Source of the DNA: Caulobacter sp.
Lineage (GTDB): Bacteria; Pseudomonadota; Alphaproteobacteria; Caulobacterales; Caulobacteraceae
Direction of reading: 5' to 3'
Length of the DNA stretch: 64,000 nt
Assembly: GCA_017744495.1 (NCBI GenBank)
Contig: JAGIBE010000144.1
Coordinates: forward strand, 20,420 to 84,419
Positions 1-64,000 of the stretch are shown here, piece after piece. The stretch's first letter is position 1, and every line of letters starts with the position of its first letter. A program made the position numbers and the translations under genes. The notes beneath the pieces are model-generated. The model saw nothing but the letters and a program-made list of their open reading frames with translations. It made no database searches and was not told the origin of the DNA.

Positions 1-2
1 TG

Positions 3-737
<735 letters not shown>

Positions 738-768
738 TCTCGGCTTTCTAACTACAGCGAACTAGGCG

Positions 769-800
769 AAGGCCCCGGAGAGACATCTCCGGGGCCTTTT
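769..800 (+). terminator. Rho-independent terminator of tuf
   Basis: Perfect 13-bp stem aaggccccggaga / tctccggggcctt with gaca loop, followed by TTTT. Confidence 0.9.
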
Positions 801-871
801 GCTTTGGGTGATCGTGTGCGGGGAAAGCGAACGCTGTTTGGCTTTCGAAAGCCGCGTGCTACCGGCACCGG

Positions 872-1303
872 ATGGACAGCAAACTCAGGGCGCTCCTACC
901 CGAGGACAAGCTCGATATCGACGCAGTGGCCCGACTGGTCACCGAGGGCTACCCCGCCATACAGCCCCTGCTGCCCGATCTACTGACTTGGATGCAGGAT
1001 ATTAACTGGCCGGTCGCCCAGGCCTTGCAGCCGTTTCTGGCAAGCATCGGCGCCTCCCTCGCGCCACTCGTCCGTACGATCCTGAACACCAACGACGACG
1101 TCTGGAAGTACTGGGTCGTCGCGTGTCTCGTCGCCGAGTCGCGACCGCTTATCCTGGCGCTTGAGCCTGAACTCAAGAAGCTGGCCTATACCCCGACACC
1201 AGGGGAACAAGGCGAGCGTATCGACAGGCTGGCGGAGAACATTCTGCGGCGACTGGCGAGCGGCGGATCCGAAAGCGTGAACCCCTGGGTGAACGACGTA
1301 TAG
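872..1303 (+). CDS. DUF5071-like hypothetical protein
   Basis: 143 aa ORF; LPEDKLDIDAVARL...IQPLLPDLLTWMQDINWPVAQ resembles the DUF5071 pattern. Confidence 0.7.
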   Translation: MDSKLRALLPEDKLDIDAVARLVTEGYPAIQPLLPDLLTWMQDINWPVAQALQPFLASIGASLAPLVRTILNTNDDVWKYWVVACLVAESRPLILALEPELKKLAYTPTPGEQGERIDRLAENILRRLASGGSESVNPWVNDV

Positions 1304-1383
1304 CCGGCCGCTGTTGGCGGCGGCTTAGCGGTTCCCCACATTAGATCACCGCGTTATCCTGTCGGCCTGTTCGGGGTGAGCTC

Positions 1384-1878
1384 TTGATCCGCAAACGCCA
1401 TTTCGTGCTGGCCTTGGCCGTGCTGACGGCCGCCTGCCAGAAGACGCCTGATCCGCCGTCGAGCATCAGCCTGCCGCCCGGCCTAGGCGACCGCGTGCGG
1501 GTGCTCAGCGCCGACGCCCTGGTCATCGACGGCAAGCATGTGCGGCTGGCCAACGCCTACGCGCCCCAGGGCATACCGGACGCCCGGTGTTGGGCCGAGG
1601 CGGCCGCGGCCAAGCAAGCTACCCTCTGGGTCCGCGGCCACATGCGCGACGCGCGTGACGTGACCGTCCAGCCGACCGGCGGCTTCGACGAGTTCCATCG
1701 CGAACTGGCCGTGGTCCAGGTCGATGGCGTGGACCTGGGTCAGCTGATGTTCGAGAACGGCCTGGCCAGCCGCCGCAGCACCGGCCGCGACAACCGCTTC
1801 CCCTGGTGCGAGCCGATCAGCGCCAAGGCTCCGGACGCCCCGATCGTCGGTTCGCTGCTGGACGACAGCAAGCGCTAG
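1384..1878 (+). CDS. Thermonuclease (SNase)-like lipoprotein
   Basis: Lipobox-like N-terminus (LAVLTAACQK) and SNase-like V..ADALVIDGKHVRLANAYAPQ...RELAVVQVDGVDLGQLMFENGLA. Confidence 0.75.
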   Translation: MIRKRHFVLALAVLTAACQKTPDPPSSISLPPGLGDRVRVLSADALVIDGKHVRLANAYAPQGIPDARCWAEAAAAKQATLWVRGHMRDARDVTVQPTGGFDEFHRELAVVQVDGVDLGQLMFENGLASRRSTGRDNRFPWCEPISAKAPDAPIVGSLLDDSKR

Positions 1879-1917
1879 GGCAGGGGGACGCCCGCCGCCG
1901 GCGGACGCCCCGAGGGA

Positions 1918-4900
1918 TCACAGGCGATCGACCGGCGACAGCGTCCCCTCGGCCTCGCGCGGGGTGGTCATGCGCGAGAGCTTGGGGCTCAGCCAGCGTT
2001 CCACGTCGTCGACGATCTCGTAGACCACGGGCACCAGCACCAGCGACAGCACGGTCGAGGTGATCAGGCCGCCGATCACGGCCACGGCCATCGGCTGGCG
2101 GAACTCCGAGCCAGTGCCGATGCCCAGCGCCGTAGGCAGCATGCCGGCCATCATGGCCAGGGTGGTCATGATGATCGGTCGGGCCCGCTCGTGGCAGGCG
2201 TCGAGGATGGCCTCGCGCTGGCTCATGCCGGCCCGTTCCTGCTCGATGGCGTATTCGACCAGAAGGATCGAGTTCTTGGCGGCCAGGCCCATCAGCATCA
2301 GGAAGCCGATCAGCGACGGCATCGACAGCGACTGGCCGGTGACCAGCAGGGCGAAGAACGCGCCGCCGATCGCCAGGGGCAGGGCCGACAGGATGGTGAT
2401 CGGCTTGAAGAAGCTGCGGAACAGCAGGATCAGCACCCCGAACACCAGGCCGACCGCCGACAGCAGGGCGATGGCGAAGCCGGTGAACAGCTCCACGAAC
2501 GCCTCCTGGTCGCCGGCCGTGGCCGGACCGACGCTGGGCGGCAGGTTCTTCATGGTCGGCAGCTTGCCGACGTCCGCCATCGCCTGACCCAGCTGGGCGC
2601 CGTTGGCCAGGTCGGCCTCGATGGTCACCTGACGCTTGCGGGCGAAGCGGTCGATCTTGGCAGGACCGGCCTGGAACGACAGATCCGCCACGGTGTCGAG
2701 CCGGGTCGAGCCGCCGCTCGCCGTGGGCACACGCAAGGCGCCCAGGGCGTCGAGGTCGGCGCGGGTGTCGGCGGGCAGGCGCACACGGATCGGGATCCGC
2801 CGCTCGCCCTGGGTCATCTTGGCGACGTTGGCGTCGATGTCGCCCACCGTGGCCACGCGGGCGATGGCGGCGATGTCGGCGGCGCTGACGCCCAGGCGGG
2901 CGGCCTCATCCGGCTTGGGCCGGATCACGATCTCCGGACCGCTGGGCGGCGAGGATGGACGCGGATCGGCGACGGTGCTCAGGCCCTGCATCTCGCGCTC
3001 GATCTGGGCCGCCGTGCGCTCCAGCAGCGGGCCGTTGTCGGAGATCAGGATGGTCTGGACCTCTGACGTGCCCCAATCGCCCAGCAGGTTGACCCGGGCG
3101 TCCGGAATGTCGTGCAGGCCGTTACGCACCGCCTGCTTGATCTCGGTCACGGTCATGTCGCGCTTGCCGTTCAGCACGATGGTGATCGTGGCGTCGCGGA
3201 TGTCGGCCCCGCTCTGGCCGCCCCAGCCGCTGCCGATGTTCGACCCAACCTGGGCGAAGACGTGGGCGGTCTCGGGACGCTTGCGGAACATGGTGGTCAC
3301 CGCCTGGACGGTGCGGTCCATGTCAGCCGTGGTCGCTCCGGGCGGGCCCTGGACCTTCAGATAGTAGTAGTTGGCGTTGCCGGCCGGCTGGAAAGCCGTG
3401 GGTAGGAAGCCGGCCAAGGCGAACGAGCCGATCAGGATCACCGTGCCGATGATGATGCTGAGGAAGCGGTGATCCAGCGACCAGTCCAGCACGCCGCGAT
3501 AGAAGCCCTTGAAGTCGCGCCGCGGGTGCGGGTCCTTCGACGGCTTGAGGAAATAGGCGGCCAGCAGCGGCGTCAGCAGGCGGGCGACCACCAGCGAGAA
3601 CAGTACGGCCACGGCGACGGTCAGGCCGAATTCCTTGAAGAACTGGCCGGGCGTGCCGGGCATGTATGAGACGGGTACGAACACCGCCACGATGGTGAAG
3701 GTGGTGGCCACCACCGCCAGGCCGATGGCGTCGGCCCCCTCCATCGCCGCCATGTACGGTCTTTGGCCTCGGGCGACGCGTTTCTCGATGTTCTCGATCT
3801 CGACCACGGCGTCGTCGACCAGGATGCCGATGACCAGGGTCAGGGCCAGCAGGGTCACGACGTTGAGCGAGAAGCCCATGATCGACATGAAGGCGAAGGT
3901 CGGGATCAGCGACACCGGCATGGCGATGGCGGTGATCAGGGTGGCCCGCCATTCGCGTAGGAACAGGAACACCACCAGCGAGGCCAGCAGCATGCCTTCC
4001 AACAGGGTGTGCTCGGTGGCCGCGAAGCTGGCGCGGGTCTCGTCGACGGTCGAGAAGATCTTGACGAACGTGATGCCCGGCTGCTTGGCCTCCAGGGCGT
4101 CCACGGCCTTCTTCACGCGGTCCTCGACGGCGACGTCGCTGGAGTCGCGGGTCTTCATCACCTGGAAGGCGACCACGGGCTTGCCGTCGAGGCGGGCGAA
4201 GCCGCGCTCTTCTTCCGAGCCCTGGCCGACCTGGGCGACGTCGGTCAGCTTCACATAGCGGCCGCCGGCCACCGGGATGGTGATGTCGCGCAGTTGCTCG
4301 ACCGTGGTGGCCGCGCCCAGTACGCGCAGGGTCTGCTCGCGGCCGCCGATCTTGGCGCGGCCGCCGGGGGCGTCGACGCTGAAATTGGCCAGGGCCTGGT
4401 TCAGCTGGGGCGCGGTGACGCCGAAGCTGGCCATGCGGTCGGGATCGATGACGACGTTGATCTCGCGATCCACGCCGCCGACCCGGGCCACCTGGGCCAC
4501 GCCCTTTTCGCCCTGCAGGGCGCGGGTGACGGTGTCGTCGATGAACCACGACAGCTCGGTCGAGCTCATGGTCGGGGCTGAGACGGCGTAGGTGATGATC
4601 GGGGCGCTGGTGATCTCCAGGCGCTGGACGATCGGTTCGTCCACTTCCCTGGGCAGCACCGCCCGGGTCTGATCGACCTTGGAGCGCACCTCGTCGGTGA
4701 CCTTCTGCAGGTCCTCGCCGAGGTTGAACTCGATCGTGGTGGTCGAGGCGCCCTGAACCACCGAAGACCGGATGGTCTTGACGTTGGAGATGCTGGCCAC
4801 CGCGTCCTCGATGGGGCGGGTGACCTGGGTCTCCATCTCGCCGGGCGCGGCGCCGCTCTGGGTGACCGTCACGGTCACGGCGGGGAACTCGACGTTCGGG

Positions 4901-5040
4901 AACTGCTTGATGGGCAGGCCCAGATAGCAGCCGACGCCGGCGATGATCAGGGCGATGAACAGGACCGCGACGGGGATCGGGTTCTTGATCGCCCAGGCGG
5001 AGACGCGAAGCTCGCCTGTCTTGTGTTGTTCGTCGGCCAT
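1918..5040 (-). CDS. Efflux RND transporter permease subunit (AcrB/MexF-like)
   Basis: 1040 aa; RND motifs GILVDDAVVEIENIEKR, SLIGFLMLMGLAAKNSILLVEYA. Confidence 0.95.
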   Translation of the reverse strand: MADEQHKTGELRVSAWAIKNPIPVAVLFIALIIAGVGCYLGLPIKQFPNVEFPAVTVTVTQSGAAPGEMETQVTRPIEDAVASISNVKTIRSSVVQGASTTTIEFNLGEDLQKVTDEVRSKVDQTRAVLPREVDEPIVQRLEITSAPIITYAVSAPTMSSTELSWFIDDTVTRALQGEKGVAQVARVGGVDREINVVIDPDRMASFGVTAPQLNQALANFSVDAPGGRAKIGGREQTLRVLGAATTVEQLRDITIPVAGGRYVKLTDVAQVGQGSEEERGFARLDGKPVVAFQVMKTRDSSDVAVEDRVKKAVDALEAKQPGITFVKIFSTVDETRASFAATEHTLLEGMLLASLVVFLFLREWRATLITAIAMPVSLIPTFAFMSIMGFSLNVVTLLALTLVIGILVDDAVVEIENIEKRVARGQRPYMAAMEGADAIGLAVVATTFTIVAVFVPVSYMPGTPGQFFKEFGLTVAVAVLFSLVVARLLTPLLAAYFLKPSKDPHPRRDFKGFYRGVLDWSLDHRFLSIIIGTVILIGSFALAGFLPTAFQPAGNANYYYLKVQGPPGATTADMDRTVQAVTTMFRKRPETAHVFAQVGSNIGSGWGGQSGADIRDATITIVLNGKRDMTVTEIKQAVRNGLHDIPDARVNLLGDWGTSEVQTILISDNGPLLERTAAQIEREMQGLSTVADPRPSSPPSGPEIVIRPKPDEAARLGVSAADIAAIARVATVGDIDANVAKMTQGERRIPIRVRLPADTRADLDALGALRVPTASGGSTRLDTVADLSFQAGPAKIDRFARKRQVTIEADLANGAQLGQAMADVGKLPTMKNLPPSVGPATAGDQEAFVELFTGFAIALLSAVGLVFGVLILLFRSFFKPITILSALPLAIGGAFFALLVTGQSLSMPSLIGFLMLMGLAAKNSILLVEYAIEQERAGMSQREAILDACHERARPIIMTTLAMMAGMLPTALGIGTGSEFRQPMAVAVIGGLITSTVLSLVLVPVVYEIVDDVERWLSPKLSRMTTPREAEGTLSPVDRL

Positions 5041-6119
5041 CAGCGCGCCGCCTGCTGGGTGGAGGTCGCGGGACGGATTACGTCGCCGTCGGTGACGAAC
5101 GAGGCGCCGCCCAGCACGATGCGGGTCCCGACCGGCGGGCCCTGGACCAGCTGGGCCCAGCCGCCGCCCTTCTGGCCGACCTTGATGGCTGTCTGATGGG
5201 CGCGGTTGTTGCTGTCGACCGTCATGACGAACAGGCCGTCGGCCTCGTAGCGGATGGCGGACTCAGGGATGGCGGTGACCGCCGCGCCCGAGGCGCCGAA
5301 GCTGGCGCGGCCGAAGCCGCCGGGCCGCAGGTCGTCGCGCACGGGCAGACGCACGCGCACCTTGCCCAGGCGGCTGTTGCTGTCGACGCGCGGGCTGACC
5401 AGGCGCACGACGCCTTGGACCATCTGGCCGCTGGGCAGGCTGACCTGGGCCGGTTGGCCGGCGCGGATGCCGGCCAGGTCGGCTTCGTTGACCTCAGCGT
5501 CCAGCTCGACCAGACCGTCGCGGGCGATCGTGAACCACGGGGTGGTCCCGCCGCCGGCGATCTGGCCCGGCTGCACGCCGCGCGACAGCACCCGGCCGCT
5601 GACCGGTGAGGTGATGGTCATGCGCGAGACGCGGGTGCGCAGCTCCTTCAGCGCCGCTTCCTGGGCCTTGGCCTGGTAGCGGCGGGTCTCGATCTGCTCC
5701 TGGCTGAGCACGCCCTGGCCGTCGAGGCCCGAGACGCGGCGGGCCTCGGCGTCGGCCTGGGCGGTGACGGCGGCCTGTTGCTCGACCTGGGCCCGCAGCA
5801 GGGTGTCGTCCAGCTGGACCAGGGGTTGGCCGGCGCGCACCCAGTCGCCTTCGTCGGCGTAGAGGCGAGCCACGCGGTAGCCGCTGAGTTCTGAGCCGAC
5901 GGCGGCTTCCTCGCGGGAGACCAAGAGGCCCGAGGCCTCGACCCCGCCGCCCAGCGGACGGGTCTCGACCGAGCCGACGCTGACGGCGCGGGCCTGGGCG
6001 GCGGCGGGAGCCTTGGCGGCGGGCTTGTCCTTCTTGTCGCCGCAGGCGGTCAGGCCCGTCGCGGCGATCAGGATCATGGCGGCGAGCGCGGTGCGGGTCG
6101 TCATGGGGGAGGGGCTCAT
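5040..6119 (-). CDS. Efflux RND transporter periplasmic adaptor subunit (MFP)
   Basis: Lipoprotein signal, HlyD/MFP hairpin and GRVLSRGVQPGQ; coding sequence abuts the permease gene. Confidence 0.93.
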   Translation of the reverse strand: MSPSPMTTRTALAAMILIAATGLTACGDKKDKPAAKAPAAAQARAVSVGSVETRPLGGGVEASGLLVSREEAAVGSELSGYRVARLYADEGDWVRAGQPLVQLDDTLLRAQVEQQAAVTAQADAEARRVSGLDGQGVLSQEQIETRRYQAKAQEAALKELRTRVSRMTITSPVSGRVLSRGVQPGQIAGGGTTPWFTIARDGLVELDAEVNEADLAGIRAGQPAQVSLPSGQMVQGVVRLVSPRVDSNSRLGKVRVRLPVRDDLRPGGFGRASFGASGAAVTAIPESAIRYEADGLFVMTVDSNNRAHQTAIKVGQKGGGWAQLVQGPPVGTRIVLGGASFVTDGDVIRPATSTQQAAR

Positions 6120-7651
6120 TTCGCGGAGACTTGGGTCGGGGTGGAGGCCTGAGGGACGTTCTGGGCCGCCTCGACGGAGGCGGGCGACCAGCCGCCGCCC
6201 AGGGCCTTGTAGGTCTGGACGGCGTGCAGCAGGGCGTCGGTGCGCGCGTCGGTCAGGGCCGTACGCGACAGGCGCCAGGACTGCTCGGCTTGGAGGGTGG
6301 TGGTCAGGTCGATCAGGCCCAGGGCGTAGCCCTTGCGGTTGGCGGTATAGGCGCGCTCGGCCCGGGCCTCGCCCGCGGTCAGGACATCGACGCGGCGCTG
6401 GTCGGCGGCCAATTGCAGCATGGCGTTCTCGGCCTCGCCATAGGCGGTCTGGATCGCCTTCTCGAAGGCGATGGCCGCCTGCTGGGTGCGAGCGTTCTGG
6501 GCGTCGATGTCGGCCAGCAGGGCGGGGATGTTCAGCACCGGGATCGAGACGTTGGCCCCGAGCGTCCAGGTGGAGGTGCTGGTCGAACTCGTGCCGCTGC
6601 CGCCGCCGAAGCTTGGAGACACGCTCTTCGACAGGCCCACGCCGGGCGTGATGTTGAAGGTCGGCAGCAAGGCCAGCTCATTGATCTTCAGGGTGCCGGA
6701 GGCCGAGGCCAGGCGGGCTTGGGCCTCGCGTACGTCCGGCCGGCGGCCCAGGAGCTCGCCCGGGATCGTGGCCGGCGCAGGCGGGGCCAGGTCCAGCTTG
6801 GCGTCGATCGGCAGGCTGGACAGAGGCTCGGTTCCGCGACCGATTAGGACCAGCAGGGTGCGACGCGCGCCGTCCAGCTGAGATTCCAGGTTGGCCACGC
6901 GGGCCTGGGTCGAGGCCAGGTCGGACTCGGCGCGGTCGGCCTCGGACGTGGCGATCAGGCCGGCGTTGGCCTTCTTGACCGCGAAGTCGCGCAGCGATGC
7001 GTTGATGCGTTCGGTCTGGCGGGCGTCGTCCAGCTGAACGGCCAGGCCGCGCGCTTGGAAGTAGGACTGGGCGACATTGGCGGCCAGCGAGGCGCGGGCG
7101 CCTTCATAGGCGAAGCGGGCGGCGGCGTAATCATTGTTGACCACGCCCAGGCCGGCGCGCTTGCGGCCGAACAGGTCCAGTTCCCAGCTGACGTCGAAGT
7201 TGGCGTTGTAGCTGTCGGTGTCCCCGCCCCTCGTGAAGGGGATGCCGCCTGCCGGAACGGTCTGGCTGAGAATTTCGGTATGCGTGCGACCCGCATTGCC
7301 GGTCAGCGGCGTGTTCGGAATCCAGATCTGGCGCACCTGCCCCTTGCGGATGGCGCGCGCTTCGTCCAGCCGCGCGGCGGCGGTTCGGGCGTCGGGGGCC
7401 TTCTCCAGCGCCGTTTCGACCAGCCCGGTCAGTTGCGGGTCGTTGAAGCTGGTCCACCAGTGATCCAGGTCCGCCTGGCCCGTGCCGGCAGGCGCCTCGA
7501 AGGCCGCCGGCAGGCGGGTGTCGGGCGTCGGACGCGGGGTGTTCACGCAGCCGGCCAAGGCCAGGCCCGCCAGGCCCAGGGCCAGCAGGGAGGCTCCGGA
7601 TCGGAAGGGCCGAGACGGGCGGCGCTCTCCGGTCATGATCTCACTCATCAA
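6116..7651 (-). CDS. Efflux transporter outer membrane subunit (NodT/OprM family)
   Basis: Lipoprotein signal (LAGCVNTPRP), LAANVAQSYFQARGLAVQL, GRRPDVREAQARLASA; overlaps the MFP gene by 4 bp. Confidence 0.93.
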   Translation of the reverse strand: MMSEIMTGERRPSRPFRSGASLLALGLAGLALAGCVNTPRPTPDTRLPAAFEAPAGTGQADLDHWWTSFNDPQLTGLVETALEKAPDARTAAARLDEARAIRKGQVRQIWIPNTPLTGNAGRTHTEILSQTVPAGGIPFTRGGDTDSYNANFDVSWELDLFGRKRAGLGVVNNDYAAARFAYEGARASLAANVAQSYFQARGLAVQLDDARQTERINASLRDFAVKKANAGLIATSEADRAESDLASTQARVANLESQLDGARRTLLVLIGRGTEPLSSLPIDAKLDLAPPAPATIPGELLGRRPDVREAQARLASASGTLKINELALLPTFNITPGVGLSKSVSPSFGGGSGTSSTSTSTWTLGANVSIPVLNIPALLADIDAQNARTQQAAIAFEKAIQTAYGEAENAMLQLAADQRRVDVLTAGEARAERAYTANRKGYALGLIDLTTTLQAEQSWRLSRTALTDARTDALLHAVQTYKALGGGWSPASVEAAQNVPQASTPTQVSAK

Positions 7652-7697
7652 CTCTCACCTGTAGGCGCGACCGAGGGGGAGGACGGTCGTCGTGGTC

Positions 7698-8213
7698 TCA
7701 GCAATAGGGTTCCGAAGACGCTCCTGAAGTCGGGGGACTGGCGATGGCGCCATAGACCTCAGCGACTTGGTCCAGGAAGCGCTCGATGACTTGGCGCTCC
7801 GCCGCGGAAAGGCCGGCGATCACGCCGTCCAGCCCGTCCAGCATCGGCGCCAGTTGTTCGAAGGCGCGGTCGACGGAGGCCTCCACCGGCACGATACAGA
7901 CCTTCCGCCGATCGTGGGCTCGCCGTTCCCGCGCCACGTGACCGGCCCGCTCCAGGCGATCGACGATCTGGGTGGCGGCAGCGGTCGTCACCTTCAGGTG
8001 GCCGGCCAGTTGGCCAGGGGTCATCGGACCGTTGTTCAGCAGCTGCTCGAGGGCGGCCATGTCGGTGACGTTGACACCCAGGCTCTCGCCGATCTTGCGG
8101 CCGATCTGGCGCGTCAGCATCGAGATGGTCTTCAGGCGCTGGCCGATCGGGTCGCGCGGCACGTGGGCCGTGCGCCATACACCTTTCGTCGAAGGGGGAT
8201 CGCCTGTCGTCAT
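7698..8213 (-). CDS. MarR family transcriptional regulator
   Basis: Winged HTH GQLAGHLKVTTAAATQIVDRLERAGHVARERRAHDRRK; located upstream of the efflux operon. Confidence 0.9.
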   Translation of the reverse strand: MTTGDPPSTKGVWRTAHVPRDPIGQRLKTISMLTRQIGRKIGESLGVNVTDMAALEQLLNNGPMTPGQLAGHLKVTTAAATQIVDRLERAGHVARERRAHDRRKVCIVPVEASVDRAFEQLAPMLDGLDGVIAGLSAAERQVIERFLDQVAEVYGAIASPPTSGASSEPYC

Positions 8214-8231
8214 GGACGCGACCCTTATTGT

Positions 8232-8258
8232 TAAGTGATTTAATAGTCAAATCGCTTA
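8232..8258. promoter_or_regulatory. Candidate MarR operator
   Basis: Inverted repeat TAAGTGATTT-N7-AAATCGCTTA (9/10 arm matches) just upstream of the marR start. Confidence 0.65.
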
Positions 8259-8874
8259 GCGATATGGACGGCCAAAATGCGCGCGCCGCTCGTTCGGCCG
8301 GCAGGACGGTCATCGCCAAATCCCCAAGAAGACGGGCGCGGACCTAAGGCGACCGATCATCGTTCGTTCAATTGGGGACGCGCACGGCTGGATGGAAGGG
8401 CGGGGCGTCATCGCATTTTCTCCGGCCGGCGATCGAGGCTGCGCGACGCCGCCTGAGCGGCCGCGCATCGGGCTTCCTGGAGATGACGAACGACGGTCGC
8501 GCTTCGCGACATCGCGCGGCGAAATTTTCGAAAGGCGCGTCGTTCGGCCTGTTCGAGACCTGCGCGTCTATGTCCGGTTGACGCGGCGTAAAAACATACC
8601 GCATCATCGAAACAGATGTTCGACCCTTGGGTCAAGCTTCCGCTCGCGCGACTTAGCGGGCTTTCAGTAAGGCGTTTTTAGTATCCGGCCTGAGGGGAAC
8701 TCAAGGTTGTCGGTTCGCGAATGCCCATCTTCAGTTTTCGAAACGTGCCGGCTGGGCGGCGCGGTGGCGAAGGCCGCCGCGTGGGCTGACCGACGCGTGA
8801 GGCGCGCCGCCGACTAGGTTTCCCGAGGCCCAAAAGACCTGCGTCCAAAAAAAAGCAGCTCGGGAGGGAAGACC

Positions 8875-11800
8875 ATGAAGAAAACGATGTTCCTGCGCGG
8901 GGCCTCGGCCTCAACACTTGTCTGGGCGACACTCGCTCTATGCGCGGCGGGAGCCGCCCACGGCCAGACCCGCCCGCCCGGCGACCAGGGCCCCACCATG
9001 GTGGAAGAGGTCATCGTCACCGGCTCGTTCATCAAGGGAACGCCCGAGGACGCCTCTCTCCCGGTCGACGTGATCGGCGTCGAGGACCTGCAGAAGCAGG
9101 GTTCACCCTCGACCGTGGAGATGATCAAGGCCCTGCCGGTTTCGAACGGCGTGCTGGGCGACACCAATCAGTTCGACGCCCGCGCTCAGGGCTCGGAGGG
9201 TTCGGGCTCGGTCAACCTGCGTGGCCTGGGCTCGCAGCGCACCCTGGTGCTGCTGAACGGTCGACGTCTGTCGATCAACCCCCTGGCCGCGGCCGGGGCG
9301 GGCATCGTCGACACCAACATCATCCCCGGCGCCGCCATCGGCCGGGTCGAGGTGCTGAAGGACGGAGCGGCGGCGACCTACGGCTCGGACGCCATCGCCG
9401 GCGTGGTCAACTTCATCACCCGCAAGAACTTCAACGGCCTGGAGGCCGGCGCCGACTACCGGTTCATCGACGGCTCCAAGGGCGACTACGGGCTGAACGT
9501 CACCTACGGCAAGGTCTGGGACCGCGCCAACCTGCTGGCCAGCATCGGCTGGCAGCATCGATCTAAGCTAACGGTGGCCGACCGCGACTGGGCCAACAAG
9601 CCGTACCTGGAGAACCCCGAGGCGGGTTGGTCAGCGGCGGGCAACCCGTCGACCTTCATCCCGGCCGCGGCCTCGACCACGGGATTCCGTGATCCCAGCT
9701 GTTCCAGCCTGGGCGGCTTCGCGGGCTTCAGCGGCCTGACCCCGGTCTGCTACTGGCACTACACGCCGTTCGACAACCTGGTCGAGAAACAGGACGCCCT
9801 CCAGGCCTATGGCGAGGTCAACGCCGACCTGTCGGACAAGACCAAGTTCCACATGGAGGTCCTGGTCAGCCACACCGACGTGCCCGACTGGAACACCTCG
9901 CCGTCCTACGCCGCCCTGGCCGTGCCGACGGCCGAGGTGGCCGTCGCGCCGGCGCTGACCGGCCGCTACTACGTGCCGGCCAACAACCCGGGCCTGATCG
10001 CCTTCATGGCCGCCAATCCGACCATCACCACCACCAGCCTGGTGACCGGAGCCCAGGCCACGGTGCCCTCGACGATTCTGGCGGGCGGAGCGATCAACGC
10101 CGCCAACCGACCCTACGGCCTAGGCGGCAACCCGGCCTTCGGCTACGGCCCGTCGATCGGCGCGCGGGCCTACAACGCCTACCGGGTGTCGGGCGACCTG
10201 TCGGGCGAGTTCGACAACGGCATCGGCTGGGACCTGGCCCTGACCTATTCGCAGGAGGTGGGCATCCGGACCGGTTACGATACCCTGGTCAACCGCTTCC
10301 AGCTGGCCCTGCGCGGCCTGGGCGGTCCGCGCTGCGACACCGACGCGGCCACCCCCGGCATCCAGGGCACGCCCGGCGTCAACGGCTGCCTGTTCTACAA
10401 TCCGTTCGCCAACGCCATCCCGGGCAACGCCATCACCGGCCAGCCCAACGCCGCCTACAACGCCAACCTGGCCAACAGCGAGGAGGTCACCCGCTGGTTC
10501 TTCCAGAAGCTGACCACCAAGCAGGCCTCGCGCCTGTTCGTCGGCGAGGCGGTGCTGAACGGCAAGACCAACATCACCCTGCCGGGCGGCGACATCGCCT
10601 GGGCGGCCGGGGTGCAGTACCGCCTGACCTACTTCAAGTCCGACTACAACGACATCTCCAACGCCCTGATCAATCCGTGCGTCAACACGCCGGACTTCGG
10701 GGTGACCACCTGCACCGGCTCGGTCCGCAACGGGCCGTTCATGTTCCTGGGCGTCAACACTCCGGCCGACAAGCAGAGCGACGTCATGGCCGCCTTCGGC
10801 GAGCTCTCGGTCCCGATCACCGAAGACCTGCAGATGCAGCTGGCGGCCCGCTACGAGGATTATGGCGGTCCGACCGGCTCGACCTTCAATCCCAAGGTGG
10901 CGGTCCGCTGGCAGGCCACGCCGTGGATGGCGTTCCGGGCTTCGGCGGGCTCGACCTTCCGCGGTCCGCCCGACCCGCAGCTGGTCACCTCGTCAATCAC
11001 CTCGCTGCAGAGCATCCTGGGCGTGTTCCGCGCCGTCGACATCTACGGCAACCCGAACCTGCAGCCGGAGAAGGCCGACACCTTCAACGCCGGCGTCCTG
11101 TTCAATTCGGGTAACTTCAAGGCCAGCATCGACTACTTCCAGTTCGACTTCGACGACCCGATCGTCGCCGAACCCGTGGGCGGGATGGTCGCGGCGCTCT
11201 ATCCGAACGGCGCGACGGGAGCCAACAACTGCGGCAACCCGGCCTACGCGGCCCTGCAGGCGCGGTTCACCTTCACCACCAGCTGTAACGTGATCTCGTC
11301 GCTGGCCCGGCTGAAGACCTATTATGTCAACGGACCGTCGATCAAGAATTCGGGCGTCGACTTCTCGGCCGACTACGTCTTCGAGGGCGTGATCGGCGGC
11401 GACCTGCGCCTGGGCGCCAACGCCACCTGGATCTCCGAGTACAAGATCGACGCCCAGACCGTGGAAGGCGTGGTGGTCACCCCGGCCTTCGACGCGGTGG
11501 GCCAGCTCAACTACCAGACCATCGCCGTGCCGATCCCGCAGTGGAAGGGCGACCTGTTCGGCGAATGGACCCGGGGGCCGCACAATGTCCGGCTGACGGT
11601 CCACTACATCGACAGCTACGTCGATCAGCGCACCGCGCCGTTCGCGGCCGGCGCCTACAAGGACACCACCGGCGCGCCGGTGCAGGTGACCGCGGGCAAG
11701 AAGATCGACAAGCAGGTCCTGACCGATATCTCGTACCGGGTGTTCCTGCCTTGGGACACGACGCTGTCGGCGACGATCACCAACCTCTTCGACCAGGATC

Positions 11801-11892
11801 CCTCGTACGCCCGCCTGGACCTCGGCTACGACCCGTTCACGGGCGACCCGCTGGGCCGGACCTATAAGCTGGGGATCAAGAAGAAGTTCTAG
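8875..11892 (+). CDS. TonB-dependent receptor
   Basis: 1005 aa; signal peptide, VEEVIVTGSFIKG, plug domain VEVLKDGAAATYGSDAIAGVVNFITRK, C-terminal aromatic residue; RBS ggagggaagacc before ATG. Confidence 0.96.
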   Translation: MKKTMFLRGASASTLVWATLALCAAGAAHGQTRPPGDQGPTMVEEVIVTGSFIKGTPEDASLPVDVIGVEDLQKQGSPSTVEMIKALPVSNGVLGDTNQFDARAQGSEGSGSVNLRGLGSQRTLVLLNGRRLSINPLAAAGAGIVDTNIIPGAAIGRVEVLKDGAAATYGSDAIAGVVNFITRKNFNGLEAGADYRFIDGSKGDYGLNVTYGKVWDRANLLASIGWQHRSKLTVADRDWANKPYLENPEAGWSAAGNPSTFIPAAASTTGFRDPSCSSLGGFAGFSGLTPVCYWHYTPFDNLVEKQDALQAYGEVNADLSDKTKFHMEVLVSHTDVPDWNTSPSYAALAVPTAEVAVAPALTGRYYVPANNPGLIAFMAANPTITTTSLVTGAQATVPSTILAGGAINAANRPYGLGGNPAFGYGPSIGARAYNAYRVSGDLSGEFDNGIGWDLALTYSQEVGIRTGYDTLVNRFQLALRGLGGPRCDTDAATPGIQGTPGVNGCLFYNPFANAIPGNAITGQPNAAYNANLANSEEVTRWFFQKLTTKQASRLFVGEAVLNGKTNITLPGGDIAWAAGVQYRLTYFKSDYNDISNALINPCVNTPDFGVTTCTGSVRNGPFMFLGVNTPADKQSDVMAAFGELSVPITEDLQMQLAARYEDYGGPTGSTFNPKVAVRWQATPWMAFRASAGSTFRGPPDPQLVTSSITSLQSILGVFRAVDIYGNPNLQPEKADTFNAGVLFNSGNFKASIDYFQFDFDDPIVAEPVGGMVAALYPNGATGANNCGNPAYAALQARFTFTTSCNVISSLARLKTYYVNGPSIKNSGVDFSADYVFEGVIGGDLRLGANATWISEYKIDAQTVEGVVVTPAFDAVGQLNYQTIAVPIPQWKGDLFGEWTRGPHNVRLTVHYIDSYVDQRTAPFAAGAYKDTTGAPVQVTAGKKIDKQVLTDISYRVFLPWDTTLSATITNLFDQDPSYARLDLGYDPFTGDPLGRTYKLGIKKKF

Positions 11893-11934
11893 GCCTTTGT
11901 CGGCGGGAGGGGACGGCTTCGGCCGCCCCTTCGA

Positions 11935-12981
11935 TCATGCGATCCGGCGCCGTATCGCGAAAGCCCGCGCGGGGTTCGCGACCATGAGCGTGTCGATCTC
12001 CGCAGGGGTGAAGCCCTTGGCCCGGAGCGTCGGCAGGAACTGTGTGAACACCAGTTCGTAGCTGCGCGCCTGGCCGCCTCCGGCCTGGCCGACATTGTAC
12101 CAACCCGCGTCTTGCGAGACGAGCACGCGGTCCAGCAGGCCTTCGTCTCGCATCCGGGTCACCAGGCCCACATGCTGGTTCATCGACTTGGCGTCGATCC
12201 CGTCGAACTCCACCCAGGCGCCGCGTTGGGCCGCCGCGATGTGGCGCGTGACGTCCGGCTCGTTCTGGGCGTGAATCCAGATCCAGGCGGACGGATGCAC
12301 GCCTTCCTTCTTCAGCACGGCCAACTGTTCGAACGCCGACACGGCCGGACCGGTGTGGGCGCCGATGGTCAGGCCGGTCGCCTTGTGGGCCAAAGCTCCG
12401 GCGCGGATCAGCTTGCGCTCGACCTCACTCAGTGGACCGCCGTTGAAACCCAGCTTGATGAACCCCGGCAAGACGCCGGTTCCGTCGATCCCGTCCTTCG
12501 TTTCCTTGATCCACCGCTGGGCCAAGGCTTCAGCGGTGTCGGTGAACACCCAGGGCGGCAGATGGGTGTTGTCGAAGGCCGCGTAGTTGCCGGTGACGGT
12601 CAGGATATTAAGGCCGCTCTCCCGCGAGAGACGCCGCAGCAGGATCGGATCGCGACCCAGATAGGCCGCCGTGGCGTCGACGAAGGTTCGGCAGCCCAGG
12701 GCCTTGAGGCTGAGCAGGCGAGGCAGGACGACCTTCACCACCTCGTCGCGATCATAGGGCATGGGCGACTTGGACCATTCGGCATAGGTCTGGAAATTGG
12801 CCAGGATGTGCTCGTGCGCCAGGGTGACGCCCAGGTTCGCGGCGCTGACCGGACCTTCGACCGTCATGACGAGCGAGGCGGGGGCGTGGTCGTCCCACAT
12901 AATCCGGGCGTTGGCGCGTCCGCCGACAAGCAGGGCCGCCGCGGCGCCGACGATGCCCTGAACCGCTTGCCGCCTGTGCAT
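11935..12981 (-). CDS. Phosphotriesterase-family metal-dependent hydrolase, exported
   Basis: Tat-like MHRRQAVQG signal; LAHEHI, FIKLGFNGG, GAHTGPA, WIHAQNE and SQDAGW fit the PTE metal-ligand motifs. Confidence 0.85.
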   Translation of the reverse strand: MHRRQAVQGIVGAAAALLVGGRANARIMWDDHAPASLVMTVEGPVSAANLGVTLAHEHILANFQTYAEWSKSPMPYDRDEVVKVVLPRLLSLKALGCRTFVDATAAYLGRDPILLRRLSRESGLNILTVTGNYAAFDNTHLPPWVFTDTAEALAQRWIKETKDGIDGTGVLPGFIKLGFNGGPLSEVERKLIRAGALAHKATGLTIGAHTGPAVSAFEQLAVLKKEGVHPSAWIWIHAQNEPDVTRHIAAAQRGAWVEFDGIDAKSMNQHVGLVTRMRDEGLLDRVLVSQDAGWYNVGQAGGGQARSYELVFTQFLPTLRAKGFTPAEIDTLMVANPARAFAIRRRIA

Positions 12982-13051
12982 GACCGCTCATCCCGCCCGA
13001 CCACGATCGCGAGTTGAGCCCGAAATTACGGCAATGAAAAGCCGTGGGGCG

Positions 13052-14287
13052 TTAGTTCGAGAACAGTCCCGTAAGCAGCGGCCGAGCGAACAGCCTGGCT
13101 GCCTCTTCGCGCTCCAGGCCGGGCACCCAGATGCCCAGCGAGGCGGCGGCGTTGAGCATCGAATTGATCATGTGGGCCGCGATCATCGGGTCGACCGCCC
13201 GCACCGAGCCCTCGGCCACGCCGTCGGAGATGATCGCCGCGAACCGTTCGGAGCCCCGCGCGTAGCCCTGGGCCATCTCGGTGCGGATCTCGATCGGCAG
13301 GGCGCCCATCGACGAGGCGCGCAGCAGCGGACCGTGGTCCGACAGCTGGTAGGCGACCAAGGCGGCGGTGGCCGACGACAGCTGCTGCCAGCTGTCCTTC
13401 GCCAGGTCACGAGCGTCGATCTGGGCCTTGCGGGTGACGGCGAAGGTGCGTTCGAAGCACTCGACCACCAGGGCGTCCTTATCCTCGTGGTGGTGATAGA
13501 ACGAGCCCTTGGTGACGTTCAGCTGGGCTGAGATGTCCTCGACCGAGGCGCCGCGATAGCCGCGCTGGTTGATCAGCCGGGTGGCGGCGACCAGGAAGGT
13601 CTCGCGCCATTCCTGGCCCTCGGGCGACTGCGGCGTCGGATCGGGCAGGGCGAGCGGCGCCCAGGCGTCCGGCATGCCCTTCGGCGCCAGGCCGTTGACC
13701 AGGATGTCGTACATCTTGTCGCGCACGCGGCCGTAGTCGTCGGTGTCGTAGCGGCGCAGCCACGAGCTCGACCAGAACACCTGCTCGAGCAGCAGGTGGG
13801 TGCGGGCGTTGCGGTCGCGCTTGTCCAGGTGGTCGAACTCCGGGCCTTCGAAGAAGCCGCGCACCCGGCGGAACAGGTCGTTGAACGCGCCCTGCACTGA
13901 CCCCCGCAGGGGCTCCTTAAGGGCCCGCATCTCGGTGAAGCTGGTCAGGGGCGCGGCCTCGCCCAGCCGCACGCGGCGGTTCAGGTCGAGATAGAGGTCG
14001 AGGAACTTCAGCAGGCGGGCCGACGCGTCGGGCGCCTTGGCCGCCTCGGTGACCAGGGCGTCGAAACGCTCAAGGCCGCGCATGAAGCAGGCGGCCGCCA
14101 GGTCGTCCTTCTTACGGTAGTAGTAGGTGACGCTGGTGGTGATCAGCCCGACCTTGGCGGCGACGTCGGCCAGGGTCATGCCCTTGACGCCCTGGCGGTT
14201 CAGGATGGCGGTCGCGGCGGCGAGGATCGCCTCCTTCTTCTTCGCGTACCGCTCGGTGGCGGGGCTCGCGATCCGGCCGTCGTCCAT
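13052..14287 (-). CDS. TetR/AcrR-like regulator with two TetR DNA-binding domains
   Basis: Two TetR_N-like motifs: LADVAAKVGLITTSVTYYYRKKDDL and VEDISAQLNVTKGSFYHHHEDKDAL. Start placed at MDDGRIASP rather than at the longer ORF start. Confidence 0.87.
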   Translation of the reverse strand: MDDGRIASPATERYAKKKEAILAAATAILNRQGVKGMTLADVAAKVGLITTSVTYYYRKKDDLAAACFMRGLERFDALVTEAAKAPDASARLLKFLDLYLDLNRRVRLGEAAPLTSFTEMRALKEPLRGSVQGAFNDLFRRVRGFFEGPEFDHLDKRDRNARTHLLLEQVFWSSSWLRRYDTDDYGRVRDKMYDILVNGLAPKGMPDAWAPLALPDPTPQSPEGQEWRETFLVAATRLINQRGYRGASVEDISAQLNVTKGSFYHHHEDKDALVVECFERTFAVTRKAQIDARDLAKDSWQQLSSATAALVAYQLSDHGPLLRASSMGALPIEIRTEMAQGYARGSERFAAIISDGVAEGSVRAVDPMIAAHMINSMLNAAASLGIWVPGLEREEAARLFARPLLTGLFSN

Positions 14288-14458
14288 GTGTCGCCCCCTA
14301 AAGTTCGCGGCCTTTCGGCGGCCCCTTTGGACCCGCTGGTCCAATTTAGGAAGCCCTGACCTCACGACAAGGCGCGGGACCCGCTTCGGCGCCGCTTTCG
14401 TGGGCTCGGAATCTTGCGCCCGTATTGCAGGATTGAGGCGGTGAGGGGGTTCGAAGGT

Positions 14459-16417
14459 CTAGGACGCCATCGGCGTCCGTTCGGGAGGTGCGTCTCCGAT
14501 GTCGACCTTGCTTAAGGCGGCTCCGATGGCCTGGATCAGGGCGGTAGGCGACAACGGCTTGGCCACCGCGCCGTTCATGCCGGCGGCCAGGTAGGACGCC
14601 TGCTGGTGGGCCAGGGCGTTGGCGGTCATGGCGATGATCGGGGTCGAACTCGCTTCGCCGCCCAGGGCGCGGATGCGCCGGGTGGCCTCGACGCCGTCCA
14701 TGCCCGGCATCTGGATGTCCATGAAGATCAGGTCGAAGCCGGTGTCGGCGCGTTCGACGGCCTCCAAGCCCTGGACGCCGTCGTCGGCGGTCTCGACGAC
14801 CGCGCCCATGGCTTCCAGCAGGCGGCCGGCGATCAGGCGGTTGGTGGCGTTGTCCTCGACGATCAGCACGCGCAGCCCGGCCAGCAGCGCGGTGTCGGCC
14901 TCGATCGGCGCGGCGGTCTCGGAGGCGGGCGGGGCGGCGATCTCCAGCCAGAACAGCGAGCCGCCCTCGGGCGGGCTGGTGAAGCCGACGTCGCCGCCCA
15001 TCAGGATCGCCAGCCGCCGGGTGATGGCCAAGCCCAGGCCCGCGCCGCCGAAGCGCCGGGTGGTCGAGCCGTCGGCCTGGCTGAAGCGCTGGAACAGGCC
15101 GTCGGCCGTGGTCTGGTCGATACCCACGCCGGTGTCCTGGATTTCGAAACGCAGGCGCGGCTGGGCGGGCGGGCCGGCGGTGGTCAGACGTGCCTGGACC
15201 CCGCCCTCCAGAGTGAACTTCACGGCGTTGCCCAACAGGTTGAACAGGCCTTGCCGCAGCCGCAGCGGATCGGCGCCGACCCAGCCGACGCCAGGGTCGA
15301 CGACGACATCCAGGGTCAGGCCCTTCTGCTTGGCCTGGGGGCGCAGCAGGTCGGCGACGCTGCGCAACAGCGCGGCCGGATCGATCGGCTCGGGGTTCAG
15401 CTCCAGCTTGCCCGCCTCGATCTTCGAGAAGTCGATGATGTCATTGAGCAGCTCTGACAGCATGGCCCCGCAGCCCAGGGCCTCGTTCAGCAGCCGGCGG
15501 CCGTCTTCCGAGAGCTTCTCGCGCTTGAGCAGGTGCATCACACCCAGCACGCCGTTCATCGGGGTGCGGATCTCATGGCTCATATTGGCCAAGAACTGGG
15601 CCTTGGCCTCGGCCGCGCCCAGGGCGGCGTCGCGGGCCGCGACCAGTTCGGTGACGTCCTGGCTGATGCCGATCACATCCCAGGACTTGGCGCTGGAGCC
15701 GCGCACGCCGCGCCAGGCGGCTCGCATCCACACCCAGCTCTGGTTGGCGGGGTCGAGATAGCGATAGGTCAGCAGGCTGTGGTCGCCGGTCGCCAGGGTG
15801 TGGCTGAACGCCTCCCAGACCATCTGTCGGTCCTCGGCGTGGATCGAGGCGGTCATTTCCTGGATCGTCATGGTTCGCACCCCGCCCTGGGGCGAGGACG
15901 GGGTGGGGATGTCCTGCTCGAAGACATAGATCCCCTTGCGCGGGTCGAACCGCCAGACATAGACGCCGGCGGTGTTGCGGAGCAGCTCGTTGGCGCGCTC
16001 GGACTGCTGGCGCTCGATCCGGCGGGCGCGGTCCTCGGTGAAATCCTGGAAGACGATCAGCAGCGCTTCGCCGCCGGCGACGTCGGGCAGCATCTTCGTC
16101 TGGGAGCGGACCCAAAGCCATCCGCCACCCTTGCGGGCCAGGCGATGTTCGGACCGGGCCTCACCCTCGGCGCGCAGGGTGGCGCCGATGCCGCGGATGG
16201 TTTCGGTGTCGTGCAGATGGAAGAAGTCGCGGATCGGCCGGCCCAGGGTCTCGTCGGGCGTCCAGCCGGTCAGGGTGGTCCAGGCTGGATTGACACGGAC
16301 GACCGCGTCGTTCTCCAGCACCACGAACATGTCGAGGCTGCTCTCGAAGAACCAGTCGGCGGCGGCTTGCTCGATGCTCGGCCCGCCGGGGCGCTCGTCG
16401 CGCAAATGCTTGCCCAT
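14459..16417 (-). CDS. PAS domain hybrid sensor histidine kinase / response regulator
   Basis: PAS (VNPAWTTLTGWTPDETLG), H-box FLANMSHEIRTPMNGVLGV, ATPase G-boxes, receiver domain FDLIFMDIQMPGMDG. Confidence 0.95.
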   Translation of the reverse strand: MGKHLRDERPGGPSIEQAAADWFFESSLDMFVVLENDAVVRVNPAWTTLTGWTPDETLGRPIRDFFHLHDTETIRGIGATLRAEGEARSEHRLARKGGGWLWVRSQTKMLPDVAGGEALLIVFQDFTEDRARRIERQQSERANELLRNTAGVYVWRFDPRKGIYVFEQDIPTPSSPQGGVRTMTIQEMTASIHAEDRQMVWEAFSHTLATGDHSLLTYRYLDPANQSWVWMRAAWRGVRGSSAKSWDVIGISQDVTELVAARDAALGAAEAKAQFLANMSHEIRTPMNGVLGVMHLLKREKLSEDGRRLLNEALGCGAMLSELLNDIIDFSKIEAGKLELNPEPIDPAALLRSVADLLRPQAKQKGLTLDVVVDPGVGWVGADPLRLRQGLFNLLGNAVKFTLEGGVQARLTTAGPPAQPRLRFEIQDTGVGIDQTTADGLFQRFSQADGSTTRRFGGAGLGLAITRRLAILMGGDVGFTSPPEGGSLFWLEIAAPPASETAAPIEADTALLAGLRVLIVEDNATNRLIAGRLLEAMGAVVETADDGVQGLEAVERADTGFDLIFMDIQMPGMDGVEATRRIRALGGEASSTPIIAMTANALAHQQASYLAAGMNGAVAKPLSPTALIQAIGAALSKVDIGDAPPERTPMAS

Positions 16418-16558
16418 CCCCGTTCCCTAGTTTTCAATCGATATGCGCACGAACGGGTAAAGGTCGGGTTTCGACGTACCGCTGTTTCGATCGCGCCAAT
16501 CAAAAGCACGCCGCCCGCCCGCGATCGTCTCGGCGGGGGCCGCAGGAGGGATATCGTC

Positions 16559-17785
16559 TTGAGCACGCCTGAAGCCGTGGGTCTGTCGTCCGACCGACTG
16601 AAGCGCATCGACGCCTTCATCCAGGAACGCTACATCGCGCCAGGAAAGCTGCCCTGCGCCCTGGTCCAGGTCTGGCGTCGCGGTCAGTTGGCGCACACCA
16701 CGGTTCTGGGCTCGGCCGACAAGGAACGCGGCAAGCCGCTGCAGGCCGACAGCCTGTTCCGCATCTATTCGATGACCAAGCCGATCACCTCGATCGCCTT
16801 CATGATGCTGGTCGAGGAGGGCAAGGTCGCGCTGGATGATCCGGTGCACCGGTTCATCCCGTCGTGGAAGGGGCTGGGCGTGTTCCAGGCCGGCGTGCTG
16901 GGCGCCTTCCAGACCAAGCCGGTCGACCAGCCGATGCGGATCATCGACCTGCTGCGCCATACCGCCGGTTTGACCTACGGCTTTCAGCAGCGCTCCAACA
17001 TCGATGCGGCCTATCGCAAGCTGAAGCTGGACGGGGTCGATAGCGAAGGCGGGCTGGACGCTTTCGTCGAGGCGCTGGCGACCCTGCCGTTGGAGTTCTC
17101 GCCGGGCGAGGCCTGGAACTATTCGGTCGCCACCGACGTGCTGGGCTATCTGGTCCAGGCGATCTCGGGCCAGCCGTTCGACGTCTTCCTGAAGGAGCGC
17201 ATCTTCGAGCCGCTGAAGATGGCCGACACCGGCTTCTTCGTGCCTGACGATCAGCGCCATCGCTTCACCGCCTGCTACACGCTGAACCCCAAGGGCGAAG
17301 CGGTGCTGCAGGATGATCCGACCACCAGCCACTACCTGTCCGAACCGTCGGTGAAATCGGGCGGCGGCGGCCTGGTCTCGACGGCCGACGACTATATGCG
17401 GTTCTGCCGCATGCTGCTGAACGGCGGCGAGCTGGACGGGGCGCGGATCGTCAGCCCCAAGACCTTGAAGCTGATGACCATGAACCATCTGCCCGGCGGC
17501 AAGGAGCTGACCGAGATGTCGCGCTCGCTGTTCAGCGAGGCGGTGTTCGAGGGGCTGGGCTTCGGCCTGGGCTTCGCCATGACGGTGGATCAGGCCCGGA
17601 CCAAGAACCTGGGCTCGCTGGGCGAGTACTTCTGGGGCGGCATGGCCTCGACCGCCTTCTGGATCGACCCGGTCGAGGATCTGGCGGTGGTGTTCATGAC
17701 CCAGCTGATCCCATCCTCGGCCTATCCGATCCGGCGCGAGCTGCGGACCCTGGTCTACGCCGCGCTGACGGAGAGCAACGGCTAG
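16559..17785 (+). CDS. Serine hydrolase (beta-lactamase class C / esterase family)
   Basis: SMTKPITSIAFMMLVEEGK (SxxK) and YSVATDVLGYLVQ (YxxA/N). TTG start preceded by AGGAGG; the longer ORF upstream overlaps the divergent kinase gene. Confidence 0.88.
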   Translation: MSTPEAVGLSSDRLKRIDAFIQERYIAPGKLPCALVQVWRRGQLAHTTVLGSADKERGKPLQADSLFRIYSMTKPITSIAFMMLVEEGKVALDDPVHRFIPSWKGLGVFQAGVLGAFQTKPVDQPMRIIDLLRHTAGLTYGFQQRSNIDAAYRKLKLDGVDSEGGLDAFVEALATLPLEFSPGEAWNYSVATDVLGYLVQAISGQPFDVFLKERIFEPLKMADTGFFVPDDQRHRFTACYTLNPKGEAVLQDDPTTSHYLSEPSVKSGGGGLVSTADDYMRFCRMLLNGGELDGARIVSPKTLKLMTMNHLPGGKELTEMSRSLFSEAVFEGLGFGLGFAMTVDQARTKNLGSLGEYFWGGMASTAFWIDPVEDLAVVFMTQLIPSSAYPIRRELRTLVYAALTESNG

Positions 17786-18687
17786 GCCAGCATCATCTTC
17801 GGCAATTCCGCCGCTAGGGCGTCGATCGCCGCCCGGACCCGTAGCGGCAGGTGCGGCGCCTGGGGCCAGATCAGGTGCGTGTCGAACACGAGGCCGGGCA
17901 GGTCGGTCAGCACCCGCTCGAGCCGGCCCGAGGCGACGGCCTCGCGCACCAGCCAGCAGGGCAGCCAGGCCAATCCCAGGCCCGCCACCGCCGCTTCGGC
18001 GATGGCCTCCAAGTCGTCGAAGCGGATTCGGCTGGCGGGCGTGACTTCGCGAGTGGTCCCGCCGGGCATGGGAAAAAGCCAGCGTCGCGAACGGTCGCCT
18101 CGCCCATAGAGGATGGCTAGCTGTCCGGCGATGTCTTCCAATCGCTGCGGGCGGCCGTGGCGGTCGAGATAGGCGGGGGACGCGCAGACCGTCATGCGCT
18201 GTCCCGCGACCCGTCGCCCGATCAGGCCGGCTTGGTCGGGAAGGCGTCCGTTGCGGATCGCCAGATCAAAGCCGTCCTCGATCAGGTCGGCGGGCCGGTC
18301 GCTGAACGACAGGTCCAGCTCCAGCGTCGGATGGCGGCGCACCAGATCCAGCAGGACGGGAGCGACGCAATGGCGGCCGAAGATCACCGGAGCGGTGACC
18401 CGCAGGCGGCCGGCCGGTTCGGCGCGGCCGGACTCCAGCGCCGCCTCGGCCGCCTCCAGCTCGGCCAGGGCGCGGACGCAACGTTCGTAGAACATCTGGC
18501 CGTCTTCGGTGAGGCTCTGGCTGCGTGTCGTGCGGTGGAACAGCCGTACGCCCAGTCGCGCCTCCAGCCGGGCGATGGTCTTGCCGACCGCCGAGCGCGT
18601 CAGTCCCAGGCGGGCGGCGGCGGGGGCGAAACCGCCGACCTCCACGGCCTCGACGAAGGCGGCGATCCCGCTCAGACGCTCGCTCAT
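17782..18687 (-). CDS. LysR family transcriptional regulator
   Basis: N-terminal HTH FVEAVEVGGFAPAAARLGLTRSAVGKTIARLEARLGVRLFHRTTRS. Confidence 0.93.
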   Translation of the reverse strand: MSERLSGIAAFVEAVEVGGFAPAAARLGLTRSAVGKTIARLEARLGVRLFHRTTRSQSLTEDGQMFYERCVRALAELEAAEAALESGRAEPAGRLRVTAPVIFGRHCVAPVLLDLVRRHPTLELDLSFSDRPADLIEDGFDLAIRNGRLPDQAGLIGRRVAGQRMTVCASPAYLDRHGRPQRLEDIAGQLAILYGRGDRSRRWLFPMPGGTTREVTPASRIRFDDLEAIAEAAVAGLGLAWLPCWLVREAVASGRLERVLTDLPGLVFDTHLIWPQAPHLPLRVRAAIDALAAELPKMMLA

Positions 18688-18813
18688 GGCGCGGGCTCCA
18701 TTGTTTACCTAGCGGCTACAGTCATAAGACAAATGGCCGCCACCGTAGAATTCAACAGTGCATATGGTTCGCCTCCTCTCCGCCTGGCAAGGCGTGATGT
18801 CGAGGATGATCCG

Positions 18814-19836
18814 ATGACGAAACGAATGAAGCGCTGGACCCTGGACGGTTTGGGCCGTGATCAGCTGGTGCTGAGCGAGGTCGAAATCCCCACGCCCGGC
18901 CCCAGCGAGGTGCTGGTCAAGGTGGCGGCTCTGTCGCTGAACTATCGCGATAAGATGGTGGTCGAGAGCGGTATGGGTCTGGACCTGGCCTTCCCGTTCA
19001 CGCCGCTCTCGGATTTGGCCGGGACCGTGGCCGCCGTCGGTCCCGGGGTGACGCGGTTCGCCGAGGGCGCGCGCGTGATCTCGACCTTCGTCCCGCACTG
19101 GATCGACGGTCCGGCGCGGGGCTCGGCGGCCGCGCCGGCCTATCCCACGCTGGGCGGTCGCTATCAGGGCGTGGCGGCCGAATATGTCGTGCTGTCGGAA
19201 GAGGTGCTGGCGGCCGCGCCGGTCAGCCTGACCGACATCCAAGCCTCGACCTTGCCGATCGCCGGCCTGACGGCGTGGTTCGCCCTGATCGAGGAAGGGC
19301 GTTTGGCGCCGGGGCAGACCGTGGTGCTCCAGGGCACGGGCGGCGTTTCGCTGTTTGGCCTGCAGATCGCCAAGGCCGCCGGGGCGCGCGCGATCGTCAC
19401 CTCCGGCGACGATGCGAAGCTAGCCCGCGCCTTGGCCCTGGGCGCGGACCATGGCGTCAACCGCCTGAAAGGCGATTGGGCCCAGGACGTCGTCGCGCTG
19501 ACCGGCGGGCGCGGCGCCGATCACATTCTGGAAGTCGCCGGCGGCGACAATTTCGATCGCTCGATCGCCGCCGCCGCCGTCCGTGGACAGATCTCGGTGA
19601 TCGGTCTGCTCGACGGGACGGAGTTGAAAGGCACGGTATTCCCGATGCTTCTCAAACAACTGGCCGTGCGCGGGATCGTGGTCGGCCATCGGCGCGCTCT
19701 GGAGGATCTGGTCCGCTTCGTCGACCAGAGCGGGCTCAAGCCGGTGATCGACCACGAATATGGCTTCACGGACCTGCACCAGGCCCTGGATCACCTGGAC
19801 CACGGACCGTTCGGCAAGATCGTGCTGAAGCTCTAG
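18814..19836 (+). CDS. NAD(P)-dependent alcohol dehydrogenase (zinc-type/MDR family)
   Basis: MDR fold: LSLNYRDKMVV, GQTVVLQGTGGVSLFGLQIAKAAGARAIVTS. Start at MTKRMKRWTL; divergent from the LysR gene. Confidence 0.88.
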   Translation: MTKRMKRWTLDGLGRDQLVLSEVEIPTPGPSEVLVKVAALSLNYRDKMVVESGMGLDLAFPFTPLSDLAGTVAAVGPGVTRFAEGARVISTFVPHWIDGPARGSAAAPAYPTLGGRYQGVAAEYVVLSEEVLAAAPVSLTDIQASTLPIAGLTAWFALIEEGRLAPGQTVVLQGTGGVSLFGLQIAKAAGARAIVTSGDDAKLARALALGADHGVNRLKGDWAQDVVALTGGRGADHILEVAGGDNFDRSIAAAAVRGQISVIGLLDGTELKGTVFPMLLKQLAVRGIVVGHRRALEDLVRFVDQSGLKPVIDHEYGFTDLHQALDHLDHGPFGKIVLKL

Positions 19837-19854
19837 ATCGCCGGCGAAGAAAGC

Positions 19855-19878
19855 GGCGCGGGAGGAGCCTCCCGCGCC
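19855..19878 (+). terminator. GC-rich palindromic hairpin downstream of the alcohol dehydrogenase gene
   Basis: Perfect palindrome GGCGCGGGAGGagCCTCCCGCGCC; no strong U-tract. Confidence 0.5.
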
Positions 19879-20257
19879 GAGTGCGCTTCACCTAAGTCGA
19901 CACGCCGAGGGGGCGCGCCGCGTGCGTGCAGGATCGTCGGCTTAGAAGATAGGGGACGTGTGCAAGCCACCTCCCTACGCCGGCCTCCTACGCGTACGCC
20001 CTCGACAGTCGGAGCACACATCGGCGTTCCCGCAACGATCGCGGGCGCTTGTCCTCGGCGGCTTCCCCCCGCCCGCACGGATTGGCTCCGGCTGAAACTT
20101 ATATTTTCGAACTTCAAGTATGAATGCGGCGGCGTCAATGGCCGGCGCCTAAATTCTCGGCGCCGCTACGGACCTCTGGACTTCGTCGCCGGGTCGTGCA
20201 GGGTTTGCTTCAAACAACCGTTCAAAAACGCGAACCGCAGACGAGGGTGGAACACGC

Positions 20258-22336
20258 ATGGCCGCGATCAACAACGTCACCGATCTGACCGTCGAAGGCG
20301 ACATCGGGGTCGTCACGCTGAACTCCCCGCCGGTCAACGCTCTGTCTGCCGCCGTACGCGAGGGGCTGAAGGGCGCGTTCGAGCAGGCCATCGCCGACCC
20401 GGCGGTCAAGGCGATCGTGCTGATCTGCGAGGGCAAGACCTTCATCGCCGGCGCCGACATCACCGAGTTCGGCAAGGCCATGACCGGTCCGTCGCTGCAG
20501 GACGTGCAGAACACCATCGAGAATTCGCCCAAGCCCGTGGTCGCCGCGATCCACGGCACGGTGTTGGGCGGCGGTCTGGAGGTGGCGCTAGTGGCTCACT
20601 ACCGCGTCGCCGTGCCTTCGGCCAAGGCGGGCCTGCCCGAAGTGAACATCGGCCTGCTGCCGGGCGCCGGCGGCACCCAGCGCCTGCCCCGCGTAGTAGG
20701 CGTCGAGAAGGCGCTGGAGATGGTCACCACCGGCCAGCACGTGCCGGCGAAAGCCGCTCTGGCGATGGGCCTGTTCGACAGTCTGGTCGAGGAAGGCGCC
20801 TTGCGCGACGGCGCCATCGCCTTCGCCCGCGTGGTGCTGGCCGAGGACAAGCCCTTGCGTCGGATCCGCGACCAGAACGAGAAGGTCGAGGCCGCCCGCG
20901 GCAAGCCCGAGATCTTCAGCGACTACCGCAAGGCCAACGCCAAGAAGTTCCGCGGCTTCATGGCGCCCGAGAACAACATCAAATGTGTCGAGGCGGCGGT
21001 GAACCTGCCCTTCGACGAGGGGCTGAAGGAAGAGCGGCGGCTGTTCATGGAGCTGATGACCGGCACGCAGTCGGCCGCCCAGCGCTACGTGTTCTTCGCC
21101 GAACGCCAGGCCGCCAAGATCCCGGACGTGCCCGAGGACACCCCGCTGATTCCGGTCAAGAAGGTGGGCGTGATCGGCGCCGGCACCATGGGCGGCGGCA
21201 TCTCGATGAATTTCCTCAACGCAGGTATCCCGGTGACGATCATCGAGGCCAAGCCGGAGAACCTGGACCGCGGCGTCGGGGTGATCCGCAAGAACTATGA
21301 GAACACCGCCAAGAAGGGCCGCCTGACCCAGGACGACGTCGAAAAGCGCATGGCGCTGCTGACGCCGTCGATGAACCTGGAGGACCTGGCCGACTGCGAC
21401 CTGATCATCGAGGCCGTGTTCGAGCTGATGGAGATCAAGAAGGAGGTCTTCGGCAAACTGGACAAGATCGCCAAGCCCGGCGCGATCCTGGCCTCCAACA
21501 CCTCGTATCTGGACATCGACGTGATCGCCGCCTCGACCTCGCGGCCGGAAAGCGTGATCGGCCTGCACTTCTTCTCGCCGGCAAATGTGATGAAGCTGCT
21601 GGAGATCGTGCGCGGGGCCAAGACCGACAAGTCGGTGATCGCCACCTCGATGCAGATCGGCAAGAAGATCGGCAAGGTCGCCGTGTTGGTCGGCAACTGC
21701 CACGGCTTCGTCGGCAACCGCATGCTGGCCCAGCGCCAGCGTGAGGCCCAGAAGCTGATCCTGGAAGGCGCTATGCCCTGGGACGTCGATCGCGTGCTCT
21801 ACGACTTCGGCCTGCCGATGGGGCCGTTCGCCATGAGCGACCTGGCCGGTCTCGACATCGGCTGGGACCCGGCCAAGACCTCGTCCTCGACCGTCCGCGA
21901 AGTGCTCTGCGAGATGGACCGTCGCGGCCAGAAGAACGGCAAGGGCTTCTATGATTACGACGAGAACCGCGTCGCCAGGCCGAGCAAGGAGGTCGAGCAG
22001 GTGATCCTCGACTTCGCCGAGAAGCGCCAGATTCAACGCCGCGCGATCAGCGACCAGGAGATCCTGGAGCGGTGCCTCTACCCGATGGTCAACGAGGGGG
22101 CCAAGATCCTGGAGGAGGGCAAGGCCATCCGCGCGTCCGACATCGATACGGTGTGGATCAACGGCTACGGCTGGCCCGTCTACACCGGTGGCCCGATGTT
22201 CTGGGGCGAGCTGGTGGGCCTGGATAAGATCCTGGCCAAGATGCAGGAATTCCAGGCCAGGCTGGGGGAAGACTTCAAGCCCTCGGCCCTGCTGGAACGC
22301 CTGGTGGCGGAGGGCAAGGGGTTCAAGGACGCCTGA
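20258..22336 (+). CDS. FadB/FadJ-like bifunctional enoyl-CoA hydratase / 3-hydroxyacyl-CoA dehydrogenase
   Basis: Crotonase motif [24 protein letters not shown]; Rossmann motif [33 protein letters not shown]. Confidence 0.93.
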
Positions 22337-22345
22337 TCTCTCTTT

Positions 22346-22460
22346 CCCTCCCCCTCGATGGGGGAGGGGCAGGGGTGGGGGTGATGCGGCGGTCGCCGCG
22401 CCTCCACGTCAGACGGTGTCACCCCCATCCCCGACCCTTCCCTCATCAAAGGGGGAAGGG
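22346..22460. repeat. Intergenic inverted-repeat element
   Basis: 5' arm ccctccccctcgatgggggaggggcaggggtgggggtga and 3' arm tcacccccatccccgacccttccctcatcaaagggggaaggg are imperfect reverse complements. Confidence 0.8.
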
Positions 22461-22482
22461 AGTTCTTGTGAGGCGTAGGACC

Positions 22483-24033
22483 ATGACCTCGATCCAATCC
22501 ATGATGACCGCCGACTACGGCGTGATGGGCGACATCCTGCGCCAGCGGGCCGCGGAGCATCCCCAGCACCCGGCCGTGGTCATGGAGACGGGAGAAGCCG
22601 TCACCTACGCCCAGTTCGACGCCCTGGCCGACCGGGTGGCCGCGGCCCTGCAGCGCGACGGGATCAAACAGGGCGAGGCGGTCGCCGTCTGCGCCCTGTC
22701 CTCGATCCCTTATGCGGCGCTGTTCCTCGGCGCCCTACGGGCCGGGGTGGCCGTCGCGCCGCTGGCCCCGTCCTCGACGCCTGAGGCCATCGCCGGCATG
22801 GTCGCCGACTGCGGGGCGCGGCTGTTCTTCCTCGACGCCGGCGTGGCCGAGGCCCAGAAGGCCGCGCCCATCGCCGTGCGCTACATCGCGCTCGATGGCT
22901 CCGACCACGGCGAGACCTTTGACGCCTGGCTGGCCCCGGTCGGCGCGATCCCGGCGGCGGTGGCCATCGGCCCCGACGAGCCGTTCAACATCATCTATTC
23001 CAGCGGCACCACCGGCGCGCCCAAGGGAATCGTCCAGTCGCACGGCATGCGCTGGAAGCACGTATTCCGGGGCGACGCGGTCGGCTACGGGCCCGAGGCG
23101 GTGACCTTGCTGTCGACGCCGCTCTATTCGAACACGACCCTGGTCTGCTTCTTCCCCACACTGGCGGGCGGCGGGACCGTGGTGCTGATGAAGAAGTTCG
23201 ACGCCGGCCGTTATCTCGAACTGGCCCAGCAGCACCGCATGACGCACACCATGCTGGTGCCGGTGCAGTACCGCCGCCTGATGGACCGGCCCGACTTCGG
23301 CGACTTCGACCTGTCCTCGACCCATCTGAAGTTCTGCACCAGCGCCCCGTTCTCGGCCGAGCTGAAGGCCCAGGTCCTGGCCCGCTGGCCCGGCGGCTTG
23401 GTCGAGTATTTCGGCATGACCGAGGGCGGCGGCACCTGCATCCTGATGGCCCACGAGCATCCCGACAAGCTGCACACCGTGGGCAAGCCGGCTCCCGGCC
23501 ACGACATCCGGCTGATCGACGAGGACGGCGTCCAGGTCGGTCCCGGCGTGGTCGGCGAGATCGTCGGCCGTTCGGGCGGGATGATGAACGGCTATCACGG
23601 CCAGCCGGGCAAGACGGCCGAGGCGACCTGGATCTCGCCCGAGGGCTGGCGGTTCATCCGCACTGGCGACGTCGGCCGTTTCGACGAGGACGGCTTCCTC
23701 ACCCTGATGGACCGCAAGAAGGACATGATCATCAGCGGCGGCTTCAACATCTATCCCAGCGACATCGAGGCCGAGATCGTCAAACACCCCGACGTGGTCG
23801 AGGCGGCGGTGGTCGGCGTGCCCTCGGACGCCTGGGGCGAATCGCCGGTGGCCTTCGTGGCGGTGAAGCCTGAAGCGCGAATTGACGCGGAGGACCTCAA
23901 GGCCTGGGTCAACGGTCGCCTGGGCAAGACCCAGAGGCTGGTCGATCTGCGGCTGGTCGAATCCCTGCCCCGCAGCCATATTGGCAAGGTCTTGAAGCGT
24001 GAACTCCGGGACGGCTGGACGGCTTCTGCCTAG
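22483..24033 (+). CDS. Class I adenylate-forming enzyme (acyl-CoA synthetase / AMP-dependent ligase)
   Basis: P-loop IIYSSGTTGAPKGIVQSH, EYFGMTEGGG, DRKKDMIISGGFNIYPSDIE. Confidence 0.93.
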   Translation: MTSIQSMMTADYGVMGDILRQRAAEHPQHPAVVMETGEAVTYAQFDALADRVAAALQRDGIKQGEAVAVCALSSIPYAALFLGALRAGVAVAPLAPSSTPEAIAGMVADCGARLFFLDAGVAEAQKAAPIAVRYIALDGSDHGETFDAWLAPVGAIPAAVAIGPDEPFNIIYSSGTTGAPKGIVQSHGMRWKHVFRGDAVGYGPEAVTLLSTPLYSNTTLVCFFPTLAGGGTVVLMKKFDAGRYLELAQQHRMTHTMLVPVQYRRLMDRPDFGDFDLSSTHLKFCTSAPFSAELKAQVLARWPGGLVEYFGMTEGGGTCILMAHEHPDKLHTVGKPAPGHDIRLIDEDGVQVGPGVVGEIVGRSGGMMNGYHGQPGKTAEATWISPEGWRFIRTGDVGRFDEDGFLTLMDRKKDMIISGGFNIYPSDIEAEIVKHPDVVEAAVVGVPSDAWGESPVAFVAVKPEARIDAEDLKAWVNGRLGKTQRLVDLRLVESLPRSHIGKVLKRELRDGWTASA

Positions 24034-24162
24034 GTCGAAGATTCCGGACACATTTTTGCCGCGACGGCGCGCCGCATCGGGCCGCCGCGAGTCAGTCGAT
24101 ACGTTTGCTTAACCATAACGGCGCTGTCGTGTGACAGGCCGGATTGTTCGGAAACGATCTCG

Positions 24163-25149
24163 ATGCAAGCCCTTCCCAAAGCCGCCCTGTCGCCCGAAGC
24201 CCGCAAGCAGGCCAAGGCCGAGGCGGCGTTCGCGGCCGCCGGCGTCCCGATGGACTTCGCGGCCGTCGAGAAGGTGCTGCGACAGGGGCTGACCCCGGGC
24301 CTCGACGCCAAGCTGGCCGACCGCTTCGACCGCCCCACCGCCGTGCGCGCCGTCGCCGATCGGGTCAGTGCTCTGACCGCCGCCCTCGTCGCCTCGGGCG
24401 TCCGCTCCGGCGGCGTCTGCATCGTCCCCGCCCTGGCCTCGGCCGCCACCCTGGAGGCGGTCGCCGCCGCCGGCCTGCGGGCCTGGCTGGTGGACGTGGA
24501 TCCCTACAGCTGGATGTTCGACCCGGCCCACCTGCGTGAACGCCTCGGCGAGGCCCCGCCGCCGATCGAGGCCATCGTCCCCACCTGCGCCTTCGGCCGC
24601 GCCCCGGACATGACCGCCTGGGCCGCCTTCCAGCGCGAGACGGGCCTGCCGATCGTGGTCGACGCCACCGACGGCTTCGACGTGATCATGGACGCTCCGG
24701 TTCCGGTGATCGTCGGCCTGCCCAGCGGCCAGGGCGTGTTCGTGGCCAGCCAGGACGCCAGCTTCATCGCCCGCCTTGAAGCCCCCGCCTTCGAAGGTGA
24801 GGCTGGTCTCGAAGGCTGGTCGGGCCAGCGCCTGCGCCTGGCCACCGCCGCCCAGCGCCTGCGCATGCTGCTGCTGGGCGCGCCGATCGGCTTCCAGCCC
24901 GGCTGGGGCATGAGCTGGGTGTCGGACGCCTGGGTCGTCAGCGTCACGGAAGGCGCCGCCCCGGTCGTGGCCGAGAAGCTGGCGCAGATGGGCTATGCGA
25001 CCAATCCGGTCGGCCCGGGTATCGTGATCCGCGACCAGACCCCGGTGGCCGACCGCTTGGCCAAGTCGGTGCTCAGCCTGCCGTTCCATGCGGACTTGGG
25101 GATCGCGGAACTGGACGAGCTGGCCGAAGCGGTGCGGAAGGCGCTCTAA
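24163..25149 (+). CDS. DegT/DnrJ/EryC1-aminotransferase-like protein, probably degenerate
   Basis: 328 aa; VRSGGVCIVPALASAATLEAVAAAGLRAWLVDVDPYSWMFDP and LPIVVDATDGFDV resemble fold-type I DegT proteins; the usual (H/Y)xTK segment appears replaced. Confidence 0.55.
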   Translation: MQALPKAALSPEARKQAKAEAAFAAAGVPMDFAAVEKVLRQGLTPGLDAKLADRFDRPTAVRAVADRVSALTAALVASGVRSGGVCIVPALASAATLEAVAAAGLRAWLVDVDPYSWMFDPAHLRERLGEAPPPIEAIVPTCAFGRAPDMTAWAAFQRETGLPIVVDATDGFDVIMDAPVPVIVGLPSGQGVFVASQDASFIARLEAPAFEGEAGLEGWSGQRLRLATAAQRLRMLLLGAPIGFQPGWGMSWVSDAWVVSVTEGAAPVVAEKLAQMGYATNPVGPGIVIRDQTPVADRLAKSVLSLPFHADLGIAELDELAEAVRKAL

Positions 25150-25151
25150 CA

Positions 25152-25313
25152 ACACCTTCTCCCAGAGGGAGAAGGAGGGGCCCGCGACGAAGTCGTGGGA
25201 GGATGAGGGGTTACACCCTCACCGGCGTGCCGGCACGCCGTCGACCGTTCCTAACCCCTCACCCTCCCATTGCTGCGCAATAGGTCCCTCCCTCTCCCTC
25301 TGGGAGAGGGTTC
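25152..25313. repeat. Intergenic inverted-repeat element
   Basis: Arms ccttctcccagagggagaaggaggggcccgcgacgaagtcgtgggaggatgaggggtt / aacccctcaccctcccattgctgcgcaataggtccctccctctccctctgggagaggg are imperfect reverse complements; central cggcgtgccggcacgccg palindrome. Confidence 0.9.
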
Positions 25314-26332
25314 TAATTAGCCGCAGCGTAGGCCTCGACCTCGGCCACCCGCCGCGCCTTCTCCCCCTCATCCAAGAACGACCCCGTGAAGCTGTTCTTG
25401 GCCAGGGTCACCAGCTCGTCCCGCGTCAGGCCCACGGCCTCCGCCGTCTGGACATAGTTCTCCAGCAGGTAGCCGCCGAAATAGGCCGGGTCGTCGGAAT
25501 TGACCGTGGCCTTCAGGCCCAGCTTCAGCATGCGCTTGAGCGGATGCAGCTTCAGGTCCGACACCCCGCACAGCTTCAGGTTCGACAGCGGGCAGACGGT
25601 CAGGGTCGTGCCGTCCTGCACCAGGCGGGCGGTCAGGCAGTCGTCCTCCAGGGCGCGGTTGCCGTGGTCAATGCGGTCGACGACCAGGGTGTCCACCGCC
25701 TCCCAGACATAGGCCGGCGGGCCTTCCTCGCCGGCGTGGGCCACGACCTTGAGGCCCAGGTCCCGGGCCGCCTGCATGACGCGGGCGAACTTGGCGGGCG
25801 GGTGGCCGACCTCCGAGGAGTCCAGCCCCACCCCGGCCAGCTTGGACAGGTGCGGCTTGGCCTGCTCCAGGGTGGCGAAGGCCGAGGCCTCGTCCAGGTG
25901 GCGCAGGAAGCAGAGGATCAGCTTGGAGGTGACGCCCAGCTCGCGCTCCGCCTGTTCCATGCCCTCGACCAGGCCGTCGATCACCGTCTCGAAGGCCACG
26001 CCGCGATCGGTGTGGGTCTGGGGGTCGAAGAAGATCTCGGCATGGGTCCCGCCGTCGGCCGCGAGGCGGCGGAAATAGGCCAGGGCCAGGTCCTTGAAGT
26101 CGGCCTTGGTCAGGAGCACGCCCGCGCCCTGGTAGTAGATGTCCAGGAAGTCCTGCAGGTTGGAGAAGGCGTAGGCGGCGCGGATCTCGTCCACGGACTT
26201 GAACGGCAGGGTCACGCCGTTGCGCGCGGCCAGCTCGAACATCAGCTCGGGCTCGAGGCTGCCCTCGATGTGCATGTGCAGCTCGGCCTTGGGCAGGCCG
26301 CGGACGAAGGCTTCGAGGTTGGTATCGGTCAT
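25313..26332 (-). CDS. add: Adenosine/adenine deaminase family protein
   Basis: KAELHMHIEGSLEPELMFELAARNGV, FLDIYYQGAGVLLTKADF, HAGEEGPPAYVWEAVDTL, STNSDDP-like VNSDDPAYFGGYL. Start at MTDTNLEAF; substrate (adenine or adenosine) not resolved. Confidence 0.9.
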   Translation of the reverse strand: MTDTNLEAFVRGLPKAELHMHIEGSLEPELMFELAARNGVTLPFKSVDEIRAAYAFSNLQDFLDIYYQGAGVLLTKADFKDLALAYFRRLAADGGTHAEIFFDPQTHTDRGVAFETVIDGLVEGMEQAERELGVTSKLILCFLRHLDEASAFATLEQAKPHLSKLAGVGLDSSEVGHPPAKFARVMQAARDLGLKVVAHAGEEGPPAYVWEAVDTLVVDRIDHGNRALEDDCLTARLVQDGTTLTVCPLSNLKLCGVSDLKLHPLKRMLKLGLKATVNSDDPAYFGGYLLENYVQTAEAVGLTRDELVTLAKNSFTGSFLDEGEKARRVAEVEAYAAAN

Positions 26333-26380
26333 GGCGGGATTATGAGCGTCGGGGGCAGGGGGATTCAACAGGGATCGTTC

Positions 26381-26454
26381 GGATGGGGATGCGCCCATGG
26401 GCACGTCCCCATCAGACGCATCGCCAGACTTGGGGACACGCGCGCGCATGTCCC
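26381..26454. repeat. Intergenic inverted-repeat element
   Basis: Near-palindromic gatggggatgcgcccatgggcacgtccccatc followed by ggggacacgcgcgcgcatgtccc; architecture resembles the element at 36033-36109. Confidence 0.7.
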
Positions 26455-26996
26455 GACCGGGAAACCCGGCGGGTGGGAGGCGGCGGAGCGTCCGGGCCAT
26501 GCCCGGTGTAGAGTTGGTGGAGTGTACCGTTTCGACAGGGTCTGGACGCTCCGCGCGGATCGTTTTCAAGAAGCCTTCGGATCGCGGATTTTTAACCCGC
26601 TCCGATGGAGGCCCCCGACGGGCGGAAGGTTGACGTCCCTTCCGGACCGCCCGGGCGATTTCAGCCCGGGCCTGCTGCATTCGCCGATCCTTCGCCGCCA
26701 GGGCTTCGTCCCGATGTTTCAGGGAGCCTGCCCAGGTCCGTCGCGAAAGAGGTCCGGAAGGACCGCCGACGAATACTTCCCGCTCGACCGCCCCTGTCGC
26801 ACGTTTCGGTCGCCGGCCGGACGTCCTCCCCACGACAGGGCGAGAATGAGTATGCGGGCGGTTTGAACGCGGCGGCGGTTGTGACGCTGATTTTTCTTCA
26901 AAGCTTTGAAATTGTTGAGGCCTGCTCAGCAATTCGCGGGGATTGAGCGGCCTCTATTCCCGCCAAAGCTCCCTTCGCCACACGAAGGGGAGCCAT

Positions 26997-27139
26997 CCTT
27001 ACATCTCACGGCGAGACGATCGCCGGGCTGGGCAGGTCACTCAAGGACGACGCGTCGCGTCGCCGCGGAGCGGCCGGCGGAGCCGGTCCTTGACTGACCT
27101 GCCCAGCCCGGCACGCTGCAGCCTCCAAGAGATGTAAGG
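26997..27139. repeat. 143-bp palindromic intergenic element
   Basis: Outer arms ccttacatctc / gagatgtaagg (perfect) and inner arms gccgggctgggcaggtcactcaaggac / gtccttgactgacctgcccagcccggc (one mismatch). Confidence 0.88.
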
Positions 27140-27210
27140 CTCACACCGACCGTGGAGGTCGGCTTCCGACCCTGAGCGGACATCGGACTCGCTAGAGCTC
27201 GCGCCTAGAC

Positions 27211-27564
27211 TTAAGCTCTGTCTTTGAGACTGTAGATCTCGAAGGCAGCACGCACGTCGTTGCCTTCGACATGTTCGATCGTCTCGATAGCCTCAAGGGC
27301 CTCGTGAGCCACCTCGAAGCTGCCCGTAACGACCAAGTCGGTGAGCAAAGCCAAGTGAGGTGCGCAGTTGAGATATCTGAGCGCATGGACCAACGTGCCG
27401 CGATTGTTGGCGAGTTCGGGCCGTTGGATCAGCCTTACAAGAACCTCATCCACCCCATCGCACTTTGCTTCAGCGAGATGAAGCGCCAAGGCGTTGCGCG
27501 TCGCGCCGTCTTTGGCGTTTTCGAGCGAGAGCAGTTCCGAGGTGGTTACTTCGAAATTATTCAT
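27211..27564 (-). CDS. Hypothetical protein, possible HEAT-like repeat
   Basis: 117 aa; LLTDLVVTGSFEVAHEALEAIETIEH resembles a helical repeat. Confidence 0.6.
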   Translation of the reverse strand: MNNFEVTTSELLSLENAKDGATRNALALHLAEAKCDGVDEVLVRLIQRPELANNRGTLVHALRYLNCAPHLALLTDLVVTGSFEVAHEALEAIETIEHVEGNDVRAAFEIYSLKDRA

Positions 27565-27741
27565 GAGCCTGTTGTAGCTCGAACGGTGAAGGGCCGACAG
27601 CCGACCTATGGCGGACCATACGCCTAACGGGCGACTGATCGACGTTCAAAGTCAGCGCCAGCCCGAAAGACCGCTTTCGACCCGTTGCGGACCTTAGTCG
27701 CCCGCTCCATTCTGCCATGGCCTAGCTCTTGGAGAGGTCTC

Positions 27742-28029
27742 TTGCATTACGCCGCCGCGTTGTTTCAAGTGCTATACCTTTGCGCGGCCTTAGCTAGCCT
27801 CGCAGCAGTGACTGCGATCCTGCGGCGCCTCGGCTATGGGCTGACGATCGTTGCGATGCCAGCCGGCGCAACGGCTTTGCTCGTCATCGCCCTACAGTTG
27901 ATGTCTTTTTTCCTGGTGGGCTTCCCTCCCTTTGCATTTGGGATCGTCGCCTCAGCCATTCCAGCACTAATGATCGTGCCGCCCGTATGTATCGTCGTGA
28001 TCGCGTTCTCGAAGCGGCTGCGAAAGTGA
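27742..28029 (+). CDS. Hypothetical small membrane protein
   Basis: TTG start with GGAGAGG upstream; three hydrophobic segments (LCAALASLAAVTAIL, LLVIALQLMSFFLVGF, ALMIVPPVCIVVIAF). Confidence 0.5.
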   Translation: MHYAAALFQVLYLCAALASLAAVTAILRRLGYGLTIVAMPAGATALLVIALQLMSFFLVGFPPFAFGIVASAIPALMIVPPVCIVVIAFSKRLRK

Positions 28030-28220
28030 CGTCGTGCGAATGCGCGGCGCGAATCTAACATCGGTCGAGGTCCGGCAACCACCCCTTCCTGACCTAAGCG
28101 GTGTCCGCTCTGAGGCCAGGTGCCCGGGGTCCACCCTCGGCGCCGCCGGCAATTTCCACTCCCGACCCATTGCGGACAAAGTCACTCAGCATCCTAAGTC
28201 AACTCAGGCGGGAAGATGCG

Positions 28221-28742
28221 ATGTTTTTTGCTGGCATGGTGGTCGCCGCGTTCATTGGAACCGCCGGTCTTGATGGACAGGTTTCACCGCCGATGGAGCA
28301 TGGGAGTCCGGCCGCGAAAGCTGACCCCGCTTCGCGTGAGATTGAGTTTCGCTACGATGATGCGGAAGCTCAACGCACCGCGCGAAAGCTGCTCGCAAAG
28401 AAGCTGGCCCAGGATCAGAGTGACGCCTCCGACGCTGGTGCGCTCCGGACAGCTTGGGTGAGGCTGTCTCCCACCCGGGATCCGGCGCTCTTCGTGCTAT
28501 ATGGCTGCTCGCCAACGGGCAATTGTGGACTGTACGGATTTGAGCCGTCGAATAGGGGATGGCGACAGGTTCTGCACAGCATCGCACAGACATGTGCGGT
28601 CTTGCCGTCATCTCACGGGGGCCGGCGCGACCTCTCAGCTCGGATGCACGGCAGCGCGACAGAGTCGACGATCAAGGCCTATTGGTGGAGCAAGGACCGC
28701 TACTTGCGGGCGTCCGCCAAGGAAATCACCTTCGCGCGCTAA
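28221..28742 (+). CDS. Hypothetical protein, possible signal peptide
   Basis: ORF from ATG MFFAGMVVAAFIGTAGLDG...; no domain recognised. Confidence 0.5.
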   Translation: MFFAGMVVAAFIGTAGLDGQVSPPMEHGSPAAKADPASREIEFRYDDAEAQRTARKLLAKKLAQDQSDASDAGALRTAWVRLSPTRDPALFVLYGCSPTGNCGLYGFEPSNRGWRQVLHSIAQTCAVLPSSHGGRRDLSARMHGSATESTIKAYWWSKDRYLRASAKEITFAR

Positions 28743-28843
28743 GCGTCTGATAGCCACCCCGAACTGACATACGAAGCGCCCGCTCCCGGCGGACGTCACC
28801 GCACGAGTCCCCATCCGCCGCCCGATGGCCTAAAAGCCGTCCC

Positions 28844-29221
28844 GTGAACCACCTCCCCATCCCCCTCGAAGACCTCGGCCCGGACATCGGGTTCGCCGAA
28901 GCCCAGGCCGCCGGGCTCTACGGCCGCGACTATCGCAAGGCGCTGGCCAGCGACGACGGGTTCCAGCGGCTGGACGCCGTGGAGCGCCTCGCCGGCGCCC
29001 GCGCGGCGCTCAGCGCGCAGGAGGTGGCGGTGATGGACATGGCCGCCGGGCGCGGTCACGCTCTGGTCGAGATCGTCCGCCTGACCGGCCGCGAGGCGGC
29101 GTTCGTCGAGGCGCTGGTCCTGGGCGCCTGCGCCAAGCTGGTGGCGCACTATCAGGCGGTGGGCGACGCCGACGACGAGGTCGGGCCTGGGCCGCTCCAG
29201 CTGCCGGGGCCGTTCCTCTAG
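28844..29221 (+). CDS. Hypothetical protein
   Basis: 125 aa ORF with typical GC-rich codon usage; no family recognised. Confidence 0.6.
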   Translation: MNHLPIPLEDLGPDIGFAEAQAAGLYGRDYRKALASDDGFQRLDAVERLAGARAALSAQEVAVMDMAAGRGHALVEIVRLTGREAAFVEALVLGACAKLVAHYQAVGDADDEVGPGPLQLPGPFL

Positions 29222-29231
29222 GCTCCGCGCC

Positions 29232-30122
29232 CTACGACATCGGGTTCGGCGGAGGCGGGGGCTCGGGCAGGGGGATGAACTCGTCGTGGTCGAGGTCCGG
29301 CAGCTTCATGCGGCCTGCGCGCCAGTCGGCCTTGGCCTGCTCGATCCGCTCCTTGGACGAGTGGACGAAGTTCCACTCGATGAAGCGCGGCCCCACCGGC
29401 TCGCCGCCCAGCAGCATGATGGTGGAGGGCTCCAGCGCCTCGAAGGTGATCGTCTCGCCGGGCTTGAACACCGCCATCTGGCCGGCGTGCAGCACCTGCC
29501 CGGCGGCCTCGACCTTGCCGACGGTCACATAGGCTGCGCGCTCGGGATATTCCGCCGGCAGGCCGGCCTTGGCCCCGGCGGCCAGTTCCCAGTGCACGTA
29601 GAACATCGGCGAGAACACCGGCACCTTGGCCTCGGCGCCGAACGCCTTGCCAGCCACCAGGGCGGCCTTCAGGCCGTTGGCCTCGTAGACCGGCATCTCA
29701 TTGCGAGGGTGGTGCGAGAAGCGCGGGGCGATCTCCTCCTGGCCGTCGGGCAAGGCCACCCAGGCCTGGATGCCGTGCATCGGGCCGCCGAATTCGCGCA
29801 GGGTCTCGAAGCGCTCGGAGTGGGTGATGCCGCTGCCGGCGGTCATCCAGTTGACCTCGCCCGGACGGATGGCGACGTCCGAACCGACGCTGTCCTTGTG
29901 GGTGATCTCGCCCTCGAACAGGTAGGTCAGGGTCGACAGGCCGATGTGCGGGTGCGGCCGCACGTCGACATTGCGCGGGAAGCCCGGCTCGAACTCCACC
30001 GGCCCCATGTGGTCGAAGAAGGTGAAGGGGCCCACCATCCGCCGGCTGTGGAACGGCAGCACCCGGCCGACCTCGAAGCCCCCGAGGTCCTTGCGGCGCT
30101 GGTCGATGACGAGGTCGATCAT
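29232..30122 (-). CDS. Pirin family protein
   Basis: RVLPFHSRRMVGPFTFFDHMGP, DVRPHPHIGLSTLTYLFEGEITHKDSVG, MTAGSGITHSER. Confidence 0.96.
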   Translation of the reverse strand: MIDLVIDQRRKDLGGFEVGRVLPFHSRRMVGPFTFFDHMGPVEFEPGFPRNVDVRPHPHIGLSTLTYLFEGEITHKDSVGSDVAIRPGEVNWMTAGSGITHSERFETLREFGGPMHGIQAWVALPDGQEEIAPRFSHHPRNEMPVYEANGLKAALVAGKAFGAEAKVPVFSPMFYVHWELAAGAKAGLPAEYPERAAYVTVGKVEAAGQVLHAGQMAVFKPGETITFEALEPSTIMLLGGEPVGPRFIEWNFVHSSKERIEQAKADWRAGRMKLPDLDHDEFIPLPEPPPPPNPMS

Positions 30123-30212
30123 GGGGAGCCTCCGAAGCGTTAGAGCTCTTATTGTAGAAGGAGCGGACGGCTTGCCTCTAGAAGAAAACAGCGCCGGCGT
30201 GATCCCCTCCGC

Positions 30213-30626
30213 CTAGCCGGTCGGCATGCCCGCGAACCCCTGGTGGCCGGGCGGGACCGGGTCCCAGCCAAAGCCGCTGGCCGTGAAGAAGGTCATGGCC
30301 GGGGTGTAGCGCTCGGGCTGGTCCAGGCTGGCGGCGTGGATCGTGAAGAGGTCGGGCATGGCCGGGAAGGCCAGATAGACCGGCGAGCCGCACGCGGGGC
30401 AGAACGCGTGGGCCTTCACCGTGCCCCGGTCGCCCACCGCCCGCCAGCGCCGGGCCTCGCCTTGCACGGTCACTGTCGCGTCCTTGAAGGTGAGGTACGA
30501 ACCGTGGCCCGTGCCGCTGACGCGCTGGCAGGTGCGGCACTGGCAGTCGGCCTGCACCATCGGCTCGCCGACGATCGAATAGCGCACGGCGCCGCACGCG
30601 CAGCCGCCCGTGAAGGGGTCGCTCAT
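30213..30626 (-). CDS. GFA family protein (Gfa-like zinc-binding)
   Basis: GGCACGAVRY, CQCRTCQRVSG, FCPACGSPVY. Confidence 0.92.
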   Translation of the reverse strand: MSDPFTGGCACGAVRYSIVGEPMVQADCQCRTCQRVSGTGHGSYLTFKDATVTVQGEARRWRAVGDRGTVKAHAFCPACGSPVYLAFPAMPDLFTIHAASLDQPERYTPAMTFFTASGFGWDPVPPGHQGFAGMPTG

Positions 30627-30726
30627 CTTGGTCTCCGGAGTGTCGGGTTAGGGGAGGGCGGGCCGGCCGTTTGTCCTTGCGCGCTTTCTTCACGCGAACC
30701 GGCTTCCACTTCGCTCGAAAGCGCTT

Positions 30727-31209
30727 CTAGTGCTGGGTCTCGTCCGTTTCGGCCGCGCAGGTCTCGAGGCGTTCCAGCACGACCTTCCAGCCCTTGCTCA
30801 TGCCTTCGAAGGCGCTGGCGTTGCGCGGCAGGACGAAGCCGGAGTGGACCAGCTTGACCCGCGTGCCGGCCTCGTTGGCCGTCAGGGTCCAGGTGACCAC
30901 CGTCTCCAGCGGCGCGCCGTAGCCGGTATTGGCTTCGTGGCCGCCCTTCCAGGCGTAGACCAAGCGGCGGTTCTCGACCGCCTCCAGCACCTGGCAATGG
31001 ATGACGCCGTCCCAGGACCCGCCCGGGGTGGTCTGGAAGGTGAAGCGCTGGCCCTCGATCGGTGCGAACCCGGTCGGGGCCATCAGCCAGCGGGCCATCA
31101 GAGCGCCGTTCGTCAGGGCCTTCCAGACGGTGGCGGGGGCATGTGGGAAGACCTCGTCGACGACGATCTCGTGGGTCTCGGGCCGGGTCTGCAGGGCCGC
31201 GTCGCTCAT
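30727..31209 (-). CDS. SRPBCC / AHSA1 domain protein
   Basis: VFPHAPATVWKALTNGALMARWLMAP...GFAPIEGQRFTFQT; overlaps the ArsR gene by 4 bp. Confidence 0.9.
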   Translation of the reverse strand: MSDAALQTRPETHEIVVDEVFPHAPATVWKALTNGALMARWLMAPTGFAPIEGQRFTFQTTPGGSWDGVIHCQVLEAVENRRLVYAWKGGHEANTGYGAPLETVVTWTLTANEAGTRVKLVHSGFVLPRNASAFEGMSKGWKVVLERLETCAAETDETQH

Positions 31210-31535
31210 GGGTCGATCTCCTGGAGAAGGTTGCGCAGGTCGGCGAACCGGTCGCGCCAGAACACGCCGTAGTGGGACATCCAGTCGACCAGCGGCGTCA
31301 GGCCGTCGGGCTGGGCGCGGTAGAAGACGTTGCGGCCCTCGGACCGGTCGGCGACCAGGCCGGCGGTTTTCAGTGACTTCAGGTGCTGGGACACCGCGCC
31401 CTGGCTGACGCCGGCATGGCGGGTCAGCTCGGCCACGGTGATCTCGTCGGACCGCGTGATCCGCTCATAGACCGCCCGCCGGGTGGGGTCGGCCAAGGCG
31501 CGCATGACGGCGGCGATGGGGGCGGCTTCGATCAT
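31206..31535 (-). CDS. ArsR-type winged-helix transcriptional regulator
   Basis: MRALADPTRRAVYERI...LTRHAGVSQGAVSQHLKSLKTAGLVADRSEGRNVFYR. Confidence 0.93.
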   Translation of the reverse strand: MIEAAPIAAVMRALADPTRRAVYERITRSDEITVAELTRHAGVSQGAVSQHLKSLKTAGLVADRSEGRNVFYRAQPDGLTPLVDWMSHYGVFWRDRFADLRNLLQEIDP

Positions 31536-31628
31536 GGCTGACCAATTAGCAATGGCTAATGCATTAGTCAATGCTAATCGAATGGAGCAAGCCGAGCGCC
31601 TCTTCCGACAAGGCTATCGATGTCGAAT

Positions 31629-31949
31629 TCAAGGGGCGGTCGTGGCCGTCAGGATTTCGATGCAGGCCGCCTCAACGATTGGGCGGGCCCAGGTCTGGGC
31701 GTTGTCGTGCCGCAGGTCTTCCTTCGCGCGCACGTCTGGATGCCAGAACGCTCGCCGATCACCGAGGGGGATGGCGTCCGTCTCGCTGGCCACGACGACG
31801 AACGAGAGGAAAGCCTCCCGCAGCGCCTTCGGCTTCAGATTGTCGTCGTGATAGGAAAAAAGCGCCACGGCGGTCTCGATTGGCAATGCTTCGCCATCGA
31901 GAAACGCCTGGGCCAGTCTACGAATTTCTGGGAGGTCGCCCTCGTCCAC
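31629..31949 (-). CDS. Hypothetical protein immediately downstream of the Lrp/AsnC gene
   Basis: C-terminal part of the listed 31629..32339 ORF looks coding (DLPEIRRLAQAFLDGEALPIETAVALFSYHDD...FLSFVVVASETDAIPLGDRRAFWHPDVRAKED); GTG start at 31949 proposed. Confidence 0.65.
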   Translation of the reverse strand: MDEGDLPEIRRLAQAFLDGEALPIETAVALFSYHDDNLKPKALREAFLSFVVVASETDAIPLGDRRAFWHPDVRAKEDLRHDNAQTWARPIVEAACIEILTATTAP

Positions 31950-31951
31950 CC

Positions 31952-32449
31952 TTAGCTCAGCGGGCTGACATACGGGCTGACGAGGCCCAGCGGCACGGCC
32001 GTGGAGTTCTTGACGCCCCGGATGACGATCCGACTCTCGATGTTGCTGACCAAGCCCAGCGACAGCAGCTTGTCGCGCAGGAACTCGTCGAAGGCGCGCA
32101 TGTCGCGGGTGACGATGCGCAGCTCGTAGTCGGCCGCGCCGGTCACGGTGGCGCACTGGACCACCTCGGCCCACTTGCCCACGGCTTGCTCGAAGACCTC
32201 GAGGTTTTCCTTGGTGGGCAGCGACAGCTTGGCGGTGCAATAGACCTCGAAGCCCAGGCCCAGCTTCTCGCGGTCCAGGATGGTCACGCGGCGCTGGATG
32301 ACGCCCGCGTCCTCCAGCCTTTTGATCCGCCGCCAGCACGGGCTGGACGACAGACCGACTCGTTCAGCGATCTCCGCAACGGACAGACCGGCGTCGTGTT
32401 GGATGAGATCCAGGATCTTGGCATCCACGGCGTCGAGTTGTTCGGACAA
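31952..32449 (-). CDS. Lrp/AsnC family transcriptional regulator
   Basis: DAVDAKILDLIQHDAGLSVAEIAERVGLSSSPCWRRIKRLEDAGVI; TTG start (LSEQLDAVD) preceded by GGAGGAATTC. Confidence 0.92.
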   Translation of the reverse strand: MSEQLDAVDAKILDLIQHDAGLSVAEIAERVGLSSSPCWRRIKRLEDAGVIQRRVTILDREKLGLGFEVYCTAKLSLPTKENLEVFEQAVGKWAEVVQCATVTGAADYELRIVTRDMRAFDEFLRDKLLSLGLVSNIESRIVIRGVKNSTAVPLGLVSPYVSPLS

Positions 32450-32591
32450 GAATTCCTCCCCCCAGAGGGTGATTGACGCGTTGATCTTGCGCAAAGCGGC
32501 CTTGAGTCGGGCAAACCTTGGGCAAACAATTTCCCCGCTTCTATAAGATATTGCTGAGCGGGCGAGAAGACCCAGGAGGAAAATTTTTGCT

Positions 32592-35500
32592 ATGCGGCAC
32601 TCGGAAGTCACGCTCGACGACAAATATCTGCTCGAAGATGGTCGCGCGTTCATCACCGGCGTGCAGGCGCTGATCCGGGTCCTCCTCGACAGAAAGCGCC
32701 TGGACACCCGGGCCGGGCTCAACACGGCGGGCTTCCTCTCCGGCTATCGCGGCTCGCCCCTGGGCGGGCTGGACCAGCAGGCCGCGCGCCTGTCCAAGCT
32801 GCTCACCGCCCACGACGTAGTCTTCAAGGAAGGCCTGAACGAGGACCTGGCCGCCACAGCCGTCTGGGGCAGCCAGCAGGCGAATCTGTTCCCGGGCGCG
32901 ACTCACGACGGCGTCTTCGGCATGTGGTACGGCAAGGCCCCGGGCGTGGACCGCACCGGCGACGTCTTCAAGCACGCCAATTTCGCCGGCAGCTTCCCCA
33001 CGGGCGGCGTCCTGGCCGTCGCCGGCGACGATCACGGCTGCAAGAGCTCGACCCTGCCTTCGCAATCGGAGTTCGCCTTCCAGGACTTCGAGATGCCCGT
33101 GCTGTCGCCGGCCGACGTGCAGGAGGTGCTCGACTACGGCCTGCTCGGCATTTCCATGTCGCGCTTCTCGGGCCTTTGGACCGGCATGATCGCCCTGGCC
33201 GACACTATGGACTCCGGCGTGACGATCGACGTCTCGCTGGACCGCCACAAGCTGGTGATCCCCGAGTTCCCGATGCCGCCCGGCGGTCTGGGCATTCGGC
33301 TGAAGGACCAGCCGATGGAGAAGGAGCGCCGGCTCCGCCTGCACAAGATCCCCGCCGCCCTGGCCTTCGCCCGCGCCAACGGGATCGATCGGGTGGTGCT
33401 GGGCGCCCACCACGTGCGTGTCGGCAAGGCGCGGCTGGGCATCGTCTGCCAGGGCCAGGCCTACAAGGACGTGCTGGAAGCCTTCACCGCCATGGGCATG
33501 ACCCTGGAGGAGGCCTCGGACCTGGGCGTGTCGATCTACAAGGTCGGCATGCCTTGGCCGCTGGAGCCGCTGGGCCTGCGCGCCTTCGCCGCCGGTCTCG
33601 AGACCCTGATGGTGATCGAGCACAAGCGTGGCCTGATCGAGCCCCAGGCCCGGGCCGCCCTCTACGACTTGCCCGCCCAGGCCCGCCCGCGCATCATCGG
33701 CAAGGTCGACGAGAAGGGCGCGCCGCTGCTGTCGGAGCTGGGCTCGCTGTCGGTGGCCGAAATCGCCCTGGCCATCTTCGACCGCCTGCCGCCGGGTCCG
33801 CACATCGAGCGGGCCCAGGCCTATCTGAACCGCGTCTCGGCCGCCGGCGTCGCCGCCGTCAGCCTGGCCGCCGACCAGGCCCGCAAGCCGTTCTTCTGTT
33901 CGGGCTGCCCGCACAACACCTCGACCAAGCTGCCCGAGGGCAGCCGCGCCCTGGCCGGCATCGGCTGCCACTACATGGCCGGGTTCAACGACCCGATGAC
34001 CGACCTCAACACCCACATGGGCGGCGAGGGCCTGACCTGGGTGGGCGCGTCGCCGTTCACCACCGAGAAGCACGTCTTCCAGAACCTGGGCGACGGCACC
34101 TACAACCACTCCGGCTCGCTGGCGATCCGCGCCGCCGTCGCGGCCGGGGCCAACATCACCTACAAGCTGCTGTTCAACGACGCCGTGGCCATGACCGGCG
34201 GCCAGCGCGCCGAGAGCGGCTTCACCCCCGCCCAGATCACTCGCCAGTTGGCGTCCGAGGGCGTGGCCAAGACCGTGATCGTGGTCGACGAGCTGGAGCG
34301 CTACCAGGGCGTCACCGACCTGGCCCCCGGCGTCGAGGTCTTCCCGCGCTCCGAGCTGATGGACGTGCAGAAGCGCCTGCGCGACACGCCCGGGACCACG
34401 GTGCTGCTCTACGACCAGACCTGCGCCACCGAGAAGCGCCGCCGCCGTAAGCGCGGGACCATGGCCAAGGCGATGAAGCGCGTCTTCATCAACCCGCTGG
34501 TCTGCGAGGGCTGCGGCGACTGCTCGATCAAGTCCAACTGCGTGTCGGTGGAGCCGCTGAACACCGAGTTCGGCCGCAAGCGCAAGATCAACCAGTCGAC
34601 CTGCAATCAGGACTACAGCTGCGTCGACGGCTTCTGCCCGTCGTTCATCACCCTGGAAGGCGCCGAGGGCGCCCAGGCCAAGAAGGCCCCGGCCCTGACG
34701 GCCGATTCCACGCCCCTGCCGGTGTTCGACGAGTTCCACGGCGTGCGGAAGATCATCTTCACCGGCGTGGGCGGCACGGGCGTGACGACCGTGGCCTCGA
34801 TCCTGGCCATGGCCGCCCACGTGGACGGCCGGGCCGGCAGCGTGGTCGACATGACGGGCCTGGCCCAGAAGGGCGGCTCGGTGTTCAGCCACGTCAAGAT
34901 CGGCGAGACCGAGGAGACGGTGGTCGGCGGCCGCGTGCCCGCCGCCAGCGCCGACGTGCTGATCGCCTGCGACATGCTGGTGGCGGCCTCGCCCGAGGGC
35001 CTGTCGCTCTACGCCAAGGACCGCACGAGCGCCTTCGGCAACAGCGACTTCGCGCCGACGGCGGATTTCGTCACCAGCCGCGACATCCGCTTCGACAGCG
35101 GGGCCATGGCGCGGCGGATCAAGGGCGCGGCCAAGAGCTTCGACGCCTGCCCGGCGCAGCATCTGGCCGAGACCCAGTTCGGCGACGCCATCTTCGCCAA
35201 CATGATCATGGTCGGCTTCGCCTGGCAGCACGGGGTGATCCCGGTCTCCAGCCGCGCCATCTACCGCGCGATCAAGCTGAACGGGGTGGACTACGAGTCC
35301 AACCTGGCCGCCTTCGAACTGGGCCGGAAGGTCGCCCACGATCCGTCGGCGATGGGGCCCCGTGACGCCGACGTGCCGACGCCCGAGACGATGCCGCTGG
35401 ACGAACTGATCGCCAAGCGCACCGCCGACCTCGTCGCCTACCAGAACCAGGCCTATGCCGACCGCTACGCCGCCAAGGTGGCCAAGGTCCGCGCGGCCGA

Positions 35501-36026
35501 GGTCGCGGCGGGCGGCGCGGAAACCCTGCCGCTGACCCGCGCGGCGGCGGTGAACCTCTACAAGCTGATGGCCTACAAGGACGAGTACGAGGTGGCCCGT
35601 CTGTATACGGACGGTCGCTTCGCGGCCGAACTGGCCGGCACGTTCAAGGGCGGCAAGGCCAAGGTCTGGCTGGCCCCGCCGATCATCGGCGCCAAGAACA
35701 AGGACGGCACGCCGCGCAAGATGGCCTTCGGCGGCTGGATGCTGGACGTCGCCTTCCCGCTGATGGCCAGGATGAAAGGCCTGCGCGGCGGTCCGCTGGA
35801 CGTGTTCGGCCGTACCGAGGAGCGCCGCATGGAGCGCGGCCTGATCGCCGACTACGAGACCACCCTGGACCGCCTGGCCGGCGGCCTGACCGCCGAGCGC
35901 CTACCCCTGGCGGCCCGCATCGCCTCGGTCCCGCAGGAGATCCGGGGCTACGGCCACGTCAAGGACAAGGCGGTGGCCAAGGCCAAGGCCGAGGCGGCGA
36001 CCCTGTGGAGCCAGTGGGAGGGGTGA
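32592..36026 (+). CDS. Indolepyruvate ferredoxin oxidoreductase family protein (fused alpha/gamma type)
   Basis: 1144 aa; GYRGSPLGGLDQQ, FCSGCPHNTSTKLPEGS, VCEGCGDCSIKSNCVSVEP (Fe-S), FTGVGGTGVTTVASILAMAA. Confidence 0.95.
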   Translation: MRHSEVTLDDKYLLEDGRAFITGVQALIRVLLDRKRLDTRAGLNTAGFLSGYRGSPLGGLDQQAARLSKLLTAHDVVFKEGLNEDLAATAVWGSQQANLFPGATHDGVFGMWYGKAPGVDRTGDVFKHANFAGSFPTGGVLAVAGDDHGCKSSTLPSQSEFAFQDFEMPVLSPADVQEVLDYGLLGISMSRFSGLWTGMIALADTMDSGVTIDVSLDRHKLVIPEFPMPPGGLGIRLKDQPMEKERRLRLHKIPAALAFARANGIDRVVLGAHHVRVGKARLGIVCQGQAYKDVLEAFTAMGMTLEEASDLGVSIYKVGMPWPLEPLGLRAFAAGLETLMVIEHKRGLIEPQARAALYDLPAQARPRIIGKVDEKGAPLLSELGSLSVAEIALAIFDRLPPGPHIERAQAYLNRVSAAGVAAVSLAADQARKPFFCSGCPHNTSTKLPEGSRALAGIGCHYMAGFNDPMTDLNTHMGGEGLTWVGASPFTTEKHVFQNLGDGTYNHSGSLAIRAAVAAGANITYKLLFNDAVAMTGGQRAESGFTPAQITRQLASEGVAKTVIVVDELERYQGVTDLAPGVEVFPRSELMDVQKRLRDTPGTTVLLYDQTCATEKRRRRKRGTMAKAMKRVFINPLVCEGCGDCSIKSNCVSVEPLNTEFGRKRKINQSTCNQDYSCVDGFCPSFITLEGAEGAQAKKAPALTADSTPLPVFDEFHGVRKIIFTGVGGTGVTTVASILAMAAHVDGRAGSVVDMTGLAQKGGSVFSHVKIGETEETVVGGRVPAASADVLIACDMLVAASPEGLSLYAKDRTSAFGNSDFAPTADFVTSRDIRFDSGAMARRIKGAAKSFDACPAQHLAETQFGDAIFANMIMVGFAWQHGVIPVSSRAIYRAIKLNGVDYESNLAAFELGRKVAHDPSAMGPRDADVPTPETMPLDELIAKRTADLVAYQNQAYADRYAAKVAKVRAAEVAAGGAETLPLTRAAAVNLYKLMAYKDEYEVARLYTDGRFAAELAGTFKGGKAKVWLAPPIIGAKNKDGTPRKMAFGGWMLDVAFPLMARMKGLRGGPLDVFGRTEERRMERGLIADYETTLDRLAGGLTAERLPLAARIASVPQEIRGYGHVKDKAVAKAKAEAATLWSQWEG

Positions 36027-36032
36027 CCGCCC

Positions 36033-36109
36033 GGGACATGCCCTTGCGGCGTGTCCCCAACGGCTGGCGCGGCGCTTGATCATGGGGACACGCCGCAAGG
36101 GCATGTCCC
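36033..36109. repeat. Intergenic 27-bp perfect inverted repeat between convergent genes
   Basis: gggacatgcccttgcggcgtgtcccca / tggggacacgccgcaagggcatgtccc, 23-nt spacer. Confidence 0.95.
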
Positions 36110-36118
36110 CGACCTGAC

Positions 36119-37285
36119 TTACTTCTGCGCGGTCCCGTCCGCGCGATCCGGCTTCACCCCCGTGGCGCGGATGTTGGTCACCGACTGCAGGGTGCCGAAC
36201 CAGAACGGCGAGCCGAGCGACACCGCCAGGCCGGTGATCGCCAGGCCCAGGAGGCTGAGAAAGAGCTTCAGGGAGACCCCCCAGCCGTCGCGCTTGAGCG
36301 CCTTGCAGCTCTTGCTCCAGTCCTGCGGCCGCCCCTGCAGCTGGCCCGGCGTCGGCTTGGCGCGAGGGTCGGTGTAGAGGTCGCAGATCGCCTCGTGGGT
36401 CCAGCCGATCGGCAGGGCCAGCTTCTGGCCGAGATCGGCGGCGTCCTGATCCTTTTCGCAGGCGCATTCGGGCGCGCCGTCCGCGCCGGCGGCGGCGGCG
36501 TCCCCGCCCGTCGCGTCGTCCAACGTGGCTCCCGTCGCGTCTGGGGCCGGCGAGTTCATCCGCGCCGCCAGACTGGCCTGAGCGCCCTGGGCGGTGTCGG
36601 ATTCCTTGGCCGTCTGCCCCGCCTGCGCGACCAGTCCGGCCCGGGCCACCGGGTCACGCCACAGGTTGTCGATCAGCTGCAGCGAATTGACGTTGAACGC
36701 GACGGCCACCGCGAAGCCCGCCCAGAACGTCAGGCGATGGACCCAGCGCTTGTAGGCGCCGCTGGTGCGGTCCATGGCCCCGTCGAACCAGGTCGCCACG
36801 CTCGTCTGGAACGTCTCCAGCTTGCCGTCGGCCTCGTCGATCATCGGCAGCAGGGCGTTCTTCAGCCGGTCGTTGTTCTCGATCCCGGCGACGGCGGTCT
36901 TCAGCTGGGCGAAGCTGAGATGGACGCTGTCCGACGGCTTCAGCGTCTCGGTCAGGGCCACGGCGAAGGTCTTGCCGGGGATGTAGGACGGCGCGTTCTT
37001 CAGCAGGGCCCCGCGTTTGGTGCAGTGGTCCTCGGCCGTTTGATGCGACTTCAGGGCGCTGATCAGCGGGTGGTTCCACACCGAGCACATCTCGGGCGAC
37101 CATTCGCCGGACTTCCGCTCCGAACCGTCGCCGCCCAGCAGGCTCTGCACCCGCCCGAGCAGGAACTCGCTGCGCTTGTTGAGGAAGCTGGAGATGTATT
37201 CGTTCAGGGCGGTGACGAACAGGCTGACCAGAAGGTAGACGAAGATCAGTCCCACCGCGACGTCGAGCGCAGCGCCGAAGTTCAT
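36119..37285 (-). CDS. Hypothetical membrane protein
   Basis: MNFGAALDVAVGLIFVYLLVSLFVTALNEYISSFLNKRSEFLLGRV...; several TM segments and an Ala/Asp-rich internal stretch. Confidence 0.8.
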   Translation of the reverse strand: MNFGAALDVAVGLIFVYLLVSLFVTALNEYISSFLNKRSEFLLGRVQSLLGGDGSERKSGEWSPEMCSVWNHPLISALKSHQTAEDHCTKRGALLKNAPSYIPGKTFAVALTETLKPSDSVHLSFAQLKTAVAGIENNDRLKNALLPMIDEADGKLETFQTSVATWFDGAMDRTSGAYKRWVHRLTFWAGFAVAVAFNVNSLQLIDNLWRDPVARAGLVAQAGQTAKESDTAQGAQASLAARMNSPAPDATGATLDDATGGDAAAAGADGAPECACEKDQDAADLGQKLALPIGWTHEAICDLYTDPRAKPTPGQLQGRPQDWSKSCKALKRDGWGVSLKLFLSLLGLAITGLAVSLGSPFWFGTLQSVTNIRATGVKPDRADGTAQK

Positions 37286-37440
37286 GATGCCCTTCCCTGA
37301 GGCGCCGACTCGCGACGGCGGCGCGACCTCAACCTTGTCGGGTAAGGTTTCACAGCTCTCGAAAAAGGGCAATGAAGGCTCTGAGCCGGCGAGCCTCCGC
37401 CGCATCTGGCGTGTCGCCGGCGCCGTGCTAGGCTGACCGC

Positions 37441-37740
37441 ATGAACAAGCCGGTTCAATCCAAGCCCGTCGTGGTGACCCTCAGGCCCGAAGACGCCTTC
37501 GATCTTGGACAGCGGGTGGCGCGCGGCGAATTCTCGTCATTGGACGAAGCGGTCGCGGCCGAGTTGGCCGATCTGAACTATCGCCGCGCCGTCGAGATCA
37601 TGGGCGGCGACGACAAGCTGGAAGCCTTGGTGACGCGGCTGGAGGCCGAGGACGACCCCGCATCGGATGTCGAGGCCAGGGGCTTCTTCGCCGAACTCCG
37701 TGCGGGACTGAAGCAGCGATTGGATGCATCGCGCGAGTGA
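37441..37740 (+). CDS. ParD/CopG-like (ribbon-helix-helix) protein, no toxin partner adjacent
   Basis: VVVTLRPEDAFDLGQRVARGEFSSLDEAVAAELADL resembles ParD-type antitoxin N-termini. Confidence 0.5.
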   Translation: MNKPVQSKPVVVTLRPEDAFDLGQRVARGEFSSLDEAVAAELADLNYRRAVEIMGGDDKLEALVTRLEAEDDPASDVEARGFFAELRAGLKQRLDASRE

Positions 37741-37762
37741 AGCGACGGCTGGTGACCTCAGA

Positions 37763-38878
37763 ATGACTCAAGAGTTCGATTTCGACGCCGTCGTCGTGGG
37801 CGCGGGCGCTGTCGGCCTGGCCTGCGGCTACGCCCTGTCCCAGCGCGGCTTGATCGTGGCCGTGCTGGAGGCCGAGGGCCACATCGGCCAGGGCGTGTCG
37901 TCGCGCAATTCTGAGGTGATCCACGGCGGGCTCTACTATCCGACCGGCTCGCTGAAGGCGCGGTTCTGCGTCCAGGGGCGGCGGCGCCTCTACGCGTTCC
38001 TCGACAAGCATCACATCGACTACAAGAGGTGCGGCAAGCTGGTGGTGGCCACCCGCGAGGACGAGATCCCGCAGCTGGAGGCGATCTTCCGTCAGGCGCT
38101 GGACAACGACGTCGAGGGCATGGAGCACCTGACCGGCGCCCAGGCCCGGGCGCTGGAGCCCGGCCTCAACGCCCATACGGCCCTGCTGTCGCCGGAGAGC
38201 GGCGTCTTCGCCATCCACGACTACATGCTGGCCTTGCAGGGCGAGATCGAGGCGGCCGGCGGGGCGGTGGTGGTCAACACGCCGTTCGAGGGCGCGACGC
38301 CCCTGGCCGGCGGCGGTTTCACCGTGCGGATCGGCGGGGCCGAGGCGGCCAGCCTGACCTGCCGCCTGCTGGTCACCGCGCCGGGCCTGTCGTCACAAGC
38401 CGTGGCCGCGACGATCGAGGGCTTCCCGGCCGACCAGATTCCTGCGGCCCACTATGGAAAAGGCGTCTATTTCCGCCTGGCGGCCAAGGCCCCGTTCCAG
38501 CGTCTGATCTATCCGCCGCCGATCCACGGAGCGCTCGGCACCCACTACCGCAACGACCTGGGCGGCCAGGCGGTGTTCGGGCCCGACCTGGAATATGTCC
38601 CGGCCCCCGACTATTCGGTCGACGAAAGCCGCCGCGTCGCCTTCGCCGCCTATATCCGCAAGTTCTGGCCGGATGTGCCGGAGGATCTGCTGGTCCCCGA
38701 CTACGCCGGGATTCGGCCCAAGATCCACGGACCGGACGAGCCCCAGCCCGACTTCCAGCTGCGCGGCGCCGACACCCATGGAATCGAGGGGCTGATGGCC
38801 TTGTTCGGCATCGAGAGCCCCGGCCTGACCAGCTCGCTGGCGATCGGCGAGGAGGTCTCCGCGCGCCTTACCGCGTAA
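37763..38878 (+). CDS. FAD-dependent oxidoreductase (L-2-hydroxyglutarate oxidase-like)
   Basis: DAVVVGAGAVGLACGYALSQRGLIVAVLEAE, SSRNSEVIHGGLYYPTGSLKARFCVQG. Confidence 0.9.
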   Translation: MTQEFDFDAVVVGAGAVGLACGYALSQRGLIVAVLEAEGHIGQGVSSRNSEVIHGGLYYPTGSLKARFCVQGRRRLYAFLDKHHIDYKRCGKLVVATREDEIPQLEAIFRQALDNDVEGMEHLTGAQARALEPGLNAHTALLSPESGVFAIHDYMLALQGEIEAAGGAVVVNTPFEGATPLAGGGFTVRIGGAEAASLTCRLLVTAPGLSSQAVAATIEGFPADQIPAAHYGKGVYFRLAAKAPFQRLIYPPPIHGALGTHYRNDLGGQAVFGPDLEYVPAPDYSVDESRRVAFAAYIRKFWPDVPEDLLVPDYAGIRPKIHGPDEPQPDFQLRGADTHGIEGLMALFGIESPGLTSSLAIGEEVSARLTA

Positions 38879-38936
38879 GGTCTTGCCACCAACCGCCGCT
38901 TCGCGCGTTGCAATCTTGGCTTTTCAGGAGGGCGCG

Positions 38937-39308
38937 ATGCTGGACGACTTCATCGACAGGCTGATTTCGCGATTGATGGCGGGGGCGGGGCTGATCATGG
39001 CGGCGGCGATCGCCGCCGTGGCCGGGGCGATGGCGGTGTTCGCCTTCCTGTCCCAGTGGGTCGGCTCGGCCTGGGCCTATGCGATCGTGGCGATCACGGC
39101 GTCAGTGGTGGTGACGGTCTGGTCGCTGCTGCACAAGCAGCATCTGGCCCGCACACGCCAGCCGCCGCTGGACAAGCGCGTCCTGGCGATGATGCAGGAG
39201 CACCCCACCGCCTCGTTCCTGGCCGGCATGGCCGCCGCGACCCTGCTGAAGGGCAAGCCGTCGCTGGCGGCGACGCTGTGGCAGGCGCGGAAGGGGAAAC
39301 CGAAGTAG
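38937..39308 (+). CDS. Hypothetical small membrane protein (holin-superfamily III-like architecture)
   Basis: Two TM segments (LIMAAAIAAVAGAMAVFAFLS, AYAIVAITASVVVTVWSLL); RBS caggagg before ATG. Confidence 0.6.
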   Translation: MLDDFIDRLISRLMAGAGLIMAAAIAAVAGAMAVFAFLSQWVGSAWAYAIVAITASVVVTVWSLLHKQHLARTRQPPLDKRVLAMMQEHPTASFLAGMAAATLLKGKPSLAATLWQARKGKPK

Positions 39309-39322
39309 GGCGGTGCGATTGA

Positions 39323-39456
39323 CACTTGCCCCCCACGGATCGCTTCGCGATCGTCTTCCCCCATAGGGGGAAGAGCTTGCTTGGCCGGCGTCGCGCATCT
39401 GGCTCCGCCCCCTATGGGGGCGGACAGACCGCGTAGCGGTCAGGTGGGGGCAAGTG
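39323..39456. repeat. Nested intergenic inverted-repeat element between convergent genes
   Basis: Arms cacttgccccccacggatcgcttcgcgatcgtcttcccccatagggggaaga / tccgccccctatgggggcggacagaccgcgtagcggtcaggtgggggcaagtg are imperfect reverse complements and each arm contains its own hairpins. Confidence 0.9.
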
Positions 39457-39463
39457 GTGATCC

Positions 39464-40684
39464 TCAGCCCTTCTTCGGAACGACCTTCAGCACCCGCCCG
39501 TCATCCTCGTCGGTCACCAGATACAGCGCCCCATCCGGGCCCACGACCACGTCTCGGATGCGGAAGCCCAGCTCCGACAGCAGGCGCTCCTCGCCGGTCA
39601 CCTGGTGGTCCTTCAGCGTCAGCCGCACGAGGTAGCCCTTGAGCCCGCCAACGAAAAGACTGCCCTTCCAGGCTGGGAACAGGGTCCCGTTGTAGAAGGC
39701 CATGCCCGAGGGGGCGATCACCGGGTCCCAGTAATAGATCGGTTGCTCCATGCCCTCGTGCTGGGTGATGCCGTCGCCGATCGGCTTGCCCGAATAGTCC
39801 TCGCCGTAGGTGATGGTCGGCCAGCCGTAGTCCTTGCCGGCCTTGGGGGTGTTGATCTCGTCGCCGCCCTTGGCGCCGTGCTCGACCGTCCACAGCTCGC
39901 CGGTCCACGGGTTGATCGTCGCGCCCTGGACATTGCGGTGGCCCTTGGACCAGATCTCGGGCTTGGCCTGGGGATTGCCCACATACGGATTGTCGGCCGG
40001 GATCGAACCGTCGGGGCGGATGCGGATCACCTTGCCCAGGGCCGCGTCCAGCTTCTGGGCCTGCATGCGGCCCGGGATGATCGAGCGCTCGCCGGTGGTG
40101 ACGAACAGCGCCCCGTCGCGGGCGAAGGCCAGGCGGCCGCCGAAGTGCAGGGGCGAGTCCATGGTCGGCAGCTGGCGCCAGATCACCTGGACGTTCTCCA
40201 GCTTGGGCGCGGCGCCCGGGACCAGCTTGCCGCGCGCGACCGTGGTGCCGTTGCCGCCGTCGCGGGGCTCGGCATAGGTCCAGTAGATCAGGCCGTTCTG
40301 GGCGTAGTTCGGGTCCAGGGCCACATCGAACAGGCCGCCCTGGCCCTCGGCGAACACGGCGGGCAGGCCGGCGACGGCGGGCGACAGCTTGCCGTCGGTC
40401 CCGAGGATGCGCAGACGCCCGGCGCGCTCGGTGACCAGCTTGGAGCCGTCGGGCAGGAAGGCCAAGCCCCAGGGGTGGTCCAGGCCCGTGGCCAGGGTCT
40501 CGACCCGATAGGCCACGCCCAGCTTCTCCTCGGGCGCGCGGGTCTGCTGCGGGAAGGCCGGCTTCTGGTCGGGGGCGTTGGGCGGGCCGGTCTCGACCGG
40601 CGGGTTCGGCTGGGCCTGGACCGCGGGGGCGGGACCGCACGCCGACAGGACCAGCGCGGCGAGGGCGAGATGGCGAAGACGCAT
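39464..40684 (-). CDS. PQQ-dependent sugar dehydrogenase (sorbosone dehydrogenase-like), lipoprotein
   Basis: LSACGPAP lipobox; [56 protein letters not shown]. Confidence 0.93.
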
Positions 40685-40861
40685 GAGAACTGTCCTGACG
40701 AGGGAGCGATGGAGGCGACGATTGGTCAGGTGACTACGTTGTCATCGTGACGCGCCGTTGTCATCCAGATCGTTTGACAGCTGTCATCCCGATGGCGCCG
40801 GCGCGTTGACTTCCCGGCGCCGCCCGACGAAGGTCCGGCCTCGCCAGACCCGGAGCCCGCC

Positions 40862-41911
40862 TTGACCGCCATCCTGCACGCCATGTTGGGCAAGGGTCTG
40901 GGCGGCCTGGAGCAGGTGTTCCTCGACTACCAGCCGATCCTGGAGGCCTACGCCGCCGAGCGCGAGGGCAAGGCGACGGGCGTGGTGCGGGTGGGCGGCA
41001 AGGTCGCGGTCCAGCAGACCGGGCGCGTCCCGCCCCTGGCGACCATGCCGGCCTATACCGACTGGGACCCGGTCACGGTGGGCGCCGCCCGCAAGATCGT
41101 GGCGGCCACGGCGCCCGACCTGATCCTCAGCCATGGCCAGCGGCCCGCACGCCTGATGGCCAAGGTCGCGCCGCCGAAGACGGTGCTGGCGATCTGCGTG
41201 CACAAACCGGCCTTCGACGTGGAAACCACCCGTACCCACTATGTCTGCGTCGGCCGGCACCTGGCTGAGCTGGCGATGGAACGTGGCGTTCCGGCCGAGC
41301 GCGTACACTTCGTGCCCAACGCCGTGAAGCCGCCGGCGGTGCTGGCGGCGCCGTTCCGCGACGGAATCTGCGCCCCGCGCATCGTCGCCGCCGGCCGGCT
41401 GCATCCCAAGAAGGGCTTCGACGTCCTCATTGCCGCCCTGGCTCTGCTGCGCGATCAGGGCCAGGGCTTCGAGTGCGAGATCGCCGGCGAGGGCGACGAG
41501 CGGGCCAAGCTGGAGGGACTGATCGCCCAGCACGGCCTCGGCGACCGCGTGCGGCTGGTCGGCTGGCGCGACGCCCCGGCCTTCCTGGCCACGGGCGACG
41601 TCTTCGCCTTCCCGTCGTACCAGGAGGGTTTCCCGCTGGTGCTGCTGGAGGCCATGGCCGCCGGCCTGCCCGTGGCGGCCAGCGCGATTCCCGGACCGAT
41701 GGAGATGATCGGAGAGGGCGTCGACGGGACCCTGGTCCCGCCCGGCGACCCGGCCGCTCTGGCGACGGCCCTGGCCGGCCTGATCGCCGCGCCGGAAAAG
41801 TCCGCCGCCCTGGGCGCGGCGGCCCGCGCCAAGGTGCTGGAGGACTATGGTCCGGAGAGCTTGAAGCGGCGTCTGGACGCGGTGCTCGATCAGATGCTCG
41901 GACGGGCTTGA
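40862..41911 (+). CDS. Glycosyltransferase family 4 protein
   Basis: IVAAGRLHPKKGFDVLIAAL, GDVFAFPSYQEGFPLVLLEAMAAGLPVAASAIPGPMEMI; TTG start. Confidence 0.92.
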   Translation: MTAILHAMLGKGLGGLEQVFLDYQPILEAYAAEREGKATGVVRVGGKVAVQQTGRVPPLATMPAYTDWDPVTVGAARKIVAATAPDLILSHGQRPARLMAKVAPPKTVLAICVHKPAFDVETTRTHYVCVGRHLAELAMERGVPAERVHFVPNAVKPPAVLAAPFRDGICAPRIVAAGRLHPKKGFDVLIAALALLRDQGQGFECEIAGEGDERAKLEGLIAQHGLGDRVRLVGWRDAPAFLATGDVFAFPSYQEGFPLVLLEAMAAGLPVAASAIPGPMEMIGEGVDGTLVPPGDPAALATALAGLIAAPEKSAALGAAARAKVLEDYGPESLKRRLDAVLDQMLGRA

Positions 41912-41955
41912 AGCCGCCCCCGCTTTGCGCTTATAAGCCCGCCTCCGCTTCGTGC

Positions 41956-42032
41956 GGCTGGGTAGCTCAGATGGTTAGAGCGGTGGATTCATAACCCACA
42001 GGTCGGCGGTTCGATCCCGCCCCCAGCCACCA
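41956..42032 (+). tRNA. tRNA-Met (anticodon CAT)
   Basis: Acceptor ggctggg/cccagcc, encoded CCA, D-arm gctcagatggttagagc, anticodon cat at 41990-41992, T-arm ggcggttcgatcccgcc. Elongator Met favoured; Ile2 (lysidine) not excluded. Confidence 0.95.
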
Positions 42033-42130
42033 CGATCGGGTCCTTCAGGACCGCGTGGAAGATTTCTCAAAATCAGTGATTTCCCGGGCGGCGACCGATA
42101 GCCGTCGCGAACGCTCGACAGCGCCACACC

Positions 42131-42262
42131 TCAATCCTGGAAATATCGCCGCCTCACGCCGCGCCGACGACGGCGCATGGCGTCGATCCTGGGGGCGACG
42201 CTCGGCCAGGCCAGCAGGCCGAGCAGGAACACGATAAAGAACGTCGAAATCCACAAACTCAC
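42131..42262 (-). CDS. Predicted 43-aa small membrane protein (not in ORF track)
   Basis: GTG start, translation VSLWISTFFIVFLLGLLAWPSVAPRIDAMRRRRRGVRRRYFQD; GGGAG about 9 nt upstream; one TM helix then a basic tail. Confidence 0.5.
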   Translation of the reverse strand: MSLWISTFFIVFLLGLLAWPSVAPRIDAMRRRRRGVRRRYFQD

Positions 42263-42468
42263 GAACGGCTCCCGGCTTTACGAGCGCTGCCTCCCCATGT
42301 GCCGTTTTACATTTATGGTTTTGTGTCGGCGGTCCGACGATCAAGGAACGCCTAGGCGAAAATAGGGCTCCTTCACCGTAGGGAAATACCTGAGGGCCGA
42401 TTTTTCAAGGCGGCTTTGTCGGATTGCGGGGGCTCTGATCGTCCTGGCTACGACAAGGCGGCCAACCG

Positions 42469-42873
42469 ATGCTCTATGCCATTCTTTGCTACAATTCCGA
42501 GGACGTGGTCGGGGCCTGGACGCCGGCAGAGGACGCCGTGGTGATGGCGCGGCTGGGGACGGTCGAGGCCGGCCTGGCCGCCGTCGACCGGCTGGGCGCG
42601 GTGGCGCGGCTGCTGCCCACCACGGCCGCCGTCACCCTCCGGAAAGGGCGCGAGCATTTGGTGATCGACGGCCCGTTCGCCGAGACCAAGGAACAGCTGC
42701 TGGGCTTCTACGTGGTGGAGTGCGGCGACCTGGACGGGGCGATCGCGGTGGCCCGGGATCTGGCTGTCGCCAATCCCGATCGCGGAGCCTATGAAATCCG
42801 CCCCCTGGCCGTCTATCGTCCTGGCGGCCTGAACGCGGCGCGCACCAAGAGGCCGGTCTATGGGAGGGGATGA
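42469..42873 (+). CDS. YciI family (DGPF domain) protein
   Basis: MLYAILCYNSED...LVIDGPFAETKEQLLGFYVVECGDLDGAIAVARDL. Confidence 0.92.
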   Translation: MLYAILCYNSEDVVGAWTPAEDAVVMARLGTVEAGLAAVDRLGAVARLLPTTAAVTLRKGREHLVIDGPFAETKEQLLGFYVVECGDLDGAIAVARDLAVANPDRGAYEIRPLAVYRPGGLNAARTKRPVYGRG

Positions 42874-42877
42874 GGGC

Positions 42878-44143
42878 ATGAGCATCGCCAACATCGACGA
42901 GGCCTGGATCGACGCCGCCCTGACGGCGGCCCGGCCCCAGGCGGTGGCGGCCCTGCTACGCTATTTCCGCGACCTGGACACGGCCGAGGAAGCCTTTCAG
43001 GACGCCTGCCTGCGGGCCCTGAAGGCCTGGCCCAAGAACGGCCCGCCGCGCGACCCGACGGCCTGGCTGATACTGGTCGGCCGCAACGCCGCCCTGGACG
43101 GGGTGCGCAAGTCGAGCCGGTCCGCCCCGCTGCCGGCCGAGGAGCTGATCTCCGACCTCGAGGACGCCGAGGCCACGCTCGTCGACCGGCTGGACGGCGA
43201 ACACTATCGCGACGACGTGCTGCGGCTGCTGTTCATCTGCTGCCATCCCGATCTGCCGGCGACCCAGCAGGTGGCCGTGGCCCTGCGCATCGTCTCGGGC
43301 CTATCAGTCAAACAGATCGCTCGCGCCTTCCTGGTCGGTGAGTCGGCGATGGAGCAGAGGATCACCCGGGCCAAGGCGCGGATCGGCGCGGCCGACGTGC
43401 CGTTCGGCGCGCCGGACCTGGAGGAGCGCGCACAGCGCCTCAGCACCGTGGCCGCCATGGTCTATCTGGTCTTCAACGAGGGCTATTCGGCCGGCGGTAA
43501 GGAACTGCTGACGCGCGGCTCGCTGTGCGGCGAGGCCATCCGCCTGGCGCGGCTGCTGCTGCGGCTGTTCCCCGGCGAGCCGGAGGTCATGGGCTTGACC
43601 GCCCTTCTGCTGCTGCAGCACGCCCGCGCCCCGGCCCGGTTCGACGCCGATGGGGCAGTGGTGCTGTTGGAGGACCAGGACCGATCCTTGTGGAACCAAC
43701 GGATGATCGCCGAGGGCCTGGCCCTGATCGACAAGGCCGTGCGCCATCGCCGCCCGGGGCCCTATCTGGTCCAGGCCGCCATCGCCGCCGAGCACGACCG
43801 CGCCGAGCGGGCCGAGGACACCAACTGGGCGCGGATCGATCTGCTGTACGGCGACCTGGAACAGCTGGCCCCCTCGCCGGTGGTCACCCTGAACCGCGCC
43901 GTGGCGGTGTCAAAGGTGGCCGGGCCCGAGGCCGCCCTGGCGATGATCGAGCCGTTGGAGCCCAAGCTGTCGGGCTATTTCCACTTCTTCGGCCTGCGCG
44001 GCGGGCTGCTGTTCCAGCTGGGGCGGCGGGAGGAGGCCAAGGTCGCCTTCGACCGGGCGATCGCCCTGGCCAACACCGCCGCCGAGGCCGCCCATATCCG
44101 CCTGCACCTCGACAAACTGATGAAGGAGAGCGCGGCCGGCTAG
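42878..44143 (+). CDS. RNA polymerase ECF sigma factor, ECF42/DUF6596-like
   Basis: Sigma2/sigma4 regions (FQDACLRALKAWPKNGPPRDPTAWLILVGRNAALDGVRK; KQIARAFLVGESAMEQRITRAKARI), long C-terminal extension VYLVFNEGYSA...; follows a DGPF gene. Confidence 0.92.
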   Translation: MSIANIDEAWIDAALTAARPQAVAALLRYFRDLDTAEEAFQDACLRALKAWPKNGPPRDPTAWLILVGRNAALDGVRKSSRSAPLPAEELISDLEDAEATLVDRLDGEHYRDDVLRLLFICCHPDLPATQQVAVALRIVSGLSVKQIARAFLVGESAMEQRITRAKARIGAADVPFGAPDLEERAQRLSTVAAMVYLVFNEGYSAGGKELLTRGSLCGEAIRLARLLLRLFPGEPEVMGLTALLLLQHARAPARFDADGAVVLLEDQDRSLWNQRMIAEGLALIDKAVRHRRPGPYLVQAAIAAEHDRAERAEDTNWARIDLLYGDLEQLAPSPVVTLNRAVAVSKVAGPEAALAMIEPLEPKLSGYFHFFGLRGGLLFQLGRREEAKVAFDRAIALANTAAEAAHIRLHLDKLMKESAAG

Positions 44144-44236
44144 GGAAGGAATTTTTCCGATGGAATGTCGGGCCGGCGACCTTCCGAGCGTCCTTTGGTC
44201 GACACCTGACCAACCTCCCAGACCCGGAGAAACCTC

Positions 44237-44665
44237 GTGACCGACGCTCAACAATCGCCGCCCAAGCTGCCCCCGGTTTCCGGCGGCATCGTGCCTTACC
44301 TGTCGCCCGCCAACGCCACCGCCACCGAGGCGGCCGCCTTCTACGTCGAGGCGTTCGGGGCCCAGGAGCTCTACAGCATCCCGCCGGACGAGAAGGGGCG
44401 GACCATGCACATCCACCTGCTGATCAACGGCAATTCGCTGATGCTCAGCGACTTCTATCCCGAGCACGGCTATCCGCCGGAAAAGCCGGGGGCCTTCAAT
44501 CTGCACCTGCAGGTCGACGACGTGGACGCCTGGTTCGACCGCGCCGTGAAGGCCGGCTGCGAGGTGCGGCTGCCGGTCCAGCTGATGTTCTGGGGCGACC
44601 GCTACGGCCAGCTCAAGGACCCGTACGGCTTCTCGTGGTCGATCGCGACGACGCCCAAGGCGTGA
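44237..44665 (+). CDS. VOC family protein (PhnB/glyoxalase-like)
   Basis: ATEAAAFYVEAFGAQEL...LMFWGDRYGQLKDPYGFSWSIAT. Confidence 0.92.
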   Translation: MTDAQQSPPKLPPVSGGIVPYLSPANATATEAAAFYVEAFGAQELYSIPPDEKGRTMHIHLLINGNSLMLSDFYPEHGYPPEKPGAFNLHLQVDDVDAWFDRAVKAGCEVRLPVQLMFWGDRYGQLKDPYGFSWSIATTPKA

Positions 44666-44737
44666 CGTCTGGAGCGCTTTCGAGCGAAGTGAAACCGGTT
44701 CGCCTGAGACCTAGAGGGCGGGGCTCCGGCTCCGCCC

Positions 44738-45730
44738 TCAGCAATCCAGGAACTTCACTTCCGACGTCCCGTAGCGCATGTCGCTGGCCGTGAACAAACT
44801 CGACAGGCCCAGCAGCGCGGGGCGGCCGGGCATGCTGAACACCGGCAGGTCGGCCAGGTAGTAGCTCATCCGACCCTTGGCCCTGTAACGCCGCGCGAAA
44901 GCCTCATGGTCCAGCAGGCCGTCCATCGCCTCCAGCATGGGGCTGTTGAGGAACACCCCGCCGCGGGCCGCGAAGAGCAGAGCCATGTCGCCGGCGAAAC
45001 CGCCCAACAGGCCGCTGAAGATCGAGATCGCTTCCCGGGCCTTGGCGTCGCCGGCCCGCGCCAGCTCTATGATAACGTTGTCATTTTCGGGCACGGCAAG
45101 AGGATCGCCGTCGCCCACCAGCGCGCAGTGGATGTCGCTGAGGCCTTCCTTGGACAGCAGGCGCTCGGCCGAGACCTCGCCGTGGCGGGCGCGGACGGCC
45201 GAGAAGATCGGCGCCTCGCGGGCCTCGACGGGGCAGAAGTCCATGTGGCCGCCCTCGCTGGGCACGGCCAGCCAGCCGTCGCCCCGCTGGGGGACCAGGC
45301 CCGCCACGCCCAGGCCGAGGTCAGGCCCGAGTACAGCGATGGCGGCGTTGCGGGCCGGCTTGCCGGGATGGATCAGGCGTAGATCGGCCTCGGCGACCTT
45401 GGGCGCGCCCATGGCGCAGGCGGTGAAGTCGTTGACCAGATAGACCCGGGGCGTGCGCAGGACGGCGCGGAGCCAGGTCAGGGACAGGCTCAGGCCCGTG
45501 GCGGTCACGATCACCGTCCCGTCGATCTCGGGGCCGGCGGCGGCGACCGCCGCGCCCACCAGGGTGTCAGGCTCCAGTTCGGCCAGCACCGACCTGAGGC
45601 CGGCCTCCAGCTCCAGCGGACTCGCGCAGGGCAGGACGCGATGCTCGCCGGGTCCGTCGCCCGGACGGGCCAGGGCGACAATCAATTCGCGGCCGTTCAC
45701 ATCGGCCAACAGCGCCACGCCGTGGGTCAT
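44738..45730 (-). CDS. glk: Glucokinase
   Basis: [51 protein letters not shown]. Confidence 0.88.
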   Translation of the reverse strand: MTHGVALLADVNGRELIVALARPGDGPGEHRVLPCASPLELEAGLRSVLAELEPDTLVGAAVAAAGPEIDGTVIVTATGLSLSLTWLRAVLRTPRVYLVNDFTACAMGAPKVAEADLRLIHPGKPARNAAIAVLGPDLGLGVAGLVPQRGDGWLAVPSEGGHMDFCPVEAREAPIFSAVRARHGEVSAERLLSKEGLSDIHCALVGDGDPLAVPENDNVIIELARAGDAKAREAISIFSGLLGGFAGDMALLFAARGGVFLNSPMLEAMDGLLDHEAFARRYRAKGRMSYYLADLPVFSMPGRPALLGLSSLFTASDMRYGTSEVKFLDC

Positions 45731-45957
45731 CGGGCGGTCCTTTTTGTTTCCCCGGGCCGGCCGGTCTGCGCCGGCCTAGGGCCATGATAGCCGCAAGCGG
45801 GTTACCGCTAAATAACCGCGTTCGCCTAAGGTTCCCTGAGGGCGATTACGGCGGCGGCGCTGTTTTGTTGGGGAAAACCAGCGCCTTCGACGTGGTCAGC
45901 GGGAAATAAACCTTGCCGCTGCACCACCGATTAACGGCGCCGCGCGTTGGTAGGGGC

Positions 45958-46311
45958 ATGTCGAGGTTTGGTTCCGACGGGACGACCGACCGCCGCGCCG
46001 GTCCCCGTATTACGATGCAGAATCCCGCCAAGGTGCTGTGCGGCGCCTTCGCGTGGGACTGCACCGTGCGCGACCAGTCCGACAGCGGCCTGCGCATCCA
46101 GATGCTGTCCAGCGCCACACCGCCGTCCAACGTCCAGCTGGTCGACCTGGTGTCGGGCTTCGCTCATGATGTGAAGGTGGTTTGGCAAAAGGACCGCGAG
46201 TTCGGCCTGAAAATCCTGCGCAGCCATGATCTGCGCGGCTTGGCGCCCGCCTCGCTGCAGACGGCCAAGCGCATCTGGCAGGCCGGCGGGCGGCGAGCCA
46301 CGGCGGGTTGA
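45958..46311 (+). CDS. PilZ-domain-like protein
   Basis: DRRAGPRITMQNPAKVLCGAFAWDCTVRDQSDSGLRIQM fits the PilZ RxxxR...D.S..G pattern. Confidence 0.75.
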   Translation: MSRFGSDGTTDRRAGPRITMQNPAKVLCGAFAWDCTVRDQSDSGLRIQMLSSATPPSNVQLVDLVSGFAHDVKVVWQKDREFGLKILRSHDLRGLAPASLQTAKRIWQAGGRRATAG

Positions 46312-46394
46312 TTCCTGGCAGTTGATCACCAGAAAAGCGATCGGGCCCCGGCGGGGGAGCCGGGGCCCGAACGGGCGCTAGACTGTCGCCGGAA

Positions 46395-46835
46395 TTAGGC
46401 GGCGGCGTTCTCGGCGCGGGCGGCTTCCTCGGCCATGGCGCGGACCAGATCCAGGACCTGACGACGCACGCGGCCGCGGCCGATCTTCGGGAACACCTCG
46501 GCCAGTTCCAGACCCTCGGGCGTGGTCAGGAATTCCTGCACGATGCGCTCGGCCTGTTGACCGACCTCGTCGCCGTCCGAACCGTCCATCGGGTCGGCCA
46601 GGCCGTCGAAGAAGAACGACACCGGGACTTGCAGGGTCTTGGCGATCTCATACAGCTTGGAGGCGCTGACGCGGTTGGCGCCGCGCTCGTACTTCTGCAC
46701 CTGCTGGAAGGTCAGGCCCAGCGAGTCGGCGAGTTGCTCCTGGCTGACGCCCAGCAGCTTGCGGCGCATGCGGACACGGCCACCGACGTGGAGATCGACG
46801 GGATTAGGGCGCCGGCCCTCGGTTTCTTCGCTCAA
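46395..46835 (-). CDS. XRE-type helix-turn-helix transcriptional regulator
   Basis: VGGRVRMRRKLLGVSQEQLADSLGLTFQQVQKYERGANRVSASKLYEIAKTL; TTG start at LSEETEG favoured over the longer ORF. Confidence 0.9.
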   Translation of the reverse strand: MSEETEGRRPNPVDLHVGGRVRMRRKLLGVSQEQLADSLGLTFQQVQKYERGANRVSASKLYEIAKTLQVPVSFFFDGLADPMDGSDGDEVGQQAERIVQEFLTTPEGLELAEVFPKIGRGRVRRQVLDLVRAMAEEAARAENAAA

Positions 46836-47024
46836 GTTTCGCCTCCAAAGGTTGTCCGTGCACAATGCCACGTCCAACGCGTTCATGGAACGCTGCCGGG
46901 GCAAAGCGCGGCGTTAGGTCGCTGAGGTTTAGTTGAATAACCCCATGCTTGCGCTAACGCACGGACGTACACGCTCAGAGTGAGGCGATTTCCAGGCAAG
47001 ATTGTTTCGGCGGCGCAGCAAGCG

Positions 47025-47849
47025 CTAGGCGTTGAGTCGCGTCGCGGGCGGCGCGGCGTCGCGTTCAGCCCAGATTCGCCGAGCCTTGAGCGTTGTATCG
47101 TTGAGTCGATAGAGGGTTTCGGCCGCCAGCGCCTCGTCGCGGGCCGAGCCGGGATGAAATTGCGGCGTTTGGGCGCGGACCACCTGGCGCTGAACGTCCG
47201 CAAGCCCGCCGAACGCGCGCAGGTCCAGCTCGTCGATATGATAGCCCACGGGACCCTCGACGCCGATCGCCTCGCGGATCCGGTCCAGCAGGGCGTACGA
47301 GAGGGCGATCTCGGACCCGACGACGACGCCGAACGCGTAGGGGCGGGGCAGGCCCACCAGCCGCGTGTCGATCGGCGAGTTCATGATCCCCGGATACAGC
47401 GACATGTCGATCATGCCGACGAAGCGCTCGATCCCGTTGACCAGGGCCAACTCCATGGCCGCGGCCCAGACCTCGAACACCCGCAGGCCCCGGTTCGGAC
47501 CTTTTTTGGCGCGATAGAGCTCGGTGGTGAACAGCCGCGTGGCCTCCCACACCGTCACCCCCTTCTTGGGCGTCTCGTCCGGCGCGATCAGGTCCGGGAA
47601 CTTGTCGGCCAGCATGCAGCGCTGTTCGGTGGGATGCAGGCGCAGCCCCACCTCCAGCCGCATGGCCTCGTCGAAACCCAGCAGGTAGACGGCACGGGCG
47701 TCGTCGTAGTCATCGACCTCCCCGCCCTCCAGGACCACCAGGTCGATCCAGCCGTTCTTCTCGACGCACTGCTCGCGTCGCTGTTCGTGCATGGCCCACA
47801 GCTGGGGCCCGTAGAGGTGGCGGTTCTGCGACGTGACGACGTGGATCAT
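47025..47849 (-). CDS. Acyl-homoserine-lactone synthase (LuxI family)-like protein
   Basis: N-terminal MIHVVTSQNRHLYGPQLWAMHEQRREQCVEKNGW, EVDDYDDARAVYLLG, LRLHPTEQRCMLADKFPDLI, VWEATRLF; start at MIHVVTS. Confidence 0.82.
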   Translation of the reverse strand: MIHVVTSQNRHLYGPQLWAMHEQRREQCVEKNGWIDLVVLEGGEVDDYDDARAVYLLGFDEAMRLEVGLRLHPTEQRCMLADKFPDLIAPDETPKKGVTVWEATRLFTTELYRAKKGPNRGLRVFEVWAAAMELALVNGIERFVGMIDMSLYPGIMNSPIDTRLVGLPRPYAFGVVVGSEIALSYALLDRIREAIGVEGPVGYHIDELDLRAFGGLADVQRQVVRAQTPQFHPGSARDEALAAETLYRLNDTTLKARRIWAERDAAPPATRLNA

Positions 47850-47909
47850 GGCCCGGCCCCCCGGCTGTTTGGAGGCGGGCATTAGGCGACAGACCCTTCG
47901 CGCGACGCG

Positions 47910-47927
47910 ATAGGCCAAACGGCCTAT
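47910..47927. promoter_or_regulatory. Candidate operator palindrome between luxI-like and Mpo1-like genes
   Basis: ATAGGCC-AAAC-GGCCTAT, perfect 7-bp arms, in the divergent intergenic region. Confidence 0.4.
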
Positions 47928-47982
47928 GCCGGGTCGGCGCGGCCTCTTGCAACGATTGGCGGTCGGGCGGAAAATCGGACCC

Positions 47983-48327
47983 ATGACCGCGAGTGATCAT
48001 CCGGCCCAGAAACCAGCCAAGGAAGGGGAGGGGCGCTACCGCACGTTCGCGGCGTTCTATCCGTTCTACCTGACCGAACACGTCAATCGGACCAGCCGGC
48101 GGCTGCACGTGATCGGCACGACCCTGGTCATCGCCGCCCTAGTCTGCGGCGTCCTGGTCGATTGGCGATTCTTCGTCGCCGCGCCCTTCGTCGGTTACGG
48201 CTTCGCCTGGGTGGGCCACTTCGTGTTCGAGAAGAACCGACCGGCCACGTTCAAGTACCCGCTCTACAGCCTGGCGGGCGATTTCCGGCTGTGGTTCGAG
48301 GTGGTGACGGGCAAGCGGTCCTTCTGA
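47983..48327 (+). CDS. DUF962/Mpo1-like membrane protein
   Basis: FAAFYPFYLTEHVNRTSRRLHVIGTTLVIA...VGYGFAWVGHFVFEKNRPATFKYPLYSLAGDFRLW. Confidence 0.9.
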   Translation: MTASDHPAQKPAKEGEGRYRTFAAFYPFYLTEHVNRTSRRLHVIGTTLVIAALVCGVLVDWRFFVAAPFVGYGFAWVGHFVFEKNRPATFKYPLYSLAGDFRLWFEVVTGKRSF

Positions 48328-48417
48328 TCCGCTTCTCGCTCTTGCGATGTTGCGTTGCAGCACGCCCCAGTTCATGATCGTTGGTAATCAAGAACGATAA
48401 GAACGCGGGAGCGCAGG

Positions 48418-50406
48418 ATGTCAGGCAAGCCGTATCAGCACGCGCCGGACGCGCCGTGGATCTTCCGGACCTATGCCGGCCATTCGACGGCCGAGAAATC
48501 CAACGCCCTCTATCGCGCCAACCTGGCCAAGGGCCAGACCGGCCTTTCCGTCGCCTTCGACCTGCCCACCCAGACCGGCTACGACGCCGACCACGTACTG
48601 GCGCGCGGCGAGGTGGGCAAGGTGGGCGTGCCGATCGCCCATCTGGGCGACATGCGGACCCTGTTCGACGGCATCCCGCTGGAACAGTCCAACACCTCCA
48701 TGACCATCAACGCCCCGGCCGCCTGGCTGCTGGCGCTGTATGTCGCGCTCGCGGACGAGCAGGGGGCCGACCGCAAGCTGCTGCAGGGCACGACCCAGAA
48801 CGACCTGATCAAGGAGTATCTGAGCCGGGGCACCTACATCTTCCCGCCGGAGCCGTCCCTGCGACTGATCGGCGACATGATCGCCTGGTGCTATCGCGAG
48901 GTCCCCAAGTGGAACCCGATGAACGTCTGCAGCTACCACCTGCAGGAGGCGGGGGCGACGCCGGAGCAGGAACTGGCCTTCGCCCTGGCCACGGCGATCA
49001 GCGTGCTCGACACCGTCAAGGCCGGCGGCCAGGTCCCCGACGAGGACTTCGAGATCGTCGCCTCGCGCATCAGCTTCTTCGTCAACGCTGGCGTGCGGTT
49101 CGTGACCGAGCTGTGCAAGATGCGGGCGTTCACCAAGCTCTGGGACCAGATCCTGCTGGAGCGCTATGGCGTGCAGGACAAGAAGGCCCGGCGGTTCCGC
49201 TATGGCGTGCAGGTCAACAGCCTGGGTCTGACCGAGCAGCAGCCCGAGAACAACGTCTACCGCATCCTGATCGAGGCCCTGGCCGTCACGCTGAGCAAGG
49301 ACGCCCGCTGCCGGGCCCTGCAGCTGCCGGCCTGGAACGAGGCCCTGGGCCTGCCGCGCCCGTTCGACCAGCAGTGGTCGCTGCGGCTGCAGCAGGTGCT
49401 GGCCTACGAGACTGACCTCCTGGAATACGAGGACCTGTTCGACGGCAGCCACGTGGTCGAGGCCAAGGTCGCCGAGTTGTCGAAGGGCGCGTTGGAGCAG
49501 TTGGCCCTGATCGACGAAATGGGCGGGGCCAGCAACGCCATCGACTACATGAAGACCGAGCTGGTGGCGTCCAACGCCGCGCGGGTTCGATCGGTCGAGA
49601 CCGGCGACCTGACCGTGGTCGGCGTCAACCGTTGGACCGATACCGAGGCTTCCCCGCTGGCGGCCGGCGGGAAGGCGATCGAGACGGTGGACCCGCTGCT
49701 GGAAGCCGGCGTGGTCGAACGGCTGAAGGCCTGGAAGGCCGCCCGCGATCCGGCGGTCGTCGAGGCCGCCTTGGCCCAATTGAAGGCTGCGGCCGTCGAT
49801 GGCCGAAATATCATGGAGCCCTCGATTTCCGCCGCCAAGGCCGGCGTCACCACCGGCGAGTGGGCTGGAGCCCTGCGCGAGGTGTTCGGCGAGTATCGCG
49901 GCCCCACCGGCGTGGCGGTGGTCGTCTCCACGGGCGAGGCCGAGGACGTCGAGGCGGTGAAGGCCGAGGTCGAGCGGGTGTCCAAGGTGCTGGGGCGCAC
50001 CCTGACCTATCTGGTCGGCAAGCCCGGGCTGGACGGCCACTCCAACGGCGCCGAGCAGATCGCCACCCGCGCCCGCGCCTGCGGCATGGAGGTGATCTAT
50101 GACGGCATCCGCTCGACGCCCGAGGAGATCGTCCGCCGCGCCAAGGAAGGCCGCGCCCATGTGGTGGGTCTGTCGATCCTGTCGGGCTCGCACCTGGACC
50201 TGGTGCAGGAGGTGATCCGCCTGATGCGCGCCGAGGGCCTTGGCCACATCCCGGTCGTGGCGGGCGGCATCATCCCCGACGGTGACGCCCTGATCCTCAA
50301 GCAGATGGGCGTGGCGCGGATCTACACGCCCAAGGACTTCAAGATCACGGAGATCATGGGAGATGTGGTGCGGTTGGTCGAGGCTGCGGCCCTGGCGGAG
50401 GCTTGA
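48418..50406 (+). CDS. Ethylmalonyl-CoA mutase-like (MeaA-type) B12-dependent mutase
   Basis: 662 aa single chain with mutase domain (IFRTYAGHSTAEKSNALYRANLAKGQTGLSVAFDLPTQTGYD) and C-terminal B12-binding-like domain (KPGLDGHSNGAEQIATRARACGMEVIYDGI). Confidence 0.9.
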   Translation: MSGKPYQHAPDAPWIFRTYAGHSTAEKSNALYRANLAKGQTGLSVAFDLPTQTGYDADHVLARGEVGKVGVPIAHLGDMRTLFDGIPLEQSNTSMTINAPAAWLLALYVALADEQGADRKLLQGTTQNDLIKEYLSRGTYIFPPEPSLRLIGDMIAWCYREVPKWNPMNVCSYHLQEAGATPEQELAFALATAISVLDTVKAGGQVPDEDFEIVASRISFFVNAGVRFVTELCKMRAFTKLWDQILLERYGVQDKKARRFRYGVQVNSLGLTEQQPENNVYRILIEALAVTLSKDARCRALQLPAWNEALGLPRPFDQQWSLRLQQVLAYETDLLEYEDLFDGSHVVEAKVAELSKGALEQLALIDEMGGASNAIDYMKTELVASNAARVRSVETGDLTVVGVNRWTDTEASPLAAGGKAIETVDPLLEAGVVERLKAWKAARDPAVVEAALAQLKAAAVDGRNIMEPSISAAKAGVTTGEWAGALREVFGEYRGPTGVAVVVSTGEAEDVEAVKAEVERVSKVLGRTLTYLVGKPGLDGHSNGAEQIATRARACGMEVIYDGIRSTPEEIVRRAKEGRAHVVGLSILSGSHLDLVQEVIRLMRAEGLGHIPVVAGGIIPDGDALILKQMGVARIYTPKDFKITEIMGDVVRLVEAAALAEA

Positions 50407-50469
50407 GCGTGGTGGTGATGCTCGCCTAGGGTGCGCCCATGAAAATCTTCGGCGCGAACCACGATCCGA

Positions 50470-50503
50470 CCCAGACAGCGCCTTCGCCAAGGCGCTGTCT
50501 GGG
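50470..50503. repeat. 34-bp perfect palindrome (15-bp arms, 4-nt loop)
   Basis: cccagacagcgcctt-cgcc-aaggcgctgtctggg, located at the 5' end of the next ORF. Confidence 0.95.
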
Positions 50504-51213
50504 TGTTCGTGCTCGCCTTCGCCGTGGGATTCGTCTGGCTCACCTCCTGGCTCGACGACATGGGCCCACCGCCCATCGATACCGGGTTTTGGTTCCCCGT
50601 CCTCATGCTCGTCCTGATCGTGGTCGATCGACCGCGCGTGCGCGCTTGGTTGGAGTACGGCCGTTCCAGTAAGCCCGGCCAATGGCGCACGACGCGGGCG
50701 ACGCGGATCGCGGCCTGGTGTTCGATCCTGCTTATGGGCTGGTACGGCTGCAACCTGCCTCTCTGGGCCCACCAGGCTTGGAAGCTCGGCGACATGCCGA
50801 GGTTCGCGGGCGCAGCGGCCGGCTCGGCGGCCTGGTTCGCTGTCATTCTTCTGGCCGTCCTTCGGCGAGCCCGCACCCGGCTGGAACTGGTGATCGACGA
50901 GCAAGGGATCTTCGCGGCGGAATGGCGCTGCGTCGTGCCCTGGCGCGCCATCGATTTCGTCCTGGCGGCGCGAAAGGAGGACGACTCGATGCGCTTCGTC
51001 CTCAAGCCCGACGCGCTGGCTGGATTTTCGGACTTCGTGCGCCGTCGGAACGGCTTCCTGGACTTGGACCTGGCGGCGACACCGCTGACGGCCTCCGCCG
51101 CCCTCGACGCCCTGCGCGCCGCTTGTCCAACCCTGGAAATTCGCCGCTTGCGCTCGGCCGGCCTCGTCCTGCCCGTGCGCGGCGCCACCGACATCGTGGA
51201 AGCCGACCTCTAG
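50503..51213 (+). CDS. Hypothetical membrane protein; N-terminus possibly altered by the adjacent palindrome
   Basis: Two or three TM segments then a soluble PH-like C-terminus (LELVIDEQGIFAAEWRCVVPWRAIDFV). ATG at 50439 is in a different frame. Confidence 0.65.
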   Translation: MFVLAFAVGFVWLTSWLDDMGPPPIDTGFWFPVLMLVLIVVDRPRVRAWLEYGRSSKPGQWRTTRATRIAAWCSILLMGWYGCNLPLWAHQAWKLGDMPRFAGAAAGSAAWFAVILLAVLRRARTRLELVIDEQGIFAAEWRCVVPWRAIDFVLAARKEDDSMRFVLKPDALAGFSDFVRRRNGFLDLDLAATPLTASAALDALRAACPTLEIRRLRSAGLVLPVRGATDIVEADL

Positions 51214-51214
51214 C

Positions 51215-52591
51215 CTAGTCCCGCCCCAGCCGCCAAGCCGCCAGCAGGCCGATCACCGCCAGCGGCAGGAAGGCGTAGAACAACAGCAGGCCGTGGGCCA
51301 GGCCGCCCTCGGGCGTCACCCCATGCGCGAAGCCCAGGGCGTTGGCCAGGGCCCCGGCGGCGGCCGCGCCGACAGCGCCGCCCATCAGTTGGGTGGTGGG
51401 CACGGCGGCCGAGGCCAAGGGCTGCTCCTCCAGCGGCGCGCCGCCGATCACCCGCTTGGCCAGGAAAGCCCAGCAGACGCCGAAGCCGGCGCCCAGCAGC
51501 GCCATCGAGGCGGTGATCCCGACCAGGCCGCCCAGCACCATCTCGAACGCGCCCCAGGCGACCCCCGCCACGATGATCGCCGCGCCCAGGCGGATCGCCA
51601 GGCCCTCATGCTTGGGCTTGAGGCCGGCCACGATGAACGACAGCGCCGTCCAGCCCGCCGCGATGCCGCCGATCACATAGCCGCTCAGCAAGGGACCGGC
51701 GCCGTGCAGGGTCTGGATGAAGGTCGGGCCGTAAACCGAGAAGCCGACGGTCGCGGCCTCGCAGAAGAAGATCACCATCAGGCCAAGGCCTGTAGCGGTG
51801 CGCAGGTCTCCCGCCGCGCGGGGCAGCAGGCGGTCGGGCGAGCGGCCGTTGACGAGGAGGAGCACGGCCATGGCCAGGGCCCCCAGGGCGGCGCAGATCG
51901 CGGCGGTCAGGCCGCCGGGCACGACGCCGGCGGCGGCGATCAGGCTGACGCCCGCCACCAGCAAGGCCAGCTGCCGTCCCGGGATGCGCCCGCCTTCGCC
52001 TGTCCGGGGCGCGCTGGGCACCATGACCAGCACCGCCCCGACGAAGATCACGGCCTGAACGACGAAGAACCAGAACGCCCCCCGCCAGAAGCCGGCCTGG
52101 GCGAACAGGCCGCCGCACAGCGGACCCAGCAGGGTGGCCGCGCCCCACACCCCGGCGACCGCGCCGTAGACGCGCGGCCACAGGCTTTCGGGAAACATGG
52201 CGCTGATGGCCACGTAGCACAGCGACACGATCGCTCCCGCGCCCAGGCCCTGGACCAGGCGACCGGCTACGAAGGTCAGGAACTCCGGCGCCAGGGCTCC
52301 CATGGCGCAGCCGATCGCGTAGACCACCCCGGCCAAGGCGGTGGCGCGGCGCAGGCCGAAGCGGATCGACAGCTTGCCCGCGCAGGCCCCGGCCAGGATC
52401 GAGCCCAGCAGGAAGGCGGCGATCGACCAGCCGAAATACTGGAAGCCGCCGATCTCGCGGGCGACGCTGGGCATGATCGTCACCGTCACCAGGGTGTCGG
52501 CGGCGTTCAGCCAGATGCCCAGGCACAGCAGGGCGAAGCGCGGGGCCAGTTCGGCGTTCAGCAGGCCGCGCCAGCTGTTGGAAGGGATCAT
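51215..52591 (-). CDS. MFS transporter
   Basis: TM-rich 458 aa; ADTLVTVTIMPSVAREIGGFQYFGWSIAAFLLGSILAGACAGKLSIRFGLRRA; start at MIPSNSWRG. Confidence 0.9.
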   Translation of the reverse strand: MIPSNSWRGLLNAELAPRFALLCLGIWLNAADTLVTVTIMPSVAREIGGFQYFGWSIAAFLLGSILAGACAGKLSIRFGLRRATALAGVVYAIGCAMGALAPEFLTFVAGRLVQGLGAGAIVSLCYVAISAMFPESLWPRVYGAVAGVWGAATLLGPLCGGLFAQAGFWRGAFWFFVVQAVIFVGAVLVMVPSAPRTGEGGRIPGRQLALLVAGVSLIAAAGVVPGGLTAAICAALGALAMAVLLLVNGRSPDRLLPRAAGDLRTATGLGLMVIFFCEAATVGFSVYGPTFIQTLHGAGPLLSGYVIGGIAAGWTALSFIVAGLKPKHEGLAIRLGAAIIVAGVAWGAFEMVLGGLVGITASMALLGAGFGVCWAFLAKRVIGGAPLEEQPLASAAVPTTQLMGGAVGAAAAGALANALGFAHGVTPEGGLAHGLLLFYAFLPLAVIGLLAAWRLGRD

Positions 52592-52669
52592 GGCGCGGTA
52601 GATGCCTCTTCGCGCGACCCAAGCCAAGGCTGGAGCTGAACTTCGCGGCCGCCGCCCCGTTGGTGAGAT

Positions 52670-53395
52670 GTGAAGCCGGTCCTTCCCAAACTCTCCCCGG
52701 AGACCGTAGCCCTGGCCGGCCTGGCGGGCTTCCTGCTGGACCTGGCTTTGGCGGGCCTGCTGGTCTTCGCCCTCGTCGACCGCACGGCGCCGCCGCAGGA
52801 CCTGCCCTGGAAGCCGTTCTCGCTGGACCAGCCGATCGGCCTGGCCACGGCCGGCAAGCTGGCGCGGATCAGCGCCGATCCCGCCGCCTGCCGTGCGGCC
52901 CTGCGCGAAGGCGGCGCGCGGTTCGTTGAGGGCGAGACGCGCGAGACCGGCTTCTGCTCGACGCGCGATACGCTGCGGGCGTCCGGCGATCTGTCGCCCG
53001 CAGGGCCGGTCATGACCTGTCCCTTGGCGCTGCGCTATGCGCTCTGGGACCGGCAAGTCCTGCGGCCGGCGGCGTGGGACATCCTGAGGACGCGCCTGGT
53101 CAGGGTGGATCACTTCGGAACCTACGCCTGCCGCACGATCTACGGCCGGCCCGGCGAGCGGCCCAGCGCCCACGCCCGGGCCGCCGCCTTGGACGTGGCC
53201 GGCTTTCGCTTCGCAGACGGACGGCGCGCCACGGTGGCGGCCGACTTCCGGTCGGGCGATCCGCGCGGCCACTTCGTCCAGGCGGCGCGCAACGGGGCCT
53301 GTAAAGTGTTCGGCACGGTGCTGAGCCCCGACTACAACGCCGCCCACCGCGATCACCTGCACCTGGAGGACAGCGGTTACCGGCTCTGCCGCTAG
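52670..53395 (+). CDS. Extensin-like family protein
   Basis: MTCPLALRYALWDRQVLRPAA...YACRTIYGRPGERPSAHARAAALDVAGFRFADG...HRDHLHLE. Confidence 0.9.
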   Translation: MKPVLPKLSPETVALAGLAGFLLDLALAGLLVFALVDRTAPPQDLPWKPFSLDQPIGLATAGKLARISADPAACRAALREGGARFVEGETRETGFCSTRDTLRASGDLSPAGPVMTCPLALRYALWDRQVLRPAAWDILRTRLVRVDHFGTYACRTIYGRPGERPSAHARAAALDVAGFRFADGRRATVAADFRSGDPRGHFVQAARNGACKVFGTVLSPDYNAAHRDHLHLEDSGYRLCR

Positions 53396-53467
53396 GTTTC
53401 CGATTGACCCGGCGCGCCGCTACGGCAAGGCTTGGCCGTTAACCCTTTTCAGGCGCTCCTCCCCGCC

Positions 53468-54220
53468 ATGGCCTACCGCGTCCCACGCCACCCGCGCGTC
53501 GAGCATCGCACGCGTCGCCAGAACAAGCTGGCGGGACTGACGGCGCTTGTTCTGCTGTGGGCGCTGGTGCTGGTCATGGCCCTTGTGGCTGAGCGCGGCA
53601 TCGCCCGCCAGCACCTGCCGTGGAAGCCGCTCAGCATCGTCGATCCGGTCGGCATGGCCACGCGGATCAAGGCGGCGCGGGCCGGCAATGACCCCGCCGT
53701 GTGCCGGGCGATCCTGCGCAAGGCGGGGCTGTCATACGAAGAGGTTCCCGCGACCGACGACGGCGGCTTTTGCGTGGTGCGCGACGCCCTGAAGATCGAC
53801 GGCGGCATGGCCGGCCTGTCGCCCGTCGACGCGCCGATGGCCTGCAAGGAGGCCCTGGCCCTGTCGATCTGGGAGCGCCAGGTGGTGCAGCCGGCCGCCT
53901 ACGAGGTTCTGGGCCAGGGCGTGGTCGGGCTGGAGCACTACGGCACCTATTCCTGCCGTCGGCAGTACGGCAAGACGGCCGGCCCGGTCAGCGAGCACGC
54001 CACCGCCGACGCCATCGACCTGGCCGGCTTCAAGCTGGCCGACGGCCAGACCGTCTACGTGGCCCGAGACTGGAACGATCCCGGCCCCAAGGGCCAGTTC
54101 CTGCGCCGCGTGCGCGACGGGGCCTGCCGAGTGTTCATCACCACCCTCAGCCCCGACTTCAACGCCGAGCACCACGACCACTTCCACCTGGATATGCACG
54201 GATGGAGCAAGTGCGCTTGA
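53468..54220 (+). CDS. Extensin-like family protein (second tandem copy)
   Basis: MACKEALALSIWERQVVQPAA...YSCRRQYGKTAGPVSEHATADAIDLAGFKLADG...HHDHFHLD. Confidence 0.9.
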   Translation: MAYRVPRHPRVEHRTRRQNKLAGLTALVLLWALVLVMALVAERGIARQHLPWKPLSIVDPVGMATRIKAARAGNDPAVCRAILRKAGLSYEEVPATDDGGFCVVRDALKIDGGMAGLSPVDAPMACKEALALSIWERQVVQPAAYEVLGQGVVGLEHYGTYSCRRQYGKTAGPVSEHATADAIDLAGFKLADGQTVYVARDWNDPGPKGQFLRRVRDGACRVFITTLSPDFNAEHHDHFHLDMHGWSKCA

Positions 54221-54251
54221 GGTAAGGGACGAGGAACGCGCACCTTACCTC

Positions 54252-54389
54252 CGTCATCCTCGGACTTGTTCCGAGGACCCCTCGTTCAGCCGGCAAGGCC
54301 TTGGACCAGTGACCCGGCGCGCTAGCGGCTCACCGTGAACCGACAAACCGGCGGCGGAAGGGATCCTCGGAACAAGTCCGAGGATGACG
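54252..54389. repeat. Intergenic inverted-repeat element between convergent genes
   Basis: Arms cgtcatcctcggacttgttccgaggaccc / gggatcctcggaacaagtccgaggatgacg, nearly perfect reverse complements about 78 nt apart. Confidence 0.92.
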
Positions 54390-54393
54390 ATCA

Positions 54394-54882
54394 TCACAGC
54401 GTCTTCGCCAGCGCCTCCATCTGGTCCGCCGCCACGCCCCAGCCTTCGTGGAAGCCCATCTGCTCGTGGGCCTGGCGGTCCTCGACGCTCCAGTGGCGGG
54501 CGATGGCGGTGTAGCGGGTCGTGCCGTCGCCCAGGTCCTCGAAGGTGATGTCGCCGACCATGAACGGCTTGCCGCCCGGGACCCAGGCCGAGGTGAAGGC
54601 GTCGGTGAACACCAGGCGCTTGTTGGGGACGACTTCCAGGTAGATCCCGGGATTGGGGACCTCTTCGCCGTTCGGTCCCTGCATGACGATCACGCTCGAG
54701 CCGCCCGAGCGGACGTCCATCTCGGCGTGCGAGACGGTCCAGGGCGGCGGACAGAACCACTTGGGCAGCAGCTCGGGCGTGGTCCAGCACTTGAACAGCT
54801 TGTCGGCCGGGGCGGCGACGATGCGGGTCAGCACCAGTTCGCGATCCGGGGCGGAAGAGGAGGCGGGGGAGGAGGCGGTCAT
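54394..54882 (-). CDS. SRPBCC / AHSA1 family protein
   Basis: DRELVLTRIVAAPADKLFKCWTTPELLPKWFCPPPWTVSHAEMDVRSGG. Confidence 0.92.
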   Translation of the reverse strand: MTASSPASSSAPDRELVLTRIVAAPADKLFKCWTTPELLPKWFCPPPWTVSHAEMDVRSGGSSVIVMQGPNGEEVPNPGIYLEVVPNKRLVFTDAFTSAWVPGGKPFMVGDITFEDLGDGTTRYTAIARHWSVEDRQAHEQMGFHEGWGVAADQMEALAKTL

Positions 54883-55085
54883 GGCGTTTCTCCGGACAGG
54901 AATGTCGTTGCGCCCCGAGGACGGCCACGGCGCGCGTCATCCGACATCGCCGACGAACTTTTGTCGACGCTCCCGCGAGCGAGCGCGGCGGATAGCGGGA
55001 AGCCGAGGTCCGTCTCCGGTGTTCACCTGATTTACCGCTCGGCTGGACAGTTCAGGCTCTCCTCGGGTCGCCAAGGAGCGGTGGG

Positions 55086-55829
55086 ATGAGGATTGCGGTG
55101 GTTCTGGGCTGCGCCTCGGCGCTGGCGTTGGGCGCGGCGGCCGTGGAGGCCAGGGCCGACGACGACCTGACCTTCCGGATGGGCACCTATGTCTGGCTGC
55201 CCACCGTCGAGGGGCCGCTGGGGCTCAACCCGGATCGACCGACCCCGACGCTGGGCGACGGCAGCATCCTGGATAACCTGCAGTTCTTCGGCTTCGGCGT
55301 GGCCGAACTGAACAAGGGCCGGGTCGGCGCCCTGGTCGACTTCGCCTATGTCGACATCGGCTTCGGCGACGATGTCGAGCTGCCCCCGCAACTGCCCCTC
55401 AAGCCGGACCTCGACACCAAGGCCATGGTCGGGAGCGTGAACGCCTACTATCGCGTCTTCGAGGGCGAGAAGTGGAACATCGACCTGACGGGCGGTGTCC
55501 GGGGGTTCTGGCTGAAGACGGATTTCAAGCTCAGCGGACCCAACACCGACCTGATCGACGCCAGCGCCGACACCAACTGGTACGACGGCATTATCGGCGC
55601 CCGGGCCCGGGGGCAGTACGGCAAGTGGGGCCTGACCGGTAAGGCCGACGCCGGCTGGGGCGGCGACACCTCCAGTTGGCAGGGCCAGGCTCTGGTCGAG
55701 TACGACATCTCCAGCCACTGGCGGCTGATGGGCGGCTACCGTTACCTGCACTTCGAGAACGACAAGGGCCGTCGCGATGTCGATATCGACATGAAAGGCC
55801 CGCTGTTCGGCTTCTCCTATCGCTTCTGA
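55086..55829 (+). CDS. Outer-membrane beta-barrel-like hypothetical protein
   Basis: Signal peptide, alternating aromatic strands, C-terminal ...FGFSYRF. Confidence 0.75.
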   Translation: MRIAVVLGCASALALGAAAVEARADDDLTFRMGTYVWLPTVEGPLGLNPDRPTPTLGDGSILDNLQFFGFGVAELNKGRVGALVDFAYVDIGFGDDVELPPQLPLKPDLDTKAMVGSVNAYYRVFEGEKWNIDLTGGVRGFWLKTDFKLSGPNTDLIDASADTNWYDGIIGARARGQYGKWGLTGKADAGWGGDTSSWQGQALVEYDISSHWRLMGGYRYLHFENDKGRRDVDIDMKGPLFGFSYRF

Positions 55830-55910
55830 AGGCGACTTGACCTGGACGGGCCTTCCTCCCAATGTGCCGGCAATTCAAACAATCGTTTTGATGTGCCGGG
55901 AGCCCAGGAC

Positions 55911-56678
55911 ATGACTAACCTCTTCGACCTCGCCGGCAAGGTGGCGATCATCACCGGCAGCTCGCGCGGCATCGGCAAGGCCATCGCCGAGCGCATGGCC
56001 GAGCACGGCGCCAAGGTGGTGATCTCGTCGCGCAAGGCCGGGCCCTGCGACGAGGTGGCGGCCGAGATCAACGCCAAGCACGGCGAGGGGACGGCGATCT
56101 CGGTCCCGGCCAATATCGGCTCGAAGGAGGACCTGCAGCGCCTGGTCGACGAAACCCGCAAGGCGTTCGGCAAGATCGACATCTGCGTCTGCAACGCCGC
56201 GTCCAACCCCTATTACGGGCCGCTGTCGGGCATCGCCGACGACCAGTTCCGCAAGATCCTGGACAACAACATCATCAGCAATCACTGGCTGATCGCCATG
56301 GTCGCCCCGGAGATGCGCGAGCGGAAGGACGGCGCGATCATCATCGTCAGCTCGATCGGCGGCCTGCGCGGCAACGCCATCATCGGCGCCTACAACATCT
56401 CCAAGGCCGCCGACTTCCAGCTGGCCCGCAACCTGGCCCACGAGTTCGGACCCGACAACGTGCGGGTCAACTGCATCGCGCCGGGCCTGATCAAGACCGA
56501 TTTCGCCAAGGCCTTGTGGGACGATCCGGCCACGCTGGAGCGCTCGACCAAGGGCGTGCCGCTGCGCCGCATCGGCGAGCCCGATGAGTTGGCGGGGGCG
56601 GCGGTCTACCTGGCCTCCAAGGCCGGCAGCTTCATGACCGGACAGGCTCTGGTGGTGGACGGCGGCGCCACGATCTAG
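55911..56678 (+). CDS. SDR family oxidoreductase
   Basis: GKVAIITGSSRGIGKAIAERM (TGxxxGIG), YNISKAA (YxxxK), NCIAPGLIKTDFAKAL. Confidence 0.95.
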   Translation: MTNLFDLAGKVAIITGSSRGIGKAIAERMAEHGAKVVISSRKAGPCDEVAAEINAKHGEGTAISVPANIGSKEDLQRLVDETRKAFGKIDICVCNAASNPYYGPLSGIADDQFRKILDNNIISNHWLIAMVAPEMRERKDGAIIIVSSIGGLRGNAIIGAYNISKAADFQLARNLAHEFGPDNVRVNCIAPGLIKTDFAKALWDDPATLERSTKGVPLRRIGEPDELAGAAVYLASKAGSFMTGQALVVDGGATI

Positions 56679-56828
56679 GCGGCGGTCCAAGCTTGAGCGG
56701 ATGACCTGAAATGGGGCGACATTTGCCCCGCTGGAGTCATCTGGGGACAGAACGTCGCGCCGCGCTGATCTTAACTTTGAATACAGGCCGTTTTCGTACC
56801 TTGCCAGGGTTCACCAGGAAACCACGGC

Positions 56829-59399
56829 TTGCGGCGCTACGTCCTGTTCCTCGCGGCGATCGCGACCCTGCTCGCCGGAGGCGGCGGCCAGGCGTTCGCC
56901 CGTTCGCCGCAATCGGCCAAGCTGGACGCCCTCTATCGCGAGATCAGCCGCGACGAGATCATGCCGCCGGCCCGCGAGAACGACGACATCGAGCGTGTCG
57001 GCCGCAAAGCGCTTAAGCAGCGCGGCGAGAAGCGTCTCTACGGCCTGTGGTCTGTGCTCTACGCCTACAAAAGCAACCAGGTGCAGCCGCAGTTCGACGA
57101 CTGGGCCCGCCGCGTGCGCCGGCTGGCCAAGGAAGACAACGACGCCGAGCTGTTGGCCCTGGTCGATCTGCTGACCACGGCCTACCGCCACGAGTCCGGC
57201 GGCTTCCGCACGTTCAACGACGCCGACTGGGTGCGCTATCTGGAGCGGTCGGGCCCGAACATCCGGATGATGGCGGCCATCGAACGCATCCGCACCTTGG
57301 GCCGCTCGGGCCAATGGGCCGACGCCTCGCGGTTGGCGACCGAGATCATGGGCCAGCTGGAACGCAAGGGCGACATCGCCCGGCCGCTGCTGGCCGAGGC
57401 CCACCAAGTGCACTCCTACACCCTGTCCTACATCGGCGATAAGGAAGGCGCGCTCGACCACATGAGCACGGCCGCCCGGCTGGACGAGGGCAACGCCTTC
57501 TACATGCGCAAGGTCGAGCGCATCTACGACATCGCCTACACCGCCGCCGAGGTGGGCGAGCTGGACGCCGCCGAGCACTTCGCCGGCGTGCACCACCACA
57601 TGACCCAGGCGGCCGGCGACCCGGACCTGAAGACCTGGGATCGCTATCTGTGCGCCCGCATCGCCAATGCGCGCCACGCTCCGGCCCGGGTGCTGAAATG
57701 CCTGGAGTCGGGGGCGTTCGAGATCGACCATCCGACCAATCGCCTGACCGGCCTCAGCCTGCGACTGCGCGCCCAGGCCCGGGCCGAGCTGGGCCAGGCC
57801 GAGGCCGCCCGCGCCGACCTTGACGTCGTCAAGGCGCTGCCGTTGGAGACCCTGGAGCGCGACCCGCAGTCCGAATTGCTGGTCGGCGCCTATATCGCCC
57901 TGGCCGAGCACCGCGGCGAGGACGCCTTCCGGATGCTGGACCAGTGGCGGCGGCAGGACCACGAGAACAGCCAGGCGGCCCTGTCGCGCAACGGCGCCCA
58001 GATGGCCTCGGCCCTGGAGACCGAACTGAAGTCCAAACGCGACGAGAGCCGTCGCCTGACGGCCGAGGTCGAGCTGAACCGCCGCCTTGCTCACGCCTCG
58101 ATCATCATCGCCATGCTGTTGGGCGTGCTGGTGCTGGGCGGGGTGGCCTGGGGCTTCTACCTGCGCCGCGCCTCGAAGCGCCTGAAGGACGCCCGCGGTC
58201 GCGCCGAGGCGGCGAACGAGGCCAAGTCCGCCTTCCTGGCCGTGATGAGCCACGAGCTGCGCACGCCGCTGAACGGCATGCTGGGCATGGCCCAGGCCCT
58301 GCGCGGCGAGTCCTTGGACGCCCGCCAGCGCGAGCAGGTCGAGCTGATGATCGACAGCGGCGACACCCTGCTGGTGCTGCTCAACGACATCCTGGACCTG
58401 TCCAAGATCGAGGCCGGCAAGCTGGAGATCGCCCCCACCGCCGGCGATCTGGTCGGGGTTTGCTCGCGTCTGGTCGGCGGCTACCAGCCGACCGCGCGCG
58501 AGAAGGGGGTGGAGCTGACCTTCACTGTCGCCGGCGATCCGCCGCCGATGCTGCTGTTCGACGCCGTGCGCGTACGCCAGTGCCTGGCTAACCTGCTGTC
58601 CAACGCCCTGAAGTTCACCGTGGTGGGCCGGGTCGACGTGACCCTGGCCTGGGCGCCCGATCCGCTGACGGGCCGCACGGCGATCTGCCTGACGGTCGCC
58701 GACACCGGCATCGGCATGAGCGCGGCGACGCTGTCCAAGCTGTTCGGGGCCTTCACCCAGGCCGACGCCTCGACCACCCGCACCTTCGGCGGTACGGGCC
58801 TGGGTCTGAACATCACCCGCCGCCTGGCCGAGCTCATGGACGGCGAGATCCGGGTCGACAGCCGCGAGGGCCACGGCTCAACCTTCACCCTGGAGTTTCA
58901 GGTCGATGTCGCGGCCGCCGGGGCGGCCGAGACCGGGGTTCCGGCCTTCGGCGCTCCGGACGAGGATGAGGCGCTCTCGCCCCTGCACGGCCGCCGGGTG
59001 CTGGTGGTCGACGACCATCCGGTCAACCGCCGGGTCATCAAGCTGTTCCTGGCCCCGTTCGACTGCGACCTGGTCGAGGTCGAGAATGGCCGCGAGGCCC
59101 TGGACGCCCTGGAGGCCGAGGCCTTCGATCTGGTGCTGATGGACGTCAACATGCCGGTGATGGACGGGCTGGAGGCCACGCGCCGCCTGCGCCGCGACCC
59201 GCGTTGGGCGGGCTTGCCGGTCATCGCCCTGACCGCCGACGTCATGCGCACCCAGATCGACACTTGCCTGGAAGCGGGCATGGACGCCCACATCGCCAAG
59301 CCGATCGACCTGCGCGACCTGCTGTCGGTGCTGGTCCAGGTGCTGGACCGGCGCGGCGCGGCTCCGGCGGCGAAGGTCGAGGCGGACGCGGCGGTCTAG
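56829..59399 (+). CDS. Hybrid sensor histidine kinase/response regulator with N-terminal exported helical (TPR-like) sensor
   Basis: TTG start; signal peptide, about 400 aa helical region, TM IIIAMLLGVLVLGGVAWGFYL, H-box FLAVMSHELRTPLNGMLGM, receiver FDLVLMDVNMPVMDG. Confidence 0.93.
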   Translation: MRRYVLFLAAIATLLAGGGGQAFARSPQSAKLDALYREISRDEIMPPARENDDIERVGRKALKQRGEKRLYGLWSVLYAYKSNQVQPQFDDWARRVRRLAKEDNDAELLALVDLLTTAYRHESGGFRTFNDADWVRYLERSGPNIRMMAAIERIRTLGRSGQWADASRLATEIMGQLERKGDIARPLLAEAHQVHSYTLSYIGDKEGALDHMSTAARLDEGNAFYMRKVERIYDIAYTAAEVGELDAAEHFAGVHHHMTQAAGDPDLKTWDRYLCARIANARHAPARVLKCLESGAFEIDHPTNRLTGLSLRLRAQARAELGQAEAARADLDVVKALPLETLERDPQSELLVGAYIALAEHRGEDAFRMLDQWRRQDHENSQAALSRNGAQMASALETELKSKRDESRRLTAEVELNRRLAHASIIIAMLLGVLVLGGVAWGFYLRRASKRLKDARGRAEAANEAKSAFLAVMSHELRTPLNGMLGMAQALRGESLDARQREQVELMIDSGDTLLVLLNDILDLSKIEAGKLEIAPTAGDLVGVCSRLVGGYQPTAREKGVELTFTVAGDPPPMLLFDAVRVRQCLANLLSNALKFTVVGRVDVTLAWAPDPLTGRTAICLTVADTGIGMSAATLSKLFGAFTQADASTTRTFGGTGLGLNITRRLAELMDGEIRVDSREGHGSTFTLEFQVDVAAAGAAETGVPAFGAPDEDEALSPLHGRRVLVVDDHPVNRRVIKLFLAPFDCDLVEVENGREALDALEAEAFDLVLMDVNMPVMDGLEATRRLRRDPRWAGLPVIALTADVMRTQIDTCLEAGMDAHIAKPIDLRDLLSVLVQVLDRRGAAPAAKVEADAAV

Positions 59400-59845
59400 G
59401 TCGCGACGGCCAGCTTCGCCGGATCGGTGATGCCGAACAGCGTCCGCATCTGGTGGCGCTTATCCAGCAGGTCTTCCAGACTGTACTTATCGAGCACCGC
59501 GATGAAGGCGGCCGTCGCTTCGTTCAGAACGCGGGGCAGGGTGCAGGCGGGGGCGATCACGCACGCGGTGCAGTCGACCAGTTGGAAGCCTTCCTCGGTC
59601 TGGCGCACCACCTGGCCTATGACGATCTCGCTTGCCGGACGGGCCAGGGCGATGCCGCCGTTGCGGCCGCGCACCGTGCGCACGAAGCCGGCCTTGCCCA
59701 GGTCCTGCACCACCTTCATCAGGTGGTTCTGCGAGATCTTGTAGAGGGCCGCGATCTCGCCGATCGAGCTCAGGTCGCCGTCGTCGCGCGCCGCCAGGTG
59801 CAGCAGCACCCGCATGGCGTAGTCGGTGTAGCGCGTCAGGCGCAT
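59396..59845 (-). CDS. nsrR: Rrf2 family transcriptional regulator, NsrR-like
   Basis: MRLTRYTDYAMRVLLHLAARDDG...YKISQNHLMKVVQDLGKAGFVRTVRGRNGGI; Cys cluster CTACVIAPAC; divergent from hmp. Confidence 0.87.
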   Translation of the reverse strand: MRLTRYTDYAMRVLLHLAARDDGDLSSIGEIAALYKISQNHLMKVVQDLGKAGFVRTVRGRNGGIALARPASEIVIGQVVRQTEEGFQLVDCTACVIAPACTLPRVLNEATAAFIAVLDKYSLEDLLDKRHQMRTLFGITDPAKLAVAT

Positions 59846-59934
59846 CGGGACTCCGGGTACGCACCCCCAAAAGGCGCGACTAAGGGTAATTACTTAAAAC
59901 CAGCATTTTCATTGCATGTTTCGGTGCGGGCTTA

Positions 59935-59957
59935 TAGATGCATTTTTGACGCATCAA
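59935..59957. promoter_or_regulatory. Candidate NsrR operator upstream of hmp
   Basis: TAGATGCATTT-T-TGACGCATCAA; GATGC/GCATC dyad matches the remembered NsrR consensus half-site AAGATGCATTT. Confidence 0.65.
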
Positions 59958-60006
59958 TTAGACCTGATCGTATCCCGATCACCGCAAACGACTACGGAGA
60001 GAGACA

Positions 60007-61215
60007 ATGGCGGCAGCGCTCAGCGCCGAGACGATCGCCCTGGTCAAGGCCACGGTTCCGGCCCTGGCCCAGCACGGCGAGGGCATCACCCGGGCCATGT
60101 ACGCCCGGCTGTTCCAGAACCCCGACATCAAGGCCCTGTTCAACCACGCCAACCAGGCCACCGGCGCTCAGCCCAAGGCCCTGGCCGGGGCGGTGCTGGC
60201 CTACGCCCAGAACATCGACAACCTGAGCGTCCTGCTGCCGGCGGTCGAGCGCATCGCCCAGAAGCACGTCGGCTACCACATCCTGGCCGAGCACTATCCG
60301 TTCGTGGCCACGGCCCTGCTGGGCGCGATCAAGGACGTGCTCGGCGACGCGGCCACCGACGAGATCCTGGGCGCCTGGGGCGAGGCCTATTGGTTCCTGG
60401 CCGACATCCTGATCGGCCGCGAGGCGGCGATCCGCACCGAGATCGAGGCCGTCGAAGGCGGCTGGACCGGCTGGCGCGACTTCGTGGTGGCCGAGAAGAT
60501 CCGCGAGAGCGCGGTGATCACCTCGTTCGTCCTGCGGCCCGCCGACGGCAAGCCGGTGATCCCGCACAAGCCGGGCCAGTACCTGACCTTCCGCTTCGAC
60601 CTGCCGGACGCTCCGGGCGAGAAGCGCAACTACTCGATTTCGGCCAGGCCGAACGGCGAGCGCTACCGCATCTCGGTCAAGCGCGAGGACCTGGGCGCGG
60701 CGTCGCGGTTCCTGCACGACCAGATCCGCATCGGCGACATCCTGCAGGCCACCCCGCCGGCCGGCGACTTCTTCCTGGCCGAACAGCCGGCCCGTCCGGT
60801 GGTGCTGTTGAGCGGCGGCGTCGGCCTGACCCCGATGATCAGCATGGTCGAGCACATCGCCGAGGCGCATCCCGAGCTGGAAGCCCACTTCGTGCACGGC
60901 GCGCTGAACAGCGGCGTCCACGCCCTGGACGGCCACGTCCGGGCGCTCGCCAAGGACCACGGCGGCGTCTCGGTGACCACCTTCTACAGCGAGCCGCTGG
61001 CGGGCGACCGGGCGGGCGAGAGCCACGACGTGGACGGCTTCATCACCATCGACTGGCTGAAGACCAACACGCCTTTCGCGGAGGCGGACTTCTACCTGTG
61101 CGGGCCGATCCCGTTCCTGAAGGCCTTCGTCCAGGGTTTGGCGGCCGCGGGCGTGCCGGCCGACCGGGTCCACTACGAGGTGTTCGGCCCGACGGCGGAG
61201 GCCTTGGCGGCGTAA
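60007..61215 (+). CDS. hmp: NO-inducible flavohemoprotein (nitric oxide dioxygenase)
   Basis: Globin domain LFQNPDIKALFNHANQATGAQPKALAGAVLAYAQNID then FAD/NAD reductase domain (RNYSISARPNGERYRISVKRE, LLSGGVGLTPMISMV). Confidence 0.96.
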   Translation: MAAALSAETIALVKATVPALAQHGEGITRAMYARLFQNPDIKALFNHANQATGAQPKALAGAVLAYAQNIDNLSVLLPAVERIAQKHVGYHILAEHYPFVATALLGAIKDVLGDAATDEILGAWGEAYWFLADILIGREAAIRTEIEAVEGGWTGWRDFVVAEKIRESAVITSFVLRPADGKPVIPHKPGQYLTFRFDLPDAPGEKRNYSISARPNGERYRISVKREDLGAASRFLHDQIRIGDILQATPPAGDFFLAEQPARPVVLLSGGVGLTPMISMVEHIAEAHPELEAHFVHGALNSGVHALDGHVRALAKDHGGVSVTTFYSEPLAGDRAGESHDVDGFITIDWLKTNTPFAEADFYLCGPIPFLKAFVQGLAAAGVPADRVHYEVFGPTAEALAA

Positions 61216-61223
61216 GTGTTCTT

Positions 61224-61246
61224 CCCTCCCCCTTGATGGGGGAGGG
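61224..61246. terminator. Bidirectional hairpin between convergent hmp and aminotransferase genes
   Basis: ccctccccc-ttgat-gggggaggg, perfect 9-bp stem; similar to the arm of the element at 22346. Confidence 0.7.
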
Positions 61247-61251
61247 GCCTT

Positions 61252-62403
61252 TTACCCCCGCGCCTCAGCCAACCTCTTCACCGCCTCGTCCAGCGTCTCG
61301 TCCGCCTTGGCGAAGCACAGGCGCAGGATGTGGCGGACCGGGTCCTCCGCGTAGAAAGCCGAGACCGGGATGCTGGCCACGCCGTGGTCGCGCACGGCGC
61401 GCAGGGCGAAGGTGCGGTCATCCTCGTCGATGCCCGAGGCCGTCAGGTCGACGTTCAGGAAATAGGTCCCGCCGCTGTCGAGTACGGCGAAGCCCGCGTC
61501 GCGCAGGCCTGTCGCCAGGCGGTCGCGCGAGCGCTGCAGGCCGGTGGGCATGGCCTCGAACCAGTCGCCGGGGTTCTCCAGCCCGAAGGCCACCGCTTCC
61601 TGCAGGTTGGGCGGGGTGGTGAAGGTCAGGAACTGGTGGGCGCCGGCCAAGGCCTTGGTCAGGGTGGGGGCGGCGCACAGGAAGCCGACCTTCCAGCCGG
61701 TCATGCCGAACATCTTCCCTGCCGAGCCGATCTTCACGCAGCGGTCGCGCATCCCCGGATAGCTGATCAGCGGCCGGTGCTGGCGGTCGTCGAACACCAC
61801 GGCTTCCCAGACCTCGTCGCAGACGGCGATCGCGTCGTGGCTCACGCAGAACTCGGCCAGCAGAGCCAGGTCCTCGTCGGGGGTGATGACGCCGGCCGGA
61901 TTGAGCGGGGTGTTCAGCACCACCATCCGCGTCCGGTCGCTGAAGGCGGCTTCCAGCATGGCCCGGTCGAACCGCCAGTGGGGCGGGGTCAGGCGCACCA
62001 GCTTCGGCACGCCGCCCGCGCGCTTCACCATCGGCAGGTAGGCGTCGTACAGCGGCTGGAACAACACCACCTCGTCGCCGGGCGAGATCAGGCTGAGGAA
62101 GGCCGCGGCCAGGGCCTCGGTCGCGCCGGAGGTGACGACGATCTCGCTTTCCCAGTCCAGGTCCAGCCTTTGGGTCCGGCCATAGTGCGCCGCCACGGCC
62201 TGGCGCAGGGCGGGCAGGCCGCGCATCGGCGGATACTGGTTCGTGCCGGTGATCAGCGCCTCGCCGGCCTTCTGGCGCAGCGCCATCGGGCCCGCGTCGT
62301 CCGGAAAGCCTTGGCCCAGATTGATCGCCCCCAACTGGCGGGCCAGGCCGCTCATCTCCTCGAAGATGGTGGTGGGCAGGTCGGCATAGACGGGGTGAAC
62401 CAT
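61252..62403 (-). CDS. PLP-dependent aminotransferase (class I/II; YbdL/methionine aminotransferase-like)
   Basis: INLGQGFPDDAGP, VVTSGATEALAAAFLSLISPGDEVVLFQPLYDAY, NTPLNPAGVI, IGSAGKMFGMTGWKVGF. Confidence 0.92.
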   Translation of the reverse strand: MVHPVYADLPTTIFEEMSGLARQLGAINLGQGFPDDAGPMALRQKAGEALITGTNQYPPMRGLPALRQAVAAHYGRTQRLDLDWESEIVVTSGATEALAAAFLSLISPGDEVVLFQPLYDAYLPMVKRAGGVPKLVRLTPPHWRFDRAMLEAAFSDRTRMVVLNTPLNPAGVITPDEDLALLAEFCVSHDAIAVCDEVWEAVVFDDRQHRPLISYPGMRDRCVKIGSAGKMFGMTGWKVGFLCAAPTLTKALAGAHQFLTFTTPPNLQEAVAFGLENPGDWFEAMPTGLQRSRDRLATGLRDAGFAVLDSGGTYFLNVDLTASGIDEDDRTFALRAVRDHGVASIPVSAFYAEDPVRHILRLCFAKADETLDEAVKRLAEARG

Positions 62404-62510
62404 GGCGTCCTCGAAAGCGCGTCGAGCCCTTGCCTAGCATGGGTCCCGCTATATCCTCACCCCATGCGCGATCCCGGGAACCATCTCCCCACGGCGGAGC
62501 TTCCTTTGAA

Positions 62511-64000
62511 GTGACCGACAGCGCCGTTCCAGCCCCGCCGCCTTCGCCGCCCTGGACCTGGTCGCACGGGCTGGCCTATGGCGCGGTGTCGATGCTGCTG
62601 GGCCTGACCCAGGGGCTGGGCGCCAACCTGATCAACAACAACCTGCCCTGGATCCAGGGCTCGCTGGGCGCCTACACCAACGAGTCGGCCTGGCTGTCGA
62701 TCGCCTACACCGCCGCCAACGCCACTATCGGCCTGCTGGCCGTGAAGTTCAGGTTCCAGTACGGGCTGCGCCTGTTCGCCGACATCGGGCTGGGCCTTTT
62801 CATCGTGGTGGGCCTGGCCCACCTGCTGAGCAACGATCTGCGTTCGGCCATCGCCGTGCGGGCGGCGGCGGGCATGGCGGCCTCGGCCCTCTCGACTCTG
62901 ACGTTGCTCTACATGGTCGAGGCGGCCCCGCCGGAGCGGCGGATCGTCGGCATCGCCCTGGGCATCGGCTGGGCCCAGCTGGCCCTGCCGCTGTCGCGCC
63001 TGGTCTCTTCCGACCTGCTGGACACCGGCCAGTGGCATGGGCTGTACCTGGCCGAGATCGGGCTGAGCGTGGTCTGCCTGTCGGCGGTGAACCTGCTGCG
63101 CCTGCCGCCCGTGCCGCGCGTGCAGATGTTCGAGTGGCGCGACTTCTTGACCTTCGCCCTGTTCGCCCCAGGCATCGCCCTGTTGTGCGTGGTGCTGGGG
63201 CAGGGGCGCTATGTGTGGTGGTTCGACACGGCCTGGATCGGCTGGTGCCTGGCCGCCGCCATCGTGCTGCTGGCCGCCTCGGCCCTCGTCGAGCTGCATC
63301 GCAAGAAACCGCTGATCCACCTGCGCTGGCTGACCAGCGCCGACCTGCTGCGCCTTCTGGTGATCATCCTGCTGTTCCGCATCGTGCTGTCCGAACAGGG
63401 CGTGGGCGCGTTCGGCCTGCTGCAGACCCTGGGCATGAACAACGACCAGATGGCCGGCCTGTCGTGGGTGATGTTCTTCGCGACCCTGGCCGGCATGGTC
63501 ATCGTGGCCTTCACGATCAATCCCGAGCACGTCAGCACCCCGGCCCTGATCGCCCTCCTGATGGTGGCCGCGGCCGCCTGGATGGACAGCCAGTCCACCA
63601 GCCTGACCCGACCCGAACAGATGTATCTCAGCCAAGGCATGATGGCCTTCGCCGGGGCGCTGTTCCTGCCCGCCGCCCTGCTGGCCGGCTTTCCGCGCGC
63701 CATCCGCATGGGCCAGGAGTACATCGTCAGCTTCATCGTCCTGTTCTCGACCGGCCAGGTAGTCGGGGCCCTGGGTGGTTCGGCCTTCCTGGGCACGCTG
63801 ATGACCATCCGCGAGCGGGTGCATTCCGACCACATCGTCGCCCGGCTCAGCCTGACCGACCCGAAGGTGGCCCTGCGGGTGAAGCAGCTGTCGGGGACCT
63901 ATGCCGGGGTTCTGACCGACCCGGCCCTACGCAACGGCGAGGGCGCGGCCCTGCTGGCCCAGCAGGCGACGCGCGAGGCCACGGTGCTGGCCTATGACGA
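62511..64000 (+). CDS. MFS transporter (3' end outside window)
   Basis: Open frame from GTG 62511 to window end: VTDSAVPAPPPSPPWTWSHGLAYGAVSMLLGLTQGLGANLINNNLPWIQGSLGAYTNESAWLSIAYTAANATIGLLAVKFRFQYGLRLFADIGLG... TM-rich; absent from the ORF track because it has no stop in the window. Confidence 0.85.
   Translation, partial: MTDSAVPAPPPSPPWTWSHGLAYGAVSMLLGLTQGLGANLINNNLPWIQGSLGAYTNESAWLSIAYTAANATIGLLAVKFRFQYGLRLFADIGLGLFIVVGLAHLLSNDLRSAIAVRAAAGMAASALSTLTLLYMVEAAPPERRIVGIALGIGWAQLALPLSRLVSSDLLDTGQWHGLYLAEIGLSVVCLSAVNLLRLPPVPRVQMFEWRDFLTFALFAPGIALLCVVLGQGRYVWWFDTAWIGWCLAAAIVLLAASALVELHRKKPLIHLRWLTSADLLRLLVIILLFRIVLSEQGVGAFGLLQTLGMNNDQMAGLSWVMFFATLAGMVIVAFTINPEHVSTPALIALLMVAAAAWMDSQSTSLTRPEQMYLSQGMMAFAGALFLPAALLAGFPRAIRMGQEYIVSFIVLFSTGQVVGALGGSAFLGTLMTIRERVHSDHIVARLSLTDPKVALRVKQLSGTYAGVLTDPALRNGEGAALLAQQATREATVLAYD

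Follow-up and report, generated by a model that had tools for sequence, protein, structure and literature searches.

Described acyl-homoserine-lactone (AHL) synthases that use acyl-CoA form one clade, whose members lack the basic residues found in the ACP-docking helix (PMC4234381). Their preference for acyl-CoA has been assigned to a Trp-Trp indole platform (W142/W143 in BjaI, W146/W147 in RpaI), and recognition of p-coumarate to Gln124 of RpaI (PMC8188788). Across the LuxI family, Arg24, Phe28, and Trp34 have been termed absolutely conserved (PMC3704786). Within Caulobacter, Table 1 of one paper lists for strain AP07 a single LuxI (PMI01_00487) and a single distant LuxR (PMI01_02945), with AHL activity not detected (ND) and the product undefined (PMC12306166). 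The AP07 genes are orthologs of those described below and likewise comprise one luxI and one unlinked luxR (locus L034, genome G016; luxI 84% identical, a single match each to PF00765 and PF03472). This pair is thus already in print, and where the paper lists it there is no mention of the residue at position 28, of an operator, or of linkage in sister species (PMC12306166).

A LuxI-type synthase with cysteine in the Phe28 column

We analyzed a stretch of 64,000 nucleotides (the window) from a draft Caulobacter genome of 290 contigs that is 85% complete. The region around its luxI-type gene contains the following features.

46395..46838, minus strand: XRE/Cro-type HTH regulator gene, downstream of luxI (PF01381, 53.5 bits)
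47025..47849, minus strand: luxI-type acyl-homoserine-lactone synthase gene, 274 aa (translation, PF00765, PDB sequence and fold matches, ortholog alignment)
47910..47927, no strand assigned: 18-bp inverted repeat, ATAGGCCGTTTGGCCTAT as read on the luxI strand, located 61-78 bp before the luxI start codon, candidate lux box
47983..48327, plus strand: Mpo1-like gene, divergent from luxI (PF06127, 125 bits; start codon inferred)
48418..50406, plus strand: methylmalonyl-CoA mutase-like gene (family F13; function named by inference from sequence)

The luxI frame translates into 274 aa and a stop without breaks, and the closest-matching public relatives are from Caulobacter. The Pfam profile PF00765 (Autoind_synth) matches residues 18-152 and scores 45.7 bits, above its cut-off of 24, while NCBIfam TraI models score far below their own cut-offs. 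By phmmer, the nearest solved structures are BjaI (1.6e-16) and RpaI (2.4e-16), along with MesI, TofI, and LasI. An AlphaFold model built from a 24-row ortholog alignment has moderate confidence (mean pLDDT 66.5, pTM 0.69; residues 30-49, adjoining the key segment, score low) and adopts a LuxI-type GNAT fold: its Foldseek PDB matches 1-12 are acyl-HSL synthases only, with BjaI first (E 1.5e-16), and the matching structures include BjaI, RpaI, MesI, TofI, LasI, and EsaI. The catalytic set is complete (Arg24, Trp34, Asp46 and Asp49 for D45/D48 of LuxI, Arg70, Glu102, and Arg105), so that all equivalents of the family residues Arg24, Trp34, Asp45, Asp48, Arg68, Glu97/101, and Arg100/104 are present. 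These results agree with the initial annotation, made from the letters of the window, which had named a LuxI-type synthase and pointed to Arg24, Trp34, the D..D pair, the LRLxPT Arg, and the WEATR Glu/Arg, all of which we found intact. The protein also has a conserved C-terminal extension at about residues 215-262 (window 47025-47180 region), which is restricted to its clade apart from a weak trace in two relatives.

The column of Phe28 is occupied by Cys28, four residues after Arg24 and six before Trp34. A hand alignment had suggested this earlier, and it is upheld by phmmer alignments with BjaI, RpaI, MesI, and TofI, where the other proteins have F, Y, or L, and by an alignment of 150 rows. 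The cysteine occurs in 24 of 24 aligned Caulobacter orthologs (73-92% identity) and in none of 126 other rows taken from the LuxI family and the alphaproteobacterial class (F 113, Y 8, L 3, gap 2). Its invariance among the 24 orthologs indicates that it is neither a sequence error nor decay. Phe28 is not strictly family-defining: the residue is Tyr in RpaI and MesI, and Y or L in 11 of the 126 survey rows. The nearest non-orthologs (L145 and L256) have Phe at this position, which dates the change to Cys to the origin of the Caulobacter clade. A disulfide or redox switch between Cys28 and Cys78 was considered and ruled out as an explanation, given that other LuxI proteins of the Caulobacteraceae combine Cys78 with Phe28.

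The displaced luxR and the inverted repeat upstream of luxI

No LuxR is encoded near luxI within the window, as the initial annotation had reported. A PF03472 search of the whole genome found LuxR proteins, the strong one on another contig.

C199:34150-34881 (locus L094:6151-6882): luxR, 243 aa, GTG start, read directly

This LuxR is 96% identical to that of the closest relative, has the W..Y........DP and later F.W residues typical of AHL-binding LuxR proteins, and is orthologous to the LuxR whose gene immediately precedes luxI in sister species. On a gene-order map from a simple custom ORF caller, which may miss small neighbors or misplace starts, most orthologous loci have luxR immediately upstream of luxI, in tandem, within the order TonB receptor, CBS/ATPase/receiver hybrid kinase, luxR, Mpo1-like (reversed), luxI, XRE, PilZ. 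The block at L037:170-5727 is an example from the species with linked genes: luxR comes after the genes for a TonB-dependent receptor and for a CBS/histidine-kinase-ATPase/receiver hybrid. The map does not contain the luxR of the window's genome, which was read from its contig.

In the subclade of the window (G000, G015, G016, G017, G019, G020, and G040), luxR lies away from luxI, and luxI-XRE-PilZ adjoins the Mpo1-like and methylmalonyl-CoA mutase-like genes. The displaced luxR of G016 and G040 retains the TonB receptor and kinase genes nearby. In the complete genome of G015, luxR at 425 kb and luxI at 902 kb share a 5.26-Mb contig (about 477 kb apart), so the separation there is real and not merely a contig break; in the 85% complete draft of the window's genome, luxI and luxR fall on separate contigs. 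The gene orders indicate that luxR was moved away from luxI by rearrangement in this subclade. The Mpo1-like gene marks the edge of the rearrangement and is kept beside the XRE gene in luxI-less relatives. Only in the unlinked subclade does the mutase-like gene neighbor luxI, and it is also found at empty sites; it appears to be a flanking marker of the luxI site and is not considered a part of the circuit. G022 has luxI and luxR on different contigs, and the luxR of G070 is partial.

Across 75 Caulobacter genomes, a luxI ortholog is present in 31, and a strong luxR of the matching kind (PF03472) in the same 31, while the other 44 have neither gene; luxR was confirmed by sequence in about two dozen genomes and called from score and position in the remainder, and within a single genus the genomes do not each count as independent evidence. 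The suggestion of an orphan synthase, which the initial annotation had tied to the absence of a LuxR elsewhere in the genome, fails because a LuxR of the cognate type is encoded on C199 and the two genes co-occur in 31 of 31 genomes; an orphan luxI is thus ruled out. One could instead suppose that the C199 protein is a true solo that responds to foreign signals and that luxI has no internal receptor. LuxR solos are common in proteobacteria, and the two genes are indeed unlinked in this subclade. We consider this highly improbable, given that the C199 LuxR is orthologous to the luxI-adjacent LuxR of sister species and that luxR is missing wherever luxI is missing (31 with both, 44 with neither, n = 75). 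An unlinked cognate partner is the reading that we follow below.

A near-identical inverted repeat precedes luxI in 25 of 25 loci read, approximately 60-85 bp before the start codon. Its core, AGGCCNTTYGGCCTAT, is found a single time in every one of the 31 genomes that have luxI and is absent from the remaining 44, so that luxI, luxR, and the repeat share one distribution. Part of this co-occurrence is trivial because the repeat belongs to the luxI promoter; the informative aspects are its strict conservation, its single copy per genome, and its persistence where luxR is unlinked. As an inverted repeat in a luxI promoter, the element at 47910-47927 has the makings of a lux box and is a candidate target of LuxR. 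A wider regulon was also considered. Across the genome, no further copy of the perfect repeat was seen, and looser AGGCC-N4-GGCCT sites number 13, close to the 9 of a reversed-pattern control; this possibility was rejected. A literature search confined to openly licensed papers found no account of an operator in this luxI promoter, nor of Cys28.

The nearest regulator to luxI is of XRE type and not a LuxR, as first annotated, and the repeat could in principle be its operator, with the XRE protein regulating luxI in place of LuxR. XRE proteins bind inverted repeats, and the gene lies directly downstream of luxI in nearly all loci read. However, XRE orthologs (85-99% identity) persist in many luxI-less genomes, none of which has the repeat, the family is multicopy (about 2-12 paralogs per Caulobacter genome), and luxI is tracked much more tightly by luxR than by XRE. 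We therefore regard the XRE protein as a very unlikely surrogate regulator and probably a resident neighbor outside the signaling pair, and retain LuxR as the candidate ligand of the repeat.

Loss, decay, and selection

Four relatives (G059, G032, G010, and G036) have the mutase-like, Mpo1-like, and XRE genes in the same order with no luxI between them, and a PF03472 search found no luxR in any of these genomes. Their XRE orthologs are 95-99% identical, and in a tree of flanking genes, with low support, the four are mixed among luxI-bearing relatives. Joint loss of the two unlinked genes is what would be expected if they function as a pair. The distance matrices of luxI and luxR are correlated (Mantel r 0.60, or 0.91 without G015), partly as a result of shared vertical descent. 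Pairs of intact luxI genes have dN/dS values (Nei-Gojobori) of 0.07-0.22 and pairs of luxR genes values of 0.06-0.15, whereas comparisons with G015 give about 0.44. These values indicate that the luxI of the window is under purifying selection.

Other states of the gene were also seen in the genus. The G015 copy (L101, G015:C1:901558-902364) is diverged, with WEATG for WEATR, Leu28, and an Asp-rich run, and still has an intact reading frame, the operator, and an unlinked luxR; it looks to be in decay. In G062 (L259:33-119, G062:C1), only the first 27-29 luxI codons are left before the sequence diverges, which marks the fragment as a remnant of gene loss. Some Caulobacter genomes encode other LuxI types (L065-L073, L241-L246) that are 24-36% identical and keep Phe28, several of them with a LuxR match nearby.

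The initial annotation had raised the possibility of lost activity, and the synthase might indeed have lost, or be losing, AHL synthesis, with the gene kept for another reason or as a relic. Replacement of a residue termed absolutely conserved (PMC3704786) would fit this, as would the lack of detected AHL activity in AP07 in the published table (PMC12306166), the decayed G015 copy (WEATG, Leu28, dN/dS about 0.44), and the 5' remnant in G062. The AP07 bioassay is weak evidence, because Pantoea YR343 is also ND in the same table (PMC12306166), and the negative result for AP07 fits a reporter-blind signal, a silent gene, or an inactive enzyme alike. Unlike the G015 and G062 copies, the window copy, like at least 23 orthologs, retains all other catalytic residues and a low dN/dS, and the conserved operator and luxR have been kept in step with luxI. 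Loss of function is thus unlikely for the window copy, and the enzyme is probably active.

Acyl donor, product, and significance

In a quick tree, the Caulobacter clade groups with BjaI, RpaI, and MesI (SH-aLRT 95 with 39 rows, 85 with 38 rows), apart from ACP users; the tree is midpoint-rooted, places TofI outside this group, and does not include LasI. The motifs described for either donor are both absent from the window LuxI. The column of LasI Arg154, which we read as position 9 of PMC4234381, is Asn157, nearly invariant among orthologs and without a conserved basic residue. The columns of the Trp-Trp platform hold Ser150 and Leu151, the column of the substrate-contacting Gln124 of RpaI holds Trp128, and the column of BjaI Trp103 (chain numbering) holds Ala103.

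BjaI of Bradyrhizobium (isovaleryl-CoA-dependent, PDB 5w8a), the top match in both sequence and fold and a member of the same tree clade, likewise lacks the basic residue of ACP users, with Glu in place of Asn157. It differs in having Phe28 and the indole platform where the Caulobacter protein has Cys28 and Ser150/Leu151, and Trp and Met where the latter has Ala103 and Trp128; the C-terminal extension is a further feature of the window LuxI. RpaI of Rhodopseudomonas (p-coumaroyl-HSL synthase, PDB 6wn0), from the same clade and about 27% identical over the aligned fold, has Tyr at position 28, Trp146/Trp147, and Gln124 instead of Cys28, Ser150/Leu151, and Trp128. The acyl-ACP-dependent synthases of the TraI/LasI type share PF00765 and a GNAT-like fold with the window LuxI, but match with lower scores and have Phe28, and their residue in the LasI Arg154 column is basic, in place of Asn157.

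Phylogeny therefore favors acyl-CoA as the probable donor. The clade-specific changes at acyl-pocket positions would fit an altered acyl group and make an uncommon acyl-HSL, a possibility raised in the initial annotation, a more plausible product. More tentatively, Phe28Cys, the rebuilt pocket (Trp-Trp lost, Trp128, Ala103), and the new C-terminal extension could together yield an undescribed acyl-HSL that standard reporters miss, which we regard as possible rather than expected.

Considering all lines of evidence, we find it likely that the locus encodes an active acyl-HSL synthase of the Caulobacter clade, carrying Cys28, with an unlinked cognate LuxR and a candidate operator at 47910-47927. 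The substrates of such an enzyme would be SAM and an acyl thioester, most probably an acyl-CoA whose acyl group is uncommon, and its product an acyl-HSL. The signal would be sensed by the LuxR that is encoded elsewhere in the genome and next to luxI in sister species, and signal-bound LuxR may bind the repeat and control luxI itself, be it positively or negatively. In our reading, luxI, luxR, and the repeat make up a complete LuxI/LuxR circuit whose genes are split.

Caulobacter is among the main models in which the bacterial cell cycle is studied, and little has been published on its AHL signaling, as far as the openly licensed literature that we searched shows. Of 75 species-level genomes, 31 now offer a defined synthase, a receptor, and a candidate operator, and natural losses together with a decayed copy can serve as controls. 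The Cys28 clade offers a test of how strictly Phe28 is required in LuxI proteins, and a lone luxI in a window or on a contig need not mean an orphan.
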